64,000 nt of DNA from Mytilisepta virgata (lineage: Eukaryota > Mollusca > Bivalvia > Mytilida > Mytilidae). The notes beneath the pieces are model-generated. The model did not search any database. It saw only the letters and a list, made by a program, of their open reading frames with translations, and had not been told where the DNA came from. The translations under genes were made by a program, and so were the position numbers. Of the stretch, positions 1-64,000 are shown in pieces. Position 1 is the stretch's first letter, and every line of letters starts with the position of its first letter. The stretch is from NCBI GenBank assembly GCA_028015205.1, contig CM051510.1, forward strand, positions 33,480,580 to 33,544,579, written 5' to 3'.

Positions 1-1463
1 TGATATGATTACTGGTTAATTTTTTGTCCGCTATGGAGATTCCGTATATCGCCAAGTTATCGGAATTCTAATGGGGACTAACTGCGCATATCTTTTTGCA
101 GACCTTTTTCTGTATTATATCTAAAATCAGCAAAGACCCAACGAAACAACAGTTGATACAAAAATTTAATAACACTTTTAGATATTTGGATGATATTTTG
201 GCTGTATGTACACTAAAGACATTTATCCTGTTGAACTTACTTTAAATAAAGCTAATACTAACAACGAACAATGCCCTTTCCTGGATCTTGATATCTATAT
301 ATCTAACGGGAAGCTTAATACTAAAATTTACGATAAGAGAGATGATTTTTCATTTCCTGTTGTTAATTATCCGTATTTAGTTGGTGACGTTCGCCTGGCA
401 CCATTGTATGGTGTTTATATATCTCAACTTGTTCGATTCGTTCGTGTATGTAACAACGTATTTGATTTTAACGAAAGAAATCTCTGTATTACTGAAAAAT
501 TATTACACCAGGGATTTCGATATCACAAACTTGTCAAAACTTTTACTACATTTTATCATGGGTACAAGGACCCCATTCGTAAATATAAATCAACGTGCAA
601 ACATCTTATACTAGTATATTCAGGTATTTCACATCCCATCTTTTATGATAATATTCTATACAAAGCACAGAAATGTCGTCGTTCACCTGAAATGCTAATC
701 AAACCTTTAAACAGACTTATCAACAAGGGATATAGTTAAGATAGTGTTGCCAAGTCATTAAAGAATTGTTTGGAATTAATATTGATCCACTCGTAGGGTC
801 TTTTCATCGGAAATAAACACATTTATTCTAAAACCAGTTGATGGCACGATACGGGTTATGTTCTTCTCGCATAATTTATGATGGCATGATACTAAACCCC
901 TAACGGGAGGGATTGTGGCTGATTTTCTATATGGTATAGACATAATCTTTCGAACAGTTTAATTGAGGTCTGGATCTGGCATGTCAGTTACTGCTAGTAG
1001 TCCTTTGTTAATATATATATTAATCATTTTCATTTTGCTTATTTTCTTCTGCTACCTTTTTAACATCGGACTCGGACATCTTTTGAACTGAGTTTTGCTG
1101 TGTGTATCGCTGTGTGTTTGTTTATTCCACATTGGCTAGAGGTATAGGGGGAGGGTTGAGATCTCATAAAACCTATTTAACGCCGCCGCATTTTTGCGCC
1201 TGTCCCAAGTCAGGAACCTCTAGCCTTTGTTAGTCTCGTATGTTTTTTTAATTTTGGTTCATTTTTATGTTTCGGAGTTTAGTGTGCCATCCATTTTGCT
1301 GAACTAGTATACATTATTGTTGAGGGACCAGCTGAAGCCCGCCTCCGGGTGCGGGATTTTCTCGCTGCGTTGAAGACCCATTGGTAGCCGTGAACTGTTT
1401 TCTGCTCTTTGGTTGGGTTGTTGTCTCTTTGACTCATTCCCCCTTTCCATTCTCTATTCTATA
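1..1463 (+). mobile_element. 3' part of a broken retroelement (RT fragment plus non-coding tail)
   Basis: Positions 2-739 encode reverse transcriptase pieces. 740-1463 is a non-coding tail that includes a GC-richer block (about 1320-1400) and ends in CTCTTTGACTCATTCC then a CCATTCTCTATTCTAT-like terminus, a sequence I recognise as a very common terminus in Mytilus DNA. The element enters from the left edge, so its 5' part is outside the window. Its class is uncertain; the RT resembles a widespread invertebrate family (MGTNCAPLxADLFLY type), possibly Penelope-like. Confidence 0.75.
2..739 (+). pseudogene. Reverse transcriptase C-terminal fragment, frameshifted
   Basis: Three reading-frame segments in order. 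About 2-115 reads FVRYGDSVYRQV then MGTNCA...ADLFLY. About 120-200 reads NNTFRYLDDILA, with the catalytic YLDD box at 183-194. 206-739 reads through FLDLDIYIS, KIYDKRDDF, GVYISQLVRF and LLHQGFRYHKL. These are the conserved blocks of one RT family in the right order. Frame changes near 115-130 and near 200, plus a stop at the end of the first segment, mean no intact protein. 177 codons remain open at the 3' end. Related scraps lie at 54230-54430 and 62561-62665. Confidence 0.85.
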
Positions 1464-2464
1464 TATTATTCCAACGTCTATTCAGTTACCAACATTGTAC
1501 ATTAAGCATTGCTATGTCTAAAGAAAGAATCCTTTTCGATTGTTTGTCCGTCATTGGAATAGCTTTGACTTCCTTACCTTGGGAATTTCTACGTATATAA
1601 ATGGATAGTATGTACACGACAGAGGTTCACTAGCTACCAACTCGTCTACAGCTAGAAAAAAAAATCTTTTGGAACAACACGATTCATATCAACGGAAGTT
1701 GGTATAGATAAAAAAAAATTTGGAGTACGATTCACCACACTTTAGATTTTTTCTAATCAGAAATAACCATGTGGATTATGTAATATATTATCCTCGTTTT
1801 CTTATTATTATAACATACGATACAAAAATTAGCGTTTTCCACTTGAACACCTTGGGATAACATCAGTATTTACCGTCGGCAAGAACAAAGAAGGTCGTCA
1901 ATATGATATGGCGTGTGCCACTCGAATGATACATTTATCCCCGAGATATTCTTGATTTAATCTCATATTGACCTGGTATAGAGTGGTTCAATAATTGTGA
2001 GAATATTTTGTTTTTGTTCGTATTTTAAGATAAATATCAGATAATACGATAATTTGACAATTTTTATAAAATTTTAACCTTCTAACAATATGCAGTTAAT
2101 GTCAGGTGTGAAATCTAATAATAGGCGTCAGGTGTATTCCTTTGAAATTGATTCGACACAGAAGTAAATAATAATTGATTCTAATTGTTATACTAAAATC
2201 AACAACAAGAGTTAATTGAATCAAACTTGACATTTGGCGTGTTTGTATAGTACTAAAACCAAATTTGTGTTCTCTCTTATACATTTCCGATCTAGATACC
2301 GATGTCGCCAACGTTATCTATCAGAAGGGTCTTTTTGTACTAAGATTAAAATTTCTCTGTTCAGCCTTTGATTTTTAACCCCTTAACTTTCACTATATTC
2401 GTGGAACCGGTGTAATTTCTGGATAACTCATATATGTGAAGTTTCCGTAATCTTGTAAATTATC
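1464..2464. other. Intergenic, nothing recognised
   Basis: AT-rich sequence with short A-runs. Open frames here (for example 2102-2311 on minus) are short, low in complexity and match no family I know. Confidence 0.6.
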
Positions 2465-2873
2465 TAGAAATTTGTGCCTGGTCCATGGATCACGAGGCTC
2501 AACCTTGCTTATCGGGTTCCCACATGATGGATAGGGGAGAAACTTTGTAATGTCATAATACGGAAAATCTGCCCGTGGACAATAGATCTAGTCGTTCACG
2601 TTTTTGGAGAATTCCACGCTCATGGTACGTTAAACACCCATTTTTTAATTTAGAAAAACAGTAGATAGAGGAAGCCACATTACCCGTCCCTGCATAATAA
2701 ATTTCCCAAACTTTACTATAGCGGAAGTCAAACTTCGATGCCTTTTGTGTCCCATTACACCTCCACCCCCATTTATGTATTGTCTTGATGTATTGTTGAA
2801 CTGGTTTTCGTTCTAAAGATGCATTAAACTATTTACCAGTATACGGTAACGAATAATAATCAATCGATCAATC
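2465..2873 (+). repeat. Mussel dispersed repeat with (AATC) tail, copy A
   Basis: Shares ordered blocks with 7420-7765: CCCGTGGACAATAG / ACCGCGGACAATAA, GAGAATTCCACGCTC / GAGAATGCCACGCTC, and GATGTATTGTTGAAC / GATGTATTGCTGAAC with a TTTTCGTT / TTCTCGTC continuation. It ends at AATCAATCGATCAATC. I recognise the GATGTATTGCTGAAC block and the AATC tail from other Mytilus sequence. A tailed non-LTR-like or SINE-like retroposon is possible. Confidence 0.6.
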
Positions 2874-2888
2874 TTGGTGTTTAAGACT

Positions 2889-2983
2889 GTTTGAATTTTC
2901 TGTAGAGTTTCTCTCTAGGTTTATCCTGTCATCATCTTTGAATTTTCTGTAGAGTTTCTCTCTAGATTTATCCTGTCAATCAT
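2889..2983. repeat. 47-bp tandem duplication
   Basis: The unit starting TTTGAATTTTCTGTAGAG occurs at 2890 and again at 2937 with one or two differences, directly after the AATC tail of the preceding repeat. Confidence 0.85.
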
Positions 2984-5900
2984 CTTTTTTCATTCTCTCA
3001 CACCAAAATACAAATTACATGATGTACGCGTACGTTATTTTCACACGTCTTGTGTATCTTCTTGTATATTGCCTATGATTTTCTTAACTAAAAAATAAAA
3101 ACACACAGGTAAGATTTACTTTGCCGGAGGAAGATGAAATTATAAATTAAAAAAATAAAAAGTTTGCACATGTACTAAGAGTCATGTGACTACAAAGGAA
3201 TGAATACTTCAAACATTAAATAATTTCACTATCCTTTTATAAACATGAAAACGGTTTATTCAAAGTATAACATTTGATCAAATTTTTGAAATATGAAAAA
3301 AGTGTTTTAATTATGAGTTGTTAAAAATTAGGTTACAATTTTGAATACAGTTTTTCAGTCTGGCTATCGTAAATAATCGTCTATGTCAGCAGCACCACTT
3401 GTTCGGCTAAAAATATTCATTTTTTGCTTTTTATGAAATTGAATCATTTTTCATTTTAGGCACAGTTAATTTTTCTTTTTCGATGAATAATGAATACCAC
3501 ATTAGTAAATCAAACACCCCCTCAGGCCTTGCGACACTACTATATTTCAGCTAAAACGCGGTATTGCATATTAAGGCCATACCAATTTGATTTATAGTTC
3601 TCTCTGGACTTTTGTGCGCAAAATAGTCTGTTCCAGTGCCTGTTTAATTTTTGATTTACGTACCTAAAATAATCTTTGAGCAAATGATACATTTGTTTTC
3701 TTTTTTTTAAAAGACATTGCATATAATACAATCCTTTTTAATGTGCCACGAGGGTGAGGTAAAACCTAACCTACAAAAAATAAATTAGTATAGCCTCAAA
3801 TGTAAAAATCATGTTCAGTACCGGTGGTCTATAATATCAATTGTTAAGTAGGAAAATGTGTCGATAGAAAAAAAATATATTTCCGCCAATAAGCATCGCA
3901 GCTGCTCAACTGACATTGCTGACCAGCAACCAATTTTTCGTATTTTTTTTTTTTTTTTTTTTTTTTTTGGCTTTCCTTTGTTTTTCTTCGAGCGCGGGAA
4001 AAGCGACAACACAACCAAATATCACTTTCTATAAGTTGTGAGTATTCATTATGTCACGCCCGGAACTCAATCTGCAATTTCAAGAGTGATATTATACGAA
4101 ACAATTTCCTTTTATGTCTTTCAATCCTATATGCAGTGTCTTATATGGTGTTTAATTAGGTATAAAATCTGACACATTTGAAGTCTTTGAGAAATGTTCA
4201 GTCGTAAGTGATCTGTTCCCGTGTTTGATACAAGTCTCACGAGATATCGTTTTGTCTCGTGCTAGTTCATAGTTTTCACTAGTTCTGATGGATATAGTTA
4301 CTTAAATAGTGTAAATTATTTCTGACTTTTTGACATAAATGATCTATTTTAGTCCACGGAAGCTTTTAAACCACAAGTCTTTTTATACATGTTGTGAACG
4401 ATCTGAGAAATTTGATATGAAACAAAACATCTCTTTTAATTGTCGAAAACATATGATAGATGTGGATTTCACTCCGTCAGCTTTTGTAATTTCTGTCTAA
4501 GAAGTGTTATGTATTTCTTAGTGAGAAAAAAAGAATTTTACACCTTTTTCACTTCTTTATTTGTATTTCAATTTTAGTGGCGACAATTATCCGTGTCACG
4601 CCAAACATAATAGTATTATTTTTAAACGAATTAACTGTCATATCAAATTTCAAAACATAAAAAATTCACTATTAATAAGTGATATAATTCATCAAATTCG
4701 AAATCAAAATAAAATTTGTGTTTCGTTTATGTGGAGACGTCAAAAATTTATTAAATAAAAAATATTACAAGCTGTAAAGCATTTTTCTTTATTCGACCAA
4801 CTTAGTCTATATCAGACGATCGTCGCACATCTATAAACATAAGGGGATTTTTTAATGGGGTCAGATAGGAATTGATAATTATATGATCTGCTGATCTTGA
4901 TTTTGCAGATCGAAAAGAAATCTATTTTTTATTTGATTCTACCGGAGATATAGGCCAATGGGCCTGAACAATCCTGTGTTTCCTGTTAAAAAAAAGGGGG
5001 GACAGTCTTTTTTATTCTATTCCTGCACCCTGCACAGGTATCGGATCTTCGCAGTGATCATTTTCTGCGGATGTTTTTATTGGTCTAAAAACAATAAGGG
5101 TTGGCACCTGAAAAACAGGTTTGCGGAAAGAGGCCATGGACGACTAAAGGTAACGTTGTCTCCTGCAATAACTGGTCCCCTATATTTATGTTTATATACA
5201 GTGTAATTTAGTTCTAAAATCTGGTGATACAAAATTCGGCAGTTTGAACCAATTAAACAAGCGAAGGTTCCTACAGTGTTCTGTACTAAACATAAATTTG
5301 CCACATTTATATAGGAGTAGAAAATGACACTAGCCCGACGCCCAGGACTAGTCATTTTTTTATCGGCGGGCTATCATATTTCGTCTTATAGTTAAAGCCC
5401 GACACGTGGTTATACCGAAGTTTGATAGTATCTATTGCTTACGATTTCAGAATGGAATAGAGATCGCAACTTTTGGCGTCTAATTTATCTCTTCGATAGA
5501 GATAATGCATGCTGGTGATCAATTCAATATACCCAATCTGGTAAAAGCCCGTACCCTTTGTCTTCTTACTTGGCTACTAGTTAGACCTATCGTGGTAGTA
5601 AATCTTCAGTATTGGAAAGCCCTTGGCTAACAAGTGTGCCCAGAATAATTCAATCCTTGCTTAAAACATATATATATATAGATATCAAATATACCATGGG
5701 AAGTTCCTCGAAAACCACTCGATCATTTTTTCGATTGGATGTTTTCATGTGTCCTTCTTGCCCACTGAGTAAAATGGTAGTCCACTTCGTCTAATTGCAG
5801 AATGTTCACAGATGGACTAGAAAGCAAAAGAATTTTGTACATGCTGCATACCTACATAATTTTAGTCCAAAAAGAAGACAAAATCAGAAAAAAAGAAAAA

Positions 5901-7419
5901 AGAAATGTAGACTCTTGTCAACATGACATATAACAGCTTCAGATAAAGTATCTGTCATGTAGGACAAAAATCATCTTAAAATTCTTTAATTACTTCGATG
6001 TTTAACGGCATTATGACACAAAACACCTTTTACCATATTGAATTTATATCCATCCATCATTTTCGGAAAACTAAACAAGTAGTCTTTTATTCCGATGACG
6101 GGCATACCATTGTTCCGGCAATGAAAACTCATTAGCGGATTCTAATGACTTTTAAATTTGAATTTTTGTGATGTAATGCGGCGAACGTCAAAGAGATATA
6201 GTTTGGTTATAGGCGCCTTATCACGGCTCGTGTACCTCGGATTAATATGTCGTTTTGCGGTTGTTGGCGACATGCTCCGGAGTAGACAAGCTTTCAGTAA
6301 TTTACCACTGAATAAAAAAATGGTTAGAATTCAACAATGACTTGATAAGACGGAAAGGTCATTTCATTATTTTTTTCAGAAACATTCACAAAGCTTGTAG
6401 AATCCAAACAAAAAAAAAAGGTAAATATATGTTTAACGGATGGACCAAAAGATTTCTACAGCGCAAACTCTATAGAATGCTGTTGAGCTATTACTTTTTT
6501 ATCCTACAAATGGCCTATTTACTAGCAAAATATAGGGCATCGACTTATATTTTTTTTGTCCAGAAAGTAGCATAATATTACCCTTGTCTTCAATTGAAAT
6601 GGTCGTCCTAATATGTATATAATAATTACGAATTGACGTTAAACAATAATTCAGCCACCACCACTTGCAATGGAAGTTTGTATTGTGTTCTGGCTCACAG
6701 TATTTAAGCTCGCCAACGTTTCATAGACTAGAAATGTGCTATGCATTTTCCTGACTTTTACCGCAAAAAGATAACAATGTATTGTTACAGGATAAAAACA
6801 GTATATATATGCATATTCTCGGAAAATATAGTTTATGATCGGAAACATCGCATTTCTACCTGTTGCTAAGCTTTGTTTAAGTAAACTATATCTTCTGACA
6901 ATGTACATACTCAGTATATTGTATATTTATTGTGACATCAACGTTTTTGAACAAAAGTAGCTTCAGACAGCAATAGAGTAACTTCATAGTTAGTCTATGT
7001 CCAATAACCATCCTATTCAGCTCCTAGAATCAGTCTCTATCGTAGGCATATGAATTTTTGTTAAAGAGGGAGCTGCAAAAGGAGACTTTGTTTGGTGCTG
7101 ACTTGGAATATTTCTTTAGAGATTTTCTAACTTTTCTGATTGCATGCAGAGTTCGTTTGGTAAATTTACAAAAGAAAGTTTGCTTAAAAACCATTAGTAC
7201 TTCACTGGTATATGATTTAAAGCTTTTCTTTAAAATAATCACTTTTTCTTACAATTAGACGTGTCATAATTAAAAAAAAATAAACCAAAAAGCACCAATG
7301 AACAGATTTCAAATTCCAAATTTACCATCTAATGATACAGCTATGCATGACGGGTAAGTACCATAGCACTAGCAGCTAGGCAGTCAGTCTTTGGTGAACC
7401 ACATAAGAGCAAACCCACA
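2984..7419. other. Intergenic, no gene seen
   Basis: AT-rich. It contains a run of 26 T (3943-3968) and a short hairpin around AATGACACTAG...CTAGTCATT (about 5323-5356). Around 6940-7012 is a block resembling 9430-9525 and 44640-44725 (GCTTCAAGACA...GTAACATCATAG...TCCAGTAA type), a low-copy dispersed repeat. Open frames of 60-90 codons appear on both strands, often overlapping (for example 7030-7258), and none resembles a known protein. Confidence 0.55.
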
Positions 7420-7765
7420 GAGCTGCCCAATAGAAGCTTGGGGAGACCCTCTCAATGGGAGTTTGTCAGGTCATACATTTATAATACAGAAAGCCTGACC
7501 GCGGACAATAATAGGTAACGTTTTTTGAGAATGCCACGCTCCCTGCACACTAAAGACCACTTCTGTTGTTTTCGACAATGGCCGCAATAGAAGGCTAAAT
7601 TACCCAACTATCCACCTTTTCCAGTAGCAGTCAGAATTGGTTTATGCAGTTTTGTGTCCAGTCCTGCCTCTTTTCTTAATTGCCCTGATGTATTGCTGAA
7701 CCAGTTCTCGTCATGAAGATGAAGATGCTGGTGAAGCAAACAACATTCAGTGAATCAATATTTGC
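7420..7765 (+). repeat. Mussel dispersed repeat, copy B
   Basis: Second copy of the repeat at 2465-2873, same strand. It keeps the GACCGCGGACAATAA, GAATGCCACGCTC and GATGTATTGCTGAACC blocks, followed by TTCTCGTCATGAAGAT. The AATC tail is reduced to GTGAATCAATA. The two copies differ by many indels, so the insertions are old. Confidence 0.6.
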
Positions 7766-9823
7766 TTGATACCAAATACTAGTAAAAAAATGTTTTAAAT
7801 AATACCATGAGCATACAAGGAATATATATGGAAAGGGTGAACCGTTAAAAAGGGCAAGGAAGACAAAAGGTCAAATAGCCAACATCTTTTTTTCTACCTA
7901 CTCTTGAATAAGGCCGTATTTTCCGAAACGTTGTGTCGCTTTGCCTTATATGTTATTGTATGAGCTGTTTTACAACATTCATGCTTTGTTTGTTCAATAT
8001 TATGAGCAGCTTGGAAAAGGTAATATGTAATTGTTTATATAAATGATCGGACACAGCAAGTTCTAACAAAATATCGCTATTATTTTACTGATAAATCCAT
8101 CATAGCTTTACTGACTCTGTTTGAAACTCTCGATCAAATCCTGAAGATTGATCGCGCCTCGTTTTACAAATTCTCCGATTTCTGAACACTGGTTGAATTC
8201 ATAATGATGAAATATTACACAATATTTAGAAAATAAAGAGATATTCTGATTCTGTATAACAAGTACAAATTGTATAGAAAATGTTAAAATGACGCCATAA
8301 AAATATTAGAAAGTACTTGTTGAATCGTACAGATTACAGGGTGAGTAATTTCTTGTGAATCTGTTAATTATTACTTTTAATTTCATTAATTGTTCTCTAG
8401 AGGTCATTGTCTAGGATGTAAAATACAATAATTTTAAGTAAATATTTCTATTGGTAGATTCAAAGCAGTGCACAGCAAAGCTTTGGAAAGTTAAAGAGGG
8501 TAAAATGAGTAAAAGGAACGAAGTGAGAAAAGGATGTAAAACTTTGGAATGTAAAAAACGGGAAAAAAAGGAAAAAAATAATAAAATAAAAAAGTAAACT
8601 GTTACGGCACAGGATTTTCCTTATATCTGGTTTGTGGAATTCCTTCGGCTTGAGAAATTATTTATGATTTAAATTTACGTTAAAAAAAATGTTAAATTGT
8701 TTTGAAAACTAAAACGTATCTCCCTTGTGCATAGTTGTGTATTTATATCTGACATTTTTTAAATCGCTCTTTTTTTACTATTCTTTTGGTTTTCAACATT
8801 TCTGGCCACAAGCTCAATTAATAAGTCGTCAATCGACTAAATTTGCACAAAACTGGTACCATAGAATTTATTTTAGATTGTCTTTGCTTAGATCTGTGCA
8901 CTGCTGAGACAAGAATATGGTTTACAAATGCAGATACGCTGTCTTGAAATTTACTTTGATGACAGTGAATTTCACCCGCCGATAAAAATGTTCCCAAATC
9001 ATGTTTAAGCCTTTTAATATTTTATAAATGTTTTTATATAAGACGAGTTTGGGGGTATTATTAAGTATATGTCTTTTTCGCTCTATTTTAAACTAATATT
9101 AATACCTAAAAAACTTATAACCATGAAGAAAAATATAAAACATTTTTTTAAAGTTTGTAAAAAGTTTAAGTGTTCAAATCTTAGATTAAACACAGCCCAC
9201 ACCTATTTTCACTGCACAATCTTATTGTATTGAGCTAAAAGAAGTTTTACGCTTTAATTTGAATTATCAGCCCCTGCCATCTGGTTTTTGGAAAAGGGTC
9301 AATTTTCAATTATTTTAATTGACCGAATTACACAAAGGGGCACTCTGAAGTATAGTATGCCGGGTGTCTTATAGACGGGTAGGTACAATATATGTATCTA
9401 ATGACAAATACAATTTATACAATGACATCACACTGCGAGTCCAACGGTTTTGGACGTATGTGGCTTCAAGATACGAAATGTCATATTTGACTGTTCCCAG
9501 TAAAAATCTTATTTTTTACCGATGACTAATATTTTTTACTATTTATGTTTTGAACCTAAATGACGATGAAGTTAAGCAATACACCTAGCTACCTCTTTGA
9601 AATGCTAAACTGATTGTTACTCCTGCAGATTATAAAGATTATTATAATACAATAAATCACATGAATTCTGCAGCTGTCGAAAATACCAGGAAATGACTTC
9701 AGCTGATATTCCACGGCCATAAAGAAAAGCAAAACCCATCAATTTTTCACAGCATGGCTAAGGAAACAAATCATGACCGCAATGGGAGTGTATAGTTTCA
9801 TTTTGATGCTAGTATTTTTTTTT
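7766..9823. other. Intergenic, no gene seen
   Basis: AT-rich. It includes a small palindrome, GGTCAATT...AATTGACC at about 9298-9325, and the dispersed block at 9430-9525 noted above. No coding signal. Confidence 0.55.
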
Positions 9824-9965
9824 AATTTATTTATTTATTCATTCATTCATTCATTCATTCATTCATTCATTCATTCATTTAAAGCAATCATATTCCTTAT
9901 TTCTTTTTTAATTCCTGGTTGAGCGCATTCATTCATTCATTCATGCATTCATGCATTCATGCATT
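9824..9965. repeat. (ATTC)n microsatellite with (CATTCATG) variant and duplicated flank
   Basis: TTTATTTATT passes into about ten ATTC units. A 45-bp unique segment (AAGCAATCATATTCC...) follows, then more ATTC units with GCATTCAT variants, then the same 45-bp segment again (to about 10012). The interleaving suggests an unequal exchange or slippage event carrying flank sequence. Confidence 0.9.
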
Positions 9966-10012
9966 AAAAGCAATCATATTCCTTATTTCTTTTTTAATTC
10001 CTGGTTGACCGT

Positions 10013-11204
10013 TTTCCTTTAATTATTTTTCATATAATAGGAAATAAACATTTTACCTCGGCATCATTTACAAAATGGAGTCAGTTATTTAGGTGTTTCT
10101 CCAAAGCCGCGATAGGAACTAATAATTTCATTTATTCATATCTGCAAAAGAAGGGCTGGGGGTCTGAAAGAATTTCGGAGAGATCTCGGGTACGGACCTG
10201 TTGACTTAAATTATACCTGTGTGTTTTTGACAAAGAAAACCCATATTTATTCATGTTTCAGTTCTTCCTGCCATGCATGTAGATGTCACTAAAATCATGA
10301 TTGCACGTAACAAAATAAGTATTGTGATCCCGGAATATCCTTGACGTTAAGCAGAGTAATAATTTATCATATTATCACAGCTAATGTAATTTTAATTGTA
10401 TTGAATACCAATGCAAAACTACCGTAACTCATCCATCGTATTAAACTTGCATTTACGATAATTATTTAACTAAATGACTTTTTATTTTGACATAAAAAAT
10501 TTACGACCGCGTAACAGTTGTTAACAAGCCGTACTTTAGCAAGAACGTTTGACAGTTAGCATCTGGGCGCGTGCTTCAGTTAAAAAGATAAAATTTACAC
10601 ATCGTTGAAACATACGGCAATAAAAAAATTTGCATTTGTATCGAATCCAAAGCACTTAAAAACTTGTTGTATATTTTTACCTTGGAATGCATGCTGCTGA
10701 AAATATTACAAAAAACACCAGACGATTCTGGTACCAATTGTTTATGCGTCTATGCAAAATTCTTCAACAAACCTGGTGACATTAACATTACAAAATTATA
10801 GTTACACTAAATATAACATTTAAGGCATTCGGACCATCCGTATCGAAATCGTAAATTATATTTATTTTTTAACGAAAATGACTTGATTCAAAATTTCAAA
10901 GGAGAAATTTAGTAGATATATCTCTCTCAAGTTGTTGTTTGTATAAATAGTCTATGAAAATAAGTTCTTATATTGCGCTCCCGAAGTTTGCCGATAATTG
11001 TCGTTACATTGTATTGAACATCCGGGATACATGGAAGTATCACATGGTCATTTATGGTCCGAATGCCGTGTCATGGATGATTGGACAGTGTCAAATTTCT
11101 CGTTGCAGGTCTCCCTCTGTTCTTTATGTATATCATTTAATATTTTTGTGAAGCTGTTCGGCCAGATTTACATAAACTATAGAAATAAGTTTTGACTTTG
11201 TTGA
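10013..11204. other. Intergenic, no gene seen
   Basis: AT-rich with no recognised element. Two overlapping 65-codon frames (10954-11195) are unlike any known protein. Confidence 0.5.
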
Positions 11205-11400
11205 ACTTCACGGCTGGTGCCGTATATGGAGCAGGAACTGCTTACCCTTCCGGAGTACATGGGTTCACTCCTGGTTTTTATACGAGTTCGTGTTGTTCAT
11301 TGTGTTTTAGTTTTCAGTGTTAATATGTTGTGCTTGTTCATTTGTCTTCCCGAATTTTGTCTGTCTAATGGATTGCGTTTTTAGGTATATTTGTCATCTT
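11205..11400 (+). repeat. Dispersed mussel repeat, plus-strand copy
   Basis: GGCTGGTGCC...GGAGCAGGAACTGC, then TTACCCTTCCGGAGTAC and GAGTTCGTGTTGTTC. The reverse complement of 57757-57960 carries the same ordered blocks, and a weaker plus-strand relative lies at 50300-50500. I recognise this as a very frequent Mytilus repeat, probably the non-coding end of a retroelement. Confidence 0.6.
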
Positions 11401-11903
11401 TACTGTCACATTAAGTTATTGGTGTCTTGAAGCCAAGATTTTCCAAACACGTTGGCTTCAAAATAAGCAAATAATAGTCTAAATCTTACTGATGTAGCAA
11501 GTTGGAAGTTTTTTTTCTGGGTACACTTAGGAGATAACAGTATATAACGGTATCATGATGGCTTTATACAGGTTTTAAGTAAAATCTGGACTTTTGAAGT
11601 AAGGAAATGACGTTTTGCACATAAACATTGAAGACATCAATTGGAGAATTGATGGTATGATATTTTCGACGTCATCCAGTCAAAATCAACATAACAGCCA
11701 ACGTTGCATTGTAATACCTAATTATCTGAACGTGAAAACAGATAATATATTATATATTTCTGTCAGCTGATTTTTAATCATTTTTATAATTTATTATACG
11801 TGCACTGTCCATGTGTCATACATTTATAAATAAAAAAAAAAGTAAATTTACAAAAGAAGAAGACTAACAATAGTATTGCCATCAAATTTCTGATTTTGCA
11901 ATT

Positions 11904-11937
<34 letters not shown>

Positions 11938-14235
11938 TCCTTTTGGCATTTAATTCTGGGTCGGTTTGTTTTTAAGCATTGTTAAACTGACACCCGAACG
12001 TCTGCTGCGGAAAATTCTGTGTAACATAATGGACAAAGTCACAAAATGAGTGCTCTTTTAACTTTCTTCTAATCAATTTCAATATACAGATATATAAAAA
12101 GATATAAAAAAAAGAAGCAAGATATGCATTTAGTCATGAAAGATTTTAAAAATGCGTCTTAAATGATCCGCTGGTTCAAATGCATATTGAAACTTAAATA
12201 TGGTCAATACAAACATTTCTAATGATTTTTTGTTCTATATAGCTAAATATTGCTTACAGATGCTGTTTTTTTTTGTAATTAGGATTACAAAATATTTTGA
12301 AAATGACATTCTCACACGAATTTACTGATTGAAACGGTTTTCTTGATCTTTAAATATTTTTTTACTCTTTAAGTATTCTACTTAATCTTCATCATAATTT
12401 TAGAATTTATCAACTGAACAGACAGTCTGCACAAATTCACATAACATGATGAAGAAATAAGACGTCATTTTTGACATTACGTTGAAGTTACCTGGACGTT
12501 TTATCTCGACTTACAAAAATACGCTCTCTAAAAACGTTGATGTGACTAAGATCGAAGGGTACAAAAGAGCTGTTTTCAAATTAATTTTGACTGACAATAT
12601 GTGCTTCTACAATTTCAATATATGTTGATAAAGATAAAAAAATCAGTAGATTGTGTAAGTGATATAATTTTCTAGCGATAAACGCCATCAATCATCGCTG
12701 TAAGAATGAGATACTTTGAAATGCTTAACAGTCATGAAACAAGTTAACGGTGCTTTCAGCCGTCTTCATGCAATCAGAATTGCAGAAAACAGTTCTCAAG
12801 AAGCAGAGCGATAAAATCTATCTGATATTTCAGCATCAAAAGTCTGTCCTCAGTTTACTTGGCTTCATTTCATGGAATGTTATTATCATTTTGCACTAAG
12901 GTGAATTGCCAAACTTAAATTTGGTGATTTCAGCAACCAGTTTATGGATATGTGAGCATTTTTTAAAGAAGAAAATCAACTGAATTTAATTCCATATAAA
13001 TACAAAAACTAGAAACACACTAAAATAGGCCACTTGAAGTGTTAAAAATGGCGCATAAAAAAGCAACAATTTTATAATAATATGTGTTATTTGGTTTGTT
13101 TTTAATGTTTTTTTTGGGGGGGGCGGGGGTGTAAAGAGGAAAATCTGTATATTTTAGAAAGAAAACTGTAATATAATACACAGGAGCAGGCCGTACGAAT
13201 CTAAGTGTCGTTTTTGAACTCCGTATCGATCAACCACTTTGGACTTAAAAAAAATGGGGGGGGGGGGGGGGAGGGGTACTGGGGAGTTATTTCACCTGGA
13301 AATTTTTTCCTACAGCATCTGTAAGCCTGGATATTTGGGGGAGAGGACTAGATATACGCCTAACTTTTGTCTCAAAATATACTTTTATTTGATCCAAAGT
13401 GATATTGAATCCTCTCAAATTTTACCAGATTTTTAAACCTGTGTTTAATTTTTTTTTTCTTGCTACCTCCTCCTCGTCCAATCAATCAAATGATTTTTTT
13501 CCTTTACATTGTATCTGTTTCAGTCTTCATGACCTCATTGGACTGGTTTTCAGTTGAAAATAGAACTCTTTCGGTGAGCTCGGTTAAAGATAAATAAAAT
13601 AAATTTCAGATAAGACAATTGTTCGAAGAAAATTTTTTCTAATTAAAAAATAGGTACGCCGAAGCAGAAATAAGTCACATTTATCTCACAAATTCTTAAT
13701 GATTCAATAGAAACGTATCTTTGATATGTAAATAATGTTGTTCAGAAATTAGTCCTAATTACTGACATCTGAATTCTGTAATAGTCGTGACCTGTTTTAT
13801 CTAGAATTGAGCATTCTTTCTGCTGATTAGTATGAAATCAAGCATGTGCTGATATGCTTCATATCAAACTATACAGACGTACTAAATAACTTGTATAGTT
13901 CTTTCCTGGGTCACAAATTATTCCTTGCTAACACCCTGACACCTTAAAGATTAAATTTGGCATCAGACATAGGGGCAAGGGGCAATCAGATGTACTTGCA
14001 ATTTATTTCTGGCTGCAAACAAAGAAGTCAGTAATTAAAGACTGAGAATCTTAGACATACAATTTTGTTATTAAAAACACATACTTTGCTAATACGTCAC
14101 CAAATATTAAAAAATGAATTCCAAAATTATGTTTGTTACTTATCCATATTTTTGTCTGAAATCTGAGTATCTAAGATGTCACAATTTTAGTAAAAAAGCA
14201 TTCTTTTCAGTATCCAGTCGCTTCGTGAACATCAT
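11401..14235. other. Intergenic, no gene seen
   Basis: Contains a run of 32 T (11905-11936), G-rich tracts (about 13112-13130 and 13256-13275) and otherwise featureless AT-rich DNA. Frames reading through the G-runs (13239-13436) are Gly-rich artefacts. Confidence 0.55.
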
Positions 14236-14634
14236 TTAAGGATGGTCGCTGGTCAAGTTTTGGTCTTTTTGTCAGATTTTCGGAATCCTTGGGTTTTATC
14301 CTTTTCTTAAACATGAAATTTTTTGCCCATGAACCCCCACTTTTTCTTTTATAATTCAATCATATATACCTTAAAATGGTATTTGACAAAATTTTATGAA
14401 ATACTTTTTATTTTTTCATACATCTTTGAGAGACTGAAGTTGTCAATGCAAAAACAATGAAAAATCCAGAGAAAACCCATTTCCTGCAAATTTTCAAGGC
14501 CTTATAGCCCTTAAATGAGCACATGAACCTATATTTTTTTCTTGCTTATTTGTTTACTATTCATATGTTCTCTCAAACTAAAACACCTATTTCATATCCT
14601 ATTTATTTCCTATTAGACCAGCGATCATCCTTAA
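14236..14634. mobile_element. TTAA-flanked MITE, copy A (399 bp)
   Basis: Starts TTAAGGATGGTCGCTGGTC and ends GACCAGCGATCATCCTTAA, a near-perfect inverted repeat including TTAA at each end. It is about 90% identical by eye over its full length to 53579-53976. There is no open frame of size, so it is non-autonomous. The TTAA ends suggest a piggyBac-type or other TTAA-targeting transposase, which is inference. It starts beside a TTTAAGG junction and ends in an A-run. Confidence 0.85.
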
Positions 14635-14881
14635 AAAAAAACCTATATTGTAAATGATGTTAGTTTTCCATACATAATATTATGTCACAATTTAGATTAA
14701 TGTTTAAAAACAATATAAAAATGAAATTAAATGAAAAGTACCTGTCATGCAAGTCATGAGATAATTATGAAGAAAAATATGGAGTCATGTGAAGATTTGT
14801 ATAATAAGGTGTGATAAAAATCAAGGAAAATAAATGGAAATGGTGAGCTGTCATAAAACGACTTAAATGTACAAAATATAT

Positions 14882-14996
14882 AAGCCGAATAATATCAAAT
14901 ACTAAATCGTAAAAAAAGCAAGGCCGAACAAAACCAAATACAAAATCATAAAAAAACAAGGCCAAACAAAACCAAATACAAATTCGTTAAAAAAAA
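14882..14996. repeat. 38-bp tandem repeat, three units
   Basis: Units containing AAGGCCGAACAAAACCAAAT recur at a 38-bp period (14882, 14920 and 14958). The minus-strand 66-codon frame with repeated F-x-x-D-F-V-F-x-x-V/I-R motifs is a product of this repeat, not a gene. Confidence 0.85.
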
Positions 14997-16569
14997 CAAA
15001 TGCTAGATCGATCAATTCGTTATTTCGAATCACTTAAAGAATAAAATAAGATCTTTACTTGTTTTTCAAATGGTCATTTATTTTTCGTGCTAAATCCAAG
15101 AAGACGGTGATTTTGATATTTTAAGTTTTATTTAAATTATTCTTGCTTTTGACATTTTGATAAATTCGTCTCTTTTTAAAGTTAACAAATGTCTTGTGAA
15201 AATTGAAATGTGTATATTCACGCACACATTTAGCGCACCAATTCCGTGTTGAAATTATTGTATAAGAAATCAAATATCATTTATATTCGATGGTAAACGA
15301 TCTCTTCAATTTTATGCAAGATGCAAGTTTCAAGATAAAACGGAAAACGATCATCTATTTTCATCAAGATTTGCTATAATAGATGTCATTGATATTAATC
15401 GCGGGGAGTATTTATTACAAAGGCCGGTAACTCTAAAGGTTACTGGTAAAAATCCAGACTGAAGTGGCTATTCAGAATTATTGGTTATTTAACAATAGAA
15501 TAATGTTCGCACTACTTAAGCCCCTGGGTAGAGAAAAGAAAAGACAAGCTTGGATGTGACATGTAACAATGTCTTGACTTGAGACGATGCTAAATGATGT
15601 GTTATTTATCATGTTTAAGGAATGATTACTAATGAAAAGGGCCATTACTCTGCTTGTCAAAACATACTCTAGAGAATTTGGCTTGTTCGGGCAGAGATCT
15701 TCATGCCACGTTCCTTTGCAACTTTTGCGTAAACTATTTATTCTTTGTGGTTATTGACACATTTTGTATTTGTATACGTTACAATGAAAAACAAATTATA
15801 AAAATGTGGTTTACCGCAAAATGTTTATATTCTAAAGTATATAACATTTATCAACACACCTGAACACCGCTTTTTTTCTCATTTGTGTTTTTAATATTTT
15901 TTTTTACAAACAACAAAACAAATGGAATTCAAGAAAATTCCTATATACAAAGAAAACAATTGAAAGTGAAATGTGTCTGGATAATAATTACCAAGGAAAA
16001 GCATGTTAATTGTTGACAAACAACAATAAATTGTCTAAAATGTGTGAAAACAATGACAGTAACGCGGAAAATCCGTCTTGGACACGGAAATTACCTGTTT
16101 TGAAAATTTCACAATATTCCATTATACAGACGTCAGAAAAATATAGCCGTGGAGAAATTCCCCAACTTGTCTTAAGGATGCGAAACTAATGCAAATTTAA
16201 TGCAAAATAAAGTTAGGTTAAAATAGATAACCTCTCTTTACGTATTTAAGGCCATAAATAATGACTTGTCAAGTGTATGTCATTTGATGCAACATAAGTA
16301 ATTTCTATTGTGTAGAATTTACATGTTTGTCAAAATGTCTTGACCATCTCATTTATTTAAGTAGAGCACAGGTGGCTTCCGAAGACAAAGGTCACACAAG
16401 GTCACACCGCTACAACACGAAAACACACCAAACATGTATCTACTTATTTTATTTGGGTTTAACTAATATTTCATTTTCATTGATTTATCGATTAACTGAT
16501 TTGATTTGATAACAAAGCCATGGCACGGGCTGTTGGTCTGAAAATCACGTGTCAAATAAGGTAACCCCG
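14997..16569. other. Intergenic, no gene seen
   Basis: AT-rich. Short frames on both strands near 15478-15863 and 16327-16509 resemble nothing known. Confidence 0.5.
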
Positions 16570-17040
16570 AATATTTTTTATTTTATTTTATTATTATTTT
16601 TGGGGGGGGGGGTAAGAATGTGAGGCTTGTGGGGGGGGGGGATTCCTCAGTATTTTGTGAAATAGTTTTAGCATTGAATATCAACTGGAGTCCGATACTA
16701 ATGAATGAGGTAGTTAGTTTTTTTTGCGCAAACGTCGTTCCAAAGGAAAGTAAAATCCCCATTTGTGAATGCTGAAAAAATAAACAAGATGAGACATAAC
16801 TCTTATCATTCCACCATTTACTGCAAAACAAAAAATAATAACTAATAATAACAAACAGTTGCTCCAGTAGGTATAGAAAATCCAAAGTGTCAAGTGAATT
16901 TATCTGAATTTTGTACTTCAAGGATGTAGACGGATAAACCATAAACAGAGACAAAGATACAGATTTGTGTTATATTGTTCTATATCCCCTTCAGCCCGCC
17001 CCCCCCCCAAAAATAAAAAAAATTAAATAAATAAAATACA
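16570..17040. mobile_element. Possible non-autonomous element with T-rich/G-run inverted ends
   Basis: The left arm (about 16571-16612) reads TTTTATTTTATT... then a G-run. The right arm (about 16990-17038) is a C-run followed by AAAAATAAAAAAAATTAAAT, its approximate reverse complement. A second G-run lies at 16631-16642. Arms made of simple sequence pair easily by chance, so this is weak. The minus-strand 123-codon frame inside (16583-16954) reads through the G-runs as Pro and is rejected as a gene. Confidence 0.3.
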
Positions 17041-18282
17041 ATAAAATCCGGCTATGATACACCTTTAATAGGTACTGAATATTGAGATCCACACATGATA
17101 AACCTATTATTTATAATATTAATATAATTCAGATTTCGTAATATCAACCATTTGACTTTATGGTCCTTTCAAATAAATTTCAAACTATTGATGATGACGT
17201 TATTTAATCTATTTTATAATTTATATGGCATGCTTATCGTATACATGCGTATTTTGCGGTTAATGGTAACTTTTGGTATCAACAAATTCCAAATTATGTA
17301 GACAAAAATTTCATAAATTTCGAAATTAAATATTCTATTGATATTTTTTTAAATTCTACATTTTCAAGAAAATTTGAGGTCTATAAGCATGATAATGAAA
17401 TGACACTGTTAAAACTATGTGACGAATACAAATTGTAAAATTATGGCCATATTTTTGTTGTGTCGGATTTAAAAACGCAAAAGTCTTTAATTTCATATTT
17501 GTCCATTTTCCATTTCATAAAAAACGCTAACCTATGTTATCATAATTTATTTCGACGTATTTTATTTTAAATATTGCAACTGCGCAATATGCATTCTTTG
17601 TATTATGATATTATACTAGTGATAATTATACGGTATATTCAAATCGATTCGTACGTAATATTTTATAATGACGAGTTACGGGAAAACCGGTGCTAGTTCT
17701 TGGATATTTGCAACAATCAAAATCAGACATTGGATCCGGCAGTTACATTACAAAAATATCCATGCTGATGCCTACAGATACAAAATTTAGGCATGCGAGT
17801 CCTCCAAACATTTTCACTTCCTTGTACCCATAAAAATCAAATTGGTTCTCCCTTATAACCTTCTAAAACCTTCTTAAAGAAGACTATTTTATTTTCACCC
17901 TTTAAGATGGGCGGATAAAACAATTTATGTCTTAAGGATCAATTAATACAGACAAGCTTTATGAAAACTTCCCCCCTCTGGTTATAAACACATTTTTTCT
18001 TACCAAACACATTATTAACCATTTGTCATTCTAATACTTCAGGAGACGTGTACACTTTACCACACAGAACATTGGTCAATAAATTTTTTTGCCATGACCA
18101 CCAACCACCCATTTTGGACCGCCAATGTAGGCATGTCATAAGCATATTGAAACAATTTTGTACAACTGACTTTCCTGTTATCAAAGTTGAAGAAAAAAAT
18201 AATTTGGGATAACAGGGATTTTGAGATATGACGTATACATTTAGGTCAGAGTATAATCTTTGGATTCACATATTACTTTATA
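17041..18282. other. Intergenic, no gene seen
   Basis: Strongly AT-rich. No repeats or reading frames worth naming. Confidence 0.5.
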
Positions 18283-18440
18283 CCGCGGTGGTCGAGTTGT
18301 TTGGGTGGTTCAAGAAATTGAATCCAGCTCATGGCGAGGTTTTTTCGATTCCGATCTTAATTGACTAGGCTTGCCAATTTCCTACTGTAGGTCGGTGGTT
18401 CTCTGAGAGTTTTCATGGTTCCTCCAAGAATAAAAACTGA
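18283..18440 (+). mobile_element. tRNA-derived SINE, degenerate copy
   Basis: Begins ACCGCGGTGGTCGAGT, an A-box-like tRNA head. It carries the block CCGATCTTAATTG then TTTCCTAC.GTAGGTC.GTGG and GTTCCTCC, shared with the better preserved SINE at 51052-51234. The B box is not clear, and no target-site duplication was found. Confidence 0.6.
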
Positions 18441-18644
18441 CAGCAAGAATATGGCCAAACGCACAGAAATTGTTGAAAAACCTCAATCAACGTGTTACTT
18501 AGATAATCGTTTAGAATATTGCGATTGAAGACATTGAGATAACCTGCCTGAAAAACTGTTTGAAAATCATCAATCCGAATCACCGTTTTTCTTGCTATAT
18601 ATTAGTATTGTATTTTCAGTTGCCGTTTCATTGATATTTATGTA

Positions 18645-20163
18645 TACTCTCTCAAAAAAGAAACGCAACATACAGAAAATAGGAAATTTACTTCATATAT
18701 TATTTTCATAATTTATGATATAAATAATTTACACAGGAATGCAAAAATTGGCACACTTCTTGTTCATGAGTTCTTTTACCTTGGAATATCACAGTTTGTC
18801 ACATATTGTCAATAAATCACTCATAAATTGTCAATATCTGGTATGTCCACCATTTGCTTGTAACACAGCCCCGACTCTTCTTGGCATAGATTGAATTAAA
18901 CGCTGAGTTCGAACACGCGGTATCCTTTGCCACTCAAACTGAAGTGCCTGCTGTAATTGTTGCAGATTTTGCGGTGGTGGTTGTCGTTGGCGCACGCGCC
19001 GATCCACTTCATCCCACAAATGTTCAATTGGATTAAGATCGGGTGATCGTGGCGGCCAACGGATCACATTGACATTCTGTTGTTCTAAAAAGTCTACTGT
19101 TACACGTGCTGTATGTGGTCGGGCATTGTCGTGCTGAAAAATTTCTCTCCGAATGTCAATTACGGGCAATAAATGAGGTCGTAAAATTTCGTCTCTATAC
19201 CTAACAGCGTTCAGATTGCCTTGGATATGTATCAGCTGTGTGTTTCTGGCATAAGAAATAGCGGCCCACATCATAACACTGCCTCCGCCAAAATTGTCTC
19301 TCTCCACAACAGTTTTGCGCAAAACGTTCGTTTCGGCGCCTATACACACGTATGCGACCATCTCGCTTTTCCAGTTGAAAACGTGACTCATCGCTGAACC
19401 ACTCTTCTCCAGTTCTGTAAATTTCATGCACGAACTGTAGTACACCATCTAACCCTCGCTCGGCGGTGTTGGCGTCTCAGTGTTGCTCCAAAGTAAGGTC
19501 TTCTTGCCCTCAATCCATGAGAACGTAACCGATTGCGTACTGTCTGTGCTGATATACGGCGCAACCCAGGGACGTTTACAGCTGTTTCTGTTGCAGCAAT
19601 AGTCCTATTCCGCAGATGGAAAAGTCTGATGTAACGATCTTGCGCCCTGGTTGTAACACGCGGGCGCCCTGAACGTGGCCGATCTGTCGTAGTACCAAGC
19701 TGCAGGTAGCGTCCCCAAAGGCGTGAAATTGTGCTACGATGAACATTGTACGTTACAGCAACAGCATTCTGTGATTCTCCGGCCTCTAGTCGTCCGATAG
19801 CGATATTCCGGGTAGCATCGTCTAACCTTGGCATAGCGTCACCTCATCAGAATTTTATTTTACGAATGCATTCATGAAAAGAAATACCGGGTTTTTATAC
19901 CGACTGACTGAGCTAAAAAATAACCCATGATTTGCACGTGAAAGTCGACCCAGTTTTTGGCAATGCGTAAATCGTAGGGTGTCCCAGATTGCGACCAAAG
20001 TCGTTTACGGGTGGATGAATTTAAATGATTGTACCTGGAAACTTTTTATGAAGGTGTAATTATGATCATGTGTACATATATTTTGATATTTATTGGTTAT
20101 TTTTCCGGAAAAATAATATTTCAAAAAGATAATCTGATGTTGCGTTTCTTTTTTGAGAGAGTA
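18645..20163 (-). mobile_element. Tc1/mariner-type DNA transposon (1519 bp)
   Basis: Terminal inverted repeats of 27 bp are identical at both ends (18645-18671 and 20137-20163, starting TACTCTCTCAAAAAAG). They are flanked by TA on each side (18643-18644 and 20164-20165), the target duplication expected for Tc1/mariner. The interior encodes a frameshifted transposase on the minus strand. A run of 48 T lies 88 bp past the right end. Confidence 0.95.
18831..19834 (-). pseudogene. Tc1-like DD34E transposase, two frameshifts
   Basis: Cut-and-paste transposase. 19424-19834 encodes the N-terminal DNA-binding part: two helix-turn-helix units around a GRPR-type linker (RSGRPR). A frame change near 19430 leads into a second segment with the first catalytic Asp (WFSDESRF). 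Another near 19320 leads into the C-terminal segment with FGGGSVMMW, the second Asp in HDNARPH, and the Glu in SPDLNPIEHLWDE. 34 residues separate the last two acidic residues, giving the DD34E signature. All catalytic residues survive but are spread over three frames, so the gene is inactive as read. Full length would be about 330 residues, normal for the family. Confidence 0.93.
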
Positions 20164-20250
20164 TATTATCATTCAACACTGTGTTTACTTGATGATATTG
20201 TTCTTACTTTTGTTGAATATTTTACTCCTCAGTTTTCTGGTCCATTTAAT

Positions 20251-20251
<1 letters not shown>

Positions 20252-20299
<48 letters not shown>
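20252..20299. repeat. Poly-T tract, 48 bp
   Basis: An uninterrupted T run, the longest homopolymer in the window. The plus-strand 143-codon frame across it (20029-20460) reads as poly-Phe and is not a gene. Such a tract may be a retroposon tail (poly-A on minus), but no body was identified. Its length is prone to assembly error. Confidence 0.95.
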
Positions 20300-20300
<1 letters not shown>

Positions 20301-23300
20301 TGGTGATTGTATGAAGGGTATTTTCCTCTTTGTGAAAAACCACAGACGACCCCCTAGACACAATAAAATCTTTTTCCCGTATTTAGTCATACAAGATGTT
20401 TTACCCATTAGTGTTTACTCCGTATCCTTTCATGTTTACATCAGCAACAAAGTACATTAGATCTACGCGGAAAGATTTTTACTTTAGCTTAAAATTCTAG
20501 AGTAGGGAATCGGCGGGAGGGGGGGGGGGGGTATACATTCTAGAATTATAAAACTATTTCAAAATACACAAATTTTATTTAGATATAATGTTTTTCATTA
20601 TTAATATTGGTGTTAGGTAAGGAGATTCGAATAGCCGTTTTTGTTTAATTTATTTATAAATTATATTTGTAATATATTAGAAAAAGAAAAACATAATTAT
20701 TAATTATATATTGCAACTAATAAATTGGTACGTAATCAGTATATGCTCTTTAAAGATGGATCTAGCTGGAAAGTAGTCAAGATTCCTTGGCTCGGTATTG
20801 CCTTAATATTGACATCTCACATTAAATGTAAATAAATCTACGATACTGGTTTTACAGGTTAATCGTGTGAAAATAAACAAAATCATTTCGATAAAAATGA
20901 CAAATATGTGAAATTGAAGCACCGTACAAATGTCGTGTATGTGTAGCTAACCTCTAAATCTTGCCATTGATAGTAAACAAGGAGAGTTTTATTTGCAATT
21001 AAATCGTTTTTTTTTCTTCTTGTTTTCGAAATTGAGTAGTTTACTCTAAATTTTGCATAACATTGTTGGGTATAACTAGCAGATGAGTAGTGAGGGTTAG
21101 AATTTGTTTTCGTCTAAATGTCCAAACAAAGGTCCAAAGGGTCCTAGTCCTATCTCATATTTGTCCTTATAGAACTCTTACATGTTGGAATATATATAAT
21201 TTGCATATAGAATTGTTGTCTATACTTGTAGCTACTAGATAATGCAACATACAGTCAGAATTTTGATTTTGATAAATGTCAAAATTTCTATTTTAGGAAT
21301 ATCCTTTGAACTTCCTTTTACATTTATAGGTTTGTGGTTTTAATTTTGGTATAGAATTGTTGTCTGTTTATGTAATACGTGTGCAATATGCTTTCAGACT
21401 TCTGATTTTTGTATAGGAGTTCAAACAAGGAAACAACATAAGGTCAAATTCTCATATCCGTATGACTTTTGAACATCTCCCTCTTTTTTAGAATGGGGCT
21501 TTTAAAGTGTGACCTAAACATTTATATAAGGTAAATGGTTTTTTTGTTTTCAATGTAGAAACAAAGGTTCTCATTTGAATGAGTAAAAGATGTTTTGTAC
21601 AAAAGTACGAAGTCTGCAGAAATAATTACTGTTTATTGCATTTTAATTTGTTTTCTGGACATTATTCACGACTTGAAGGGACCATCTGTCTATGTCTAGG
21701 TTTGCATCGTAATGCTAGTTAAAATATAAAAATGAACTCCTGTCCTAAAAAGGGTAAAGATGGAGAATATGCGTCTTGAATAATACGACTGGAATTGTCA
21801 TCTACACCAACTTTAACCACATATGAAAAGGTGTTTTCAATTATCAACCCTTTTGCCATCTTTGTTAGCATCTAAAGGCGAAATCTGAAATTTTTGTCAG
21901 ATGTGTAGTTATAGATTGGGTCTGCTGTGGCAGTGTGGACTGAATAGTTCGTCATAGTTGTTATTGCTCCCTAGCATGTCAACACTGAGCCGTAGTTTCT
22001 AGTTTAACATGTGGCGAGCTTTTTTTTTTAAATCAACTCTTATTTGACAAGGATAGCAAGTCTTCATGTGGTATAGGTAGATGGTTCTTTCAGGCTACTG
22101 CCACCAACATAAACAACAGCCAAGGGCCGTAAGCCCAAATCACAATAAAGCAACCAAACTATCATCATTAATATGTCCAACGTACACACAAACAAAAAGG
22201 AGCATATAAAATGTATGTAATGCGATCAGATCCGCTATAGGCGTAATATCGATCTTTTTCCTTCTTCTTTCTGGTGGGGTGTCGTCTCATGAGTATGTAT
22301 CTCATTGTCTTACATTTACTATGAAGAATATTATAAAGATGACCAAAAATTCCTACACATACATGTATACACACTTACAAGTCCACAATTAAGCTGCAAA
22401 CAAGGTTTTGGAATCACATAAATACAGTTCCAAGCATCGGATATTTACATATTTCTAACATCCTTTTGGCGTGGCCAATGATGCGAGCACAGCAATAGCC
22501 CTTTCCAGAAACTCATTTCCGGTATCACGATTCTGACTCTAAAATTCATAATTTGAAGCAAGTTATTTCCCTTACTTGACTTACTTTCGTTTCCGGCGAA
22601 CGAAACTTTTTCTAGCCTTAATATGTAGCACAATATGGCTGTCCCCATTAAACAAAGATTTTTTAAAATGACCCATATGTAGAAAATGCATATGCTCCTA
22701 TACCGCCCGCTCGGCTCGCTATAATTTTATATAATATTAGACGGAGCCGAGATGCAACTTTAAATCTAATGTCTAGACCTTCTTGTCGCGGCTTCTTTCA
22801 ACAGATACATTGTATTCGATATTCATCCAAGGAACTTCCGGAAACTGGTCTATGTCACACAGATACACAAAAATCATCTTTTTGCAAGGTTATGGTGAGT
22901 AGTCCTTAATTAACTGCACGTGTTTAGGGTTTACGACACTATAAAACTGTAAACTTCACAAAATGTCATAAAATGAAGATGTACTTTTGAAAAGAACCAT
23001 ATTTAACAGTAATTTACATTAATAATTATGCAAAACAAGGTCAGAGGTCGTGTCTTGTCACAATTTTGATGTTCGCGTTGTTACTGACACGTTATGTTCT
23101 TCGCTAATCTGTCCGGTAGTACGAAATAATGTATTCCGAATAGCCCCAGGGAAAATTCTCGATCAAGATGGGGGTCCCTCGAGGATTGTAACTTCACAAG
23201 ACAAACCACCTTTACCAAAGGAGGTTCCAAAATGAAATGTGTGTTAAAAAACATAAGAAATAATCACATTTTTAGTTTGGTATTACCACTGCTAAGCTGC

Positions 23301-23648
23301 AGAAAAAGGAACGTACACAAATTTGTCCTATATTCTTAGAACCCCATAGCTTACAAATTTCCTCAGGCAGACTTGTGGTACATGGCATGTGATTTGATTA
23401 AAAGAGGTTGATGTTTACAGTTTTTATTTACGGTAAGATGTCAACTTTGCCAGGTTGGGCCATTATTTACTTGTTTGTAAATTTGTCGCACAATAAGACA
23501 ATAACAGGTGCGCGTTGTCCGATAAATTCCTGCTGTAATTTGTCATTGTTTAGAAGGATTCGATTTAAAACAGTTAAAATCATTTGCTAATTATATTTTT
23601 GTAATAGCTACACTTGTCATTTCTTCACGTTCTTGATCAAATCACCAA
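20300..23648. other. Intergenic, no gene seen
   Basis: AT-rich. TATAGAATTGTTGTCT recurs at 21208 and 21352, suggesting an old imperfect tandem duplication of about 144 bp. A GC-richer inverted motif pair (CTCGGCTCGC and CGGAGCCGAG) lies at about 22690-22755. No coding signal. Confidence 0.5.
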
Positions 23649-24105
23649 GGGACGAGATCAAAAGTTCAATGTAGGATAAAAAACTTAACCCCCCCCCTTC
23701 CCCCTTAACTTAATTTGGGAAAAATTTATTGACCAATATGAGCATATACTTTATGTATCATGGGTCCTGTTTTTCCTAACAATGTATGTTTGTTCTGTAT
23801 ATTGACTTGGACATCACTTTTAAAAAATATTGGGGAAAAGTAATGTTTATTTTTAGTATGCATCAAAAAGGGCACTGTTAAATTATAATTTTATACATAT
23901 CATTCAAAATTCACGATCGATAAAGTGTTTGAACGACGTAGATAGTATGATTGAATCGCCCCAATACTCTCGGCCAAAAATATGCTTTTTAGTACGGTTT
24001 GATGGCTTTTATTTGCTTTAAAAGTCCAGACATATGTTAGGGCCGAACTTAAATCCGAATTTTTCAATCTATAAATCGATGTTGGATAACAAAACTTGCA
24101 GCGAG
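23649..24105 (+). mobile_element. Relative of the long-TIR MITE at 50662-51000, right end lost
   Basis: 23649-23825 matches 50662-50875 (GGGACGAGATCAAAAGTTC, then ATCATGGGTCCTGTTTTTCC and GACTTGGACATCACTT). After about 220 bp absent from the other copy, homology resumes at 24050-24103 (GATAACAAAACTTGCAG). The right terminal repeat was not found. The copy is either longer and ancestral inside and truncated at the right, or carries an insertion. The 86-codon minus frame here is not convincing. Confidence 0.7.
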
Positions 24106-24529
24106 ATATACTTAAAATAGAATTCACTACTGTATTTTTTTTCACAATCATTTTTAGCATATAATTAGAGCTTAGAGTTTTTTTTCTGACTTTTGTTCTT
24201 GCTCTTATCCTTTAAAAATGTTTCCACATTCTGATACTACTTTACTTTGTATAACATATTATTTCCCGATTTCCACGAAATTTTTAATGAACTTCTGTAA
24301 CATCCTGGAATACGGATATATTTTGTATATTTAATTCAAAACATGTATAACTGTACATAGAGACCATCAGTTTATTTATTTTGTTTTTCATGTCTATAAA
24401 AAAAATTCAAAACGGCAATGAAATTAAAAATAATAATATGATAAATTTTTTAGAAAATTAACTTATCAAAAGAAATTTGACAGATCATCTATTGTAAATA
24501 ACAAATAAATACATGTAATTATGTAATAA

Positions 24530-24620
24530 ATTTCATGGATTGATGAAAATCGTAGAATATGTAAATTCGTGGATTGACAAAAAATCATAGGATACAAAAA
24601 TTCGTGGATTGTCATTCCAA
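24530..24620. repeat. Short tandem repeat of ATTCGTGGATTG type
   Basis: Three imperfect units of about 38-45 bp, each with TT(C/T)(A/G)TGGATTG followed by an A-rich stretch with ATCATAGGA- or ATCGTAGAA-like sequence. Confidence 0.6.
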
Positions 24621-24819
24621 AACAATTTTCGTCTGGAATGCCCAAGTTACTGGATTGTTAAATCATAGAAGGTAAAGTGCTGATTAGAATTGATTTACAA
24701 CAAAACTCAAACTTACTATCAAAATAATTCTTTTCGAATTAATGTTTCTTCATTACTATTCTTCATCTTATGAAGGGCGCCTCAAGTCTAGTCCTTTTGA
24801 ACAGTCAGAATTATTTTAG

Positions 24820-25180
24820 ATAACAGGCGCTTTTAGATATCAGGAGAAGATAAAGTGCAATGTAATATCTAAAAATGCATCGCCTATATTCTGATATTAT
24901 AATTTTCAAAATACCATTAGTAAATGCAAAATACTGAATCATTATATTTCTACTTAACAGGAATTTCGGGATATAATGAATAAATGTGTTGCAAAACATT
25001 GCTGAATCAATGTACTTTGACATAACAGGTATTTCGAGATATCATTACTTAATATAGTGCAAAGTATATCATTTAATCAGTATACTTTGAAATACCAGAA
25101 ATTTCGAGATTCAAAGAGTAAATTTAACTGTCATCTTGCCGATTCAGAACCAGCTTACTTTGAGATACAGATATTCTAGA
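24820..25180. repeat. Degenerate minisatellite, unit about 70 bp
   Basis: Units aligned on ACAGGAATTTCGGGATAT at 24957, ACAGGTATTTCGAGATAT at 25025, CCAGAAATTTCGAGATTC at 25095 and ACAGATATTCTAGA at 25167, with TACTTTGA before each. The spacing is 68-72 bp. Weaker units extend left to about 24820. Confidence 0.75.
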
Positions 25181-25559
25181 ATAGACGAGTTAGAGATAAT
25201 TGTCACATTTACTGACGTGTACAGATTTCACATACATATTGTTTTGGATATAACTGTATACTGGTGACATTTATTTGCCGTAATGGATTTTACATGAAGC
25301 ATGTTAAAAAAAAATTCACTTTACTTATTGTCATGAAGAAGTTTTTGCAGTACAGAGTGCATTAATTGTTTTAAAGACTTAACACCTTTTGAAATGCAGA
25401 CTGTCACTGCATTCTTGTTCTTAATTTGTTCTGTCAAAATAACTCGTGTCATAGCAAAGATCAGTTTTTGCAGTAAGAAATATATGGATTTATTTAAGAT
25501 TAGTAATATAAAAAACAAACCGGTTTTAATGTTTTATGTTCTTTTTAAGTTTCTGGATT
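25181..25559. other. Intergenic, nothing recognised
   Basis: AT-rich. A 65-codon minus frame (25321-25518) has no recognisable features. Confidence 0.5.
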
Positions 25560-25735
25560 TTGAATTCTGATTTTTTTGTAGAATTGTAACCATGTGCATG
25601 ATCAAAATGTTATTTGGATTGTTATTTTGGATTTCAACATTGTAGGCCTTGAGCCGTAAATCGACGAAATGTGCACATCTTGTGCGTTAAAATTGGTATC
25701 AAAGAAGGTTATCTAGAAGCCTTATCTAAATTCGA
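25560..25735 (+). repeat. Mussel dispersed repeat (AAATCGACGAA family), copy 1
   Basis: Ordered blocks TTTCAACATTGTAGGCC, TTGAGC, CGTAAATCGACGAAATGTGC, then TTAAAATTGGTATCAAAGAA. Shared with 43735-43920 (plus), 43990-44150 (minus) and in part with 48500-48570 (plus). Confidence 0.65.
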
Positions 25736-26377
25736 ACACTTACACAATTGTTTATGTTATTTGTTGCAGAATATGAGTGTCCCTCCCCATTTCCACTCAA
25801 AGAATGGCGATTAAGAGTAAAAAACAGTATGGAAAACAAAGCAAAAAGATTAGTAGAAAACCTCTAAAAAAGATTAAAATAAAAAGGGGAAAATTAACAA
25901 AGTGGACCGCTAATCTTTAGTTCATCTTCAATGAATTAGCTAGAATCTGTATATTTCATTCTGCTTACTTATCTCTTTAAAAAACCTTTTATTCCAAAAA
26001 TAGACTGAAAAATCTCAGTCTAACAAACTCGTGACTAAATGCTAAAACAAACAATTATTGTTAAAAGACGAAATTCAATTATAACATTATTCTCAAATAG
26101 CCTACCGTGCTTAAAGCAGGTAAAAAATCTGCATATCATATTTTATTAATCATATCTGCACATAAAATCATTGCACGCAGATTGCATTTCCATTGATTTG
26201 TACATAACTATATTAAGATTAATTTGTAAACTGCTTATTTAATATCAATAAACCGATCATATTCGAATGACAAGGCGGTAAATTTGCTGTCTAAAATTTG
26301 CTATTGGCAATCGCGTGTCAGCTGCGCTACCGATCAATGTAAAAAAAAAAAATATTGTTTACATGATTTAGATAACT
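25736..26377. other. Intergenic, no gene seen
   Basis: Very AT-rich, with a 12-base A-run near 26341. The minus frame at 26379-26714 next door has several hydrophobic stretches but no start context or similarity, and is not called. Confidence 0.5.
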
Positions 26378-28032
26378 TTTATTGAAAAATGGGATGAGTT
26401 TTATATTTTGAACTTTGGCATTGATCTACGGTCATTAGTTGACACCTTGATAGGATTATAAAAATCCCGGTGTTATACGACTCGTGTTTTGGTATCAGCA
26501 TCTGAATTTGGGGCCATATATGTACTATTAATTGAATCAGTACGGCTAAAAACCAAAAAAAGTTGAGAATTCGAATCAAATTCACAAAATATGTGACATC
26601 ATGCTGAATTTTGAATGTACAAACATAAAAAGCATGAAGACATCTTAGACCAAGCCAAACGCTATCTATAAAACCAAACAAAACGCCTTCTAAGGACAAG
26701 CCAAACATGGTCACTTACATATGGATATTTTTATGGTACATCAAGAAATGTGTCAATTAATTCACACCAGTCACACGTGATTGTCTAGTTACCAACTACT
26801 GAAAATTATTTGCTAAAAATGTGATAGGAATAAAGTTGACTTTTGAAAAACGTCGAAGTAAAAAGCAATAGAAAAATGCACATTTTGCCTTTATAAATTT
26901 TTAATATACCAACCTACGTCAACTGGCCCATTTTAGTCTAAAAACTATCACAGTATTAGTAATTGGGTTATTTTACGCATAAATATACATGTTTTAATTT
27001 GTAGGACACCACATGGTAGTGATGGAACATACTTTCAATATGTTGCCACTATATTACGTAACAGTCCAGCAATTTACGTTACCAGTTCACTGACTGAAAT
27101 GCCTCTAGCAACAGTTATAACACTTTTTTTTTATATTTCACACACTTTCCAGTTAGTATCCAGACAAACCGCCCATGCTGAGTTCTCAACAAGCCCATGC
27201 AGAAAAAAAAAACAAATGAATAAAATAAAACAAAAAGAAATAAGTAAATAAATAAATATATCAATGGAAAATAAAACATTACTCCATTGCAGTTCATATC
27301 ATAAGAGACAATTTTATGGTCCTAACCAATTTTTTCTAAATTATTCTCAAACCAACCTAGATTTGAGATCTGACGTCAAGCAGCCTCGACTGGGACGTCA
27401 ATGACACTACTTGAAATGTGAAAAAAAAATCTGATGACGTAATTGGGTTGGAACTACTTCATGTGCTTTCCATTACGTCACAATATGGTTACTACGCATT
27501 TCAGTTCACCGAAACCCAAGGACTATGTTGAACTATTAAACCCTCACTGACGTTGATGCAAAAACCTTTGATACAGCGCATCATAAAGTGTATAAAAAAA
27601 ATTTTAAGCAATATAAAGTCTGCTATCAATTGTGTGTGTAAGAATTTGGATATTTTATCTTTTGAATTCATCACAAAGACCAATAGCTCCATTATCAAAA
27701 CATAAGTTTCAGGAAAGAGACAAAATGTCAAGTTTAAAACACTTTACTTTTACGATCTGAAGACAAACATTCAGCGATTAAAACAACAAAAAATAACAAT
27801 TATATCAACATTATATATACAAGAAAAGAAAGTTCACAGGGACAAATAATGTCGGATTTATAAATAAAACGCACGACCTACAAACGCGTATAGCAACGTC
27901 ACAATTTGTAGATGATGCACATTATAATAACACGGATTTTATAAATCATCTTTGGTATCAAAATCTCATTTGGTGATGAAACTAAAGTCATGGAACATCA
28001 CAATTTGTAGTATATTTTAAAACATTAAATGA
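26378..28032 (-). other. Probable Hox4 3' UTR and downstream flank
   Basis: Between the Hox4 stop codon and the first clear AATAAA on the minus strand (26378-26383), about 1.65 kb. A TATAAA variant lies nearer, at about 27860. The stretch includes four CRE-like motifs (27371-27480). Open frames here are short and unconvincing. Which polyadenylation site is used cannot be told from sequence. Confidence 0.35.
27371..27480. promoter_or_regulatory. Cluster of four CRE/ATF-like motifs 3' of Hox4
   Basis: TGACGTCA (27371-27378), GACGTCA (27394-27400), TGACGTAA (27435-27442) and TTACGTCA (27473-27480), the last two in inverted orientation, within 110 bp. They lie about 550-660 bp past the Hox4 stop. 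In AT-rich DNA four such CG-containing motifs this close are unlikely by chance. CREB/ATF or bZIP binding is inference. A GTTACGTAA-type motif pair also occurs nearby at 27050-27082. Confidence 0.4.
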
Positions 28033-28346
28033 CTAGATTTGTGTTAAATCACCCGGATGTAGTCCCATGGCATGCAGATATTGGTGATGTGAGTCCATTG
28101 GTGAAGTAACAGTGTCCATAAGCCTCGTTTTCGTGTTTGGAAGTTTGTGTTCTTTTTTCCATTTCATTCTTCTGTTTTGGAACCAGATTTTTATTTGTCT
28201 TTCTGACAGGCACAGTGTATGTGCAATTTCGATCCGCCGTCTTCTTGTGAGGTATCTGTTAAAATGAAACTCCTTTTCTAATTCAAGCACCTGATGTCGA
28301 GTATATGCAGTTCGGTTACGCTTTGAGTCCGAAATTATGTTGTCTC
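28033..28346 (-). CDS. Hox4: Hox4 exon 2 (homeodomain and C-terminus)
   Basis: Begins at the acceptor TTTTTCAG|GAGAC. It encodes a short linker (DNIISD), the 60-residue homeodomain and a 37-residue tail. Helix 1 carries LELEKEF, helix 2 the [10 protein letters not shown] segment, and helix 3 [13 protein letters not shown]. The tail runs KLPNTK, then a Met/His-rich end ([11 protein letters not shown]). [12 protein letters not shown] and TLCLSERQ separate it from Antp/Hox6-8 types (TALCLTERQ), and KLPNTK marks Hox4. The complete homeodomain is contained in this one exon, as in most Hox genes. Confidence 0.96.
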
Positions 28347-31300
28347 CTGAAAAACAAAATAACGAACTTGTATTCTATTTCACACCTTTTCAAGATTTCA
28401 GGTACTCTAAACTTAAAATATATCCAGGTATCGTGGTGTAAATTAAAATAATTTTCAAAACAAATTTTAAAAGGTATGCCTTTGAAAGCAGCATGGCCTT
28501 GATCCCTGAATCTTTGCTCGGAAATATATATGACTGTGACTGGAAATATTTTACACTAATTAAACCATGGCAACTATTTTAGTTTTTTTTAATTTTATTT
28601 TTTTAAGGTATGTTCTGTCCTCTTCTGAGACAAGACATACCTTTTCAAACCTATCGTCAAGACGTTATTTGCAATCTGAGAAACGGGCTGGGCAGTTAAG
28701 CTGCTTCTATATCAGTGGTACGGCGAACGGTTTTGAAAACGCACTTGGCAACCATGTTTGTTGAGCTCTTTATACGACTGGTACCCATTACGAGAACGGT
28801 TTTGAAAAATGATTAAAAGGATTAAATATTTTTTAAGCATTAGTGATATTAAATACACATCACCATGGCAAAGGAGTGCATACGGCTGCTTTTGCAATCA
28901 TTTTTGTATCCAATGTACTTTTTCCCTTGATGTATACAATTTATTATGTGTACGACAAACGCCATTTGTCAATATTAACAGTAAGTCATGTTGATCAAAA
29001 CAAAAACCGAAAGGTTTGATATTTTGCAGAAACGCCAACGATACTATCTGCACGCAAATAACCCATTTATTTTTCTATTTCTGTAAATGCTGCCCAGTAA
29101 AGCCATAGGGAGATGGATTAATTTATTTGATATCTATAATTAAAATGAAAACAATTTTAGTTTAGTGCAGGAAAAATCGTCTTACTAGACTATTCCGTTG
29201 TGGAATAAAGATTGTCTGATAACCATAGAAAAAAAACACAGACATTGTTATATGATATTTAGTCCTGTTCATCAGATCCAAAATAACACACTACCCTATA
29301 TATATATTATCAGAATGTAATTGGTACGCATTTTTTCAAGGTGTGATTCATGAACATTATTTTATTGAACAATAAATGAATAAACCAATTACTTTGTTAG
29401 ACGAACACTTTTATTTTTATAGTTAATCTAAGTTCGAAGGATTCTGAAATATTATATTCTATTTTTAATCATGGATTGAAATCATTTTCCCTTCTAAAAC
29501 AGCTGACGACATTTAATTATAGATTAACACGGAGCGATATCATCACGATACACCCACATTGTAGCGAGAACGTGCCCAACGGGTCGAAGGACGAAAGCAG
29601 GTCCGATATAGATTAGGTCAAGTCATTTAATAATCTGTTTAACATATAATGTCTATGTACGCATGTCCGAGTGCACCCTTTCTGAAATGACCATATCAGC
29701 CCGACCACGTTACGCACCCGGTCTAGCCCGGCTACGTTCGAATACCACTGGAAAAATGGTTTGTTAGCTTGTATTGGGTGTACACGTATTGGTTACCCTA
29801 TTTCGGTCGTTACACATATAAGACATAATAACACAAGAGTATTTATTTACTCTTGTGTAAAAAAGCAAACACCTATTTCTATAGATTTTATTATATCCAT
29901 CATACGAGTGGCTTCAATTTGACCTCCTTATTGATCAGTATCTTGCTTCTTGACAGAAGGAGCAACCAAAACAAAATTGTTGATTTTAACACACAATTTT
30001 TCAAGATGTGAAGGAAAGGAATGTTTTCTATTAATCAATGTTTTTAGATAAATGTATTTATTTTCAGTTGATATATGAATTTATTCTAAAATCATGAATT
30101 ATTTGGATTTGCTCTGTATATATTCTTTTAAATATATTGCAAAATTTACATAAAATTATATCGTAAGCGTTGCGGAGTCTACGAACAAGTCATATTGTAA
30201 AAGGTTAATTAATTAATGCATATTGATATATTTTAAAGGCCATTTTAAACGTTTTACGCAGGCATTTTAATCCAAAATATAAATTATCAAGAACAAATGG
30301 CATATTTAAATAAACATTATCAGATGCCCCGAATAAAAATTTTGGCAGCCTATCTTTCGGCGATGGTTGATAGTCAAAAACTTTGGATTACTATTGACAA
30401 GAAGCACAAATAGTCCTATGTACTTAAAGAAAAAAGTTGATTAGCTTGCCCTTTTTTTTGGACATTTTGGCATTTAACTATGCCCTCGGCCAACGTTTTC
30501 AATTACTGTTTCGGCTTTCGTCATCTTGCATATGAAATTTTCTTTATAATTATTTTTAACTCCATTAGTATGAACAGACGTAATCAATGATGTCCCAGTT
30601 CGATAGACTCGCTGAACTGTTTAGCTTACAAGCTTCAAGACAAAACATATTCACCGGTTTAAAAATAGCATGAAAACCATTTGAATCAACTATTTGTTCT
30701 TCACACTTTATTTACCCCCAACTTTCCTATTAGCGTCAAAACCCATTATAAGGTTTTATACGAGAATTACATTAGCGGAAGGATAAACTGATGCGACACA
30801 ATCGACCGTAATAGGGGAAATTATAAAATCAATACGCGTCACGAAGACTCGACACATCGTTAGATCTTGCTTCAAAATAGACAAAAAATTTCAACTTCTA
30901 CGTTGACGACGAAGATTTTGTCCTGATATGAAATATTTATTTACTCTTGTGTAAAAAAGCAAATGCTTCGATTCGTCATACTGCAATTCCTGAGAATACA
31001 TTTTTGATTTTATTTATACCTTTCAGATCATTCCCGAAATTTATTTGTAAAATACATACATTGGAGCAGCTATTTTTTATTTTTTTTATAAGGCCTAAAT
31101 ATTTCTATACTATGATAGAAAATTAAAACCGATTATTTTAAAGTTTTCTACATACATTTTTTTATATTTTTCTACGGATGTAAAACAGATCGAGACGAAA
31201 AAAGTGAAAACGAAAAGAAAAAATCTTTGATTTTATTCAAGAAAAGGAAAAAGCTTTGAAGAAATGTATTCAGGCTGTACAATAATGCCAACAAAAAATG

Positions 31301-33869
31301 TGTTTTAACAAATTAAAACATTTAAAAAGATTTCAATGTCAAAATCCAGCTGTTTGGTAGACGTTGTAAAAAATGGTGTTTTGAAAAATGAGAAGACTCA
31401 TTAAAAAGCCATTATTTCAGATGAAACGGCAGATATTATAGTACACTGCCATTACTGATAAAACAAATAAAAGAAGAGGGGTTTTATTTACATTTTGTTG
31501 TATTTCCATTCATTTTGTGTAGTGTTCATCCCCATATTTCTATCATTTCGTTACAAAGAAAGCTTATAAAGTCTTATTAAAATTTTATCAAAGTTAACAT
31601 ACATATAGTAAATTTTGTCTATTTTTAGCTTTTTTGAAAAGATAAAGATATATGCTTTATATTTTCATATTGTAGTTTTTTCCCTTTATCATTAATATTC
31701 ATGAGTTCGATTTATACTGAGATATTGGTTAATTATTTGAAACGCAGTAAATTTACTAAAACAAGATTGATACCCATAATTGTTTGACGAGAATTTTGTG
31801 CAGAACGTTAAAAAAAAGCTTGCAGATCTGGAATAAACTATTTTTAAATTGGTCCCTTATTCAAAACGTTTTATGGATAATTTGAACTAACCTTTTTCAC
31901 ATTGAAATCTTACAAAAACAACTTTTGCTGAAGTTATAAATTGTTATAACTATAGAGAAGTAACTGGACATTTTTTTTCAGTTTTCTTACATATTTCCCC
32001 ACCTGTCATTCAGTTTGACAAAAATTGCAAATACTAGTTTATGTGGGCAGAATTGTAATCTAATCGTGTGGGTTTAAATTTGAAATTTCATGTATAATTA
32101 ATGAGAAAATGAAACTTGTTTGTAAAACTATAGCAATTACATATTCCATAGACCGAATATGTCGGCAAGTACTGGGAAATAATTTTATCAATATATAGTG
32201 TGTCCTAATTCAATAATTTTCTCAATATATAGTGTGCCCTAATTCAATAATTTTCTCAATATATAGTGTGCTTCTCTTAAAATTGATAAATGTAATCTAA
32301 AACAAACGAAATGGTAAAAAAAAACAAAATATTACAGAAAATAATTTTTTTGACAATAATTCATCAACTTGGTTTCACTAGTATTTTCACAACATGGTTT
32401 CACTAGTATTTTCACAGATGCAGATTACATTACAGATACTCCATTCTCTGAATTTTTAAACTATTTTATGTCAAGAATATAACTAATTCATTTTTATATG
32501 GTGGGGGGGGGGGGGCTGCTTTCGGCGGGTTGAAAGAAAAGTCAGAAAATCTGGCTAAACAATTTCGTAAAAAAACCTGGACTGAAAGATTAAATTGAAA
32601 TTTTAATGGAATTAAATAGTAGTGGGTTTCGGTGAAATAATTTCTACCCACAAGTATGTTTAAAACATATCCAGCTGTAGTATTGTGAGAATATTTTCAA
32701 GATTCAAGTTCACCCTCCCCCCTTTTTAAGGGTAAATTGTTGGTCCCTGACTAGAAATTATAAATCTGTTACATTTATTATTGGTTAATATCCTCTATAT
32801 ATGAATATTACTAAACAGATATGAACATTTTCGAAGTTTATATTTTTTTAATGTATCTTGAAATAAATTTTACGTTTTAGGTCCATACATAATTATGTAT
32901 TTCTCTGTTGTTTGTGTTTGTTTATTGTGTCTGTAGGGTACTTGTAGGTGTAATGACAACACTGAGCCAGGGGACACACTTAACTAGAACGTAAATAAAA
33001 CAGGGGGTCTTTTGTATGTGTATTCGCTGACATGAAATGACCTCTGAAATTGTTTATACAGGCAGAACATCGTAATAGTTTAACAAAAAAATATAAACCA
33101 ACGTCATTACGCTATGACCACAGAAAATAGATAACGGCGACCATTTCATTTGAAGGGCAAGGACATGATTTCTTATAAGCATTTTTTTCATCACAATATT
33201 AAAGCCTGACCTTTTCATCACATTCTGAGTTTGATATTTTTTCACCATATATTTAGGCTGAAATTTTACACCAGATATGGGATCACATTTAACATTTCTT
33301 CCTTTGCCCCCATAAAAGTCGTTGTTCTCCAAATGCTCAATGGGAACTGAACGTTAAACAATTAAAACAAACCACAGACAACTTACAACCTCTTACACTG
33401 GATTCTATATTAAATGTTATAACCTGAGCCTGCTTTTGAAAAACTTATAAAAACAAAGTTCAAGAATAAGCCAAGGGACCTAACTCTACCCTCCATTTGA
33501 TATATAAAAGAAAACACAAAGAAAAAATAATAGAAAAACAGAAAAAGGCAAAAAAATCTATGAAGTTGTCACTTCCTTCACAAATGTGTTGCTTGATGGA
33601 GTTCTCGCGTCTTTATCAGACGGTCTTTAGGAGAGATATTCAATTAAAAAGCTTTTCATACAAGAACACAAAAGAGGATTACAATGGATTGTGTTTCATT
33701 TTTACGACACTGTTTCTTCATTATTTTAACAAAGCAAATCGCATTTTTTCATCAAATAGTAGAATCACTCTTCAAATGGCTTCTGATGCGGTTAACCGAT
33801 TTTTACGCAACGATGTTACAAACTTCCGGTTGATGATAACAGCAATAAATTATATCCCATGGTCAAAAA

Positions 33870-33904
<35 letters not shown>

Positions 33905-36900
33905 CAGTGCAAGACAAACCGTTATGTGATGATGCTACTATTCGGCCATTGGAGATGTTTTGTCGTCGAAAATATATTTCCGAAATATTATGTGGATCAT
34001 GATTTTTTTTTTCTTATTCTATTAAAGGTTCAGATTCTGATTCAGACTGGAATTGTGGATTTTTGTAAAAGAATACTCAATTTGCAAATTAAAAAAAAAA
34101 CAATATAAATACATTTGATGATATGAAATTTGTATAACTTAAAAAAAAATATTGAAGAATATGTTTAATTACAAAGAATGTTTTTAAGTCTGCAATCAGC
34201 CTTAACCACAATTTTTGAATGACACAGACTAAATACAATTATTTTTTTAAGACTTTTGAAACCGATATTTTGAACTAAGAAATAATAGTTTCAAAAATTC
34301 ACATTTTTAGCGGGGGTCAATTTTTAGAATGTTTAAACTTTACAATTTTCTATCTGAACTCTCGTTTTGTTTATATTTCTGGAACTGTGTGAACTATTTG
34401 AAATTATTATTCGCGACATTTATAAGTTAATTGAACAGGCTCCTGGGAAGATTTATTTTGACCTTTTGCAAAAATGTAAATGCCCTTATCCATGAAGTAT
34501 GGGTAAATACACCTAAAAGGCTAAGCTAATTTTCGGTTTAATTTTCATTTTTACTTTCAAAATATCAATCAGTTGACTAACGTATGTAAAATTCTCGTGC
34601 TTCGGTTGAATTTTAGTGAACACTCTATATTGCAATTTACTATTCTTTCGTTTTTGTAAAAAAAAAAAATGATTAAAAATGAAAGAATATGAGTTATGCC
34701 AAACGGCAAGAAGATATTGTAAATTTAAATATATGTTTTTGTTACTCTGTTACTTCTTGCCCCTTAAAGGGCCCGATAATTGGTAAAATAAACATTATCT
34801 ATATTAAAAAATTATGATATGAAAATATAAAAGTTTTAATAAGTATTAAAACATATTTTATACATAGTTAAATTATTGTATCTGGAATATCTACTTGTAA
34901 TATAATTTATATTAATGATATATGATACTCATGTCAAACTATTTTAAGAAATACAAAAGCAGAGATACGAGACCGACATCCCCAATTTTGAAATTGTCCC
35001 CGTAAAAATTTTAAACATAAAAGGATGTACAGAAAATTACGGTCATAAAGAAAAATATAGTATTGAAAGCAGACAATCCTATGACAACAGAAATAGGATA
35101 AAATGACACAAATGAAAAAAATGCCAGCGAATGACATTATTTATTACTTTTAAGAAACATTTATTTTATTTGTTTGACACACTGATCTGGGTTGTTGGCG
35201 GAAGAAGAAAAAATACATACGGATCGAATAACTGTACTATTAGTGGACCGATACCGGACACGGTTTAGGGCTTAATTAAAACAGACAAGATCTAAATATG
35301 TAGAATATGTCGGAGAAGGATCGGCGTACAAAATGTCTGATTAGTATAGTGTATTCATTTTGTTTTCTTTTTATAATTAGATATAAATATTTTTGTGTAA
35401 AAACCTAGTTTGTAAAAATATCAAACTGCTTTGGTTGAATAACGATTGCAACTGTCTCCGTTTGTTATTAAACAGATAATTTAATCATATAAATTATTCA
35501 ATAATAAAAATCTATGTTTAGCTCAGTATTTCATTAATTTTTGTATATTTTTTTTTACATGAAATCGATTTCTTTTATTTCATTGTGTTATCTATATTTA
35601 CATTATGTATAAAAAATATAAATATATTAATTTTATGAAGCTATTACAAAAAACAAGACACAAGACCGAATGTATTTGTTCTTTTTAAAGTACTTTTTTA
35701 TTACGGTGTACTAAATTACGGAATGTTGTACAGACCGTGCAGGTTGAAAGCGATTGCTGATGAATACCATTCAAAAGTGATTAAATCATTGACAACGTTT
35801 TTTCTCAATGGGTTTTCTTAAAGAGGAGCCATCCATCAAACGAAAATACTCGATTCATTTACATAACTTATGGTGTGTGAAAAACTATCGCGTTACAAAG
35901 AATTCGAAAACCTTATCGTGTATTTACACATCTTATTGTAATGTATTCAATGCAATATGCAATAAAGATTTAAATATGAATGTTTTCGAACGGACACTCT
36001 GGAATGGCAGTATTAAAACGATATTCCGTTGCTACTTATGGTAAACATCGACAATAAAACATTTATATCTGAGTAAATAATTGACACATTTATAAGGTTT
36101 TGTTACTTGTATGTTTTAATATGCATTTGGGGAATTTCAATACGTTTCTATATTGATAATCGATTAGCTCTTGTTATAAATATATAAATTTATGTCTTAT
36201 TTATCAATTTTTTTATCTATCAATTTTTTACTTCATTAAAGAACATTTCTATTCGTTAAAACTATTAACTGATTAGGGAACATTTATTTTCTACAAATTT
36301 CATTTATTAGTAAATTTTGGTAGATTTCTTACCATCTTCAGAAAAATTGTTAAAATAGAAGAAAAATTCTAAAACCGAAAAGAAAACAAAGAAATGCAAA
36401 ATATCCTGTTTATGGAAGTGAAATATACATTATCATACATAAATAAATACAATACTCAGTTCAAAATGTGTATTCCATTCATATTTCTTCAGGGTATACA
36501 CAATTTCTGTCCTTAATTGATATTTATAATTCAGAAGCGCTAAAGATAGCACTATATATATTTATTAACAAGAGATAAATTGGTCATTTAACAAATTTAT
36601 TACCCTATAAAGAATACAATGTGATTATTGCTTGTAAATTGAGAAGTGATATCTGAGTGTTGTAATTAATCTCAACGGGTAATTTGTAACCTTATTACCC
36701 CGTTTACTAAATGAATTATCAACTCTACACGTGACTGATGGGAGAAAAAAAATTGGGTTATTTTATAGCACTTTTTAAATAAAATTAGCTAGTCAAAATT
36801 TGTAATTTTTGGACGTATATTTAGTACATTTCGCCTGCAGGATAATCCTTTATCACAAATTTTAGGAAAATTTTACATGTTATTATAAATTTTATATAGG

Positions 36901-37743
36901 ATTCGAAATACATATTTTATGTACATTGAGATTTACAAAAACGGTTTACATAATTTTTCATGTTTAAAAACACTTCAAAACATTAATCGTTATTTTATCT
37001 TACTTTTATACTCAATAACATTACCACCCTTTTACCGCAACAACAGTTAATATATAATACTTATATGTTGACGGATAGGCCGTTTTACCATTACGACATC
37101 AAACCTTCCATCTTTAACGTATTTTTGTGGTTTGTGATGAAAACATTTTTGTTTACATTCAGTTTTAATAATGCACAAACTGATGAAAACATAGTAACAC
37201 TATCTGTCTATTTAACCTTATCGTTATATGAGTTTCAAAATAAACATTTGATTTAAATCGAGTCAAATTACAGCAAAACTACATACCAGGGTTGTTTCCT
37301 TGGCTTTTTCTCATCCATGGATAAATGACTGGTTGTCCGTCCGAATTTGTCTGTGCACAAGCACTTTTCGGTGATGAATCCTCATCCGATGATGTTACAG
37401 AGGGTGGACTAGGAGACGATGACACTTGAGCTGTTTGGGTGTGCGGTGTGAACCCATTACTTAATGCTGTTGTAGTCCCCCGTCCGTATCCTTGTGACGG
37501 TGGTGATGCCCGTGCCACGGAAACAGTCTCTGGCGGGGTCGGGCAAGGCATATAATTGTTCGGTGTGTATTTCTCTTCATTGAAACGTCTGTGATCACCG
37601 TATCCGTAAGAAGTATGGAAACTTTGTCTATAGTAATCTGTGCCATTGTTTGGAATATAGTTTGACTGAGAATATTCGTCCGTCGGAGGAAATTTCGGCT
37701 CCGTATATGAATTAGGGTTCATCAAAAACGAACTCATGATCAT
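28033..37743 (-). CDS. Hox4: Hox4 (Deformed class) homeobox transcription factor, two exons
   Basis: Sequence-specific nuclear transcription factor of the anterior-central Hox group, which sets axial identity together with TALE cofactors (Pbx/Exd, Meis/Hth). The CDS joins 37287-37743 to 28033-28346 on the minus strand: 771 nt, 256 residues plus a TAG stop. Residues 1-30 resemble the vertebrate Hox4 N-terminus (MIMSSFLM, then PKFPP and EYSQ). Residues 100-135 are Ser/Pro-rich. The YPWM hexapeptide is at 141-144 and the homeodomain at 160-219, with W48, F49, Q50 and N51 present. It is followed by KLPNTK, a Hox4 group mark. The junction is canonical: donor G|GTATGT, acceptor TTTTTCAG|GA, phase 1, making a Gly codon. 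The start at 37743 is chosen because MIMSSF matches the family; an in-frame ATG at 37791 would add 16 residues unlike any Hox4. No frameshift or missing key residue is seen. Confidence 0.96.
29831..29869. repeat. Intronic palindrome sharing 29 bp with 30935-30963
   Basis: ACACAAGAGTA and TACTCTTGTGT pair around a short AT loop (29831-29858). From 29841 to 29869 the sequence is identical to 30935-30963. Probably the ends of a small, otherwise unrecognisable element inside the Hox4 intron. Confidence 0.7.
30935..30963. repeat. Second copy of the 29-bp intronic repeat
   Basis: An exact match to 29841-29869 in the same orientation, ending TGTGTAAAAAAGCAAA. The left palindrome half is missing here. 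Confidence 0.75.
32180..32272. repeat. 34-bp tandem repeat in Hox4 intron
   Basis: ATATATAGTGTG recurs at 32191, 32225 and 32259 with the spacer CCTAATTCAATAATTTTCTC. A 25-bp duplication (TTTCACTAGTATTTTCACA) follows at about 32372-32417. Confidence 0.9.
33867..33904. repeat. (TAAA)n microsatellite in Hox4 intron
   Basis: About nine units. It terminates the 127-codon plus frame 33497-33880, which I regard as chance. Confidence 0.95.
37287..37743 (-). CDS. Hox4: Hox4 exon 1, coding part (N-terminus and hexapeptide)
   Basis: 152 codons plus the first base of codon 153. It encodes the conserved N-terminal activation segment, a Tyr/Asn/Pro-rich middle, a Ser/Pro/Asp stretch ([18 protein letters not shown] at 108-125) and VIYPWMRK, the Pbx/Exd contact. 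The exon ends ..CCTG before GTATGT at 37281-37286. Reading on into the intron gives Met then a stop immediately, so the exon end is sharply defined. The alternative start at 37737 (MSSF) cannot be excluded but is less like the vertebrate M-x-MSS start. Confidence 0.95.
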
Positions 37744-37880
37744 TAATTTTGACAATATTGGTTGTAAATAATTCCAACTCGTTAAGATCACATATTAAAG
37801 TCATCCTAACCCTCCCCATTTTGTAGAGGCTGTCATCACGTGATTTTCATTAACCAATGACGGCCATTTTCCCGCCTGTG
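37744..37880 (-). promoter_or_regulatory. Hox4: Hox4 proximal promoter / 5' leader candidate
   Basis: Directly upstream of the start codon. Plus-strand positions: CTGTCA (37830-37835, a TGACAG Meis/Prep half-site on the gene strand), palindromic ATCACGTGAT with an E-box (37835-37844), CCAAT (37854-37858, an NF-Y type ATTGG on the gene strand), GGCCATTTT (37862-37870, YY1-like on the gene strand) and TTTTCCCGCC (37867-37876, E2F-like). All lie 87-140 bp above the ATG. No clear TATA box is seen and the start site of transcription is unknown. The motif calls are by eye, and single E-boxes occur elsewhere in the window. Confidence 0.5.
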
Positions 37881-40521
37881 TAGATAGAAATCAAAGTTTG
37901 ACGGGAGAAAGTTCGCTGTCTGTTAAAATTTGCTTCCGGGGAAATATAACCATTGAATATGTTTTATCTATTAATATACACTTTTATCGGTTTTCCTATT
38001 GTACTCAGGTAAAGAACCGTGTAACGAGTTTTCAATATTTTTCTTTGTATTTTAAATATGTTAATTCTTTTGAAGAAACAAGAAAAACAACGATATATGG
38101 AAAAGAAAAATGGGATCAAAGAAGATCGTTGAAAAATTGCGAAAAACTGGATCAGACTTAGGTTAAACTCTAACACTACCAAAATCTAAAACTTTTATTA
38201 TTATTATTATTATTATTACTATTATTATTGGTCAAAATAAAATTTTCCCGTTTAAAAGACAAAAAACAAACAAACATATAATTAGAGCAATTTCAAGTCT
38301 AATTCATTAAATTATTTAAACTTTTTTCCTAATTAACAGTTTACAAAATTAATGTTGTTGTCGCGTTTTTACGAAAAGATATTAATTTCGACAAAATTTT
38401 TACGTCAGATATTTTGTTTTTCCTAATTTATTTTTTATATGATTATTAATTTACAAAAATGTGCGAACAAAAAATATAAATCCTGATTTTAGTTTTCCAA
38501 ATTAATATTTAAAAATTCTTCATATATACAATATAGAATATTTTTAATAATATTAAAAATGTCCAAATAAAGATATTGAATTTGTTTTTTGTTTTTTTTC
38601 ATAAAACGAGTCTCAAAATATAACCAAACAAATGTAAATATATCTAGGTTTTTGTTGAAAAATCACTTAAACTTTGCAACGATGTAAATGTGAATTCAAA
38701 TAAACCAAAGACAGAACAGATATATATATATATAGAGAAAAAAAAATAAAATAAAAAGCGACTGTTTACACACTCATGTGTTGGAGGAGTTGGTAAACCT
38801 ATATTGTTAATTATACAACATGATATTTTGACAGTTTTTTTAATTTTTCAGACGGACAAAGTCGACCATGCATACATCTCTACGTTTGATATTTTTCAAG
38901 TTGTAAAATAAAAACGTTCGACATTTTTCATAGATTTTGTCGAGTAAAAGGACTGTGAATTATTTTTTGTCCATTTCTTTCAAATTCGTCTAGCTATCCA
39001 CATGTACCTCCGAAAGTCAATGAATTCATTTAAACTTCACTCTATTAAAAATGCAACTATATTTTAAAGAAAAATGTCGGTTGTAATTCAAGTTAAAAAT
39101 TAGACTGATTAAGAAAAATGGTTTTTGATTTTCACACCGATTTTAACAACGATAATACTGTATAATTATAACATTCTACCGTCAGGGGCAATGATTGATA
39201 TATTTTTTACATCTTATCTCGCCATTTCCCAATATTTCATACATAATGAGACAAAATGTATATACTCCGGACTTTTGAAAGAATTCTCCCCTTCTCATTG
39301 GAAAAATTAAAAATTGTTCGAATGTATATATATAAACATAACATTCATTTTTATTCCACCTTTTTACATTAATTAGGAATATATATACTGTTAATATAAT
39401 AAATTTTAAATCCAAGAAACACATATGTAAATGAAGTTTTTAAATACATTTGATAACTTAAAAAATAATGAGCTTACATAATAAAATTAATATCTAGTTT
39501 CCCGCCGTAAATCGCGAAAATTGTCACGGACAGTCATTTTTTACAGTAGCATTTGGACATAATTCCAGAAAATTTTATACGTTCAGGTAAGAGACCACAT
39601 TTAACTAAATTAAACGCTGTCATAAAAATGAAAAAAAAAATATATTCTTCAAACTATTGATTTTTATGTTAAATAATTAAAAAAAATAATAATCGGCCTT
39701 GATTTATTATGTATTTTTCGTCAGTTTTATTATTTTGATGAGAACCTGCAAAATACAATATTTTACCTCTAAGCTGAAAGAATCACTGTGACTATAAAAT
39801 GGAAACCCCCCAAAAAATTAGCCATTTTGCGTCTAGAATTTTTATTATTGACCTTCCACGAAATATAATAGTTAACTTCTATTTCTGAAGAGCAGAACAG
39901 GAATTATGTTCACCTTGAATTACATTTGCTCTGTCTTTAATTTTTTGTTACTTTACCATTGTGGTCGCTTTTAGATTGTTAATCTGCTAATAAACATTTT
40001 GGGTTTTCAACTTTCTTGGATTTGAGCATAGATGATCAATCATTATATACGAAATATGTATTATCATCTTTCTTATATCAAAATTGGTATCTAGAATGCT
40101 TATTGGTTGTTAATAATAATAATTATCATTTATGTATATGACCCTCCGATTATTTCTCACAATAAAATATTAATAAAATATATCTTAAATTGTTCTTTAC
40201 TACTTATCCATTTCAATGTTCCAAAAATATTTCTTTATTAAATAATAAATATACAGCAAATATTTCAAGCAATTCAGAGAGATGAAAATACCCCCAGCAT
40301 ACCAGTTGTAGAAAAGAATCTAATTAAAGATTCAAATATTGATAAATATTAATCTTGTCAATTGTTTTCCTGTCCACAGACCAAAGATTGAAATATTAGA
40401 ATGTAAACAAAATAAATTATGTCCAGAAATATTAAAATTCTGATCTCTTCATCAGGACGGCAAACGACAAAGCTTAGAAAGGTAGGAAAATATTTGATTC
40501 ATACAAAGTTATAGTATTTTT
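37881..40521. other. Hox4 upstream flank, no gene seen
   Basis: AT-rich and poor in recognisable transposons. It contains a (TTA)n microsatellite (38195-38229), an (AT) run near 38722 and a third TTTCCCGCC motif at about 39497. A 10-kb repeat-poor stretch next to a Hox promoter is where regulatory DNA would be expected, but nothing specific can be assigned. Confidence 0.5.
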
Positions 40522-40690
40522 ATTCTAATTGAATTGACGAGGATATACGGAGCTTAGAGACCACCCTCTCCCCCTTACCAAGAGTCATACACAGTTTTAA
40601 TTTTTTTTTATTCTCAACTAATTGTCGAGGATATAGGGAGCTTAGAAGAAACCCCCTTACCCAGAGATATGGTAGTTTAAAAAAAGGCAA
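40522..40690. repeat. 88-bp tandem duplication
   Basis: CGAGGATATACGGAGCTTAG at about 40538 and CGAGGATATAGGGAGCTTAG at 40626, each followed by a C-rich stretch with CCCTTACC and AGAG. The two units differ at many sites. Confidence 0.75.
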
Positions 40691-40706
40691 AATTTGTTGT
40701 TGTTGT

Positions 40707-40739
40707 TTTTTTTTTTTTTTTTTTTGGGGGGGGGGGGGG
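40707..40739. repeat. Poly-T to poly-G junction tract
   Basis: A run of about 20 T passes directly into about 13 G. It is one of several homopolymer junctions in the window (others near 16600, 32502, 50722 and 50935). The minus frame reading through it is an artefact. Confidence 0.9.
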
Positions 40740-43517
40740 TAAAGCAACCTTTAACATGATTTTTTATTGGAACACTCCCTTCTGTTAAAATTGTTAAAAA
40801 AAAGCCCTTTCAAATTCATAATAAATGGTTACCCTATGTATTTGAATTGTAACTGGATGACCCGGATGATAATATTGAATCATTTTACTGTAAATAAAGT
40901 ATAAGTTAACTAAAGTCCTTGTTCGTGTTATACAAGCTTTTTTTCTCTACAAATAGCTAAATCGAGTCCAAATGTTGGTGGTATAGTTCTTGGATTGTCT
41001 TATTAAAAGTTGTGTTGTTGGTCCCTCTCGTTACATATATACGGGCGAGAGTTCTAAAAGAACAATTTAATAAAACATAAAATAGAAATTGTAAATAATA
41101 ACAATTTTCTCTAGATTGTATCTTCATTCATTCATCGACCAAAAACAACTATTTTCGAAAAGAAACGGATCCTGATTTGAGAAGAACGAAAATATTAATT
41201 AAGTAAGGCACAAAATATCGTTTTTTTCAGGTTCCATATAATTCCCCACTTTTTTTTTCGCAAGACTAAATCGTCCAAAATATGCTTTAAATGCTAAAAA
41301 ATATTTATTTCTCTATTCTTTAAATGTTTGTTTACAATCTTCAAATAAACATGGACCCTAAAGTCGAACTTCCAGTAAAAATAAAGACTGATCATGGATA
41401 TGCTGAGCAGTGTCAGTTAGAAAAATAGAAAATCTATGAGTTGATTTCAGAAAAAAACAAGTCATATTTATGTAAATTGAAGAATAATTTACTTGAAACT
41501 TTCTTAAAACTTCGGGACGATATTTTCCCTTAGCTGTAAAAAACAAAATGAAAATATAAAAACACAATGTATATATAAAGAAATATGTTCTTACAGGTAT
41601 ATACGTATCTATGAAGTTTTTAATTCATGATTTTGTACCAAAATGAAAAATTCTCTAACCCATCAATATGATGACGAGCAAAACAGAGTTATAATTCATT
41701 AAAGATATTGAAAAAAAACTAATTCATGACAGTACTTCAAGCTAATTAAATTAATTGTACATGAATATGAAATTGAGGAACAACAACATCTTAGATTAAT
41801 ATTGATGATAGTAGCCGAATTGGCTAACCAAGAGAAAATAACTATATCCACGCTGATTGAATCTTTGAGAGAATCTATGCAAATTGTGCACATGTGCATG
41901 TAACCCAGATGCACGAATGAAAAATGAATTGTCATTTATTTAGAAGGAGATATAATTGCATGATTTACGATATCCCCTGTTTCTGACAAACACAAACTCG
42001 ATGAATATTTACAGTGGAGTCATTCCGGACCTTTGACCGATTCTCTCATTGCCGGGGAGGGTTCTTTAGACACTTGGGTTATTAATGTGGCTATTTTTCA
42101 TCCTTTCCCTCTTCAAAGATTTAAAACACCGCTTCATGACCAATTAGATCTCCATTGAGACTTCTAAGCTAAGTTCTATACAGGAATCCGATGGATATTA
42201 ATGGGTACTTTTTGTATAAAGTATGTGTATTTAAATAAGTTACTACCCATTCAATTGAATGTTTTATCACCTGTGAAATGGTTGTTTAATGGGAGAAAAA
42301 TGGCTCCCTTTAAGGGCTTGCATAAGTTGTAAAAAGACTGGTAAAAAGGTCCCGATTAGATTGTTACGGTACCTACTAGTTTTTACTAACGATTGAAGAA
42401 TTAATTCATCTCGAGAGCTGTTATATCACCAGGAAAAAAGTCAAGTGTTGGTCTTTAAAATCAAATGCAACATCGGTTTTAACAAAAGAAATAAAGATTG
42501 CACGACAATGAAACAAAAAGCTGAAAAATAGCCGATAAATTGAATACATTAGTTCAAAGAGAGAAAGAAGCGCCCAAAAAAAAAGTTTGTATTTAATATT
42601 AGATTTTGAATTTACTAATTTTTAAACAAATAATCTTTAATAATTGGTGGTGTGAAAGCTATATAATTGTGCAAAGGGTACAGGTAAACGGTTACAAACA
42701 AGCTGATACAAAAGTTCTTCAAGTCCGTCGGATATGAAGATTTTCTAAATAAGAAGATAATTTTGTATACAATAGAAATAATATATCATACTTATCCCCA
42801 GACATGTTTTGTTGACATTTGTTGTTTTTACTGAAAACATTTAGACATATTTATAATAACTTGTAGTCAAAATTAAAGTTTGGACAAGGAGATACATAAT
42901 AAAGCAAGTTTAATGCGGAATTATGACCAAGTGAATTTCAAATCTAAACAAATTATGACGGTTATAAATGTCAGAATCGGTGTCGGTCCATTATAAAAAC
43001 ACGGAGATTACATCGGATTTACAAACATGATAAAAAGAAAACATAATTGATTTCAAAATCTGAAATTGATTTTCTTAATAAGCTCCTTTAAGACTTCTCT
43101 ACAGATTTTGCGTGTGCGCTTCTGGGTCACACGTTTAAGAAAGTCAGATTCTTTGTTCGAAAAAGTAATTTTTCTTCTTCTTTCGACATTTCTCATTTAT
43201 AAATGAATATTATAGTGATACTGTAAGTTTTTCTTTAGATTGATCAGGAACCATTTCCAAGTCTTCGCAAAGTCTTCATTCTGATACCTCTGACATTGGC
43301 CATTAATTTTAATAAGACTCGGCAGTCGAAATCTTGTTTTCCGTATGCAGAAAATGAATTTATCATTTGTAGAAAATTACTAGTTTTACGTAGAAACTTT
43401 GTCGTTTGATAAATTTCTTTCCTCGCCTTGGAAAGCTGGTTTGTAGAGATGGTCTCCACAAATGAATTTTAGAAATCTCAGTGGCATATTCTGATTATTA
43501 TTTAAGACCATCTGAGG
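40740..43517. other. Upstream intergenic, possible regulatory DNA, no gene seen
   Basis: Few recognisable repeats. About 42000-42420 is less AT-rich than its surroundings and looks non-repetitive. It includes GGACCTTTGACCG (42027-42039), a DR1-like pair of nuclear-receptor half-sites on the minus strand (CGGTCA-A-AGGTCC). Short frames at 41699-41935 and 43244-43459 have no recognisable domain. Confidence 0.4.
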
Positions 43518-43624
43518 CTGTCAGATCCGTAATCGAATATTTTAATACGAAATGAAGCAGTGTCTTTTCCCGCCAAGGGATTTAAGGGCTAAAGATGTGA
43601 GGTCACGTGAGAAATGATGGATGA
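43518..43624. promoter_or_regulatory. Candidate distal element with Hox/Pbx-, Meis-, E-box- and E2F-like motifs
   Basis: CTGTCA (43518-43523), TTTTCCCGCC (43565-43574), CACGTG (43604-43609) and TGATGGATGA (43615-43624). The last fits the TGATNNATNN Hox/Pbx composite site, and TGATGG is as in the vertebrate Hoxb1 autoregulatory element as I recall it. The same TTTTCCCGCC decamer and an E-box occur in the Hox4 proximal promoter. Each motif alone is weak; the grouping within 107 bp is what is notable. Confidence 0.35.
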
Positions 43625-43734
43625 ACAGCTCAGTGGGGGTACATGTACTAATTGAACACCGAATTAGTTCACTTGTATATCTTATGGTGTTATAAATAAT
43701 ATGATATTTCTCAACGAATGTTCTTCCTTATATG

Positions 43735-44165
43735 ATTTTTGGCCTTTTCTTTGTTGGTCATTTTGCCTTTTTTTTTTTAAATTTGACCTTTAACCTTTTG
43801 GATTATTGTTTTCGCGTTCAACAATTTAAGCCTTGAGCATAACTGATGATGTAAATCGAACAAATGTGCATATGATCTTTTGCATCAAAACTTGGGATCA
43901 TGAAATAGTTACAAATATGAACAAGTGAATGAACATATGTGTTTGAGGTGGAATGCTAAAAAATTATCATATAGAGTAGGAACATCTATAAAATTCTTTG
44001 ATACCAATTTTAATGCACAAGGTATGCACCTTTCGTCGATTTACGACTCATCAGCTTTGCTCAAGACCTTAAACGCTGAAAAAATAAACCAATAACCCAA
44101 AATGTTGAAGATAAAATTCAAAAAGACCAAACGGGTAAAACGAAAACCATCAAGGACAGAGCTAT
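43735..44165. repeat. Inverted pair of AAATCGACGAA-family repeats
   Basis: The plus copy (43735-43920) carries CCTTGAGCATAACTGATGATG and AAATCGAACAAATGTGCAT. The minus copy (about 43990-44150) carries, as its reverse complement, CTTGAGCAAAGCTGATGAG, CGTAAATCGACGAAAGGTGC and TTAAAATTGGTATCAAAGAA. They face each other across about 70 bp. Both are relatives of 25560-25735. Confidence 0.65.
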
Positions 44166-45957
44166 GCACAAGGGAGAAAGTCTTTACTTATAAATTCTTA
44201 TCTATATGAACAATAATACGATAAATGGAGAGCAAAACAGTTTTAATTCGAAATATTATGGAGTTGATATAATTTTATTTAAGCGTTTTACGTGGGATTT
44301 CTTTAAAACCGTTTTTGTCGTATTTTGTGATCTACTTAGTTTATTTGTCTCGTCTGGCTTTAAACACCACTGAGGACGATATTTATATTTCAAAAGATTT
44401 GTTTCTCAATAGCAGTGTTGAAGGCTGAAAATAATGGAAATCTGTAACAAAACTCCAAACCCAAAGTTAGCAAACCTGATGCCAAAATAACCAAAGAAAG
44501 AAGCATCGCAGCACGTAGGGCTATTTGTAAAAAAATTCTCGTTTACGTATTATATCAAAACAACAGTAATAATGTTTGTAACCGATGCCATAAAGAACAA
44601 GATTTCTACATTTTGTAACACGTTACGCTAATTTGTCCTTACAGTTGTTTAGAGTTTCCCGACAACTGCGTCGCTTCAAGACAATAGCGTAACATCATAG
44701 TAGACCGTGTCCAGTAAAAATATTTTGCCATTTGTTCCTGGTTCTGTTTTCATCCTATAAAATTCATCAAAAAAAAAATCATTGCTATGTTATATGTTCA
44801 ATATATCTAACGGATGTAGCGATTTTCCCACTTGGATACACATTTTACACAAAATATAACAGGATTTAGTTGTATAAATTAAATTTAATCAATGTAAAAT
44901 TTTATTATAATGCACAAATTGCATTTACAAAGTTGTTATAAATGAACTTATGATCATAGTTTTTTTGATTGAGACATTTTGTAAGTTGTACAAGAGTTAA
45001 GTACGTGTTCGCCTTTTGGAACATTAATTTGCTTTATATCAAAATGTCACTTAGGTATACCTCATTGTTGGGTGTTGTTTTGTTGACGGTCACCCCGAAT
45101 CGTTTTATCTTTAAATTGGTAATGTAATAAAAGAGAAAGTGAACTGTTCTTTTTAATAATTTTTGTACCGCTTTTTAATACAATGTGCTTTCATTATCTG
45201 TCACTTTGGGTTTCGCATCTGTTGTTTCCAGGTCTATCTATTTGTCCATAAATTCCATCCCCTAAAACTATTTTGTTAGCTGAAAAATATTGAGCAGTGC
45301 GGACAAAGGCCGCTTCCACAAGGCAACTTAAAAACAGTAACTTAAAAAAAAGAAAAAAAGCAAACTTAAGACTGGAAAAACTGAATATTAATGTCAGGAA
45401 ATAAGTCTTTCGCGATCTCTTTTCTGACTTGTGAAAAGTGATTTAGTACTCGATTGGCGTCATCTCTTTTATTTTTCATACAAAAAGGGATATTGATACC
45501 AAACATTAGTGCTAAAAGGTATTCGATGATCTTGACTTTGTCTGACGGTCCATCTCTCTTATGCCTCTTGTTTCTATAACTACTGTACCAATCAAAAATA
45601 TTATTGTCCCGACAACCGACCAGTTTTAGCGATGTTAACGTCCGACTTGAAGTTGCAGTGAGTTGCGAAATGTTCTCTTGGTCTCTTGATGCGTTTATTT
45701 GAAGAACAGCAATAAAATGTCTTTCTTTTGTGTATCAAGAATATTTCCATACAGTTCTTACCCATTATCTATACCTTATAAGTGGCATTTTTAAAAATAA
45801 ATTATAGCAACAACTAGTTCAGTATTAAGCAGTATACAAGGCGAGAGAAATTGGCTTACATCGACCCATGCATTATAGTAAGACAATTTTCGACTAAGTT
45901 GTTCCTTTTCATTCGTAACCAAGTTTGATTATATAAAGGATGGAGAAATATAGATTC
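44166..45957. other. Intergenic, no gene seen
   Basis: Holds the dispersed block at 44640-44725 (GCGTCGCTTCAAGACAATAG, then GTAACATCATAG and GTCCAGTAAAAAT), related to 9430-9525 and 6940-7012. No coding signal. Confidence 0.5.
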
Positions 45958-46100
45958 CCCTTCAGATACGAGTGAGTTATGGAATTTCTCCACCCGAGAT
46001 AGTTAAATTTTCGATTTTCAACACGCGAGCCTTTAGCGAGCGTGTTAAAATCTAAAATTTAACTATTGAGGATGGAGAAATTCCATAACTCACGAGTAAA
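45958..46100. repeat. Long hairpin (inverted repeat) with about 55-bp arms
   Basis: The left arm begins GAGTGAGTTATGGAATTTCTCC and runs through GTTAAATTTTCGATTTTCAACACGC. The right arm mirrors it to GGAGAAATTCCATAACTCAC. The apex is GAGCCTTTAGCGAG, with CGCGAG/CTCGC-like pairing. Probably a foldback/MITE-type element. Confidence 0.85.
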
Positions 46101-48209
46101 TTGAAGGAGAATCTGCTTCTACTAAGATTTTCGACAAAAACCTCAAGAAAATGTCGTTGCTATGTACTTTGTTTACATAGACGTCATTTCGGGACTTCTC
46201 TAGTTTATCGTTCTAATAAATGTAGAAAAAAGGGCGGTAATTCCCACGTAGAAATTTAATCACCGGGAAGTTGTTAAAGATATTATATATTTTTATCCCA
46301 CCGAATAAACACATCAAGAATAGGTGAAAAAAAGTTTTACGTCATGCAAGGTGAATACACATGTAATATTTAAAAGCAACACCGCCAAACAGATTTATGG
46401 ACATTAGAAGCCTTGCGGAGGATTGTGTATACCCTATCCTCTACGAATAGGGAATTTCCAGAAGAGTTACTTTCGTGTGGTTTAAATGTTGTAAAACTTG
46501 ATGTGAATACATATATATTCGTTTGATGTCTTTCCAAAATTCTACGTCAATTAATTTTAATAATTGCTAAGTACAGTAATTACCTGTCTTCCGGGTATTT
46601 AGTACTTGTATAACCAAAAGGCGGGAAATTACACGTTTATTGCCGAGGGATTTGTTCTACTTATTTCGACAGCTATAACGAGTGTACTCTGTACATGTAC
46701 GTACAATGTATATTGTTCCAGTAACAATATTTTCATATTTGTCAGTTGTATTTTTGTTTAAGGTGTATTATTTTTCAAATAAGAATTTGAAATGACAAAT
46801 AAAAATAAATAAACAAATAAGAATGGAATAATTAATCCACCAATATATCATGTATGTAAAAAAACAATACATTGCTGATTTATTGCTCTCATTGGAAATA
46901 CGATCAATTAATCTCTAATTCCCATGGAAGATGTCGGTGTCGTATTAATAAACATTAAAAACTGTACATTTACAATTTTTAGAATTAAATTCGAAATACA
47001 CATGACTTTGTTTTACTTTGTTCAAATAAAAAGAATGGAAATTTTGAGGCATATGAAAACATTTAGATAAAGTAAAACATCCCTTAAGCTGCCATGATGA
47101 ATTTGCCTATTTATTTTTTTTTATAAAAAACCTTTGAAAGCAAATGCAAAAATTTCTTTTCATAAATAAATATTTGAAATGTTAACTTTTAAGTTAAAAC
47201 TCCAGGTATACAAATAATTGAAAATGCTGGTGGTAGGATGTCGTCCGGAAACATAAATCAAATAGTTTAATACCTAACTTTGGCATGAAGTAGGGGACCA
47301 TAAATTGTCCAAATTTGACAAGTCAATGATAGCAAGATGACCACCGTGGACATATTTTGAAATAAAATGTAAATTAAGATGAATTGTACCTACTTCCCTC
47401 ACTTAAACTTAGACAAGTTAGGTGTTATCAGAAACGTTGAAATGTCCAGTTTCAATTCAAAACAAAGAGTCCGTGAAACAATTACCTGTCAGTATTTTTT
47501 GTTGTATTCCATGACCCTTGGTCAGGTGAAAATATGACCGAGTCTGAATCCACATAAAAAACCCAGTACACTAGTTATGAATTTCAATAGTTAGATTGTA
47601 CAATTTTTTTAGTATGCGTAATTTCGATTTCGATCTTTCTTATTTTGTATTATTTGCTGCCATTATTGAACATTCCCTTGAAATAAATATCTTTTATTTA
47701 TGCAAAATTATAGTTATTATCAGAACACTTTTAACACGTCATATTCTAAACAAAGTTTTCACAAAAGTGGAAAGATAACAAATTCTTTGCAATAACATTT
47801 TTATCAAACCATTGTCTCAAAACTGCATATGCAAAGTTTTATGAGAAAAAAAAATTGCCTAATACCCTGCCTTTCTAAGTTTGCCCCGTTTGTATGTAAA
47901 AATCCAGCCTTCCTGTGACATTTTCTAATTTCGCCTGATGTTTTGTATCTATGTAAAATCTAGGTGTCCCATTTGGCCCCATGTTTGTATGCAAGACTCA
48001 TGCGCTATTTTTCTCAATATTTTCATGTTCTATGATCAGTATTTTTATGCATCTATCTAGTTTTTCTTCTGATTTATAGCAACACACCTCTCTACGGACC
48101 CGTTTGAATATATTGCTCACTATGATCTAACGAATTATTGTTAGTAAGAAGCGTACATTTTGAAGATTCATCCCAAAATGCAGTTTTATGAGCAAATGTT
48201 TCGGCTTTA
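46101..48209. other. Intergenic, no gene seen
   Basis: AT-rich with short (AAAT) runs near 46800. The 60-codon plus frame 47596-47778 is low in complexity. Confidence 0.5.
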
Positions 48210-48495
48210 TTTACATTTGAACATCCTCCCAAATCAGGATTTTGTATCCATGTTCGTTCCTACAAACCCCTAAGGACATCACACATTCATATTTCGCGGG
48301 TCGAACATATCGCCGACTGGTGTGTGACCTAGAAAATTCTACCTACGACGCAAATGGATTCCATTTTGACCTTGAGAAGAACCAATGAAAATCGTGAACT
48401 TCCGACCCGCAAAATATGAATATGTGATGTCAGGGGTTTGTAGGAACGAACGTGGATACAAAACCCTGACTTGGGAGGAGGATATTTGAATTGCT
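48210..48495. mobile_element. Foldback element with about 80-bp inverted arms
   Basis: The left arm (about 48225-48304) starts CCTCCCAAATCAGGATTTTG and continues through TTCGTTCCTACAAACCCCT to TTTCGCGGGTCG. The right arm (about 48403-48478) is its reverse complement with a few changes. A spacer of about 100 bp lies between. The overlapping minus frames (48329-48548) follow from the structure and are not genes. Confidence 0.88.
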
Positions 48496-48575
48496 TGTAG
48501 TATTTTGGGGTTATTTTTTCGGCTTTCGACATTGTAGTCCTTGAGCATAACCTATGAAGAAATATTAAAATGTTT
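48496..48575 (+). repeat. Partial AAATCGACGAA-family repeat
   Basis: TTTTTTCGGCTTTCGACATTGTAGTCCTTGAGCATAACC... is the 5' half of the repeat seen at 25560 and 43735, abutting the foldback element. Confidence 0.5.
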
Positions 48576-49006
48576 TTGTTTTACTTTTCGGATTTTATCC
48601 ATGATATACGAGTCTAAGTTTGCTTAGTTCCACGAGCATGCATTTTCGCTGAACTTATCTTCAACACTGCTTAAATATCTTATCTCGATTACCCAATGTT
48701 TAAACGTAGCATGAAAGTAGTCGGACATTTAATGAGTATAATGTAAATAAAACATTTTTTTATCAAATAAAATAAAAGCTCCGTAATATGAAGATGTCGT
48801 GTTTACTTCAGTTGCGAGCGACAATCCACACAGTACAATGAAATACCAATTAATTAAAGTCATCCAATCAGTGTACCATCAGACAAAAACAACACAAAAA
48901 CACAGAATCACCAGAGAGTACAACTTTGTATAGAGATTGTGCAGTCTTGGGGTGAAACCGGTTTATATGGGTACCAAAAACTTCCCTTATCTATCCTGAC
49001 CCTCTA
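48576..49006. other. Intergenic, nothing recognised
   Basis: No repeat or coding signal seen. Confidence 0.5.
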
Positions 49007-49399
49007 GTGTATGACAAAACATGTGCTCTTTTTAACTGTAGAACTAGCCATGGCTTTTATGCCTGCTGGTTGGATACTGCTGTACAATTAGACGAAGAAA
49101 GTCCGAAAAACACTCCCAGAAAGCGAATACTAATATCTCGTCATGAAGTTCAGTTGAGATTGACCGTATTTGTGAGAGACCAGTACAAAGTTAAAGTATT
49201 AAGTCATTGGGAGAAAGAAAAAATGTCAAAAGAATCACATGAACCCCATGTGTGTAGACCTCTCTATGAAAAGACCATCGACAATAGACAACGTGCAAGA
49301 CATTCACGAGATGGGCCAGGAGAACTTTCTCATTGCAAGCGCTCCTCCTTAATCCAGATATTCAGTCAAATGACTCGGATCGCCACCTCAAAACCTTAA
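49007..49399 (+). other. Unidentified 130-codon open frame, possible gene or transposon remnant
   Basis: The frame is less AT-rich than its surroundings and has mixed, charged composition (basic overall), unlike the low-complexity frames elsewhere. A possible acceptor (TTTTTAACTGTAG) sits at about 49033-49045, so the reading could be an exon beginning at ACTAGCCATGG. No domain, signal peptide or membrane segment is recognised, and no donor or neighbouring exon was found. It could equally be a relic of an unrecognised element or chance. Confidence 0.2.
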
Positions 49400-50299
49400 C
49401 TTAATCACCAAGCAACTTATGAAACAACTGACCCTACAATATAAGTTTATTGCATGGTCAGTCTTGCCAAAAATCCTCTTGCACATAGAACAAACAAATT
49501 CGTGCAAAACGTACAAGCTGTCATATATTATTTATATTATCTTGATTCATCTGTAGCTCTTTTGGATAAATGTATTTTGCACATTCTAGAAACTATGTAA
49601 TAGATGCTGTATGGTGTAGGGTATCAATACCGCAACTGATAGCATTTCGGAGCTCTTTTGACAGTACATTCATATATTATAGACAATTGAATTGACAATT
49701 TTTTACAATATGCATAAAATTCTGGTTATATTTTTTTGGTTGGGGACCAGTTAACGGATGCGTTTGCTGCTGGGTGCATGGAAACAGCGTGACTTCTTTA
49801 CTCCTGTATTTGATTTCTAAAATCACTAGAATAAATTGCGGCTTCAAAACTTTACCATCTTTATTACGACGTATCAAGGAGTACCTGATAACTACCTCAA
49901 ACACAGCTCTACTCTTAGGTTACTTAGCTGAAAAGAGTTGTTTATATCCAAACTTATCAATACCTTTGTCAATTTGACATTTAATACTTCAGTGTAAGAT
50001 TTCTGTTTGTAACTTTAGCATTCCATATTGTCACCTGGCGGTACCATCCATTTCTGAAGTCTTTACCTCGGCTATGACATGATTTTTAGATACTTGTTTT
50101 GAAATTTTCGGTGAAGTTGGCCTTATCTTGGTTTTTGCTGAACTGTTTAGGCCCATATTTTCAATCGCTCACAATGTTTTGTTAATTAACTTTGGCTTTC
50201 CAACGTATTGCCCATTAGTGTACCTCTCCAAAGGTAAATCCAGACATGCGCAATGTATATATATTTATGTTCTAAAAATGTTCGAAAATAAATCACAAC
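49400..50299. other. Intergenic, no gene seen
   Basis: Overlapping frames on opposite strands at 49677-49977 have no recognisable features. Confidence 0.5.
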
Positions 50300-50500
50300 A
50301 ATGACGATGTCATCCCCGGTTTAGTGGCAGTTCACGCTGCTAATGCTTTAGTTTCTGTGGTATCTTGTTCTGATTCTCTTTAGTTTATTGTATATTTCGT
50401 TATTTACTTTTTGTTGTGTATTTGTCATCGTGTTATTTGTTGTGTTCCATTCTCATGAATTTGTCTTGCCTTTGGATTTCGACGTTTCCCGATATTTAGT
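50300..50500 (+). repeat. Weak copy of the dispersed repeat at 11205-11400
   Basis: Shares the GTTCACGCTGCTAATGCTTTAG, TTGTTGTGT and T-rich blocks, but without the well-conserved TTACCCTTCCGGAG core. The assignment is tentative. Confidence 0.35.
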
Positions 50501-50661
50501 TCACTACAACATTGAACACTTCTGTAGTATTTATTAGGAAGAATTTAAACGTTTGAAATATGTTTTCTTATTTTAGCATGTATTGTAGCACAGTGCAAAA
50601 GCTCATAAGATCTTTTCTTAAAAAAACATATTGTACACATAGTTTATTAGCTTAAAGCTTA

Positions 50662-51000
50662 GGGACAAGATCAAAAGTTCAATGTAGGATAAAAAACTTA
50701 ATTCACATAGTTTTTTCACTGACCCCCCCCCCCCACCCCACCCTCTCTTAACTTAATTTGGGAAAAATTGATTGACCAATATGGGCATATGCTTTGAGTA
50801 TACTTTTTGTATCATGGGTCCTGTTTTTCCTCAACAATGTATGTTTGTTCTGTATTTTGACTTGGACATCACTTGAATCCGTATTTTTCAATCCGAAAAT
50901 CGATGTCGGATAACAAAACTTGCAGAGATTTTTACCCCCCCCCCCCCCAAACTATTTGAATTAAGTTTTTTATCAGACATTGAACTTTTGATCTCGTCCC
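50662..51000. mobile_element. Long-TIR MITE with TTA target duplication (339 bp)
   Basis: The left end reads GGGACAAGATCAAAAGTTCA and the right end is the reverse complement of GGGACGAGATCAAAAGTTCA. Inverted repeats extend about 50 bp, to the AACTTAATTCA region. TTA flanks both ends (50659-50661 and 51001-51003). A 3-bp TTA duplication and GGG start fit PIF/Harbinger-type MITEs. It has internal C-runs (about 50722-50735 and 50935-50948) and no coding capacity. A longer relative is at 23649-24105. Confidence 0.88.
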
Positions 51001-51051
51001 TTATTGATAACGGACTTTTATTTGCCATTTGAATCCTGGTTCTTTACTAGA

Positions 51052-51234
51052 GGGGCCTCGGTGGCTGAGTGTTTTAGGTAGTTCATCATGACTACTAATG
51101 ATCACTAGCCTGTCATCATCATAGGTTGTGAGTCAGAATCTCACCTGTGGGTGTGTTCGGCTCCGATCTTAATTGGCAATTTTCCTACCGAAGGTCTGTG
51201 GGTACTCCGGCTTCCTCCTCAAACAAACAAACAA
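51052..51234 (+). mobile_element. tRNA-derived SINE with 11-bp target-site duplication
   Basis: The head GGGGCCTCGGTGGCTGAGTG is tRNA-like with an A box. A degenerate B box (GTGAGTCAGAATCTC) follows at about 51130. The body has CTCCGATCTTAATTGG and GGTACTCCGGCTTCCTCC, a central block I recognise from metazoan SINEs, and the tail is (CAAA)n. TCTTTACTAGA directly precedes (51041-51051) and follows (51235-51245) the element, a clean target-site duplication. Relatives are at 18283-18440 and about 55800-55960. Confidence 0.92.
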
Positions 51235-51245
51235 TCTTTACTAGA

Positions 51246-52429
51246 ATATTGTCTGAATTGACACGAGTTATCGTTCGTTTTAAGCAAGATCGAATGCTAG
51301 ACGTATAACTTTTTTTGCAATAAGTTAGTGACAAGTGAACGCATTGTCCGTGGATATCTTGTAAACAAATAAAAGCACAATAATTTAGTCTATAATTTGT
51401 CATTTTACTTTGCCCTCTGTAATGAAATAATCTACTGTAATCAATATAGGTACACCGTCCAAAGTCCTGAAACTATTCTTTAATTATATTGGTCCTGCAT
51501 TTCTTTCCAGTATTTTATACAAGCACGACAAAAGCAAACTAATTGAACAGTAATACTACAAAGCCACAAGAATCAACGATAAGAAAGGAAAATCCACAAA
51601 CAGAAAATGAAAATTTTTTGATAGAATTTTCTATTTAACCCTTTTAAAATAAAACACAGAGACCCAGAAAAGTACAACTGTCATAAATATAAATTCTGTT
51701 CGTATTATCTGTTTAATCTAGTCTTATAGCGATCAATCACAGATGTTTCGTAATTATGTACTTATGCCAACAATTGTAGGTAAATTTTGTCGGCATACAT
51801 GAAAACTGCTTTCCATACATTTTAAAGTTCACGCATCTGTTGTTTATTAAAATTCAAAGTATATGATAAATATACAAGTAATAAGCATTAATGTTTTAGT
51901 AAATAATTTTAAGGTCGTTCAGGTGTCATTTATCGTTTTTACATATATATTGTTGACAATTTTGACGCTTTCTTAAACCATAAACAAATCAGTCCGTGTC
52001 GCTAGACTTGGCAATGTAGTATAAATTTGTGTGGTCTACGTCCTTCCATTATATATATATAGGTTTTACAAAAATGGTCAGATAAAATTAGCATTTAGCG
52101 GATATTACACCTAATTAAGATGTGTTTTGTGACAAATTTATGTAGTGGAAAAAGATAGCCACACATAATTATAAATGAATAACAAACGGTGTACATATTC
52201 CATATTTTCTGAATGGCAATATTCGACTCAGGTAACTGTTCCAGAAAGTTTCAGATAGAAAACATTTATGGAACAATCATTGACTTTAACTGCCCCTAGG
52301 TTCGGAAAAAAAAACAACAGTTTTCTATCTTTAAATTGTGTTCTCGCCTATTTGGATTTTGTTCTATCGGTAATGCTTTTACAGCCCGGTCATGTTTCAA
52401 GCTCATATGTTAGTGTTTCTAAGCTATGA
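51246..52429. other. Intergenic, no gene seen
   Basis: AT-rich. A block CTCGCCTATTTGGA...GGTAATGCTTTTACAG (52342-52390) has a relative at 55345-55400. No coding signal. Confidence 0.5.
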
Positions 52430-52906
52430 AGCCCTGTTGGTCTAACAGAGTAATAAAAAATTGTAATTCGAAAAGTCCAGGGCTGAAGAATTAAAGTCCA
52501 GCGCTGTAGATTTAAAGTCCAGTGCTGTAAATTTAAACTTCGTTAAACATTGGACGCTATGGGAAAGTTTATTAAAAAATCTTCTTGTCTGAAACCACTG
52601 AGCCAATTGGGAACAGATTTGGCAGCAATGGTCCTTCAGAATTACGTCCGATGACCAGGACTGTTAACCAACATGGCTGCCACGGCCGAACTTAGTGTAA
52701 CATAGAACCCTATTGGAAAATTCATTTAAATCTCCATCGCTGGATTTTAAATCTACAGCACCGGACTTTAAATCTAGAGTGTTGGATTTTGAATCTACAG
52801 CACTGGATTATATCTACATCGAAATCTACAGCGCTTGACTTTAATTCTTCAGCGCTGGACTTTTCAAATTACAATTTATTATCCTCTCTGTGAGACCAAT
52901 AGGACT
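52430..52906. mobile_element. Non-autonomous element with about 85-bp TIRs built of 20-bp subrepeats (477 bp)
   Basis: The left end reads AGCCCTGTTGGTCTAACAGAG and the right end is the reverse complement of AGTCCTATTGGTCTCACAGAG. The arms contain repeats of the type AAAGTCCAGCGCTGTAGATT: three on the left and about five in reverse orientation on the right. The middle (about 52558-52700) resembles the CTGAAACCGCTGGGCCGATTGG block of the element at 58038. There is no target duplication that I can see and no coding capacity. Confidence 0.85.
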
Positions 52907-53116
52907 CCATACTAAACTGGCCATAAAGTTGAAACTCAGTATTTTTTTTTAATGATATAAATTTGGGGAAAATGTTGGAGCAATATATGATTTTACCAGC
53001 TGCGAAAGTTTCTAACAACATCTTTTGTATGCAAAAGGCAATGGAAATGGGAACTGATAATTCACTCGGCAACCGCAACTTACATGCGCACTACGATGCT
53101 GTCAAGGAAGACATTA
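52907..53116. other. Intergenic, nothing recognised
   Basis: No feature seen. The 69-codon minus frame here has no recognisable domain. Confidence 0.5.
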
Positions 53117-53236
53117 TATAAATAACACATTTTTAAGAGGGTGGCGGAGTATATTGTAATCGCGAAGCCGAGGTTGACAATGTTTTCAGAGGGTTACAAT
53201 ATACTTCGTCATCCTCTTAGATTTGTTATTTATTTT
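53117..53236. repeat. Hairpin (inverted repeat) with about 44-bp arms
   Basis: The left arm (53117-53161) contains AAGAGGGTGGCGGAGTATAT. The right arm (53192-53236) is its approximate reverse complement, ATATACTTCGTCATCCTCTT. A second short inverted pair (CGAGCGGGTGACAG and CAGCGGGTGATCGAG direct/inverted motifs) follows at 53261-53320. Confidence 0.75.
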
Positions 53237-53578
53237 ATTATACGGAGTGTCTTGAATTTTACGAGCGGGTGACAGTATAAAAATTGTCACCAGCTGTTTA
53301 TTTTCCAGCGGGTGATCGAGTAAAATACAACATTCTTGTAAACCAATGAAAATGCATTAAAAGGAGAGAAATTTACATAAAGTATAGTAACATCAATTAT
53401 TATACATTTGTTTGTTTTGACTTCTGTCCGTATTACACGTACTTTAAATGACAACAATAATAACCGACTGACTATCCATATTTCAAAAATGACTATACGA
53501 GCAGAGGTATATCGCTGGGTCTGCCAACTGTAGCACTGTACCCATTTCTAAACTCCTTAACTATTTTACCGTTGCTAC
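53237..53578. other. Intergenic, nothing else recognised
   Basis: Only the GCGGGTGA motifs noted above. Confidence 0.45.
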
Positions 53579-53976
53579 TTAGGGATGCTCGCTGGTCATG
53601 TTTTGGTCTTTTTGTCAGATTTTCGGAATCCTCGGGTTTTATCCATTTCTTAAACATGAAATTTTTTGTCCATGAACACTCACTTTTTCTTTTATAATTC
53701 CATCATATATACCTTAAAATGGTATTTGACAAAATTTTATGAAATCCTTTTTATTTTTTCATACATCTTTAAGAGACTGAAATTGTCAATGCAAAGACAA
53801 TGAAAAATCCAGAGAAAACCCATTTCCTGCCAATTTTCAAGGCCTTTTTGCTCTAAAATGAGTACATGAACCTATATTTTTTCTTGCTTATTTGTTTACT
53901 ATTCATTTGTTCTCTCAAACTAAAACACCTATTTCAAATCCTATTTATTTCCTATTAGATCAGCGATCATCCTTAA
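53579..53976. mobile_element. TTAA-type MITE, copy B (398 bp)
   Basis: A full-length relative of 14236-14634 in the same orientation. The left end TTAGGGATGCTCGCTGGTC is slightly decayed; the right end GATCAGCGATCATCCTTAA keeps the TTAA. Point differences are spread along the length, so the two insertions are independent and fairly old. Confidence 0.87.
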
Positions 53977-54229
53977 GGACGAATTCAAATATTGCTATGT
54001 AAAATCCAATTCCACAAGTGGTGTGAATCATGTGGACAGTTGACATTTTAAAGACTTCTAGAGGTTGTACATATTGCAGGAGCATAAAAAGTTTTTATTT
54101 TTCTACCTGTGCTCTAATTTCTTCAGATAATCTATGTGTCGCTTTTGTTCGATCTGTTAATATTTTCGTCTGAAACTAAATTTGAAGAAAAACTTCTACA
54201 AAGGAAAGAAAAGAAACTACCTCAGATCT

Positions 54230-54430
54230 TTCTGTCATTTTCTGCTAAATATAGATGATTTTCTATATATTAATAGTCCAAACTTTTAGGGTTACATGAA
54301 AGTGAGTTGTCTATTTCAGTCTCATACCTAGATATATATCTGAAATTTATTACAAACGTGATGAATTCAATTTTCCTATTGTGAACTTTCTGTTTCAGAA
54401 GTGCTGTGTTTAATTTCATATCTTATTTGT
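54230..54430 (+). pseudogene. Reverse transcriptase scrap, heavily decayed
   Basis: Frame pieces read DDFLYINSPNF (around the catalytic DD), then HESELSISVSYLDIYL, then KRDEFNFPIVNFL, which are successive blocks of the same RT family as at 2-739. Stops and frame changes separate them. ILF/CYPL-like remnants of the next block may follow to about 54440. Confidence 0.65.
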
Positions 54431-55799
54431 TACCCTCTTGTGTGTGATATGTATGTTAGCTTTAGTACAAAAAATGTCTAAAACAGTGTTATGTTCAAAC
54501 TTTGCCAATGTTGTCACTCCAAATACCATACAGTCGTCATTCGAACGCTAGATAGTTTGCTAAATTTGGTTATATAAAATTTTTGTCCTCATAAATTCGC
54601 ATTGTCTCATTATTTGGATCTTAAGGATTTCCCCACTGTATTTTTACTGTATTATTCTTTTTACAATATTTTGTATCAGGAGGAGGGGCAAGGAAGGAAA
54701 ATGTAATGCTTTCATTCAGAGAACAAATATTTTGATGCAACATCTTTAGATTCTATTCACATCTAGATTGCTTAATTGTGCTAATGGAACTACATCTGTG
54801 ATCCAATGTATTAGTTACAAATGACCGCTTCACACCTAGTTAAAATTTTCTTCCTCCAGAACAATTTTTGCGACGAAGTCGGTATAGTTTCAACCATAGT
54901 CCATTGACCTTCAAGACGCTTGTCTATGGTAACAACATGGTCTTGTTCTGTGATTGGACGAGATGAAGTAATATTTGATGTTCGAAAAACGTCTACATCT
55001 TTGGTTAAAATGTTGTCCTATGTTTAGTAGGTGAAAATTAAAATTGATGTAGAACTGAAATGTTATCTTATAACGATAGAACTACAAATGTACAAACAAT
55101 GCATATGTGGACAATTATAATTTTTAACACCAATTATCATGTGAGATGTATACAATGCAGGACTTTCGCGGGGTTGCGTAATATTAACCATCAAATGGAC
55201 GAGATGTATATCGGCTGTCTTTCATTTGAAAAATATAGTACTTGTTTTAATATGCTGGTCTATGTGCCATCTTTAGGATTTATTCGTGTTTTGTAGTTTT
55301 GATTGACGGTTTTTTCTTGTCATTTCATTCCAAGTATTGTTCGTCTCGCCTATTTGGAATGAATTCTATAGGTAACGTATTTACAGTCCGTTCACATTTA
55401 AATTCTTTAGGTGGTCTTATGCAGACATTGAAACGAAATTACTATCCGTATTGTGGAAATTCGATACAATATCTATAAACCAAAACCTGTGTAAAGGTGA
55501 CTAAAATGTCAAAATATTCGGAAAAAAAGAATGGACCGAACTTTGCAAAACGTAGATCCATTGGTTTCCAAAAATTTCCCCAATTTTAAATCAATAAAGT
55601 CTTGAGTATCGATTTTATGGCCTGTTCAGAAACACTTGGAACTAAGCTTTTATCGGCAAAAGACACGTAGACAGGTGGTAAATAAATTGTTCCGTTGTGA
55701 CAGTTCTTGCAGAGAAAAAAATTAAGAATAAACGTGTGGACCCAATTTCTGTGTCATATGTTCCTGGAACAAATTGACCTGTTCGGAAATTATTGGACA
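54431..55799. other. Intergenic, no gene seen
   Basis: Contains the repeat block at 55345-55400 related to 52342-52390. Open frames (55060-55296, 55642-55857) carry no recognisable domain. Confidence 0.5.
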
Positions 55800-55960
55800 A
55801 ATTCGTTTTCCCGGGCGGGGAGGACAGGATGTGTTTGCCCTTCATCGTAATGATCACCAGCCTGTCAGCACTGAAGTTGTGTGTTCAGGTACAAATCGTA
55901 GCAAGCAGCGTTCAACTCTGATGTTAATTGACAGGCTTGCCTGTTTTAATTGTTTTTCCT
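55800..55960 (+). mobile_element. SINE, third and most decayed copy
   Basis: AATGATCACCAGCCTGTCAGC then GTTGTGTGTTCAGGTACAAATC and GATGTTAATTGACAGGCTTGCC. The first block matches 51052-51234 and the last matches CTTAATTGACTAGGCTTGCC of 18283-18440. Ends not defined. Confidence 0.5.
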
Positions 55961-57756
55961 GTACCAATAAAAAAATTGCCGAAACGATAAAGCCAGTGTC
56001 GTAAAACCCCAAAAATTGTGTCTTCCCCTCTCCTTTGGTATAACTGTTCAAAGGGGAATAACTCTATCTGAAATAATTAAAAAGCTCTGATGTTTTTAAT
56101 TTAATGTACATATGATGACTTTCCAATTGTTTAATTGTTGGTTCAATGGACGAATAAAAGGATTAAAATCCACATTAAAATGAAAACTGATACTTGTACA
56201 ATCTCGGTTTGGCTTTAACATTGTAAAACATTATTTACATATTTCATTATTGATTCATCTAAAATACTCTACACCGTGACAACCACATAAATGATTAGTT
56301 TGAAAATAAAAACCTTAATTGATTGTCAATTTCTAATATTACTTTTTATGAACGTAGAGGTTAAATACAACACTGTGTAAGGATTGACACCTAACACCAC
56401 TCGTATATCATCACAAACATACTGTCAAATAGCCCGAGGTAACTCGAAGCCGAAGTGTAGCGGAGTGGAACACCACAACATCATATCGGAATGACACTGA
56501 CAGCTCCGGTCCGAGGTTTTTATTTCTCCTAAAGCGTATCATATACCGGAAATATTGAAACAATAGACTTTAATTTTTATTGCATTTAACTAAAAATGAA
56601 AAAAGCTAATAAATCATGTATACTTTAAAAACACTGGTTCCGTTTTAAAGAATTAAATGAGACATTGGGGTTGGGGATTAGCGTTAAAAGAAAAAAAAAG
56701 ATTATACCCTTGTAGCTGTGATTCATTTTTAATCAATTAAAGATGTTGCAAATGGTGTTGATACTATCAGAAATTGAATATATATTAAAAATTATATATA
56801 CATGAACTGTCATATTTAGCCTTGTTACCAGAGAATGGTGTAAGCAAGGAACCCCTTTTAAGCTTGCCAGGGCTTCAGGGGAAATTTTTGTTTTTAAATT
56901 AATAAAAATAAGACATTGAAAAATAAGACATTGAAAAATAATACATTGGGAGTAAAAGGTTAGTGGAATATAAAAAAAAAACTAACGGAGAATTAACAAG
57001 TGATTACAAAAATAACTATAATAAAAGAATATTTATAATTACTTTATAAACAGGAAATTGCAGTAACATTTTATTAAAATAAGGACCACCAAGACAAGAT
57101 GTATAATTGACAACATTTAAAGTCAATATTTTCTTCCAATAAACCGTGACATATTTTTAGAAACCACCATCATTCAAAACCTTTTGAAAATATAAGCATT
57201 TTTTTTATCCTCCTAAACCATGTTTCAGAATACTTTTATTATCAGTATTGTTCAAAGAACCATAACTCATGCAATCAAATTAATATATTTCGTTTGCAAA
57301 TAAAGAAATATATAAATATCCGAAACATATATGTGTATCATCAGCTATTTGCACATGCCAAAAACCTCGCTCATAAAATTAATCCAAATTAACATTAATT
57401 GATAAAGAGGTTGTCCTCTTGTACTCTATACTCACATGGATCTGCTTAGGAATGGACTTGTTACGTTTCATCAAACCAGTTTTATCATTTCTAGCTGTCG
57501 ATCACCTTATTGGTATTTTATAAAATGTTTTATACATAAGAGGACAGGATGGATAAGTGAGGGGTTTGGTACCCAATCACTGCAAAGTTTCTGTACCAAG
57601 TCCGACCTGTTAATTATATGTTTGTAGTTTGTGCTTTTTTGTATTGTATTTGTATAGTCTCTAGATTAGATCGCGTTTATTTTGTTGGTATATTTACCCT
57701 TTTATTATTTATTTTTTATTATGTATACCTTTAGTCCAGATAGGTAAAGTCAAGAA
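55961..57756. other. Intergenic, no gene seen
   Basis: AT-rich. A GC-richer patch near 56430-56520 (GCCCGAGGTAACTCGAAGCC) is unassigned. ATAAGACATTGAAAA is duplicated near 56910. Confidence 0.5.
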
Positions 57757-57960
57757 ATACCAAAGGGATAGTCGAAGAGGGGAAAATCGAAAACAGCTGA
57801 CAAATTCTGAGAACAACGATGACAATACCAAAACAATACAAACACTACACTTCAAAACTTAAAACATATGAACAACATGGACTCCACCAAAAATACCGGG
57901 GGTACACTCAGGTGCTTCGGAAGAGTAAGCAGTCTCTGATTCCCGCAGGACTCCCGCAAT
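57757..57960 (-). repeat. Dispersed mussel repeat, minus-strand copy
   Basis: Reverse complement of the family at 11205-11400. On plus it reads AATACCAAAGGGATAGTCG ... CCACCAAAAATACCGG, ACTCAGGTGCTTCGGAAGAG and TAAGCAGTCTCTGATTCC. The 78-codon plus frame across it is not a gene. Confidence 0.65.
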
Positions 57961-58037
57961 GCTGCCCATGTCAAATCCGGTATGAGGAAGTGACCACATC
58001 AATGGAACGGGCCATTTTCATTTCGGAAATCGTTTTT

Positions 58038-59326
58038 AGCTCACCTGGCTATTGAGCTTTTGCCATCACTTGGCGTCCGTCGTCCGTCCGTCCGTCGTTA
58101 GCTTTTCATTCAAACATCTTCTCATCAGAAACCATTTGGCCAATTCCAACCAAACTTTGCATGAGTGGTGTATGGACGGTCCTCAACAAAGTTTCCTCAT
58201 TTAGTTCTGATTGGTCAAGAAACATGGCCACCAGAGGCAATTCTTGTTTCTGATTGGCTGATTTTAAAAAATCTTCTCCTCTGAAACCGCTGGGCCGATT
58301 GGTTTGAAACTTAATAGGAATGATCTATGACATGTCCGCTACAAACGATCCTCAAATTATTTTTTGATCTGACATAAAACATGGCTGTCGTAGCTAAACA
58401 TAGAATATAGGGGTGCATGTGTTGTTTTTGGCTTATAACTTAAAAACCGTTACAGATATCAAAAATCTGACACGAAGTAAAATTGATCAGCATGACAAGA
58501 TCTACCTACCCTGAAATTTTGAAGGAAATCCCAAAACCCATTTAGGAGTTATTGCCCTTTTTCGTCAAATTTTCAAAATTTAACATTTTTCGTCATTTAT
58601 CTCCAAAACTATTTGAGATAGAAGTGAAATGTAAATTTGAAAAATGTTTGCCATGTTGAGGTCTACATACCCTGAAATTTTAAAGGAAATCCCAAAACCC
58701 ATTTAGGAGTTGTTGCCCTTTTTTGTCAAATTTTCAAATTTTTTTCATTAAAAAATCTGCTCCTCTGAAACCGCTGGGGCGATTGGTTTGAAACTTGATA
58801 GGAATGATCTATGACATGTCTTCTACAAACGATCATCAATTTATTTTGATCTGACATAAAACATGGCTTTCGTAGCTAAAAATAGAATATAGGGGTGCAT
58901 GTGTTCTTTTTGGCTTATAACTTAAAAACCGTTACAGATATCAAAAATCTGACATGGGGTAAAATTGATCAGCATGACAAGATCTACCTACCCTGAAATT
59001 TTGAAGGAAATCCCAAAACCCATTTAGGAGTTATTGCCCTTTTTTCGTCAAATTTTCAAAATTTAACAGTTTTCGTCATTTATCTCCAAAACTGTTTGAG
59101 ATAGAAGTGAAATGTAAATCTGAAAAATATTTGCCATGTTGAGGTCTACCTACACTGAAATTTTAAAGGAAATCCCAAAACCCATTTAGGAGTTATTGCC
59201 CTTTTTTGTCAAATAAATTTTCCCTGAACAATTGAACCAATTGCAACAAACTTGGTCAAATAGTTGATTAATTGTCCAATGAAAACTAGACTCCAGGTGA
59301 GCGATACAGGTTCTGGTGAGCCTCTA
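58038..59326 (+). mobile_element. Repeat element with GCTCACCTGG inverted ends and nested tandem repeats
   Basis: Begins AGCTCACCTGG (58038) and ends near CCAGGTGAGC (59293-59302) plus a GAGCCTCTAG end. Inside, a 484-bp unit is duplicated (CTCCTCTGAAACCGCTGGG at 58276 and 58760). Each unit itself contains two copies of a CCCTGAAATTTTGAAGGAAATCCC block about 163 bp apart. No coding capacity. I recognise the termini from other bivalve sequence; the transposon class is unknown. Confidence 0.8.
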
Positions 59327-59504
59327 GTTTTTTATACCTGTCAACCAAGTCATGATGGCGTCCATAAAACTTTAATAAGGATGACTGCAACAAAGGAGCA
59401 ACGAAATAAACCATGAAAAACTTTTATTGTGAACAAGGTAGAAATAGTGAAAGTTATTATACTGTTGCTTTGATAAAGACTGCGGGAAGAGAGATAGTCC
59501 TGTT
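59327..59504. other. Short intergenic stretch
   Basis: Two overlapping frames on opposite strands (59350-59694) span this and the next feature. No recognisable domain. Confidence 0.4.
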
Positions 59505-59685
59505 GAACCAAAATAGAAACAGTAACAATATCCATAGCTATTGCTGGATACAGTGTACTATGATGCCAGGCTTCTGTTTTCTTGAAGCGATAAGTGGCCA
59601 ACAATGGAACACCACAATCATAGGGAAAATAATAGGGGTTTGTCACGGTAAAAATCTTATTGTTACTGTTTCTGTTTTGATTTTA
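59505..59685. repeat. Small inverted-repeat element
   Basis: CAAAATAGAAACAGTAACAA near 59508 and TTGTTACTGTTTCTGTTTTG near 59660 are inverted copies. A third, single end lies at about 63258-63285 (TATTACTGTTTCTGTTTTGA). Possible tiny MITE. Confidence 0.5.
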
Positions 59686-61289
59686 AGTCTTTAAGTTACT
59701 TTTAATTAACGGAAAGTTAGTGTAGGACATTCATAGACATTAAGTGTGATATTACATCTTGGTGCATTGTCATCTTTGATATTTTTTCTCAGATGACATA
59801 TCAATAATTACTGTATCAAATGTTAAATTAAATGCACGGTAAAGTCCCATTGCATTTTGTATCACCGCAAGAAAAAAAAACATGGCAGAGAAAAGCGTGT
59901 GACTATGACGATGCAATAGTTGTGTATACAATCTGGACACCTACCATGTGTTGACTTTAAGAATTCACTTTCGGGATTTTTGTCTTAATGATCGGTATTT
60001 ACCTCATATCACCATCGAGCTGATGAATGCACCCGCAATATAAAAATTTAAAATTCAAAAATTTATTGCAAACACAAAACCCAGCAAATCAAAGATGAAA
60101 CGGACAATATATATGATAAGAAAACAGTTTCCTGCCTCCCTTCCTCAGTTCTAATGACTGGAATATAAAAGAAACCACTGTTTCTATATCATCAGGTTTT
60201 TTTCATTAAAGATTTGATTTCAGTTGAAACAAACTGTACGAAATTGTCATTGTCCATGTGATAATTTTTTATTTTACCAGAGGAAACCTTCTCTGCTATC
60301 GATGAACTAACATCTTTTTTGGACTTTAAATATATAGAGATGTACAGAAGTATCTTTCTTTCTTGTAGCCTCACACACTACATAATTACAACAGTAGTCT
60401 GATTTTACTACACTGTACATTACCGGTCTATATATATGTGATAAAATTAAATTTGTTTTACCTAGTCTTCTGGACTAAACGAGGTATATGTATAAATGTA
60501 TATAGCTGTCTGGTTTTGGGAAGGTAAAAGCTATATTTTGTCAAAAATATACAATAATTCTAACAGGAAATATACTCTTACACTGATGTTTTTAGTGGAC
60601 AAATTTCTGTTTAGTTTGGAGGGCTCAATTTTATTTTTATTCGACTACAATCAAACCAGATTATTTTTTTTCTTACCACGTCGAATCAGAAACTTTTTTT
60701 AGCAATGCCCAGAAAGTAAAAGGTGTATTTATTCCTATGAAATCACCAGCAGTGATTAAAACTGGTATATAGTATGAAATTGTTTTTATAATAAAATTTG
60801 TGCATATACTCTTCATTTTTTAATTTAAAACAAGATTAGTTCAGATCTTTGCAACACACATCACACGCACACAGGTCCATCTCGTAAATAAATAGCATAG
60901 TCATTATGATATCCCCTGGATGTTGATGGTGTCGATTGTGGATTTTCTCTTTGTATTTTGTTATAATAATCATAATTCCACACAGTACTGAGTAGACACA
61001 CATTGGGTATATGTACATGTATGCATATTTAAACTAGAAATGAAAGCCATTTTTATTGATGTACCTCAGAGAAATCACTTCTCCCTATCATTATTAAGTG
61101 TGGTAGGCCTTGTAGGAACCAAAGTTTTCTTCATCAATAGGTCCTTCTACTTACAGGTCAGAATATTCTAAAATTTGGCGGTTCTCCAGAAGATTTGTGC
61201 ATGTATTTTCCATAGGGTCTTATGTTAACCTAAGTCCTCTGCTGAAGGCCATTTTGAATTAGGGATTAGCACCAAAGTAACACACTTGA
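59686..61289. other. Intergenic, no gene seen
   Basis: AT-rich. CAGATTATTTTTTTTCTTACC...TCGAATCAGAA (about 60656-60690) has relatives at 62286-62352. No coding signal. Confidence 0.45.
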
Positions 61290-62077
61290 TGAGCACCTTA
61301 AGAGGAACATTCAGACCAAGTTTGATTTCAAACAATTCTGCGGTTTTGTAATATGTCATAAACACTTTCTGTAAAGTTTGGCTCTATTTGGCCAAGCAGT
61401 TTAAGAGAAAACAATATCAACCAATCAGAAACAAGAATTGACCATGGCAGCCGTGTTTGTCGCCCTTTCTGGACAAAATGAGGAAAATTTGTAAAAAAAC
61501 TCAAACAGATACTTCCTGTCAACTCTCGTTCCACTTGGCCAAGCGGTTTCAAAGAAGAAGATTACCAACCGATGAAAGACAAGAACTGCAAATGACGGCC
61601 ATGTTTGTTGCCAGATCGGTACGAAATAGGAAACGTTGTAAAGAACCTCTCATAGATGCTTCCTGTCAAGTTTCTTTCCATTTGGACAAGGGATTTCAGT
61701 TTATAACATTTTTTTATATCTACCAATCAGAAACAAGAACTGCGCATGGCGGCCATAATTGTAGTCCGATCGGGACGAAATGAGGAAACCTTATAAAGCA
61801 CCTCCCATATATACTTCTGTCAAGTTTAGTTCCATTCGGCCCAGCGGTTTCAGGCGAGAAGATTTTTGAAAACTCAGCCAATCAGAAACAACAATTGCCC
61901 ATGGCGGCCATGTTTGTTGTCCGACCGGGATGAAATGACCTTACATAGATGCTTCCTGTCAAATTTATTTCCATTTGGTCCAATGGTTTCATAGGAGAAG
62001 ATTGAAATGTGAAAAGCTAACGGACGACGGGCGGACGACGGACGCCAAGCGATAACAAAAGCTCACATGGCCTTTGG
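61290..62077 (-). mobile_element. Element of the GCTCACCTGG family with about 150-bp tandem repeats, inverted relative to 58038
   Basis: Four units carry ATGGC(A/G)GCC(G/A)TGTTTGT-like cores at 61443, 61594, 61744 and 61901, with AATCAGAAACAAGAA before and CTTCCTGTCAA after. The right end, CTAACGGACGACGGGCGGAC and GACGGACGCCAAGC then AAAGCTCAC, is the reverse complement of the left end of the 58038 element (CTTGGCGTCCGTCGTCCG). The two elements are therefore related and in opposite orientation. The plus frame 61457-61783 is read from the tandem units and is not a gene. Confidence 0.75.
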
Positions 62078-62560
62078 AACAATGCTTTGATTGTCATGAT
62101 TGTTGTTCTTCATCTTGATGATTAATCAGTGAAAGGTCAAGTATGACTGAAAAACTCAGGAAAATCTTTTATGTTCAAAATGAATCAAGTCAGGTTTGTA
62201 TTAAATAATGGTCTTAAGCTTTTCTTGTAATACTCGTGATTTGTTATATCAACTCTCGGATTCAATTATTATTATTATTGTAAAACAGATTATTTTTTTT
62301 TTGGTCCTTGCTGCAACAGATTATTTTTTTTCCTTCCCTTTGGAATCAGAATATTTTTTTCACAAAAGAAAATATACCCCCACCCCTCCTTGAAGTTAAA
62401 TGGTTGTTCCCTAAGAGAAAATGATACTACAAATGTGTTGTGGTCCTTAACTTTCAGTTTAACTATTTAAATAATTTTCTACCTGCATCCTTTTTCCCCC
62501 AGTAAACTTGAAATTAGAAAAACCAACGACACATACTCCTTCTGTTTTCAACATAGTTAT
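62078..62560. other. Intergenic, T-rich repeats only
   Basis: Two tandem AACAGATTATTTTTTTTnCTT units (62286 and 62319). No gene. Confidence 0.5.
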
Positions 62561-62665
62561 ATGTATACACGACAACGGGCGATCGAATTCAAAACTTGTG
62601 ACAAAAAGGATGATTTTAAGGTCCTAGTTGTGAATTTCCCTTTTCTTAACAGTAACATACTGACA
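62561..62665 (+). pseudogene. Reverse transcriptase scrap
   Basis: Reads EFKTCDKKDDFKVLVVNFPFLNSNI, the KxxDKRDDF-xxPIVNFPF block of the RT family found at 2-739, with nothing recognisable on either side. A very short relic. Confidence 0.6.
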
Positions 62666-62722
62666 TGTAAATATGTACCACATTTATTGTTATTTTTTTC
62701 CTCTTTGTCAATTTCCATACAT

Positions 62723-62726
<4 letters not shown>

Positions 62727-62763
<37 letters not shown>

Positions 62764-62768
62764 CCAAT

Positions 62769-62841
<73 letters not shown>

Positions 62842-62850
62842 GATCGATTC
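62727..62850. repeat. (AATC)n microsatellite
   Basis: About 30 units with ACC interruptions at intervals. It encodes Asn-Gln-Ser-Ile repeats in two frames, which explains the long plus frame here. AATC tails end a mussel retroposon family (see 2465-2873), so this may be an expanded tail. Confidence 0.95.
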
Positions 62851-63583
62851 TAATCAAGTGTATATTGTGAATTTTAAAATATGTAATTGTTCAGCTCATT
62901 ATTGGGTGTCGTAATTGACAATAAAGTATTTGTTGCTTTCGCGATGAGTACAAATAAACTTTACATTTTCTGACAATGTACGTATATTGTTTTTTATCCT
63001 GCAACACTAAATTGTTATCTGTTTGAGCGAAAAGGCATGAAAATGAAGCTTATTTGAAGAAGGATAGTTTTTGGCGCGTAATCTAGGGAAACACGACCTC
63101 ATAATCACTGTGAACCAGAACGCAATGCAAAATATCGTTGAATGGGAGGACAGGGGTACCAGGAGACTATATTGGGCTACTCACCCAATATCGAAAAACG
63201 ATATTGGACAGGCTATATTGGTCAGCTAAAAGCGTAGTTGCAGGATAATGAATATTATTACTGTTTCTGTTTTGATTCTAATTAAATAATTTGAAACTAA
63301 TGACAAAATCAAATGCTAGTATTAATTGAATAAATATAGAATAGCTATATATTGTTTTGGAAAATCGATCTTTTGTGTACAATGCTTAGAAACAGGTTGT
63401 CATAAAACAACCTTAAAAACATTAACTATAAAAACCACTGTCATGGTCTGTAACTAAGCTAGCTCATCAATTTGACCCGGGTGAGAATGGAAAGAAAGAT
63501 AAGCATTGCGAAGGACAAAAGATGTTTTTACATACCGGCTGTACGTACGAAAGATAAGTGGGTCGGGATGTAGTTCTTGTCTA
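62851..63583. other. Intergenic flank of mir-10
   Basis: AT-rich with one inverted ATTGG pair near 63168-63220 (TATATTGGGCTACTCACCCAATAT, itself a small palindrome) and a single small-element end (63258-63285). The mir-10 primary transcript would run through here on minus, but no signal defines its ends. Confidence 0.45.
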
Positions 63584-63660
63584 CCACTAGATATAACTCC
63601 GCAGATACGGATTTGTCATGTGACATATACAAATTCGGATCTACAGGGTAGATATAGTGG
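63584..63660 (-). ncRNA. mir-10: mir-10 microRNA precursor hairpin
   Basis: The minus strand folds as a hairpin. The terminal stem is CCACTA/TAGTGG, the 5' arm (63629-63650) is the miR-10 mature sequence beginning UACCCUGUAGAUCCG and ending AAUUUGU, and the loop is about 12 nt (AUAUGUCACAUG). The 3' arm (about 63592-63616) begins ACAAAUCCGUAUCUG and pairs back with few mismatches. The 22-nt mature sequence matches the bilaterian miR-10 consensus as I know it, including seed ACCCUGU. It lies on the same strand as Hox4, about 25.9 kb upstream, matching the conserved Hox4-mir-10-Hox5 order. A 111-codon plus-strand open frame across the hairpin (63506-63841) is taken as chance. Confidence 0.96.
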
Positions 63661-64000
63661 AGAATATCACACATGCGCAGGAAATGTCAAATTCATCTGT
63701 CAACCACATCCGCCATTTTGGTCAGCCATATATGTATGTTGCTGTAAAATACAAAATACGAAAATAATGCTTGTAAAAGATTCACCTACAAATAAAAATT
63801 TGTATTCTCGTCATTTAATGGCCTTCTTGAATCATAAGTAGCTTAGAGATGTTTCTAAATTCATTTTTGACAAAAGGTATGTAAGATTTCAAGCGTGTGA
63901 CTGAAAGGTCACATAAAGTGTCAAGCGTCAAGCAAACGTTTTATGATAAATGTACACATTATCATAGATTAGTGAGTTTACATTGAAATATTCTGTCATA
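63661..64000. other. Right-edge flank upstream of mir-10
   Basis: No reading frame or repeat recognised. TCAAGCGT is duplicated in tandem near 63920. Hox5 would be expected further right, outside the window. Confidence 0.4.

Follow-up and report, generated by a model that had tools for sequence, protein, structure and literature searches.

The microRNA gene mir-10 has been published as lying between Hox4 and Hox5 in vertebrates and in many invertebrates (PMC3394115). In a sea spider, MIR-10-P1 is placed between Dfd and Scr (PMC12220506). A supplementary figure legend on Lottia gigantea and Capitella teleta locates mir-10, mir-993 and mir-10-related genes within the Hox complexes of both animals and names no interval (PMC3290615). 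In a land slug, a miR-10-like locus follows the third gene in one of the clusters, a position that its authors regard as expected and compare with that in fly and vertebrates (PMC12506671). Another Hox-embedded member of the mir-10 family, mir-1991, is located elsewhere, between Post2 and Post1 in the oyster, a position that Lottia and Capitella are described as sharing (PMC4138081).

We analyzed a stretch of 64,000 nucleotides from the mussel Mytilisepta virgata (C3:33480580-33544579; hereafter the window, in which positions are counted from its first letter). At a probability of about 0.96, the hairpin located near its right end is the mir-10 gene of this mussel (MIR-10-P1 in the nomenclature of PMC12220506), with the same strand as Hox4 and Hox5 and a position between them that is ancestral for bilaterians. 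The mussel locus and arthropod mir-10 (RF00104; MIR-10-P1) have in common the guide family, the hairpin layout and a position flanked by the orthologues of Hox4 and Hox5; in the mussel, the spacing is 25.8 kb to Hox4 and 44.0 kb to Hox5. The letters of the mir-10 3′ arm differ from those of the mussel in both insects and vertebrates. Vertebrate mir-10a and mir-10b likewise lie between Hox4 and Hox5 (PMC3394115), whereas the mussel genome carries one exact copy of the guide. Like mir-10 of Lottia and Capitella according to the figure legend cited above, mussel mir-10 belongs to a Hox complex. The letters of snail miR-1991, as given in PMC7328434, differ from those of mussel mir-10.

The Hox4-mir-10-Hox5 arrangement is therefore already published for many animals, and the mussel member is well placed but expected; it overturns nothing. 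In the literature searched, this particular locus of the mussel may not have been described before. A preliminary description of this DNA had proposed that the window anchors a conserved segment of the cluster. Both Hox neighbours, their strand and their spacing were indeed found, and the locus can serve as a mollusc anchor for comparing Hox-embedded microRNAs, offering mir-10, the two Hox genes on either side, strand, spacing and a run of 11 homeoboxes.

A single exact copy of the miR-10 guide

A pattern search of the window located miR-10-5p (TACCCTGTAGATCCGAATTTGT) on the minus strand at 63629-63650, as the preliminary description had claimed, with 22 of 22 letters matching and no mismatch. 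The guide expected of MIR-10-P1 (UACCCUGUAGAUCCGAAUUUGU) is thus present over its whole length. From composition, an exact occurrence of this 22-mer is expected about 7e-9 times per window. No second site with three mismatches or fewer was found elsewhere in the window, none of 100 shuffles contained one, and a search with a degenerate core, allowing up to two mismatches, gave no additional mir-10-like site there either. The exact 22-mer occurs as a single copy in the whole genome (1.034 Gb, 109 contigs), and was found neither in a collection of bacterial and archaeal genomes nor in viral contigs (0 occurrences in each). In another bivalve, the blood clam Tegillarca granosa, the catalogue of small RNAs includes the exact 22-mer, and its table row carries the number 3280 (PMC3972184).

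The mir-10 hairpin

The guide forms part of the 5′ arm of a hairpin, and the 3′ arm is paired with it. We identify this hairpin as mir-10 because it combines the two, a guide without a single mismatch in one arm and an opposite arm that pairs with it. Sequence, fold, strand and the neighbours on either side of the locus are all directly established. According to the fold and its list of pairs, the extended pri-mir-10 hairpin spans 63580-63665 (minus strand) and is closed by a basal stem CCACUA/UAGUGG. Its folding energy is −27.8 kcal/mol, compared with −14.8 kcal/mol for the average shuffle (z −4.6; 2 of 1000 shuffles reach this value), in agreement with the initial claim that the guide folds with its 3′ arm. 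The core at 63589-63657 (minus strand) gives z −3.3, with 6 of 1000 shuffles as low. A hairpin also forms when the minus strand is folded over 63570-63675, the interval proposed for folding in the preliminary description (z −2.7; 3 of 200 shuffles as low). Fold energy alone is unexceptional: among 6392 segments of 86 nt (taken at 20-nt steps on both strands), 14 fold equally well or better, and the antisense strand of the hairpin is nearly as stable.

The 2-nt overhangs read from the folded pairs predict miR-10-3p at 63593-63614 (minus strand), with ends that are good to ±1 base. The expected cuts would release a 58-nt precursor, 63593-63650, and would leave an apical region of about 12-14 nt between the arms (63615-63628, minus strand, from the folded pairs), close to the loop of about 12 nt first noticed.

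Flies use the iab-4/iab-8 hairpin from both strands. A comparable use of the mussel hairpin, with a second microRNA produced from the plus strand, could be suspected from the fold of that strand (−27.0 kcal/mol, z −4.2) and from a weak match to the Rfam mir-10 model there (22.5 bits). However, good hairpins tend to fold on either strand, and the antisense of the mir-100 hairpin of the same genome reaches 48.5 bits; we consider plus-strand use improbable.

On the minus strand, the Rfam mir-10 model (RF00104) aligned over its full length (model positions 1-74 of 74) at 63588-63657, which we take from this alignment as the mir-10 precursor, with 43.9 bits and an E value of 1.7e-7 for the window. 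The score is 3.6 bits lower than the gathering score of 47.5, and because of this a default Rfam scan, run at the gathering score, listed no match in the window. In a relaxed Rfam search of the window, mir-10 was the top match. The gathering score of Rfam therefore misses this Hox-cluster mir-10. Departures from the Rfam consensus are found mostly in the loop and in the 3′ arm; the chief differences in the star arm are a U-to-C change in UUCG and the presence of UCUGCGG in place of UCUAuGGG. The preliminary description had remarked that the star arm is unlike the insect one. The diverged UCUGCGG is still paired, opposite CCUGUAGA. A 13-nt fragment of this arm had no exact match in the literature searched.

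The divergence of the 3′ arm and a score below the gathering value are features that would also be shown by a relic, in which the guide has stayed intact and processing of the hairpin has been lost. Primary microRNA transcripts that are processed efficiently carry a UG at the usual basal place and a CNNC motif 16-18 nt past the cut. When the mussel hairpin was read by eye, the UG was absent from this position, and the nearest CNNC is located 20 nt past the expected cut, two points that also speak for a relic. Nevertheless, a perfect 22-mer would hardly be expected without constraint, no other exact copy exists in the genome, and base pairing persists in the stem where the 3′ arm has diverged (GCGG and UCU opposite CCUG and AGA). 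Moreover, a mir-10 has been reported by name in hemocytes of Mytilus galloprovincialis, a record that need not apply to the present case (PMC7773633). A relic is therefore highly improbable, and a mir-10 gene remains our reading of the hairpin.

Hox4 and Hox5 flank mir-10 on the same strand

The downstream neighbour of mir-10 is Hox4 (Deformed), which is encoded on the minus strand by two exons. The coding part of exon 1 (37287-37743; splice model and homology) starts with MIMSSFLMN, ends with YPWMRKSQGNNP and has a split last codon. It is followed by an intron of 8940 nt (28347-37286, GT...AG; splice model) and by the coding part of exon 2 (28033-28346), which contains the homeodomain (PF00046, E 1e-23; also homology) and the stop. 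In the splice model, the coding sequence 37743-37287 joined to 28346-28033 gives a product of 256 aa. This protein shows 94% identity over 99% to HOX_4 of Mytilus coruscus, the best of 6236 relatives, a match that marks the animal as a mussel of Mytilus or of a genus near it. Besides the homeodomain, it displays a YPWM motif, a Hox4-type N terminus and orthology to a named Hox4, and a search of solved structures gave homeodomain relatives only. These two exons account for all 245 alignments (E ≤0.01) obtained with the 120 listed relatives of Hox4; the window is therefore devoid of any other homeobox visible to that search.

On their common strand, 25,845 nt separate the end of the mir-10 hairpin from the first Hox4 ATG downstream of it, so that the distance of about 26 kb estimated at first was accurate. 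No Pfam match (E 0.001) was obtained for the seven open frames of at least 100 aa lying across the hairpin (one frame) or between Hox4 and mir-10 (six frames), in a search that could miss genes made of short exons. The frame that crosses the hairpin is a plus-strand frame of 112 aa.

The window ends 343 nt beyond the hairpin. In the next 99 kb rightward, a single homeobox was found, again on the minus strand. The first exon of the corresponding gene starts with MSSYFVNSL and ends with YPWMRRMQYSQ, and the joined product of 273 aa matches HOX_5 of Mytilus edulis along 100% of the query, with 92% identity. With its homeodomain (E 1.7e-24), its YPWM motif and its orthology to a named Hox5, we assign this gene to Hox5 (Scr). 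Its stop, at the end of the homeobox exon (C3:33588196), is 43,960 nt (about 44.0 kb) from the mir-10 hairpin, and its first ATG is located at C3:33617264. The preliminary description had anticipated a Hox5 gene to the right, and it is present on the same contig and strand. Between the window end and this gene, none of the six frames of at least 100 aa in C3:33544500-33588196 had a Pfam match (E 0.001), a search to which short-exon genes could again be invisible, and no Rfam match at E ≤0.1 was found in the 59.4 kb starting at C3:33544500.

As Hox5 is found 44 kb rightward on the same strand, the order Hox4-mir-10-Hox5 is established, with mir-10 between the two Hox genes. The bilaterian order suggested in the preliminary description is thus confirmed, all three genes being on one strand.

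Other members of the mir-10 family in the genome

A search of the genome with RF00104 (E up to 10; 59 of 96481 first-look candidates scored) produced four rows at three places, one of them matched on both strands: the window mir-10, mir-100 and a further hairpin on the same contig. The same model gave weak matches in 5 of 14 control genomes, and none of the 14 had a match over the cut-off.

The mir-100 gene is located at C14:17297327-17297396 (plus strand) and scores 60.3 bits. Its guide is AACCCGUAGAUCCGAACUUGUG, which we take to be that of mir-100, as we do its place beside let-7. The let-7 hairpin lies downstream, with 216 nt between the hairpins and 285 nt between the mature starts; no start with the usual mir-125 letters was found in the 3-kb mir-100/let-7 locus. 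The identification of the window hairpin as mir-100 was rejected, mir-100 sitting elsewhere, at C14:17297327.

The further hairpin, C3:33911842-33911911 (minus strand; UACCCUGUAGAACCGAGCGAGUG; 41.9 bits), is located between two homeoboxes of the Lox2/Lox4 type. It may correspond to mir-10b, although this naming is a guess; PMC6160089 presents mir-10b as a paralogue that occurs in annelids and molluscs. The letters of the further hairpin are unlike those of snail miR-1991 reported in PMC7328434.

That the window hairpin is itself another family member, mir-993 or mir-10b, is scarcely credible: the seed is common to the family and two further copies exist in the genome, but the mature letters of these copies differ (AACCCGUAGAUCCGAACUUGUG; UACCCUGUAGAACCGAGCGAGUG), whereas the window copy is a letter-perfect miR-10 at the mir-10 place. 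The guide of mir-993 is carried by the 3′ arm and its gene lies between Hox3 and Hox4; this candidate was rejected for the window hairpin, which is located between Hox4 and Hox5. The letters of fly mir-993 3p had no match in the window at three mismatches or fewer. No mir-993 was evident among the 59 of 96481 candidates scored with RF00104 in the genome, mir-993 being perhaps too far from this model.

The Hox cluster around the window

Eleven of the 71 homeobox matches of the genome lie consecutively at C3:33203431-34440480, a region of 1.24 Mb that includes the window. The final one is encoded on the plus strand, the ten before it on the minus strand. Judging from diagnostic residues, their order is presumably Hox1, Hox2, Hox3, Hox4, Hox5, Lox5, Antp, two genes of the Lox2/Lox4 type, Post2 and an inverted Post1; the names Hox4 and Hox5 come from searches, and those of the other homeoboxes from these residues. 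On this basis, the genes appear to follow the usual order of a mollusc Hox cluster. For Lottia and a Hong Kong oyster, PMC7566022 reports that Post1 is inverted.

Proposed working and putative target sites

By analogy with the family, transcription would come from the Hox5 side and proceed toward Hox4, and the primary transcript would form the hairpin. Drosha and Dicer would then cut it into the 22-nt guide miR-10-5p, which would be expected to repress messenger RNAs carrying ACAGGGTA-like 3′ sites. Vertebrate miR-10 targets are described as being preferentially Hox1-3 (PMC3394115). In insects, Scr is a predicted mir-10 target, and the Hox microRNAs tested in Drosophila are reported to be without major effect on their predicted Hox targets (PMC3290615).

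We counted the seed site CAGGGTA in 13,692 nt of genomic 3′ flank from ten Hox genes; Hox2 was left out, no stop having been found within its locus. Three candidate sites were present, in the flanks of three neighbouring genes only, Hox5, Lox5 and Antp. At Antp the site is a full 8-mer, 138 nt past the stop; at Lox5 it is a 7-mer, 29 nt past the stop. Such a count of three was reached by 7 of 420 permutations of the 7-mer, and a count of one by 129 of 1120 permutations of the 8-mer; the antisense control contained the 7-mer twice. The signal is therefore weak, and the idea of looking at these sites arose after the counts had been seen. No miR-10 seed site was found in the 3 kb downstream of Hox4, and sites for the predicted 3p arm, counted in the window only, gave nothing notable. 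From the seed sites one would predict that mussel miR-10 acts on Hox5, Lox5 and Antp, the three Hox genes that lie upstream of it and are more posterior, and not on Hox1-3, the targets reported in vertebrates; such a preference is doubtful.

Repeats and other elements in the window

Several repeated elements were observed in the window. A near-perfect inverted repeat is present at 45971-46094, with arms that match each other at 83% and with no other copy found in the window. The interval 45960-46105 folds at −77.6 kcal/mol. It looks like a foldback or MITE-type element; an Rfam match to MIR7504 at the same place is far below its cut-off. Remains of a Tc1-like transposase, in overlapping frames with HTH_Tnp_Tc3_2 and DDE_3 domains, are found at 18831-19843 (minus strand).

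An open frame of 181 aa at 194-739 (plus strand), without Pfam match, has weak echoes at 62498-62659 and 54339-54389. A stretch similar to this frame (33% of 55 aa, E 0.003) is located about 0.9 kb from mir-10. Two tandem arrays lie 0.7-2.2 kb from the mir-10 hairpin: a minisatellite at 61357-61938, in which a unit of about 147-154 nt is repeated nearly four times, and an array of 30 CAAT copies at 62725-62845. Finally, the short arrays at 52472-52537 and 52725-52809 are made of 21-nt units which, by eye, are near reverse complements of each other.
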